From: a virus
DNA: 21,073 nucleotides
Virus record (IMG/VR): IMGVR_UViG_3300011113_000464
Span: 1 to 21,073 of that record
Reading direction: 5' to 3' (one strand)
A model generated the notes under the pieces. That model did no database searches, was not told where the DNA came from, and saw only the letters and a program-made list of their open reading frames with translations. Position numbers and translations under genes: made by a program. Shown here piece after piece: positions 1 to 21,073 of the stretch. Positions within the stretch are counted from its first letter, which is position 1, and each line of letters begins with the position of its first letter.

Positions 1-968
1 ATTAAGTCTGGAAGCCCAAGCTTGTCTTCCCAACAATCGAGCAAAATGACGTTCGGCTTCTCGTTTTCGTAGAAAATCCCGAGCACCACACACGCAGAAG
101 GGTCCGAATCCGACGTTTTCTTGTCCCTTGTCTGCTCCGTGAAGGCCGTATCCAAGCTCATCACGATGTGTTCCAGCGGGGGCAGCGGCTTTTTTGCTGG
201 CCAAATCTGTATCCAGTTGCGCCGGATGATGCCTTGCTCCTCCGGATTCAACACTTCCGCGTGGATTTCCTGCCTTCCAAGCGTCGTGCCCTCAAATTTG
301 AGCAACTGCTGCTGGAAAGTCGGAGCTAGATTGGCAATATTTTCGTAGGTTGAGGCTCTCGTAACGTGAACATCGGCCCCATCGCGCTCAATCAGGTCGC
401 GAATCAGCGCCTTCGGCTTCGGAGTTGTTGTAGTTACAATTCGGGGGTGCTTGCCCAAGCGCAGCGCGAACATAATCATGTCCCACGCCTCTTGGTCGTA
501 CTGCCACGCTGCCAGCTCATCGCACCACGCGCCGTGCCATTGACCACCACGAAGTCGATCTGGCGTCTCTGCGCTGATTCCTTTGATCAAACTGCCGTTC
601 TTGAGAATGATCTCCGAGAGCGAGCGGTTGTATTCCGCGACAATAGCCGGGGGCATCACGCTAATTAGCCCAGAATCCCCCTCAAAACACGTATCGCGAA
701 TGTCCGCCGAAGTGGGCGCTGACACCAACCAGCGCGTCTCCTTCTGCTGATACGCATTCCACCAAGTCCACTCCGCTGCCGTGCGCGTCTTGCCCGCACC
801 ACGACCAGCTAACAACAACCAAACGGTCCAATCGCCTTTCGGCGGAACCTGATGCTTGTGTCTTTTGGCCGACCAACGCGCATGCCAAGTCAACGCCTCC
901 AGATCCTCGGTCGGGAGCGAGGCTAACTTTTCCTCTAACGTCGCCGGTTTTTTAGCCGGTTGGTTCAT
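1..968 (-). CDS. terL: Terminase large subunit (partial, C-terminus beyond left edge)
   Basis: This is the ATPase-nuclease motor that packages phage DNA into the prohead. The first 322 residues are present and the frame is open to the window edge. Visible motifs are Walker A AGRGAGKT (54-61), Walker B AWCDEL (147-152, acidic pair D150/E151), the coupling motif TTTPKP (180-185), and the first nuclease acidic residue in SLDTAF (D273). The rest of the RNase H-like nuclease is missing only because of the edge. The start was chosen at 968 because GAGGA overlaps the stop codon of the upstream gene just before this ATG, so translation is probably coupled. Two small basic genes lie directly upstream on the same strand. 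The family assignment is firm; the subtype (Terminase_6/COG5323-like) is from memory. Confidence 0.95.
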   Translation of the reverse strand, partial: MNQPAKKPATLEEKLASLPTEDLEALTWHARWSAKRHKHQVPPKGDWTVWLLLAGRGAGKTRTAAEWTWWNAYQQKETRWLVSAPTSADIRDTCFEGDSGLISVMPPAIVAEYNRSLSEIILKNGSLIKGISAETPDRLRGGQWHGAWCDELAAWQYDQEAWDMIMFALRLGKHPRIVTTTTPKPKALIRDLIERDGADVHVTRASTYENIANLAPTFQQQLLKFEGTTLGRQEIHAEVLNPEEQGIIRRNWIQIWPAKKPLPPLEHIVMSLDTAFTEQTRDKKTSDSDPSACVVLGIFYENEKPNVILLDCWEDKLGLPDL

Positions 969-971
969 TCC

Positions 972-1205
972 TCAGCGGTAGCGCGCAGTCTTCTTGGCAA
1001 TTGACTTCGGCTGAGCGACAAACTGCTTGCCCTTGGCCTTGCCCTCGCGCTTGGCTCTTGTCGTTGCCGCGTATTCCTGCGGAGAAAGCGACTCAATCGC
1101 AGCCTTGGGCAAATACCGCTCGCCTGTCTTAGAAGACGGCTTGCCCGACTTGGTGCGCCACTCTTGCGCGGTCCAGTCCTTCAATGATTTCTGTGGTGCG
1201 CGCAT
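972..1205 (-). CDS. Small basic phage protein upstream of terL
   Basis: A 77-residue Lys/Arg-rich protein (contains KDWTAQEWRTKSGK and ends KKTARYR). It resembles small hypothetical proteins I remember next to phage terminase genes, but I know no function. A longer reading from 1277 exists. The start at 1205 is preferred because it lies 2 bases after the upstream stop and has AGGGAC just before it, while the longer form would overlap the upstream gene by about 70 bases. The repeated basic clusters suggest nucleic-acid binding, which is inference only. It belongs to the leftward packaging operon. Confidence 0.75.
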   Translation of the reverse strand: MRAPQKSLKDWTAQEWRTKSGKPSSKTGERYLPKAAIESLSPQEYAATTRAKREGKAKGKQFVAQPKSIAKKTARYR

Positions 1206-1207
1206 GA

Positions 1208-1390
1208 TTAGTCCCTGTACCCGCCGCCCTTTTCTTTGTACTTCTTGGCTAGAAGCTGTGCTTTGCGCGCACTCCATTGCCCTGCTGCGGTGCCTTGGGT
1301 GGCAGACGCTTTGATCTGATTAAAAAGCTTTTTGCGCATCTCGGGCTTCGTGTAATTGCCCGCTGCGTTTACCTTCGACTTCGTTGCCAT
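1208..1390 (-). CDS. Small basic phage protein (KSKVNAAGNYTKP type)
   Basis: A 60-residue basic protein containing KSKVNAAGNYTKPEMRKKLF and ending GGGYRD. This pattern recurs in small conserved phage proteins near packaging genes; the function is unknown. An ATG at 1408 is also in frame, but 1390 is chosen because TGGAGTG lies about 6 bases upstream of it. The first 71 bases overlap the 3' end of the leftward gene 1320-1928 in another frame. That is a larger overlap than elsewhere in the operon. Confidence 0.7.
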   Translation of the reverse strand: MATKSKVNAAGNYTKPEMRKKLFNQIKASATQGTAAGQWSARKAQLLAKKYKEKGGGYRD

Positions 1391-1928
1391 GGTCAACACT
1401 CCATACATCAGTTTGACGCTTTAATTTAGGCCATTCGCTGCCGGTGGTGAACGACTTGTCCTGCACCAGCAAATGGTTCGTAGGTTGCGCTGTAAAGCGC
1501 CCGTTGTCCAGTTTGATGAAGTAAAACTCCTTGCTCTGCTCCGGCTCCATGCTGAATCCATCCAGCATCGGGATCACGGTAAACATGTACGTCCCTAGGT
1601 GCTCCTGCTTGGAGCGTAGCCGGGTGCGTATGCGGGTCCCTTCCAGAAACGGATACTCCGTCGTGCTGAAGTGAATGCCGTAGCAATCCCAAGTCTGTGC
1701 GTCGGCGGGGTCCCAAGGGGTCCCTGTGGTTTGGTGCGCGAGTCGGTGCAGCGGGACATTGCGGTAGACGGCTCCGCATTCCAGCATCACATGACACCCC
1801 CATGTGCGTCCGGGGTGGCTGACTAGTCCAAACCACGCGACACGTAGCCAATCCGCGTTGCCGAAGGTGTGGGGCTCTACGTAGCAGTAAGTGTGCCGGG
1901 GGAGGGGCCCCGCGCCTGTGTGTAGCAT
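1320..1928 (-). CDS. Conserved phage hypothetical protein (packaging-adjacent)
   Basis: About 202 residues from the ATG at 1928. The body is rich in Trp, Cys and His (PHTFGNADWLRVAWFG, WGCHVMLECGAVYRNVPLH, AQTWDCYG, FTVIPMLDGFS, NGRFTAQPTNH), a set I recognise from conserved hypothetical proteins of environmental phages. No catalytic motif can be assigned. The frame stays open upstream to 2246, but that extension is low-complexity Gly/Ala/Trp/Arg translated from a GC-rich repeat, so it is probably not coding. The true start is uncertain because no strong ribosome-binding site precedes 1928. The C-terminus overlaps the next gene. Confidence 0.7.
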   Translation of the reverse strand: MLHTGAGPLPRHTYCYVEPHTFGNADWLRVAWFGLVSHPGRTWGCHVMLECGAVYRNVPLHRLAHQTTGTPWDPADAQTWDCYGIHFSTTEYPFLEGTRIRTRLRSKQEHLGTYMFTVIPMLDGFSMEPEQSKEFYFIKLDNGRFTAQPTNHLLVQDKSFTTGSEWPKLKRQTDVWSVDHGNEVEGKRSGQLHEARDAQKAF

Positions 1929-1950
1929 TTGCGCATAGTAGCACAAGCCG

Positions 1951-2009
1951 GTAGGGGTCCCTAAAATTGCGCTGGGTGCGGGGAGTGAATACCGCAGATG
2001 GGACCCTAC
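1951..2009. repeat. Inverted repeat around GGGWCCC motifs
   Basis: GTAGGGGTCCC (1951-1961) is mirrored by GGGACCCTAC (2000-2009), a near-perfect inverted repeat with a one-base bulge and 38 bases between the arms. More GGGTCC motifs occur nearby (around 1635, 1708 and 1718). It lies just upstream of the likely start of the leftward gene ending at 1320, so an operator or mRNA leader structure is possible. The function is unknown. Confidence 0.4.
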
Positions 2010-2013
2010 CCAC

Positions 2014-2239
2014 CCCGCGTCAAATCGCGTGCCCGCCCGCCCGCCTGTGGTCGTTCGCGTCCGCCCGATTGGCCGGACAGGGACCCGGACGCCACGCCAG
2101 CGCACGCCACGCATGCCAGCGCCAGCCAGCCAGCGACCCGCCCGCCCGCCAGCCAGCCGGACGCCAGCCGGTAAACAATCCGCGCGCCAGCCAGCCAGCC
2201 AGCGCCACGAGCGGCCAGCCACGCCACCGGGACATGCCC
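2014..2239. repeat. GC-rich CCAG/CCAGC and CCCG simple-repeat tract
   Basis: A low-complexity, cytosine-rich tract on the + strand made of repeated CCAG, CCAGC and CCCG units (for example CCAGCCAGCCAG near 2193 and CCCGCCCGCC near 2137). Because the repeat unit leaves several frames open, it produces Pro/Arg/Ala-rich or Gly/Trp/Arg-rich open frames on both strands; I do not call these genes. It separates the leftward packaging genes from the rightward cassette beginning near 2240. Confidence 0.7.
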
Positions 2240-2251
2240 TAAACAATCCGC
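2172..2251 (+). repeat. 12-bp direct repeat TAAACAATCCGC, two copies
   Basis: TAAACAATCCGC occurs at 2172-2183 and 2240-2251, 68 bases apart. The core CAATCCGCTTG of the second copy also occurs inside the promoter spacer at 4618-4628. The second copy sits just upstream of the rightward cassette and may belong to its promoter (TATGTA follows at 2260), but a matching -35 box is not clear. Confidence 0.45.
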
Positions 2252-2306
2252 TTGCGCACTATGTAAAAAACCGGCGATAATTCTCAGGCGGGCATTGTGT
2301 CCGCGA

Positions 2307-2334
2307 AAACTACGGAACCCCAAACGATGCAAAC
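2307..2334 (+). repeat. Duplicated 28-bp leader/start region, copy 1
   Basis: Identical over 28 bases to 2533-2560. It includes ACGGAACCCC and the ATG (2327) plus the next two codons of the first cassette gene, so both genes begin Met-Gln-Thr. Perfect identity between two leaders with unrelated downstream genes suggests a duplicated translation-initiation cassette. Confidence 0.85.
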
Positions 2335-2521
2335 GAAACTCACTGAAATGGAATTGAGAAAAGCGGCCTTATATCTGCGCGTGCAAGCGGCTGAGCTGTT
2401 AGAGCACGCGGAGAAAACCGGTTCAGTAAGCTCACGTGATAAATCACGCGAATTGTGTGACATCGCGGAAAAGCTTGACACAATGCGCGCCGAGCTTGTC
2501 GCAAGCTTTGATGCGAACTAA
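2327..2521 (+). CDS. Small hypothetical protein, first gene of the rightward cassette
   Basis: A 64-residue, largely helical and charged protein (contains ELRKAALYLRVQAAELLEHA and ends VASFDAN). Not recognised. The ATG at 2327 is chosen because it lies at the same place in the duplicated leader as the start of the next gene. An in-frame GTG at 2297 would add ten residues encoded by the leader. The weak Shine-Dalgarno GGAA lies about 10 bases upstream. It is the first of three rightward genes placed between leftward packaging genes. Confidence 0.6.
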   Translation: MQTKLTEMELRKAALYLRVQAAELLEHAEKTGSVSSRDKSRELCDIAEKLDTMRAELVASFDAN

Positions 2522-2532
2522 ACCTAACCCCC

Positions 2533-2560
2533 AAACTACGGAACCCCAAACGATGCAAAC
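2533..2560 (+). repeat. Duplicated 28-bp leader/start region, copy 2
   Basis: Second perfect copy of the sequence at 2307-2334. It contains the ATG (2553) of the DUF7227-like gene. Only 11 bases separate it from the stop of the preceding gene. Confidence 0.85.
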
Positions 2561-3266
2561 TCAAAATATTTCCATCCGATATTTCGTGCATTTTGTGGCC
2601 GTGTCATCGAACCAAAAAATCGGACCAATTCCCGCCACCACGAGCACGGAGAAATTCTGCCCGGTCGCATGTCCGCTTAATCGCGCGAATGCGGGCGGCT
2701 GTTATGCGGACTACGGTCCGCAGGCTATCCACTGGAAAAAAGTAACAGCCGGCGAGCGTGGCGCGGATTGGTCCACGCTGTGCGACAAGGTGCGCGCGTT
2801 ACCGCGTGGCCAATTGTGGCGACATAACGTGTCCGGCGATCTGCCCTCAGTGGACCGAACGCATATTGACGCCGAAAAGCTTGCCGAGCTGGTAGCGGCG
2901 AATCGCGGACGGAATGGGTTCACGTATACGCACTACGACCCGAGCGTGCCCGGTAACGCGGACGCAATCCGCGCGGCAAACGCGGGCGGGTTCACTGTTA
3001 ACCTGTCCGGAAACAATCTAGAGCACGCGGACCAATTGGCGGACACTGGCGCGGGCCCGGTCGTCGTCGTTCTACCGGCGGACGCACCACGCAAGCTCCG
3101 GACGCCAGCCGGTCGCAAAGTGTACGCATGCCCGGCTGAAGTATCGGACCGCGTGAGCTGTGCGACATGCAAGCTGTGCGCGCGTCAAGATCGTGGTGGC
3201 GTAATTATCGGTTTCCACGCTCACGGGACCGGCAAGCGTAAAGCTGACGCAATCGCGCGCCAGTAA
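2553..3266 (+). CDS. Cysteine-rich phage protein, DUF7227-like
   Basis: A 237-residue protein with two cysteine groups: C36, C40, C50 near the N-terminus (FCPVAC and GGCYADYG) and C193, C203, C206, C209 near the C-terminus (SCATCKLCARQDR). Between them is LWRHNVSGDLP (88-98), followed by alternating strands and helices (NGFTYTHYDP, GGFTVNLSGNN, GPVVVVLPADAP). I recognise the pattern from phage and plasmid proteins I believe are filed as DUF7227; the RHxxGD-type motif also recalls phage Gp88-like proteins. The cysteine spacing suggests a metal or Fe-S site, and the strand/helix alternation a barrel-like enzyme; both are inference. The start is set by the duplicated leader; an upstream in-frame ATG at 2511 is less likely. 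Confidence 0.75.
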   Translation: MQTQNISIRYFVHFVAVSSNQKIGPIPATTSTEKFCPVACPLNRANAGGCYADYGPQAIHWKKVTAGERGADWSTLCDKVRALPRGQLWRHNVSGDLPSVDRTHIDAEKLAELVAANRGRNGFTYTHYDPSVPGNADAIRAANAGGFTVNLSGNNLEHADQLADTGAGPVVVVLPADAPRKLRTPAGRKVYACPAEVSDRVSCATCKLCARQDRGGVIIGFHAHGTGKRKADAIARQ

Positions 3267-3279
3267 GCTTGCAGCTTCT

Positions 3280-3304
3280 AGGGTGCCCGCCCATGGGGCG
3301 CCCT
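3280..3304 (+). other. Intergenic RNA hairpin
   Basis: AGGGTGCC (3280-3287) can pair with GGCGCCCT (3297-3304), with one G-U pair and a 9-base loop, just after the DUF7227-like gene. No T tract follows, so it is not a standard intrinsic terminator. It could stabilise the upstream mRNA end. Confidence 0.35.
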
Positions 3305-3344
3305 ATGGGGTGCAATCTTGCGCCGATACTCTGGAGCACATCAC

Positions 3345-3560
3345 ATGCCCGCACGTGTCCGCACTGGTGGCCGGTACATTTTCCAGCCGGTACCAATTGA
3401 CCGTTACGACCCGAAAACGACCCTAAAAGCTGGCGAGCTGGTCCGCGTAGTCCGCCCGCACGGGTGCCCGCCAGCCGGGACAATGGGACATTGCCACGTA
3501 GCCGATATGTCCGGCCAATTTCGTGGGCTGGTCCACTGTAATTCCCTAGTCCGCCCCTAG
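3345..3560 (+). CDS. Small conserved phage hypothetical protein
   Basis: A 71-residue protein beginning MPARVRTGGRYIFQPVP, with KAGELVRVVRPHGCPPAG and MGHCHVADMSGQFRGLVHC. The GELVRVV and GHCHVxD parts suggest a small SH3-like beta barrel; I have seen similar hypothetical proteins in phages but know no function. The ATG at 3345 is chosen over the in-frame ATG at 3318 because GGAG lies 9 bases upstream. It is the last gene of the rightward cassette, and its stop codon lies inside the terminator stem. Confidence 0.7.
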   Translation: MPARVRTGGRYIFQPVPIDRYDPKTTLKAGELVRVVRPHGCPPAGTMGHCHVADMSGQFRGLVHCNSLVRP

Positions 3561-3578
3561 TCGGTCGCGACTAGTTTT
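3557..3578 (+). terminator. Intrinsic terminator of the rightward cassette
   Basis: Perfect 7-bp stem CTAGTCG (3557-3563), loop GTCG, CGACTAG (3568-3574), followed by TTTT. It overlaps the TAG stop of the preceding gene and closes the cassette before the convergent terS-like gene. Confidence 0.8.
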
Positions 3579-3727
3579 CGCGCGGGTCGCGCACCCGCCA
3601 CGGGTCCGGCTGGCCGCTTGAAGCTGGAGGGCGCACGCTCGCACGCTCGCCGTCAGCCCCCTGTTTTCGACCCCCGTTCGCTCGGGGCCGGTCGGATTTT
3701 GCCCCGTGGCCGTTTGATTAAATCCCG
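3579..3727. other. Convergent intergenic region, no gene seen
   Basis: About 150 bases without a supported gene between the cassette terminator and the terS-like gene. It contains a short tandem GCACGCTC repeat near 3631 and a CCCCG/CGGGG hairpin near 3676-3691 that lacks a clear T tract in either direction. Confidence 0.5.
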
Positions 3728-3758
3728 CTAATCGATTGGACCTAATCGTTTGGACCTA
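3728..3758. repeat. Tandem 14-bp repeat at the 3' end of the terS-like gene
   Basis: CTAATCGATTGGAC (3728-3741) and CTAATCGTTTGGAC (3742-3755) differ at one base and are followed by CTA of a partial third unit, which is also the stop codon of the leftward gene. Its place next to a small-terminase gene makes a protein-binding role possible; this is not shown. Confidence 0.6.
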
Positions 3759-4298
3759 CTTTTCGGGCTCGGGCTCGGCGTCGATTGTGATGCCTTTTTG
3801 GATTAGCCCGGCCAATTCGGACACGAGCTCACCCCGATGGTGGACGACTTCCACGTTGGCATTCATGTCCACCTGTTGCCGGTCGGACCAGCCCAGCCGC
3901 GTTTTCGTCAGCCAGATCGCGGCGGTGTCGCTGCCTGCGATGGCCCGCTGGGCTAAGCTGCCGACGACCTCGGCCATGATGTTGGTCCGGCCATGGGTCA
4001 TTTCCTCGTGGTAATGCTCGGCCAGTGTTTCCGGGCTGATTTTCAGCGCGGCGCACACCTGTTCGCGCGGGAATCCTGCGAGCGCCATCGTGGCCACTGA
4101 GCGCGCCAGTATCGGGTCGGGGTGCGATTTGCGTGCGCGAGTGTCTTTTACTTGTTGTACGGACAGTTCGCGTTTGGACTCTTCCGGTGCCACTTTCGGA
4201 CGACCTCGCCCGCGCTTCTGGACCGGTTTTTCTGCGACTTCAGTTTGTTCCACGAGTCCCTCTCGACGGCTCGTTGCCTGTGGCAAATCTACAACCAT
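3756..4298 (-). CDS. terS: Putative terminase small subunit / DNA-binding packaging protein
   Basis: A 180-residue protein. It has a basic KRGRGRPK stretch (28-35) that matches the AT-hook type, then a helix-turn-helix-like segment (LAGFPREQVCAALKISPETL, 73-92), then AAIWLTKTRLGW (126-137). In phages the HTH plus a xxWLKTRxGW tail is typical of proteins annotated as small terminase or terminase-associated DNA-binding subunits, which select the packaging site. No strong ribosome-binding site precedes the ATG, so the start is less sure. It is transcribed leftward like terL but is separated from it by about 2.8 kb holding other genes. It could instead be a related HTH regulator. Confidence 0.65.
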   Translation of the reverse strand: MVVDLPQATSRREGLVEQTEVAEKPVQKRGRGRPKVAPEESKRELSVQQVKDTRARKSHPDPILARSVATMALAGFPREQVCAALKISPETLAEHYHEEMTHGRTNIMAEVVGSLAQRAIAGSDTAAIWLTKTRLGWSDRQQVDMNANVEVVHHRGELVSELAGLIQKGITIDAEPEPEK

Positions 4299-4608
4299 CT
4301 GCTGGTCGTCACAAGCGCCGCGAATACTTCCTTTTGAACTAATTGAACTAATTATGTCTCATTTTTACCACACCCCTTCGTAAGCCATTGATCTACAAGG
4401 AGTAGAGTATATATATATATTATTTTTTATTATTATATTTCTTTCTATACTCTCTCTTGTCTACTTTCCCTGACACCCCTCCCCCTTCGCTTCTATCATA
4501 AGAAATAATTAAATAATTGAAGAAATTCCCAAAGTCTTGATCTACAAAGCAATTTTCAAAAACAGCCCGAAACAGGGGTAAGAAAAAATAAGAAGTTATT
4601 CCACCCCC
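4299..4608. other. AT-rich and pyrimidine-rich divergent intergenic region (candidate origin or packaging site)
   Basis: About 310 bases without a convincing gene, between the leftward terS-like gene and the rightward operon. It holds a tandem GAACTAATT pair (4336-4353), an uninterrupted 33-base A/T tract (4408-4440), a pyrimidine-rich top strand to about 4495, and TTGATCTACAA at 4388-4398 and again at 4537-4547. This composition is unlike the rest of the window. Both an origin and a pac/cos region would fit; there is no direct proof of either. Confidence 0.55.
4388..4547 (+). repeat. 11-bp direct repeat TTGATCTACAA, two copies
   Basis: Exact copies at 4388-4398 and 4537-4547 flank the A/T tract and pyrimidine-rich stretch. 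They may be protein-binding sites. Confidence 0.6.
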
Positions 4609-4637
4609 TTGCATGCGCAATCCGCTTGTGCTGTAAT
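4605..4637 (+). promoter_or_regulatory. sigma70-type promoter with CCCCTTGCA core
   Basis: -35 TTGCAT (4609-4614), 17-base spacer, -10 TGTAAT (4632-4637). CCCC directly precedes the -35 box, and the spacer contains CAATCCGCTTG (4618-4628). CACCCCCTTG (4602-4611) is the exact reverse complement of 15836-15845. It drives the rightward genes starting at 4672. Confidence 0.65.
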
Positions 4638-4671
4638 GCGCTCGACCCTTAACCCAAACGAGGCCCAAACC

Positions 4672-4896
4672 ATGAAACAGCTTCAACTTGCCATGTCCCC
4701 TGCCAACAGCCGCTGGTATCGCGTTTCAACGACCCAGATGCGCTACTTCCCCATCAACCGCCTCGACGCCATCGAACTGCTACGTTCTGGCAAAGCCCGC
4801 GAGGTGCCCTATCTGCCGTTCTCCCGGCCAGACCTGTATGACGCTTACCGGGTCGCCCAGAGCGCCATCCAGAAGGCCACGGGAGGTGCGCCGTGA
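4672..4896 (+). CDS. Small hypothetical phage protein
   Basis: A 74-residue protein containing SRWYRVSTTQMRYFPINRL and FSRPDLYDAYRVAQSAI. Not recognised. An in-frame ATG lies at 4609, but that overlaps the promoter. The ATG at 4672 has GAGG 8 bases upstream within the recurring leader AACGAGG, which also precedes the genes at 7413 and 15895. Its stop overlaps the GTG of the next gene. Confidence 0.65.
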   Translation: MKQLQLAMSPANSRWYRVSTTQMRYFPINRLDAIELLRSGKAREVPYLPFSRPDLYDAYRVAQSAIQKATGGAP

Positions 4897-5099
4897 GCCG
4901 CGTCACGGACCGGGAGGTCGATGCGCTGGTCGATGCGGTCGCCGCCGAGGCTTTGCGTCTGCTAAATCAGCCAAATTCGATTGGACTGCCTGAATCGGTC
5001 CGCCTCGACATGGCCATCACCATGGCTTACGAGCGGCTCTCAGCTCTTCCTTCAGACGAACTGGACGCGGCCATTGAGGCCCGATTGGGGGTCGCATGA
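4893..5099 (+). CDS. Small hypothetical phage protein
   Basis: A 68-residue acidic, helical protein (REVDALVDAVAAEALRLL, then VRLDMAITMAYERLSAL). Not recognised. It starts at a GTG that overlaps the previous stop (GTGA), with GGGAGG 6 bases upstream, and ends in an ATGA overlap with the next gene. It is therefore translated as part of a four-gene coupled chain ending in the methyltransferase. Confidence 0.65.
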   Translation: MSRVTDREVDALVDAVAAEALRLLNQPNSIGLPESVRLDMAITMAYERLSALPSDELDAAIEARLGVA

Positions 5100-5239
5100 G
5101 CGTCCCTGAGCTGATTCCGCCGCCTGACCCGAGGCGCACCCAGACTACCAAACAGGTCCTCGCAGAGGACCGCAGGACGCTTTCTAAGCTGCGGCAAGCC
5201 CGCAAAATTCAACAAGCCAGAGAGAGGACACGAAAATGA
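5096..5239 (+). CDS. Very small basic protein in the coupled chain
   Basis: A 47-residue protein beginning MSVPELIPPPDPRRTQ and ending ARKIQQARERTRK: a Pro-rich start and a strongly basic helical tail. Not recognised. It is supported by exact ATGA overlaps with both neighbours and by filling what would otherwise be a gap in the chain. The basic tail could bind nucleic acid (inference). Confidence 0.6.
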   Translation: MSVPELIPPPDPRRTQTTKQVLAEDRRTLSKLRQARKIQQARERTRK

Positions 5240-5865
5240 ATCCGATCAACATCAACCGAAAAACGCTATCAGAAATCATCTGGAAGCAGATTGAAGGCCG
5301 AGGGCGTGGGCTCGGCGACTTGTTCAGGAAGCTGGACGAGCTGCGCGAAGAGGCCGATTACAACACCGGCTCGCTGGATAAGCGTGACGTAGAGGACTTG
5401 CAGGATGTGGTCTTCCACTTTGGACCGAAAACGGTCGCGGAGGTGGGTACGTTCATTGGCCGGAGCACCATGGCGATAGCGCATTCGATGGACGAGGGCG
5501 GGACGATTTATACCTGCGATGTGTCCAACGACATCAAGCTGCCAGAAGTAACGGGCGGCAAGATTGTGCAGTATCCGAAGAAGTCATCCACCGATATGTT
5601 TGAGGACTTGTTGAAGCAAAAAGTTAAGGTGGACTTGTTTTATATCGACGGTCGATTGAGCCCGAAAGATATTAGGTTGATACAAGAACTAATGCACAAC
5701 AAGACGGTATTGGTTCTGGACGATTTCGAGGGCGTCGAAAAGGGCGTCGGCAACGCGATGCTGCTCATGCAGCACCTGACAGGCTACGCGCTGATTTATC
5801 CCCGGTGGAATGGTAAGACGGCGATTCTGATGCCGGGGTCGTTGCTGCAATTTACCGCGCAATGA
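5236..5865 (+). CDS. Class I SAM-dependent methyltransferase-like protein
   Basis: A 209-residue protein with a Rossmann methyltransferase pattern: glycine-rich motif VAEVGTFIGRST (67-78), acidic end of strand 2 (YTCDVSN, D95), and VDLFYIDGR (132-140) followed by VLVLDDFEG (158-166). This resembles the Methyltransf_24/O-methyltransferase group acting on small molecules or sugars rather than DNA methylases, as no DPPY or PC motif is present. It is the last gene of the coupled set from 4672 and starts at an ATGA overlap. The substrate is unknown. It may work with the sugar-modifying genes at 8424-12156. Confidence 0.75.
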   Translation: MNPININRKTLSEIIWKQIEGRGRGLGDLFRKLDELREEADYNTGSLDKRDVEDLQDVVFHFGPKTVAEVGTFIGRSTMAIAHSMDEGGTIYTCDVSNDIKLPEVTGGKIVQYPKKSSTDMFEDLLKQKVKVDLFYIDGRLSPKDIRLIQELMHNKTVLVLDDFEGVEKGVGNAMLLMQHLTGYALIYPRWNGKTAILMPGSLLQFTAQ

Positions 5866-5983
5866 GCGCGTAGAGCACCGAGGCCACGGCGGTCACGAAG
5901 ACGACCTTCGCAAACAGCATCAAAGTCTCTTCGGCCCTGCGGACCTTTTTATCGTAATAGTCCTGTGTCTCTCTATCGTTCAA
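5852..5983 (-). CDS. Putative small single-pass membrane protein
   Basis: A 43-residue reading frame: a charged N-terminus (NDRETQDYYDKKVRRAEET) then a hydrophobic helix (FAKVVFVTAVASVLYALIA) ending in Arg. It would start at a TTG overlapping the stop of the DUF5856-like gene (TTGA), in keeping with the 4-base overlaps elsewhere. No clear ribosome-binding site is seen, so expression would depend on coupling. The 3' end overlaps the convergent methyltransferase gene by 14 bases. Plausible but unproven. Confidence 0.45.
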   Translation of the reverse strand: MNDRETQDYYDKKVRRAEETLMLFAKVVFVTAVASVLYALIAR

Positions 5984-6342
5984 GACAAGAAGCGAAGCTT
6001 GTAGAGCGTAGAGAGATACAGGGCGACGATTTCATCGATGAGATTCTGAAGCGCCGTCTCTTCCCGGTCGCAAATTTCGTACCGGGCTTTCTCGATCTGG
6101 TCGAGCTGGTCTTCCAAAAACTCGACGATGTCCCGGTTCTTTTCGGCGCTCATTAGCGTCACCGGGCCGATGAGACCGTGCCGACCCATGTAGGCCTCTG
6201 CAAAGTCGTCCGTGAGCCCCGGCAGGCCCTCGTATAGCTTCTGGAGCGCCTTGTGGGCGCTGTACGAGCGACTGTTGAGATGAACGCTGTGCGCAACATC
6301 CCGACCGAGAAATAGGAGTCCGATGAAATCTGCGGCTTTCAT
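5980..6342 (-). CDS. DUF5856-like (Dps/ferritin-fold-like) phage protein
   Basis: A 120-residue all-helical protein starting MKAADFIGLLFLGRDVAHS, with SYSAHKALQKLYEGL, TDDFAEAYMGRHGL and a long C-terminal helix. This matches a phage family I recall as DUF5856, whose helical layout is ferritin/Dps-like. The His and acidic residues (H19, H30, E38, D45, E49) could form a metal site, but I cannot prove it. A promoter predicted at 6349-6377 would start transcription at about the ATG, and there is no Shine-Dalgarno site, so the mRNA may be leaderless. The gene runs against the surrounding rightward genes. Confidence 0.7.
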   Translation of the reverse strand: MKAADFIGLLFLGRDVAHSVHLNSRSYSAHKALQKLYEGLPGLTDDFAEAYMGRHGLIGPVTLMSAEKNRDIVEFLEDQLDQIEKARYEICDREETALQNLIDEIVALYLSTLYKLRFLS

Positions 6343-6348
6343 GGGGCA

Positions 6349-6377
6349 AGCGTATCGCTCCGCCCGTCAGCTTGCAA
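6349..6377 (-). promoter_or_regulatory. Leftward promoter for the DUF5856-like gene
   Basis: On the minus strand, -35 TTGCAA (6377-6372), 17-base spacer, -10 TACGCT (6354-6349). The start codon is only 6 bases beyond the -10 box, which predicts a leaderless transcript. An inverted repeat CCGTCA/TGACGG (6364-6369, 6381-6386) surrounds the -35 box and may be an operator. Confidence 0.5.
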
Positions 6378-6398
6378 CGATGACGGCTGATCAAAATT

Positions 6399-6418
6399 TT
6401 GTTGCATAAAAACAACAA
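6399..6418. repeat. Inverted repeat TTGTTG/CAACAA
   Basis: TTGTTG (6399-6404) and CAACAA (6413-6418) with an 8-base AT-rich centre, in the divergent intergenic region 6343-6571. A possible operator. Confidence 0.35.
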
Positions 6419-6420
6419 GC

Positions 6421-6440
6421 TGTGGATATCCTGTGGACAG
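6421..6440. other. Pair of DnaA-box-like motifs
   Basis: TGTGGATAT (6421-6429) matches the bacterial DnaA box complement TGTGGATAA at 8 of 9 positions. TGTGGACAG (6432-6440), one turn further on, matches at 7 of 9. They lie in a divergent promoter region. With only two sites, a chance match is possible. Confidence 0.3.
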
Positions 6441-6482
6441 ATAAAGGAAATGACCGCATGGTGGTCGCGACCATCGATATTC

Positions 6483-6510
6483 TTGACTGCTCAAGCGGCT
6501 TGTGTATAAT
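6483..6510 (+). promoter_or_regulatory. Strong sigma70 promoter with palindromic operator
   Basis: -35 TTGACT (6483-6488), 16-base spacer, -10 TATAAT (6505-6510, perfect consensus). The spacer contains the palindrome CAAGCGGCTTG (6492-6502), whose centre is 8 bases before the -10 box. The same palindrome sits at the same distance in the promoter at 6889. It drives the gene at 6572. Confidence 0.85.
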
Positions 6511-6571
6511 GAACTTACGGTAGCACTCGCGGCTATCGGGTTCTTTCAAATACAAACTAGGAGATGAGCAC

Positions 6572-6844
6572 ATGGGCGACGAACCTAAGATGATCGAACT
6601 GTCAGTCGAGCGTCGTATTTATCAAGTACTGCAACTCGACAGTAGCCGAGTCCGAAATTTCTATGGACTGTACGCCACGCGGCCTAACTCAAAGCGTAGT
6701 TATTACGAGGCCACGGTCAACGGATGGATTAAGGTGATCAACGATTTGTATGAGCGCTCAGGCGGTGATTGGAGTCCTGACTGCGCCATACCTAAAAGCG
6801 TAGCTGATGAACTAAAAGCCAGACTTGAAAAGGCATTGGCCTGA
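6572..6844 (+). CDS. Hypothetical phage protein under a strong promoter
   Basis: A 90-residue soluble protein containing SVERRIYQVLQLDSSRVRN and ATVNGWIKVINDLYERSGG. Not recognised. AGGAG lies 8 bases before the ATG. It is a single-gene transcript, bounded by a consensus-like promoter upstream and an excellent terminator downstream, so it is probably made early and in quantity. That arrangement is common for host-takeover or counter-defence proteins, but nothing in the sequence proves such a role. Confidence 0.75.
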   Translation: MGDEPKMIELSVERRIYQVLQLDSSRVRNFYGLYATRPNSKRSYYEATVNGWIKVINDLYERSGGDWSPDCAIPKSVADELKARLEKALA

Positions 6845-6851
6845 TCAACCG

Positions 6852-6883
6852 GGCGGGGGACTTCAAACCCCGCCTTTCTTTTT
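6852..6883 (+). terminator. Intrinsic terminator after gene 6572-6844
   Basis: GGCGGGG (6852-6858) pairs with CCCCGCC (6868-6874) around a 9-base loop and is followed by TTTCTTTTT (6875-6883). The next promoter begins immediately after it. Confidence 0.9.
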
Positions 6884-6884
6884 G

Positions 6885-6917
6885 CCCCTTGCAATGCTCA
6901 AGCGGCTTGTTTATATT
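6885..6917 (+). promoter_or_regulatory. sigma70 promoter with CCCCTTGCA core and palindromic operator
   Basis: -35 TTGCAA (6889-6894), 17-base spacer, -10 TATATT (6912-6917). CCCC precedes the -35 box as in the promoters at 4605, 7340 and 15819. The spacer holds CAAGCGGCTTG (6899-6909), identical to that in the promoter at 6483. It drives the gene at 6953. Confidence 0.8.
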
Positions 6918-6952
6918 CTCCTCGTCTGCAAACTTTTACGGAGATTGCAACC

Positions 6953-7336
6953 ATGAAGAAGTACGAACCGATGATGGATTTCAGCTTGATTAACGGCTCC
7001 AGCAAGCGTGGCATCGTGCTCACGAGCTACAGCGAGCTGGTCAATGCCTTTGGCAACCCCCTCCCCGGCGACGGCGAGAAGACGCAGGCCGAGTGGGTGA
7101 TCGTTTTCACGGACGAGGATGGCCGGGATTTTGTGGCCACGATCTACGACTGGCGGCAGGACGTTCCGCCCGAAGAGGTCAAGGTGTGGACCGTGGGTGG
7201 CTTTCGGTCCGATGTGGTCGAGATGGTCGAGGACGCCATCTGCGAGGCGCGGGATATGCGCTTGGAGGACCAGAGCCAGATGTACCAGTGGGACTTTGAG
7301 TGGGCCGAGGAGGCCCAGCGTAACCAATCGCACTGA
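6953..7336 (+). CDS. Conserved phage hypothetical protein (LVNAFGxP / ATIYDW type)
   Basis: A 127-residue acidic protein with the ordered motifs YSELVNAFGNPL (26-37), AEWVIVFTDEDG (46-57), FVATIYDWRQ (60-69) and VWTVGG (78-83). I recall this arrangement from small proteins widespread in phages and prokaryotic accessory DNA, with no known function. GGAG lies about 12 bases before the ATG. It is transcribed from its own palindrome-containing promoter; a further promoter lies just downstream. Confidence 0.75.
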   Translation: MKKYEPMMDFSLINGSSKRGIVLTSYSELVNAFGNPLPGDGEKTQAEWVIVFTDEDGRDFVATIYDWRQDVPPEEVKVWTVGGFRSDVVEMVEDAICEARDMRLEDQSQMYQWDFEWAEEAQRNQSH

Positions 7337-7339
7337 GAA

Positions 7340-7372
7340 CCCCTTGCGCCGCTCTTCGGGGCGGCGTACTCT
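7340..7372 (+). promoter_or_regulatory. Probable promoter with CCCCTTGC core
   Basis: -35 TTGCGC (7344-7349), 17-base spacer, -10 TACTCT (7367-7372), preceded by CCCC. The spacer contains CGCCGC/GCGGCG, which can form a hairpin (about 7347-7366), so the site might also act as an attenuator or weak terminator. It would start the long run of genes from 7413. Confidence 0.5.
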
Positions 7373-7412
7373 CACTGCACAACCCGCTTGAACCTTAAAC
7401 GAGGAACCCAAA

Positions 7413-7607
7413 ATGATTCACACCTACTACCGATGCAGCGATTGCAAGGAAGTCTTCGCGGAGCCGAAAGAGGGCCGCTATCACGAGCGCGTGGAGTACT
7501 GGGGATGCGTGACAAACGAACGATTCACGATTGACCTCTGCCCCCACTGCCTGTGCGAAGACATCTATGAATGCGAAGTCATCGAAGAAGAGACCGACGA
7601 AGGTTGA
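7413..7607 (+). CDS. Small Cys-rich, probably zinc-binding protein
   Basis: A 64-residue protein with CSDC (C8, C11), C32, CPHCLC (C43, C46, C48) and C54, and an acidic tail. Two CxxC knuckles about 30 residues apart are typical of a small zinc ribbon. Function unknown. The ATG follows the recurrent leader AACGAGGAACCCAAA with GAGG 9 bases upstream. It begins a run of overlapping small genes, and its 3' end overlaps the next gene by 41 bases. Confidence 0.7.
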   Translation: MIHTYYRCSDCKEVFAEPKEGRYHERVEYWGCVTNERFTIDLCPHCLCEDIYECEVIEEETDEG

Positions 7608-7917
7608 CCGCTTTTGCCCGCTCTGTCTCGTGGAGCACTTCGGTCGCTGCCACGCGCTGAGACGGCCAGAGCGCAAGAAGGTCCCGCCCGAGAAGGTGCT
7701 GGAGTACTTGCACCGGCTACGGCAGCGGGATCGCGAGCGCGTAGCAAATTCACTGATTCTGGAGTTATGCAATGCAATCGAAGACGCCCGACGAACTGCC
7801 CGATGGACGACTGGCCGCTGGCCCCCGCCCAAAAACTCGCGTGGAAGAGCTCTGGGAGCAGATCGTTCAAAAGCAAAGAGAAATACGCTTTCTCGAAATG
7901 GAATTAGGGAGGACTGA
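7567..7917 (+). CDS. Small zinc-finger-like protein (C-terminal part uncertain)
   Basis: Up to 116 residues, with FCPLC (C17, C20) and RCHA (C28, H29) forming a C2-C-H type zinc site, then a charged helix (PPEKVLEYLHRLRQRDRERV). The start must lie inside the preceding gene to include the cysteines; the ATG at 7567 is the best choice but has only a weak GAAG ribosome-binding site. After about residue 68 the frame runs beneath the next gene for 146 bases and becomes Arg/Pro/Lys-rich, so a sequencing frameshift or a long real overlap is possible. Not recognised. Confidence 0.5.
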   Translation: MNAKSSKKRPTKVDRFCPLCLVEHFGRCHALRRPERKKVPPEKVLEYLHRLRQRDRERVANSLILELCNAIEDARRTARWTTGRWPPPKNSRGRALGADRSKAKRNTLSRNGIRED

Positions 7918-7948
7918 CCCAGATGAACTGGCTAAGGACTCTAATTAA
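7772..7948 (+). CDS. Small hypothetical protein
   Basis: A 58-residue protein containing MQSKTPDELPDGRLA and a charged helix (RVEELWEQIVQKQREIRFLE). Not recognised; the helix could be a short coiled coil. GGAG lies 7 bases before the ATG, which is better than for most neighbours. It overlaps 7567-7917 in another frame. Confidence 0.55.
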   Translation: MQSKTPDELPDGRLAAGPRPKTRVEELWEQIVQKQREIRFLEMELGRTDPDELAKDSN

Positions 7949-8042
7949 AAGATGGAAGGCTGACATCAACCGAGAGTGGCGACATGTACCGCCGCCGAAC
8001 TGGGCGTGCAGTCGCCGCAGAACTGGAGGGAATTACTGGTGA
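7923..8042 (+). CDS. Very small basic protein
   Basis: A 39-residue protein beginning MNWLRTLIKRWKADINREW, an amphipathic basic Trp-rich helix, and ending RTGGNYW. Not recognised. GGGAGG lies about 10 bases upstream, the start overlaps the previous gene, and its stop overlaps the next GTG (GTGA). Confidence 0.5.
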   Translation: MNWLRTLIKRWKADINREWRHVPPPNWACSRRRTGGNYW

Positions 8043-8221
8043 ATAAGTACGAATACGAATACGCACAAGACCGTTTGAACCGCGAGATTCTTGATCTCAA
8101 GTTTGAGATTGACCAGATGAAACTGGAAAACGAAAAGCAGTTGGATGCGATGTTTGTGGTCGAGATTGTGCTTTGCCTTGTTGTCTTTATAGCGGGCTAC
8201 GCGCTCGGGAGGTTCTGGTGA
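8039..8221 (+). CDS. Small coiled-coil protein with C-terminal membrane anchor
   Basis: A 60-residue protein. Residues 4-36 are a charged heptad-like helix (YEYAQDRLNREILDLKFEI), followed by one transmembrane helix (about 38-58: MFVVEIVLCLVVFIAGYALG) near the C-terminus. It probably sits in the inner membrane with the coiled coil in the cytoplasm. The GTG start has GGAGGG 8 bases upstream and overlaps the previous stop. Function unknown. It might anchor the sugar-modifying enzymes that follow at the membrane, which is inference from position. Confidence 0.65.
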   Translation: MNKYEYEYAQDRLNREILDLKFEIDQMKLENEKQLDAMFVVEIVLCLVVFIAGYALGRFW

Positions 8222-8427
8222 GAGTCGATCTTTGCGTCGAGGGCATGAACGCGCTTGTCCGCGAGGACTTGAAGGACACTCTTAAGAGTCTCAAAGCGGA
8301 CTTGAAGCGCCGCAAGGCAGGCGGGACGCTTGCGATCTTTCACATGGAGAAGCAGGACGACATTGACGAACTGCAAAAGCACGTTGATGCGTTCACGTTG
8401 GTGTTGCGCTATTACGGTGCAGAATGA
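8218..8427 (+). CDS. Small hypothetical protein
   Basis: A 69-residue helical, charged protein (LVREDLKDTLKSLKADLKRR and DDIDELQKHVDAFTLVLRYY). Not recognised; similar short helical proteins are common in phage accessory regions. It starts at a GTG overlapping the previous stop and ends in an ATGA overlap with the methyltransferase gene. Confidence 0.6.
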   Translation: MRVDLCVEGMNALVREDLKDTLKSLKADLKRRKAGGTLAIFHMEKQDDIDELQKHVDAFTLVLRYYGAE

Positions 8428-9131
8428 CCGACCCCAACGCTCGCGGGGGAGTACGCCGTTATCTCGACACCGTGCCGCCCGAGGAATACCTACCTGATAC
8501 GGGCGAGGTGAACCTTCTGGAGATGTCTCTGACGGGCCTTGCCGACTTATACGGCTCGGACAAGGGCACGATCAAACATCGTTACGCGGAAGTCTACGAG
8601 CCGCTGATTAACTTTCTCTGCGCGCAGCAAGGGGACAACCGACGCACGGCTCAACTTGTGATTGCCGAAGCCGGTGTAGCGTGTGGCGCGTCACTCCACA
8701 TGTGGTCGCGTTATCTCCCTGAGTCTACGATAGTGGGTTATGACGTTAGGGCCGAGTGCGCGAACCTGTGCAAGAACTTGGACAACGTGAAGATCGTAAT
8801 TGGCGATCCTGCCAAGATGCCCGAGCCCAAAGACGCGCCATTTGACCTCTTTATAGATGATGCAAGTCATATCTCCGAGCAGATTGTGGAGATGTTTAAG
8901 AACTGCTGGCCGTGGGTGCGAAGCGGCGGGTATTACATCATTGAAGACTTGGGCTGCACTTATAGCCCGTCTTATACCGAGCAATTCAGAGCGCACTTTG
9001 ACCCGGCTGCGGTGAATGACCGCAGAGCCATCCTGACGATGATGGATCACTTAATGAGGTGCGTTGACCTACGCGCTGAGATTGCAGAGATGAATTATTA
9101 CCCGCAACTTTTAGTGCTGAGGAAACTATGA
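8424..9131 (+). CDS. MycE/macrocin-type class I SAM methyltransferase
   Basis: A 235-residue protein. Visible are LYGSDKG (42-48), the RYAEVYEPL segment, the SAM motif AEAGVACGAS (81-90), GYDVR (105-109), DLFIDDASH (141-149) and GYYIIEDL (169-176). The SDKG..Y..VYE opening and the D-D-x-S-H metal-site motif are typical of metal-dependent sugar O-methyltransferases of the MycE/CmcI-like type that act on glycans or glycosides. The three glycosyltransferases just downstream make O-methylation of a transferred sugar a reasonable guess. It starts at an ATGA overlap and ends in another. Confidence 0.8.
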   Translation: MTDPNARGGVRRYLDTVPPEEYLPDTGEVNLLEMSLTGLADLYGSDKGTIKHRYAEVYEPLINFLCAQQGDNRRTAQLVIAEAGVACGASLHMWSRYLPESTIVGYDVRAECANLCKNLDNVKIVIGDPAKMPEPKDAPFDLFIDDASHISEQIVEMFKNCWPWVRSGGYYIIEDLGCTYSPSYTEQFRAHFDPAAVNDRRAILTMMDHLMRCVDLRAEIAEMNYYPQLLVLRKL

Positions 9132-9445
9132 GCGACAGTTTAACGCCGACGAACTTTGACTTTATCTCTCAACCGGAGACCCAAGAAGATGAAAAGGTCT
9201 GGTGCAAGATTAGCCCCGAAGGGGAGTTGGAACTTTTCGAGTGGGACTATGTGGAGAAGATTGCGCGTGAGTTTGACACTTTGGGCGCGGCGGCTAAAAA
9301 AAGCAACGCGCATGTGATTTGCAAACTTGCGGTATTGATTCGCAAGCAGACGTTAGAGCGGGCAGCGGAAGTGCTACTTAAGTATCACTCTGCACCGGCA
9401 GACGCTTCGACCATTATGCTCAGAGACCCTCTGGAGGACGCATGA
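9128..9445 (+). CDS. Hypothetical protein in the glycan cluster
   Basis: A 105-residue acidic protein (VWCKISPEGELELFEWDYVEKIA, here in two parts: VWCKISPEG and ELFEWDYVEKIA, then HVICKLAVLIRKQTLERAAE). Not recognised. GAGGAAA lies 6 bases before the ATG, and 4-base overlaps join it to the methyltransferase upstream and the glycosyltransferase downstream, so it is made together with them. Confidence 0.65.
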   Translation: MSDSLTPTNFDFISQPETQEDEKVWCKISPEGELELFEWDYVEKIAREFDTLGAAAKKSNAHVICKLAVLIRKQTLERAAEVLLKYHSAPADASTIMLRDPLEDA

Positions 9446-10113
9446 GTTTGTTTGTGTTCTTTCATGTAGGCGAGGACATTACGTTCCCGACTAAGATGGT
9501 GGCTTCGCTGAAGGCCGTGATGCCGGAGGCTGAAGTCATTATGTGCACCGACGATGCCACGCCGGAAGTGCCCGGCGTCTCGGAGCGTAAGATTTCCCAA
9601 GGCGACGTTAAGCAGATTATGTACTGGCGCACCCGTGCATTTGCGGAGGCGAAGATTATGCGCCCTGCGATGTATATCGACACCGATATGCTTTTTATGT
9701 TGCCCGTCAATCCGGCTGCGATTCTGGATGACCGGGAGATCGTGTTCTGCCGTCGCTCATTTGACCGTGATGTAGGGTTCAACGGTGGGCAGCGGGGCGG
9801 GGTGTTCAAGCAATACCATGGCATCCCCTTGGGCACGTTATATCCGTACTTGGGCTGCGCGACGATCACGAAGAACTATCACGCATGGAAGGGGCTTGCG
9901 ATCCTGATGGGCTTTATGAACGCCAACTTCAAGCAATGGTATGGCGATCAGGAGGCGCTCAAAGTGTACTCACACATGCTCTACCCTGAACTGGTGGGCG
10001 AGATACACGAGATGGATTACGCCTGCCTGCCAGACCGGATGACCGAGGGCTACGTGCCGTACATCCTGCACTACAAAGGCCCCGCCCGTAAGGAGGCTTT
10101 CTTAAATGCTTAG
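9442..10113 (+). CDS. GT-A glycosyltransferase-like protein 1
   Basis: A 223-residue protein with a nucleotide-sugar transferase pattern. The N-terminal strand-helix (FVFFHVGEDI, then AEVIMCTDDATP) is followed by the metal-binding DxD in MYIDTDMLF (D80-T81-D82) and a C-terminal HYKGPARK resembling the HxxGxxK end of GT8-like enzymes. It would transfer a sugar from a nucleotide donor in the cytoplasm. GGAGGA precedes the ATG. It has the same length and DxD position as the next gene, so the two may be diverged tandem copies. The donor and acceptor are unknown. Confidence 0.75.
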   Translation: MSLFVFFHVGEDITFPTKMVASLKAVMPEAEVIMCTDDATPEVPGVSERKISQGDVKQIMYWRTRAFAEAKIMRPAMYIDTDMLFMLPVNPAAILDDREIVFCRRSFDRDVGFNGGQRGGVFKQYHGIPLGTLYPYLGCATITKNYHAWKGLAILMGFMNANFKQWYGDQEALKVYSHMLYPELVGEIHEMDYACLPDRMTEGYVPYILHYKGPARKEAFLNA

Positions 10114-10777
10114 AGTGTTTGTTGGGTGGGATAGCCGCGAGGACGTTGCCTATCAGGTATGCGCTCACTCGCTCAAACTGCACTCATCTATCCCGTTAGA
10201 GATTGTCCCGATAAAGCAGAGCGAGCTGCGCGAACAGGGCATTTATTGGCGTCCGGTCGATGCGCTCGCGTCTACGGAGTTCAGCCTCACGCGGTTTCTG
10301 ACTCCATATCTCGCGGGGTATTCCGGCTGGGCCTTGTTTTGCGATTGCGATTTTCTTTTCCGGGGGGACATTGCGACTTTGCTTGACTACGCCCATGGGG
10401 CAAAAGCGTGCTTGGTAGTACCGCACGATTACAGGCCGACCGAAACGGTCAAAATGAATAACCAACCTCAGCACAACTACCCCCGCAAAAACTGGTCGAG
10501 TTTCATGTTCATCAACTGTGAGCATGAACAAGTTAAGCGGCTCACGCCAGAACTGGTCAACGTCGCCACACCCGCGTATCTTCACAGGTTTGAGTGGCTG
10601 ACCGACGATGTAATCGGACACTTGCCGATTGCGTATAACTATCTAGAAGGTTGGTACACCCGAGATCAATGCCCGAACCCGATTGGCGTACACATGACGC
10701 GAGGCGGTCCATGGTTTAAAGATTGGACTGAGGTGGAGTACGGGCGCGAATGGATGGCAGTAGCGGCAACAATATGA
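10106..10777 (+). CDS. GT-A glycosyltransferase-like protein 2 (GT8-like)
   Basis: A 223-residue protein with RVFVGWDSRED (3-13), the DxD motif in WALFCDCDFLF (D80-C81-D82), NYPRKNWSSFMFINC in the middle and HMTRGGPWF near the C-terminus, which fits a GT8-like HxxG..PW end. AAGGAGG lies 9 bases before the ATG, the best ribosome-binding site in this cluster, so it may be made at a high level. It overlaps its upstream partner by 8 bases. Proteins of this type are found in phages and in surface polysaccharide loci. Confidence 0.8.
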   Translation: MLRVFVGWDSREDVAYQVCAHSLKLHSSIPLEIVPIKQSELREQGIYWRPVDALASTEFSLTRFLTPYLAGYSGWALFCDCDFLFRGDIATLLDYAHGAKACLVVPHDYRPTETVKMNNQPQHNYPRKNWSSFMFINCEHEQVKRLTPELVNVATPAYLHRFEWLTDDVIGHLPIAYNYLEGWYTRDQCPNPIGVHMTRGGPWFKDWTEVEYGREWMAVAATI

Positions 10778-12156
10778 GCAAGTACGCAAAAGCTATTAAA
10801 AGGTTAGAGGCAGCGTTTCAAGCCGGGAAGTACGGCGAGGCGATGGATTTATGTAACTACGCAATCTCCCTCGCGCCGAAGGAAATTATTCCCTACCGGG
10901 CTAAAGCGCGGCTTTTGCAGATTGAGCGCAACTTTGTCGAGGCCGAGCGGTATTACGATGCCGCAGAACGCCGGGGCAAATTAGATGCCGATGACTTTGT
11001 AAACCGGGGCATTGTGAAGGGCGAACTGCAAAAGTACGACTCTGCGATTGAGGACTTTACGAAGGCGCTAGAGATCAATCCCAAGTACGGCCATGCACTT
11101 GTTCAGCGTGGTGCATGCAATTGGGAGATGCGCCGTTGGGATGCCGCGCAGAAGGACTTTGAGAAGGCGAATGAAATTGACCCGAGTAACGCGAATTCAA
11201 ATTGGATTCTGGGGCTGCTTGCCTTGCAACGAAATGATTTTAAGACGGGCTGGCCCCTATATGAAAGGCGGTGGAATAGCGAGCGGTTTAAGAGCAGGCC
11301 GCTACAAAGTAACAAGCCGCAATGGAATCTAGGGGCCGAGCAGAAGTCTGTGCTGGTATGGGGCGAGCAGGGGATTGGCGATCAGATTATTTACGCTTCC
11401 ATGCTCCCGGCAATTCGCAAGAACGCCGACCGCGTAACTGCCATGGTAGACCCACGATTGGTGACGATCTTTAACCGGTCGATGCCAGAGGTCACGTTTA
11501 TCTCGCATCTCGAGAAAGTCCCGTCTGATCTGCATGACTCGCACATTCCGTTTGCGAGCGTGGGCCGGTGCTTTATCCACGAGCTGAAGGACATTCACGT
11601 ACACGTTGCCCGCAAGTATCTAAAGGCAGACCCGGAGCTCGTGGAGAAGTACCGCGCAGAGACCGGGTTCACCAAGGACAAGTTAACGGTCGGCATCTCA
11701 TGGGCGTCGAGCGCCATCAAGATCGGGCCGCATAAGTCGGTCAAGCTGCAAGAGATGCTGCCTTTCTTGAAGGATGAGTATCAGATTTTGAACCTGCAAT
11801 ATGGCAGCAGCCGAGATGCCGTGGAGGAATTCAACCGAGCGCATGGTACGAACATCGTGACGACGGGCGTGGACTTGGTGAAAGACTTTGAGGGACTCGC
11901 TGCGCTTTGCTCGCTCTGCGATGTCATCGTTGCCGTGAGTAGCTCGACCGTGCATCTGGCCGGGGCCTTGGGTTGTAAGGTGCTACTGATGGATGCCAAC
12001 AAGCTCTGGTATTGGGGCAACAAGGATGGCGACATGAGCGCGTGGTATCCGAGCATTAAGATTTTCTCACGCGACAATATGATTGCGCCGTGGGACAACG
12101 TAGTCGAAGCCGTCACAAAAGAACTGGAGGGGATGGAGCATGATCGACAACATTAG
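10774..12156 (+). CDS. TPR-domain GT-B glycosyltransferase
   Basis: About 460 residues from the ATG at 10774, preferred over 10750 because it makes an ATGA overlap with the preceding stop. Residues up to about 150 are tetratricopeptide repeats (for example KYDSAIEDFTKALEINP and RWDAAQKDFEKANEIDP). The C-terminal half looks like a GT9/heptosyltransferase-type GT-B fold: VLVWGEQGIGDQIIYASM, then VSSSTVHLAGALG in the donor-binding region and LWYWGNKDGDMSAWYPS. TPR-GT fusions commonly modify proteins or surface glycans. It is the last large gene of the glycan cluster. Confidence 0.8.
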   Translation: MSKYAKAIKRLEAAFQAGKYGEAMDLCNYAISLAPKEIIPYRAKARLLQIERNFVEAERYYDAAERRGKLDADDFVNRGIVKGELQKYDSAIEDFTKALEINPKYGHALVQRGACNWEMRRWDAAQKDFEKANEIDPSNANSNWILGLLALQRNDFKTGWPLYERRWNSERFKSRPLQSNKPQWNLGAEQKSVLVWGEQGIGDQIIYASMLPAIRKNADRVTAMVDPRLVTIFNRSMPEVTFISHLEKVPSDLHDSHIPFASVGRCFIHELKDIHVHVARKYLKADPELVEKYRAETGFTKDKLTVGISWASSAIKIGPHKSVKLQEMLPFLKDEYQILNLQYGSSRDAVEEFNRAHGTNIVTTGVDLVKDFEGLAALCSLCDVIVAVSSSTVHLAGALGCKVLLMDANKLWYWGNKDGDMSAWYPSIKIFSRDNMIAPWDNVVEAVTKELEGMEHDRQH

Positions 12157-12343
12157 CGGACCCGGCTCTTGGAAAACCGAACTTGAAAGAGCGCCGTGGG
12201 GCTACGGGCAGAATCAAGCCGACAAAGTAGAAAAGGCTTTAGCCAAGATGCGCGAAGCTGGATTGTGGGCTGAAGCGACGGCGTTACAACAAGAAATTTT
12301 GACGTTGAAAAGGGAAGTAGAATGGTTAAGAAGCAAGACATGA
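12140..12343 (+). CDS. Small hypothetical protein
   Basis: A 67-residue protein beginning MIDNISGPGSWKTELERAP, with a C-terminal charged helix (AEATALQQEILTLKREVEWL) that could form a coiled coil. Not recognised. GGAGGGG lies about 8 bases before the ATG, and the start overlaps the TPR-glycosyltransferase gene by 17 bases. Confidence 0.6.
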   Translation: MIDNISGPGSWKTELERAPWGYGQNQADKVEKALAKMREAGLWAEATALQQEILTLKREVEWLRSKT

Positions 12344-12540
12344 GCGGAGCCAAAGATGCCATCAGAGAATACTTGGCGACTATCGGAAGCCGAGGCGGAA
12401 GCGCTGCTTCAGGAGATAAGAAGCGGCGACCTAAAGAGCACTATCAACGAATGGCAGTACTCAGCCACGCCAAGCGAAGGGCCAAGAAGAAAGGAACCAC
12501 AAATGGACCCCGTAAATCCAAGTCACTACAAAAAAGGTGA
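12340..12540 (+). CDS. Small very basic protein
   Basis: A 66-residue protein with GSRGGSAASGDKKRRPKEHY and a C-terminal KRRAKKKGTTNGPRKSKS, highly basic and probably a nucleic-acid binder. The ATGA overlap with the previous stop favours 12340; an ATG at 12322 with AGGG upstream would add six residues. Not recognised. The 3' end overlaps the next gene by 38 bases. Confidence 0.5.
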   Translation: MSGAKDAIREYLATIGSRGGSAASGDKKRRPKEHYQRMAVLSHAKRRAKKKGTTNGPRKSKSLQKR

Positions 12541-12718
12541 GATTGAGTGCATTGATGCCATCCGGTCAGCCCTGACCCCGGAGGAGTGGCGGGGGTTCTT
12601 AAAGGGCACCGCAATTGCCTACCTCTGGCGGCTCGGGCATAAGGACGCCGTGGAGCAGGATGCCCGTAAAACACTGTGGTACGTGGAGTGGCTTGCAGGC
12701 AACGATCCGAGGGGGTAA
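12503..12718 (+). CDS. DUF3310-family protein
   Basis: A 71-residue protein with the full signature NPSHYKKGEIECIDAI, LTPEEWRGFLKGTAIAYLWRLGHK and DARKTLWYVEWL. This is the DUF3310 domain, which occurs alone or as part of phage T7 gp1.7, a nucleotide kinase; the lone domain has no proven activity that I know of. The ATG at 12503 has AAAGGA upstream and begins directly at the domain. It ends just before a strong terminator. Confidence 0.9.
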   Translation: MDPVNPSHYKKGEIECIDAIRSALTPEEWRGFLKGTAIAYLWRLGHKDAVEQDARKTLWYVEWLAGNDPRG

Positions 12719-12772
12719 TCTCGGGCTGTGCTATCTCGTTGTTTCTCCTAGAGTCACCCGATAAGGGTGTTG

Positions 12773-12810
12773 CCCCGGAGTTGAGAGCTTTCTCCTCCGG
12801 GGACTTTTTT
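12773..12810 (+). terminator. Intrinsic terminator ending the rightward middle operon
   Basis: CCCCGGAG (12773-12780) pairs perfectly with CTCCGGGG (12795-12802) around a 14-base loop and is followed by ACTTTTTT. It ends rightward transcription just before the convergent PrimPol-helicase gene, whose stop codon overlaps the T tract. Confidence 0.85.
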
Positions 12811-15067
12811 ACCTGTAACGCACCCGATAGATTCTGCGCTCGCGCCCAGCGCCGGGGTTCTTAACGACTTCTTCCAAGATGTCGCCCGACTCCACGAGGG
12901 TCTGCAAGATTTCGTTTCGGTCGCGAGCTTTCATGCCCTGACACGCTTTCGCGAGCTGGGTGCCGTTCATGCCTTCAGCGCCAGAATTACGGATCAGATT
13001 CAGTATCTTCTTGTGCGCAGCTTCAATATCGTTCTCGGCCACCTCGCGGTAAAGCAAGTCGGCGGTATAGCAGAATGACCACTTCGCAAGGTCATGCGAC
13101 ATCTGAAAGATTTCGCCGGTAACGACCGGAGCGCAGGGGTCTCGGGCAATCGCTTCAATCATGGCGATCTTGAGCACAATCTCGGAGAACCGCACCCAGA
13201 GCGCATCGTCGCCACGGGACTGCTGAAGCTGCCAGTCTTTGGTCTGGCTGTACATCTCAAACGCAGTGCCTTCCCAGTCAACGATAACGGGGGCGACCAC
13301 CGAGTTAGGCAGCGTTGGGATGTTGGTGAGATTGCCAGCTCCGTGCGGGATGACCGATACAGAGTCGAGAATGTCTTTGACGATATCTTCTGGCGGCGGC
13401 TGAAGCTCTGGGAGCTGCGCGTTGGGATACTCCTCGAAAGGCGGCACGAGCAGAATGCGCGAGAGCGTACCGTTGTCCACCATGTCATGGTTGAGCGCCG
13501 GTATCAGCGTGCGCGGCGTTGTGGTGCCAAAGAAGTTGAAGTTAGGCTGGTTGATGTCGTACCGCTGCCGGTCGCGAGAGTCGGCGTATTCCTGCCCGTG
13601 GTAGATACCGCTGCTGCTGGAGTACACCTCAAGCAAAGTCTTGATGATGTCGCGCTGGTGGCTTGCAGCGTTCCGAGCCGTCAGGCTTTGCAAGTAGAGC
13701 CCCATCTCGTCAAGGTGCGAGATACGCGAAGGGTAATCAAACAGCGTGCGAAGGATCGCCACGCCGGAGCTGAAGCGGTCGCCGCAGATGACTTGATTCA
13801 AGCCGGTCTTGATGAGCAGCTCCTTGATGCGCTGACGGCTGTGATCTTTACCGGCACCGGGCTTGGCTACGGCAATCGAAAACAGATTGCAGCGAGTGTT
13901 GATTTGCGACATGGCATACCGACGCCCGAAGAGAGCGCCGAACATGCAGAGCGTATTCATCAGCGCGAAGGTCGGCTGGGGCTGCTGAGCGGTGGCGTTA
14001 ATCCATCGAGTCACGCGCCCCACAAGCGATGGGCTTTTGAACCAATCGTGCGGGAAGTTCTCGCGAGTGCTTTTCGGATACGACTTTTTGTTTTCCTTCA
14101 GCGAGCTGAGATCGACTTCGATAGCACGCGCCTTCTGCGGGTTCAGGCTCAGCGACGGAGGCGGTACCCAGCCGTTCTGCTGCGCGTGGAAGTAAAGCGA
14201 CCCGGCACCAATCTTGGTGGGCGGCGACTTGGCGTAGTGGTCCCAGCGTTGCCGGGTTTCGATCTCGTTGTACTTGCCGGAGGCGCGAGACCACTGGTCG
14301 AAGATATGAAACCCCTTCGCTTCGGTCGCGCAGTAGATGGCCATGCCGATGCGGTTCCAGTCGTCCCACGAGAGGTCTGGATTCGGCACGTACCGAAGGG
14401 CGTCCTCGACGGCAGCGTAGGTGCCCACAAGTCCATCGTAAGAGGTCTTAGCGTCTCTGTCGGGGATGACGACTTGACCCTTCGGCGCAAGGGTGCGTTT
14501 ACGCAATTGGGGCGGTAATGCCTTATAAGCAGCCTCAGCAGCCTCCAGCACCTGCTCACGGGTCACAAGCGGCAGGCTCTCAAAAGGCATCTCATGCGGC
14601 CCTGAGAGCGGCCACGTATAGGGGGCATTCGTCTCAGGGTGAATGGCGTAAGCAACAAACTGCTGCCCGATGCCGAGGACTTCGATGGGGTGCAGGGAAA
14701 GCTTTGTGAAGGGCTCTGCCGTGCGGTACAGGTACAGGGCTTTCGGAGGCTTACCGATACGGATCAGGTCCGTCTGGCCGAGCTTCTCCTGAAAGACGTT
14801 CCCGACCTCAACGGCCACCTGTTGGTCGAGCACATCGATATCGACCGCGACCACGTTGCCCGTCAGGATGCCAACGCCGCACCCCGGCCACTTCGACCAG
14901 ATGTCTACGTGAAACGGTTGCGCGTCGATTTCCGTCCAGCGAGCGAGATCGCCCCACTTGTTGCCATCGTAGCGACCGGGGCGCTTGGTCCCCGGCATGA
15001 TGGGAATGATGCGATAGCCCGCGTCAACGAGCTTCGCACCATATTGTTCCATGAAGTTTTCAGACAT
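12809..15067 (-). CDS. Bifunctional primase-polymerase / helicase (PrimPol - PriCT-2 - P-loop ATPase)
   Basis: About 752 residues. The N-terminal PrimPol domain has VVAVDIDVLD (catalytic acidic pair at 76 and 78), RIGKPPKALYLYR (103-115) and FVAYAIHPET (137-146). A PriCT-2-like region follows at about 218-300 (LSWDDWNRIGMAIY, IFDQWSR, SLYFHAQQNGW). The ATPase part has Walker A PGAGKDHS (403-410), Walker B SHLDE (450-454) and the sensor-like NFNFFGTTTP (508-517). A winged-helix-like tail (GMNGTQLAKACQG) ends the protein. It should prime and unwind at the phage origin. The start at 15067 gives an 8-base overlap with rusA; 15115 would overlap by 56 bases. Confidence 0.9.
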   Translation of the reverse strand: MSENFMEQYGAKLVDAGYRIIPIMPGTKRPGRYDGNKWGDLARWTEIDAQPFHVDIWSKWPGCGVGILTGNVVAVDIDVLDQQVAVEVGNVFQEKLGQTDLIRIGKPPKALYLYRTAEPFTKLSLHPIEVLGIGQQFVAYAIHPETNAPYTWPLSGPHEMPFESLPLVTREQVLEAAEAAYKALPPQLRKRTLAPKGQVVIPDRDAKTSYDGLVGTYAAVEDALRYVPNPDLSWDDWNRIGMAIYCATEAKGFHIFDQWSRASGKYNEIETRQRWDHYAKSPPTKIGAGSLYFHAQQNGWVPPPSLSLNPQKARAIEVDLSSLKENKKSYPKSTRENFPHDWFKSPSLVGRVTRWINATAQQPQPTFALMNTLCMFGALFGRRYAMSQINTRCNLFSIAVAKPGAGKDHSRQRIKELLIKTGLNQVICGDRFSSGVAILRTLFDYPSRISHLDEMGLYLQSLTARNAASHQRDIIKTLLEVYSSSSGIYHGQEYADSRDRQRYDINQPNFNFFGTTTPRTLIPALNHDMVDNGTLSRILLVPPFEEYPNAQLPELQPPPEDIVKDILDSVSVIPHGAGNLTNIPTLPNSVVAPVIVDWEGTAFEMYSQTKDWQLQQSRGDDALWVRFSEIVLKIAMIEAIARDPCAPVVTGEIFQMSHDLAKWSFCYTADLLYREVAENDIEAAHKKILNLIRNSGAEGMNGTQLAKACQGMKARDRNEILQTLVESGDILEEVVKNPGAGRERRIYRVRYR

Positions 15068-15437
15068 TTTCGACTTGAACCTCAACTCGTTCTTCGCCGT
15101 ATTCTTTGGAGGCAACGAGTTGACACACCACAGCGTCGTCGCTGAATACGGTGCCGTTCAAGCCGTCGAGGATTGCCTTGACGATGTTGTCAAGATCCGG
15201 ACGCGAGATGTGCCATCCTGTTTTTTTGCTGTGCTGAAAGTACGCTTTGATCGTGACCTTCACCGGCCCTTCCAGCATAGTCTTTCCAAACATAGCGACT
15301 TGCGCGAGCGTTTGAACGCCCTGCTCGTAGAGTTTCGTTTCTTGCGGCGTATACGTAACAACGCCACCTTTCTTGGTTCTGCCAAAGCGCGGACGAGCTT
15401 TGCCTACGGGCTTGCCGTAGATGACGAGATCAATCAT
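15060..15437 (-). CDS. rusA: RusA-family Holliday junction resolvase
   Basis: A 125-residue protein close to the usual RusA length. The N-terminal strand YGKPVGKARPRF (7-18) and the catalytic region RPDLDNIVKAILDGLNG (79-95) with FSDDAVV (98-104) supply the conserved acidic residues D81, D83, D91 and D100/D101 and K87. It would cut four-way DNA junctions made during replication and recombination, resolving branches before packaging. It joins the HTH gene upstream by an ATGA overlap and the PrimPol gene downstream by 8 bases. Confidence 0.9.
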   Translation of the reverse strand: MIDLVIYGKPVGKARPRFGRTKKGGVVTYTPQETKLYEQGVQTLAQVAMFGKTMLEGPVKVTIKAYFQHSKKTGWHISRPDLDNIVKAILDGLNGTVFSDDAVVCQLVASKEYGEERVEVQVENV

Positions 15438-15787
15438 TCCAACCCCGCTAATTTGTATATACGTGACACGATTTCGGGCGGCGTCTGAGCCTGCCCTCTG
15501 AAAAACTTGGAAAGTGTGTTGCGGTGAATACGCAGCCTTTTCGCCGCAGCTTCTACGGTAAACCCCCGTGTGTAGAGCAAAATGTACGCTCGCTCACGGT
15601 CGTTCTGCCCCTGACGGAACATCGTGACTTGACCTTTGGTTTTGCGGTGGATTACCTTCAGCCACTTGGGGTGCGGCAGTCGAGCACCCAAGACCCACCG
15701 GGTTACCGCCGAACGAGTGCAACCGCACATATCAGCGAACTCTTCGTGCGTCAAGCAATTTCGTTCCAGCCACTCGTTCAGGGTCAT
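15434..15787 (-). CDS. Double helix-turn-helix regulator
   Basis: A 117-residue protein with two HTH-like segments. The first (12-36) is LTHEEFADMCGCTRSAVTRW, XRE/Cro-like; the second (76-97) is FTVEAAAKRLRIHRNTLSKF. TaxEgories with two such motifs usually bind DNA as transcription regulators, and here it stands first in a replication operon, divergent from the recombination operon. The ATG at 15787 has a perfect AGGAGG 5 bases upstream; an upstream in-frame ATG at 15814 lacks one. The inverted repeat at 15819-15842 lies just upstream and is the natural candidate operator, so it may regulate both directions. Confidence 0.8.
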   Translation of the reverse strand: MTLNEWLERNCLTHEEFADMCGCTRSAVTRWVLGARLPHPKWLKVIHRKTKGQVTMFRQGQNDRERAYILLYTRGFTVEAAAKRLRIHRNTLSKFFRGQAQTPPEIVSRIYKLAGLE

Positions 15788-15818
15788 TTTGCCTCCTAGG
15801 AATGGTGACATCATGCCA

Positions 15819-15851
15819 CCCCTTGCATTCCGTCACAAGGGGGTGTAGTCT
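15819..15851 (+). promoter_or_regulatory. Divergent promoter pair with inverted-repeat operator
   Basis: Rightward: TTGCAT (15823-15828), 17-base spacer, TAGTCT (15846-15851). Leftward: TTGTGA (15838-15833), 17-base spacer, CATGAT (15815-15810). Both -35 boxes lie within the inverted repeat CCCCTTG (15819-15825), 10 bases, CAAGGGG (15836-15842). A protein bound here would block both promoters. Confidence 0.65.
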
Positions 15852-15894
15852 CAATTCCCGTAGACAAACACAAACCCTGAACGAGGATTGAAAT

Positions 15895-16278
15895 ATGCGA
15901 AACGAAGTTGAAATTGCTAACGAGCTTTTCGAGGCTCGTGAAGCTGAGAAGAAGGCCAACGAGCGCCGCATTGAGCTGGAAGAAGAGCTGATTGCGATTC
16001 TTGGTAGCAAAGAAGAAGGCGCGCAGACTCACGAAGTTGGCGAATACAAAGTCACTATCACCGGCAAGCTTATTCGTAGTATCGATTGGGATATGTACGA
16101 CAAGTCGATTGCCGCCAAAATCCCCGAATCCCTTCAGCCTGTGAAGGTCAAGCGCGAGCTTGATGACACGGGTGTGAAGTACCTTGCCAACAACGAGCCG
16201 CAGATCTATCGGTTGCTCGCTAAGGCACTCAGCATCAAACCCGCCAAAACTGCGGTAAAAATCATCAAAGGAGCTTAA
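15895..16278 (+). CDS. DUF7173-like phage protein, first gene of the recombination operon
   Basis: A 127-residue protein. The N-terminal helical, charged part (EIANELFEAREAEKKANERR) is followed by EYKVTITGKLIRSIDWDMYD, LDDTGVKYLANNEPQIYRLL and KPAKTAVKI. I recall this order from phage proteins annotated DUF7173, which often precede Sak4-like ATPase genes; the number is from memory. The function is unknown. The ATG has GAGGA 7 bases upstream in the recurrent AACGAGG leader. Confidence 0.7.
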   Translation: MRNEVEIANELFEAREAEKKANERRIELEEELIAILGSKEEGAQTHEVGEYKVTITGKLIRSIDWDMYDKSIAAKIPESLQPVKVKRELDDTGVKYLANNEPQIYRLLAKALSIKPAKTAVKIIKGA

Positions 16279-16284
16279 TAGCAC

Positions 16285-17049
16285 ATGGCTATTTCATTAA
16301 AAAATCTTAGAAAGACTGGAGTTGCTCGTCCGCCGCGTCTCGTGGTGTACGGCACCCACGGCATCGGCAAGTCCACATTTGCCGCTCAGTCACCGAACCC
16401 GGTGTTCATCCAGACTGAGGAGGGCCTCGACGCCATCAACGTCACGGCGTTCCCGGTGTGTCAGTCGTTTGACGACATGATGGATGCCATCGGCTCGCTG
16501 GCGGCAGAAGACCATGACTTCAACACGGTCGTTCTCGACTCTGCTGACTGGGCTGAGCAGCTCGTGCATAAGCGCGTAGCCAAAGACAACAACGTGGCGA
16601 CCATCGATGCCATCGGTTATGGCCGTGGCTACAAGGCTGCGACCGAGTACTGGCGGCAGATTCTTGACGGCTTCGACCACCTGCGCAACAACAAAGGCAT
16701 GCAGGTAGTCCTGCTCGCGCACACGCAGGTGAAGCGGTTCGATGACCCGCTTGCGGACCCGTATGACCGCTATCAGCTCGACCTGCATCACGGCAGCGCC
16801 AGCTTGATCAGCGAGTGGTGCGACATCCTGATGTTTGCGAATCAGCAGTACTCGACCGTCAAGAGCGACGTTGGCTTCAACCAAAAAGTCACTCGCGCAG
16901 TCGGTAGTGGCAATCGCGTTTTGTACACGCAGGAGCGTCCGGGCTGGCAGGCCAAGTCACGTTGGCCGCTGCCTGACATTCTGCCTCTTGATTATCCTAA
17001 GTTTGCGGATGCTCTTGGCACCGCTATGAACAACATCGTTGGAGAGTAA
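16285..17049 (+). CDS. Sak4-like RecA-fold ATPase (single-strand annealing/recombination)
   Basis: A 254-residue protein with Walker A GTHGIGKST (23-31), Walker B TVVLDSADW (81-89) and VVLLAHTQVKRFDDP in the later core, matching phage AAA_24/Sak4 ATPases. Sak4 proteins are RecA-core recombinases that promote strand annealing or exchange together with a phage SSB. The next gene encodes a DUF669-like protein, the partner usually found beside Sak4. It lies 6 bases after the previous gene. Confidence 0.85.
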   Translation: MAISLKNLRKTGVARPPRLVVYGTHGIGKSTFAAQSPNPVFIQTEEGLDAINVTAFPVCQSFDDMMDAIGSLAAEDHDFNTVVLDSADWAEQLVHKRVAKDNNVATIDAIGYGRGYKAATEYWRQILDGFDHLRNNKGMQVVLLAHTQVKRFDDPLADPYDRYQLDLHHGSASLISEWCDILMFANQQYSTVKSDVGFNQKVTRAVGSGNRVLYTQERPGWQAKSRWPLPDILPLDYPKFADALGTAMNNIVGE

Positions 17050-17053
17050 TAAA

Positions 17054-17548
17054 ATGGCTAAGCTTGACCTGAACATTAACGATTTCCAAAACATTCAACC
17101 CGCTGCTCCGGAGATTCTCCCGGCTGGCGAGTACGTCATGCAGATCATCAAGTCCGAGCGCCGCGACACCAAGTCCGGCAGCGGCTGGTATTTGCAGTTG
17201 GAGTTTGATGTGCTGAGCGGTCCCTGCGCGCCGGGTCGCAAGTTTTGGGATCGACTCAATCTCAAGAACACCAACGAGCAGGCCCAGAGCATTGCTCAGC
17301 GGCAGTTCCACGCGATCTACACGGCACTCGGAATGGCGCTTCCGCCTTCAGAGTCCGATGAGCTGCACTTCAAGCCGATCCGCGTGGTGATCAAACACAA
17401 GGAGAACAAGCAGGGCACTCTTGAGGCGCAGCCCAAGTATTTACCTGCTGAAGGCTCCGTGTCGCAAAAGGTCGCGGCTGTAACCCCTCAAGCCGCAGCG
17501 CCGTCTCAGGCCGGTGCACCGAAGCCTTGGGAGCGTCATAAGAAGTAA
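17054..17548 (+). CDS. DUF669-like protein (probable single-stranded DNA-binding partner)
   Basis: A 164-residue protein: MAKLDLNINDF, then ILPAGEYVMQIIKSERRDTK, WYLQLEFDVLSG, RKFWDRLNLKN and RQFHAIYTALGM, a beta-rich core typical of DUF669. A Pro/Ala-rich flexible linker (about 135-155) leads to the C-terminal PWERHKK. DUF669 proteins are thought to act like SSBs with Sak4. Unlike many SSBs, the tail is basic, not acidic. The ATG at 17054 has GGAGAG 7 bases upstream; the in-frame TTG at 17039 is less likely. Confidence 0.8.
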   Translation: MAKLDLNINDFQNIQPAAPEILPAGEYVMQIIKSERRDTKSGSGWYLQLEFDVLSGPCAPGRKFWDRLNLKNTNEQAQSIAQRQFHAIYTALGMALPPSESDELHFKPIRVVIKHKENKQGTLEAQPKYLPAEGSVSQKVAAVTPQAAAPSQAGAPKPWERHKK

Positions 17549-17553
17549 CAGCG

Positions 17554-17632
17554 GGGCGCGGCATTCGGGAGAGCAGACCACCAACCCCCACCACTCGCTC
17601 TTACGTATGTCGCGCCCTTCTTTGGAGGGGTT
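17554..17632 (+). promoter_or_regulatory. Structured leader of the Cas4-like gene
   Basis: GGGCGCGGCA (17554-17563) can pair with TGTCGCGCCC (17608-17617) over 10 bp with one G-U pair and a 44-base loop, ending just before the Shine-Dalgarno GGAGGGG (17624-17630). The loop contains AACCCCC (17583-17589), which could pair with the GGGGTT of that site. It may modulate translation or form a terminator-like structure; no T tract follows. Confidence 0.4.
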
Positions 17633-18583
17633 ATGGTTAAGATTCCAGAGTTTGAAGATTTAACATTACGCGCCATCGATAACGTGCTGGAGAACTCTCA
17701 AGAAGTAAGGATTCGTCCTTACCTTGGGGCTTCGGCTATTGGCGACGTTTGCGACCGCAAATTGTGGTTGAGCTTTCGCTGGGTCAAGCGTGGCTTCATC
17801 GAAGCCGCTGGCCTGCGCAGAATTAACGATGGACACCGGGGCGAACAGGTAGTTGCAGCGCTGTTGCGGGCCGTACCCGGAATCGATCTTTCCACGGAAA
17901 AGGAACCCGGTGTCCAGCACTCGTTTGAAGCCCTAGGCGGGCATTTTCGCGGCAATTGCGACGGTTTGATAACTGGGCTTCTGCAAGATGTACACACATT
18001 GTACGTATGGGAATGCAAGATCATCAACGAGCAGAAGTTTAAGAAGCTGCAAAAACTTGTTAGCGCCGATCAGGCTACGGCACTTCGTAACTGGGACCCG
18101 GTGTACTACGCACAGGCTCAGATTTACATGCACTTCTTCGGGGCTAAGAAGCATTACTTAACGGCAGGGTCGCCGGGGGTGCGGGATTTAACAAGTGTTA
18201 TAACGGAGTACGATCCGGGCGAAGCCGAGAAGTTTATCGAAAAGGCTAGGCGGATTATTTTCTCGCCGCACCCGCCGATGAAGATTTCTCGTGACCCAGC
18301 ATGGCACGAATGCAAGTACTGCACGTTTCACAGTATGTGTCACGAGCAAGATATGCCACGCAATAAATCCTGCCGTACTTGCCTGCATAGCACACCGCTC
18401 GAAACAGGCGGCTGGAAGTGCGAATTACATAACAAAGACTTGGATGCTCAGTCCCAAGAACGCGGATGTGACAGTCATCTTTTCGTCCCCGACTTGATCC
18501 CCGGTGAACAGGTAAACTCGGGTCCTAATTGGGTCGAGTACAAAATGGGGGACGGGTCTATATGGATCAACACGGCGAAATAG
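17633..18583 (+). CDS. Cas4/RecB-type PD-(D/E)XK nuclease with Cys clusters
   Basis: A 316-residue protein. The nuclease core shows GHRGE (67-71), GNCDG (107-111, catalytic D110), YVWECK (124-129, E127 and K129) and YYAQAQIY (158-165). C40 (IGDVCDRKLW) with C227, C230 and C236 (HECKYCTFHSMC) has the layout of the Cas4/AddB Fe-S cluster. A second cysteine group (C247, C250, C263, C279) is extra. Phage Cas4-like enzymes process DNA ends for recombination; the Sak4 and helicase neighbours support this. No CRISPR array or other cas gene is present. The start is supported by GGAGGGG. Confidence 0.85.
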   Translation: MVKIPEFEDLTLRAIDNVLENSQEVRIRPYLGASAIGDVCDRKLWLSFRWVKRGFIEAAGLRRINDGHRGEQVVAALLRAVPGIDLSTEKEPGVQHSFEALGGHFRGNCDGLITGLLQDVHTLYVWECKIINEQKFKKLQKLVSADQATALRNWDPVYYAQAQIYMHFFGAKKHYLTAGSPGVRDLTSVITEYDPGEAEKFIEKARRIIFSPHPPMKISRDPAWHECKYCTFHSMCHEQDMPRNKSCRTCLHSTPLETGGWKCELHNKDLDAQSQERGCDSHLFVPDLIPGEQVNSGPNWVEYKMGDGSIWINTAK

Positions 18584-18762
18584 AAGAGGAAGCGATTGCA
18601 GAGTTCACTCTGACAGACGAAGACATGCTGATAATTCTAAAGAGCCTTGATCTGTATGGTTACGCCATGGTGATGTCTGAAAACATGGTTGAGCTCATAA
18701 GAGTCAAAGCCATTGCAATGAAAATCCTTTCACACTTACCCAAACCAGAACTTAACTCGTGA
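18562..18762 (+). CDS. Small acidic hypothetical protein
   Basis: A 66-residue acidic, helical protein beginning MDQHGEIEEEAIAEFTLTDE and ending SHLPKPELNS. Not recognised. The ATG at 18562 is preferred to 18529 because it shortens the overlap with the nuclease gene to 22 bases and has a G-rich stretch upstream. Its stop overlaps the helicase GTG (GTGA). Its acidity could suit binding to a DNA-binding partner, which is inference. Confidence 0.6.
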   Translation: MDQHGEIEEEAIAEFTLTDEDMLIILKSLDLYGYAMVMSENMVELIRVKAIAMKILSHLPKPELNS

Positions 18763-20396
18763 TTACACTACGCCCATATCAAAACGAATCCATCGAAGCT
18801 ACGCTGCGTTACTTAGGCGAGAATGACGGGAACCCGCTGATCGTGCTCCCTACAGGCACCGGCAAAAGCATTGTCATTGCGGAGTTTTGCCGTCAGATTT
18901 TGCAGCAGTGGCCTGATACGAAAATCTTAATCGTCACGCACGTTCGTGAACTTATTAAGCAAAACTACGATGAGCTCAAAACAATCTGGCCCGAAGCCCC
19001 GGCTGGCATCAATTCGGCTGGCTTAAATAAGCGCGACTACGACCCGTCGATTGTGTTCTGCGGGATACAGTCCGTGCACCGCAAAGCGTCGAAGTTTGTG
19101 AAGGTAGACCTTGTGCTCGTGGACGAGGCCCACCTAATTCCGCGCAAGACGAACACGATGTATCAAAAGTTTCTGAGCAACCTTAAGGTGATGAACCCTC
19201 ACTTGCGCGTCATAGGGCTTACGGCCACGCCGTATCGACTCGACTCTGGGGTGCTCTATAGCGGTAAGGACGCGCTGTTCGATGCCGTCTCTTACGAGGC
19301 CCCGCTTTCGGACATGGTGCGCGACGGGTATTTGACGAAGCTGGTGTCCAAACAGCCAAAGACGCGACTCAAGGTGGAAGGCGTCGGCACCCGAGGTGGC
19401 GAGTACATTCAGGGTGAGCTGGAACGCGCAGTAGATCGCGACGACATTAACGAAGCTGCGGTCAAAGAGATTTTGGAGTACGGGAAGGATCGCCGCTCGT
19501 GGCTAATCTTCTGCTCTGGCGTTGCCCACGCAACCCACATAGCTGACCTGATCAAAGCCCACGGCATCGACTGCGCGACCATCTTTGGCGACACGGCTCG
19601 TACCGAGCGCGACAAGATTATCGGTGACTTCAAGGCTGGCAAGATCCGAGCGATTGCCTCCATGGGCGTACTGACCACCGGGTTCAACGCCCCAGCGGTA
19701 GACCTGTTGGCCATCCTACGCCCGACCCAGTCAACCGGTTTGTATATACAGATCATGGGTCGAGGCATGCGCAACCATCCGGGCAAGGATGACTGTCTGG
19801 TGCTCGACTTTGCGGGCAACATTGCGCGTCACGGCCCCGTGGACCGGGTTAACCCCAAGAAGCCCCGCCAGAGCGACGGAGAAGGCGTAGCGCCGACTAA
19901 AACCTGCCCGGAGTGTCAGAGCATCGTCTTTGCGGGGTCGTCCGAATGCCCCGACTGTGGCTACGTCTGGCCACCGAGAGAGCCTGAGATTGAGTCTACG
20001 GCGACCACGCTGCCGGTAATGAGCGCGGCTATCCCCTCGCAGTGGGTGCCGGTCAATGCTGTTGCGTACAGGCAACACGTTAAGCCCGGAAGCCCGGTCA
20101 GCATGCGGGTCGAGTACCGCTCCGGGCTAGCAGTCTTTCGGGAGTGGGTGTGTTTCGAGCACAAGGGATATCCGCGTGACAAGGCGGTCAAGTGGTGGGC
20201 GCAGCGCATGATTGGCCCCGGAAGCATTCCGAAGTCCACCGAAGAGGCGATCAAAACAAGTAATACGCTACTGAAGCCCGTCGAGATTAAGGTTCAAAAG
20301 AATGGCAAGTATACGGAGATTGTCGGCTTTCGGTTCCTGCGCGATATGCCGGAGGCAGGCGAGGGGCTTTTTGTACATTCCCGAACGGGGACATAA
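18759..20396 (+). CDS. SF2 DEAD/DEAH-like helicase with zinc ribbon
   Basis: A 545-residue protein with motif I LPTGTGKS (30-37), motif II VDEAH (121-125), motif III TATP (155-158) and motif VI QIMGRGMR (331-338), all needed for an active ATP-dependent SF2 translocase. After the core, CPEC...CPDC (C383, C386, C397, C400) is a zinc ribbon, followed by an uncharacterised C-terminal part (VEYRSGLAVFREWVCFEH). It resembles RadD/YejH-like phage helicases and probably remodels branched DNA with the Sak4 and Cas4-like proteins. The start is a GTG overlapping the previous stop. Confidence 0.9.
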   Translation: MITLRPYQNESIEATLRYLGENDGNPLIVLPTGTGKSIVIAEFCRQILQQWPDTKILIVTHVRELIKQNYDELKTIWPEAPAGINSAGLNKRDYDPSIVFCGIQSVHRKASKFVKVDLVLVDEAHLIPRKTNTMYQKFLSNLKVMNPHLRVIGLTATPYRLDSGVLYSGKDALFDAVSYEAPLSDMVRDGYLTKLVSKQPKTRLKVEGVGTRGGEYIQGELERAVDRDDINEAAVKEILEYGKDRRSWLIFCSGVAHATHIADLIKAHGIDCATIFGDTARTERDKIIGDFKAGKIRAIASMGVLTTGFNAPAVDLLAILRPTQSTGLYIQIMGRGMRNHPGKDDCLVLDFAGNIARHGPVDRVNPKKPRQSDGEGVAPTKTCPECQSIVFAGSSECPDCGYVWPPREPEIESTATTLPVMSAAIPSQWVPVNAVAYRQHVKPGSPVSMRVEYRSGLAVFREWVCFEHKGYPRDKAVKWWAQRMIGPGSIPKSTEEAIKTSNTLLKPVEIKVQKNGKYTEIVGFRFLRDMPEAGEGLFVHSRTGT

Positions 20397-20646
20397 GCGT
20401 GCAAAAGCCGAGTTTTGTTCCATCAAGTGCATGGATAACTACATGATCGACAAGTCACCCAACGAGAAGATCGCTCTCAACGAAGCCTCTGCCGCTGCCG
20501 GGATGTTCATCGAAGCCAGCGGGACTTATAACTTTCTGGAGTTCAGGCCAGATCAGTTTGATCAATTCATCGAAGCCATCGTTACGGCTTACGTAGACTC
20601 ACTCCAGAACCAGCGCGTGGATACTGAAGGGGTCCGGTTTCCCTAG
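20302..20646 (+). CDS. Zinc-finger phage protein overlapping the helicase gene
   Basis: A 114-residue protein with C13 and C16 (SCAICRRQARGF) and C39 and C43 (FCSIKC), a C2-C2 zinc knuckle of a type common in small phage proteins, followed by a helical part with QFDQFIEAIVTAYVDSL. The first two cysteines are encoded inside the 95-base overlap with the helicase, so the start has to be upstream of them; the ATG at 20302 has AAGG upstream. The stop codon overlaps the convergent phosphoesterase stop. Confidence 0.7.
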   Translation: MASIRRLSAFGSCAICRRQARGFLYIPERGHKRAKAEFCSIKCMDNYMIDKSPNEKIALNEASAAAGMFIEASGTYNFLEFRPDQFDQFIEAIVTAYVDSLQNQRVDTEGVRFP

Positions 20647-21073
20647 ACTTCTTTGCCCCGGAACCACGCTCGTTCGTGCTCAATAATGCACGGCTCTGGT
20701 GGCAGCATCAGCCCGTCTCTGTAAGTCAGCACGTAGAACCCGCTGCCCCAATTGAGCGGCCCTGCTTCGGTGTAGTTGAACTGTGGTCCTTTGGGATCAG
20801 CCAGCGTCCCACAGTCAATGCCCCAGTGACGGCCACGGTAATCGCCCCATGGCTTGTGTTCCAGCTTATGAAGGTGACCATGCACGTAGTTCACGCCGGA
20901 CTTCAATACGCTGTTATAGGCTGAATGAATGCCACCCGATACAGGCCGATGCCGTATAACGGTCCACCCCTCTGTCTGCGCATTGATGTGAACGGTCCAT
21001 CCAGCCCGCCAGCGTGGAAGATAGTCAAGCAAAGTAGACCCGCTCATCTCTTCCAGCTCTGGCGCGTTCTCGC
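20643..21073 (-). CDS. Calcineurin-like metallophosphoesterase (partial, N-terminus beyond right edge)
   Basis: At least 143 C-terminal residues are present and the frame is open to the window edge. VHGHLHKLE matches the last metal-binding motif (GHxH) of calcineurin-like phosphoesterases; HWGIDCGTLADP and LNWGSGFYVLTY follow, as in phage members. The earlier metal motifs (DxH, GDxxD, GNHE) should lie beyond the edge. In this family the enzymes are metal-dependent nucleases or phosphatases. It is transcribed towards the recombination operon. Confidence 0.85.
   Translation of the reverse strand, partial: ENAPELEEMSGSTLLDYLPRWRAGWTVHINAQTEGWTVIRHRPVSGGIHSAYNSVLKSGVNYVHGHLHKLEHKPWGDYRGRHWGIDCGTLADPKGPQFNYTEAGPLNWGSGFYVLTYRDGLMLPPEPCIIEHERAWFRGKEV

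Follow-up and report, generated by a model that had tools for sequence, protein, structure and literature searches.

What does a tailed phage do with a closely packed run of glycosyltransferase and methyltransferase genes? This question is raised by the window, here the whole 21,073-base virus record IMGVR_UViG_3300011113_000464. Since the window also encodes a terminase-small-like protein, DNA primase, RusA, Sak4, an SSB-like protein, a Cas4-type exonuclease and a helicase, we regard it as a fragment of a tailed-phage genome. Near-identical and related contigs reach about 55-60 kb and contain portal, tape-measure, tail-fibre and major-head matches. The carriers of the cassette are a group of uncultured freshwater phages. 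The genes concerned are:

5236..5865, plus strand: MT1, PF13578 methyltransferase of 209 aa, an outlying partner of the cassette
7976..8221, plus strand: CC, short coiled-coil protein with a C-terminal membrane segment, the first coupled gene
8218..8427, plus strand: p69, GTG start, small conserved protein of unassigned role
8424..9131, plus strand: MT2, putative MycE/TylE-type Mg-dependent sugar O-methyltransferase, 235 aa
9128..9445, plus strand: U105, phage-specific protein of 105 aa, a possible adaptor
9442..10113, plus strand: GT1, predicted GT-A glycosyltransferase, 223 aa
10106..10777, plus strand: GT2, predicted GT-A (GT8-like) glycosyltransferase, 223 aa
10774..12156, plus strand: TPR-GT, predicted N-terminal TPR domain and GT-B domain, with an in-frame upstream ATG at 10750

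A sequence-only reading of this DNA had named five open reading frames, from MT2 to TPR-GT, and all five are present with the boundaries listed above. It had also described them as joined by overlaps of 4 or 8 bases. MT2/U105 and U105/GT1 share ATGA (4 bases), GT1/GT2 share ATGCTTAG (8 bases) and GT2/TPR-GT again share ATGA (4 bases), so that the description holds at all junctions if TPR-GT starts at 10774; with the start at 10750 the last overlap is 28 bases. The coupled run begins upstream of MT2, with CC, then p69 (GTGA at 8218) and then MT2 (ATGA at 8424). The membrane-anchored coiled-coil gene noted upstream is real (7976-8221), and p69, which had not been named before, intervenes between it and MT2, overlapping both neighbors by 4 bases. 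Many relatives of p69 are 67-72 aa long. CC is the only protein of the run with a clear membrane segment; its C-terminal hydrophobic segment reaches a Kyte-Doolittle value of 2.6, and a hydrophobic C-terminus is preserved in the relatives. The true start of CC may lie further in than 7976.

The description of TPR-GT as a TPR-GT-B enzyme was substantiated. A TPR domain was recognized in 22/22 family members and a weak GT9-like match in 3/22, and full-length bacterial relatives carry the PLSDB name TPR-containing glycosyltransferase. Conserved motifs are GEQGxGD and SSxTVHxAG. Judged by these matches, TPR-GT is predicted to combine a TPR N-terminus with a GT-B C-terminus, an architecture like that of FlmG from Caulobacter crescentus. 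FlmG binds flagellin through its TPR half and, in the cytoplasm, glycosylates it through its GT-B half (PMC7591256), and the same architecture in TPR-GT supports a protein acceptor. Unlike FlmG, TPR-GT is phage-borne and shorter, and it is inherited together with two GT-A enzymes and with sugar methyltransferases. Related TPR-GTs are abundant in Alphaproteobacteria and Azospirillum. A few bacterial GT2 genes adjoin a TPR-GT; in three genomes, chosen for having such a neighbor and not for its rank, the neighbor is the genome's best TPR-GT match. As a separate observation, a Roseobacter sp. locus (L210:6682-10651) that is apparently a prophage carries a TPR-GT, a GT2 and a sulfotransferase-like gene close to lysis and tail genes.

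Both remaining glycosyltransferases keep the residues expected of a GT-A active site, which had been proposed from their DxD motifs. In GT1, D80-T-D82 and the C-terminal H210 are invariant in an alignment of 20 sequences. GT1 has no family match in Pfam, PHROG or NCBIfam, and its alignment gives only chance-level Pfam matches. A structure search with its model (pLDDT 95) gave matches to GT6 galactosyltransferases and to glycogenin (E about 1e-8 to 1e-7, TM about 0.5-0.63), and on the basis of this predicted fold we assign GT1 to the GT-A glycosyltransferases. In GT2, D80-x-D82 and H196 are invariant among 27 sequences; 13/27 family members match the Glyco_transf_8 profile (best 4.9e-9), whereas the GT2 of the window does not. 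GT2 is therefore best described as a putative GT-A, GT8-like enzyme. The two had been called twins. This did not stand: each retains its invariant DxD and C-terminal histidine, but they are not alignable by profile (hhalign probability 2%), and consequently share a fold class at most. For the same reason we rejected the idea that they are duplicates of each other.

The distribution of the two enzymes also differs. A profile search found GT2 in 44/385 alphaproteobacterial genomes, and in the same 385 genomes GT1 yielded one marginal partial match only. Alphaproteobacterial glycosyltransferases that are 53-60% identical to GT2 give a hint, from sequence similarity, that the host belongs to the Alphaproteobacteria. 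Going by gene names read from the sequences, the GT2 relative adjoins a kdtA-like gene in several Rhodobacteraceae, and Kdo and rhamnose genes in Novosphingobium. Phages with a GT2 relative include those of Caulobacter, cyanobacteria, Pelagibacter and Stenotrophomonas, and the gene is often found near methyltransferases or other glycosyltransferases. A spring phage of 44 kb encodes a GT2 relative together with a methyltransferase and a TPR-GT, all three placed between its major capsid and stabilization genes.

MT2 had been called MycE-like, and profile matches to MycE (3ssm, E=2.3e-21) and to demethylmacrocin O-methyltransferase (8ia9, 4.2e-20) agree with this. Asp275, His278 and Asp304 of MycE/ThnM1 are active-site and Mg-binding residues (PMC9275233); D146, H149 and D175 of MT2 have identical spacing and are invariant in the MT2 family. 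MT2 thus appears to be a sugar O-methyltransferase of the MycE/TylE type. Compared with MycE/TylE and TylF of macrolide biosynthesis, the phage enzyme is shorter, and its substrate is presumably a glycan instead of a macrolide. MT2 is absent from 12/32 primase-selected loci. Two loci (L101 and L042) have a TylF-like methyltransferase in its place, and one (L022) has both. MT2 relatives are also present in mycobacteriophage prophages, some of them adjoining glycosyltransferases. A PADLOC match of MT2 to mad2 (E=1.6e-12) covers only part of the model, and a defence role was set aside. The further methyltransferase noted at 5236 was likewise confirmed: MT1 (5236-5865) matches PF13578 above the Pfam cutoff. 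In most loci the cassette follows downstream of MT1, and in the L118 lineage MT1 directly adjoins the TPR-GT fusion. In many relatives MT1 is adjoined by a gene that in the window lies at 5980-6342 on the minus strand and matches DUF5856, a PHROG "starvation-inducible transcriptional regulator" (PF19174, phrog_858).

The 105-residue protein was left without assignment by the earlier reading, and rightly so. U105 matches no known family in Pfam, PHROG or NCBIfam, a fold search with its model (pLDDT 79) gave no significant match, and one marginal partial match was obtained in the 385 alphaproteobacterial genomes. It does have invariant residues, W25-C26-x-I28 in the alignment, and a role as adaptor is possible.

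Do these genes belong together? U105, GT1, GT2 and TPR-GT occur together on one strand in 54 distinct viral loci, in three gene orders. Among primase-selected loci with enough flank, GT2, TPR-GT and U105 are present in 32/32 and GT1 in 31/32. None of the four core genes was found in 12 long MCP-selected contigs (39-59 kb, capsid 83-88% identical), some of which may be incomplete; this search had no internal positive, and the identical profiles do find GT2 and TPR-GT in other records. Since replication genes differ in the four MCP-selected contigs that were mapped, the cassette-minus contigs represent a broader sister group and not isogenic controls, and we rejected them for a same-locus comparison. 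When the DNA of the cassette was searched against the phage collection, no match was returned. Co-occurrence in other phages, on which the proposal of a gene cluster had depended, proved to be nearly all-or-none, with the same genes together across many contigs. Pairwise pN/pS is 0.06-0.29 for the five cassette genes and up to 0.43 for MT1, indicating purifying selection. Given a gene order repeated across dozens of loci, purifying selection on the genes, and catalytic residues with little or no variation, the cassette is not a chance assembly. The putative major capsid protein (L133:6721-7635 and relatives) is 85-88% identical among phages with only 51-61% identity in the portal and very different replication genes. 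Its conservation is unusual, and the viral collection contains at least 599 stretches related to it.

In five loci (L117-L121) TPR-GT and GT1 are fused into one polypeptide. Therefore both probably act on one product, and the fusion is the best evidence for this. The virion proteins of the fused lineage are distantly related (capsid 40%, portal 34%), and its replication module is different and includes a DNA polymerase. Other loci vary the tailoring genes. One of them (L012) has, in place of GT1, a hexapeptide acetyltransferase, a DegT-type aminotransferase and a 279-aa open reading frame without Pfam match; acetyltransferases and DegT-type aminotransferases are what acetamido-deoxysugar synthesis usually employs. 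A core of TPR-GT, GT2 and U105 that stays constant while the tailoring genes around it are exchanged would fit diversifying pressure on the outer part of the glycan. A further locus has an additional gene between GT2 and TPR-GT, coding for a D12-class DNA adenine methyltransferase (L014:814-1539).

We propose that the cassette is a self-contained module for protein O-glycosylation and sugar capping, with a phage virion protein as the most likely acceptor, and consider the chances of this reading evenly balanced. The TPR domain of TPR-GT would bind a cytoplasmic protein acceptor and the GT-B domain would attach the first sugar, as FlmG does with flagellin. GT1 and GT2 may then lengthen the chain from host nucleotide sugars, and MT2, together with MT1 or with a TylF-like enzyme in relatives, would O-methylate sugar hydroxyls as a cap. 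The product would be a short, methyl-capped sugar chain. The data show the enzyme families, the conserved active sites, the co-inheritance, the fusion and the exchange of tailoring genes; that the acceptor is a protein, that the steps follow in this order and that the virion is the target is what we infer here. The fusion, the co-inheritance, the MycE residues, the TylF-like and L012 swaps, the GT2/TPR-GT pair in the capsid region of the spring phage and the neighbors of MT2 in mycobacteriophages all support this explanation. No obvious membrane anchors are present in the cassette enzymes, the highest hydrophobicity peak (1.9) falling inside the GT-B domain. Since the enzymes look soluble and cytoplasmic, and virions assemble in the cytoplasm, a virion protein is the most likely acceptor. 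By analogy to FlmG we favor a protein over other acceptors; sequence leaves the choice between viral protein, host protein and LPS undecided. A more specific version, that a FlmG-like phage system with U105 builds a methyl-capped oligosaccharide on its own virion proteins across a widespread freshwater lineage, the cap varying by exchange of MycE/TylF or amino-sugar genes, is put forward tentatively and falls somewhat short of even chances.

Several observations weaken this explanation. The strongest counter-evidence comes from the cellular relatives of GT2, which adjoin kdtA-like and Kdo genes and hence stand in an LPS context. In addition, the coupled, membrane-anchored CC may indicate a membrane or surface role, the cassette here adjoins replication genes and not virion genes, TPR domains alone do not prove a protein acceptor, and the likeness to FlmG is one of architecture, not of direct alignment. 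The main rival is therefore remodelling of the host surface, in which methylated sugars would be added onto LPS core, O-antigen or capsule and block superinfection or aid release. The GT2 relatives and the CC gene within the operon speak for it, and glycosyltransferase/O-methyltransferase clusters of cyanophages have been interpreted likewise (PMC7824862). However, no flippase, polymerase or membrane glycosyltransferase was found in the cassette, and the membrane flippase and membrane glycosyltransferase that are hallmarks of serotype conversion (gtr) were absent from a Pfam scan of the cassette proteins. A TPR domain is more typical of enzymes with protein acceptors, and in relatives GT1 is fused to just this enzyme. 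We regard surface remodelling as possible but rather unlikely.

A protein acceptor could also belong to the host, if flagellin, pilin or another surface appendage were glycosylated to exclude competing phages. FlmG itself modifies flagellin (PMC7591256), and the abundance of TPR-GTs in Alphaproteobacteria and Azospirillum, with the best match of three genomes beside a GT2 relative, would agree with this. No flagellin was recognized beside the examined bacterial GT2/TPR-GT pairs, however, and we consider a host protein improbable. Finally, phage DNA could be the acceptor, with the glycosyltransferases adding sugar to a hydroxylated base. Hypermodification of DNA by phage glycosyltransferases is known (Pyle 2024, cited in PMC12619734), and 2OG-Fe(II) oxygenases are encoded in the L118 lineage. 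But MycE-type methyltransferases act on small-molecule sugars, and no oxygenase or base-modifying gene was recognized in the window. The sequence-only reading had already thought DNA glycosylation less likely for want of a base hypermodification gene, and its judgement extends beyond the window: a thymidylate-synthase-type hydroxymethylase (PF00303) is absent from nine related contigs, which may be incomplete, and this makes glycosylation of DNA very unlikely.

Clusters of glycosyltransferase and methyltransferase genes and virion glycosylation are already known from phages (PMC7824862, PMC12619734), and the cassette combines known parts anew. The literature searched, which took in few subscription journals, held no description of the TPR-GT/U105/GT-A/MycE combination. 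The capsular polysaccharide clusters of jumbo cyanophages share with it several glycosyltransferases and O-methyltransferases, and sugar-nucleotide genes in variants, but the cassette is much smaller, has TPR-GT and U105, and its proposed target differs. Virion glycosylation is also reported for mycobacteriophages (Che8 gp110, Corndog gp38, Myrna; Freeman 2023). The glycosyltransferases are phage-encoded in both cases and MT2 relatives occur in mycobacteriophages, some beside glycosyltransferases, whereas the literature consulted mentions no TPR-GT for that system and the phage backbone is unrelated. If the virion is the target, O-glycosylation of particle proteins would reach common aquatic phages, beyond actinobacteriophages. 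Aquatic phages meet no antibodies, and the modification would then serve another purpose, such as attachment, protection from host or grazers, or masking. Fusion and joint inheritance make the module testable as one unit, and U105, conserved but without known function, stands out as a candidate new component.

Some further features of the window were recorded. In relatives of the primase (12809-15115, minus strand) in-frame TAG codons had suggested stop-codon recoding, which we rejected: the TAGs probably come from an over-extended N-terminus, as in the one case inspected (G002), where translation is likely to begin at an internal ATG near 15067. No tRNA genes were found in the window or in five scanned contigs. 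A strong sigma-70-like promoter match (11/12) lies at 6483-6510 on the plus strand, upstream of the gene run into the cassette, in a scan whose overall counts were no better than chance. An imperfect, GCC-AGCC-rich tandem repeat array occupies 2102-2226. An exact 28-nt direct repeat, AAACTACGGAACCCCAAACGATGCAAAC, occurs at 2307-2334 and 2533-2560 with an ATG within each copy, which suggests that two open reading frames have a leader and start site that arose by duplication.
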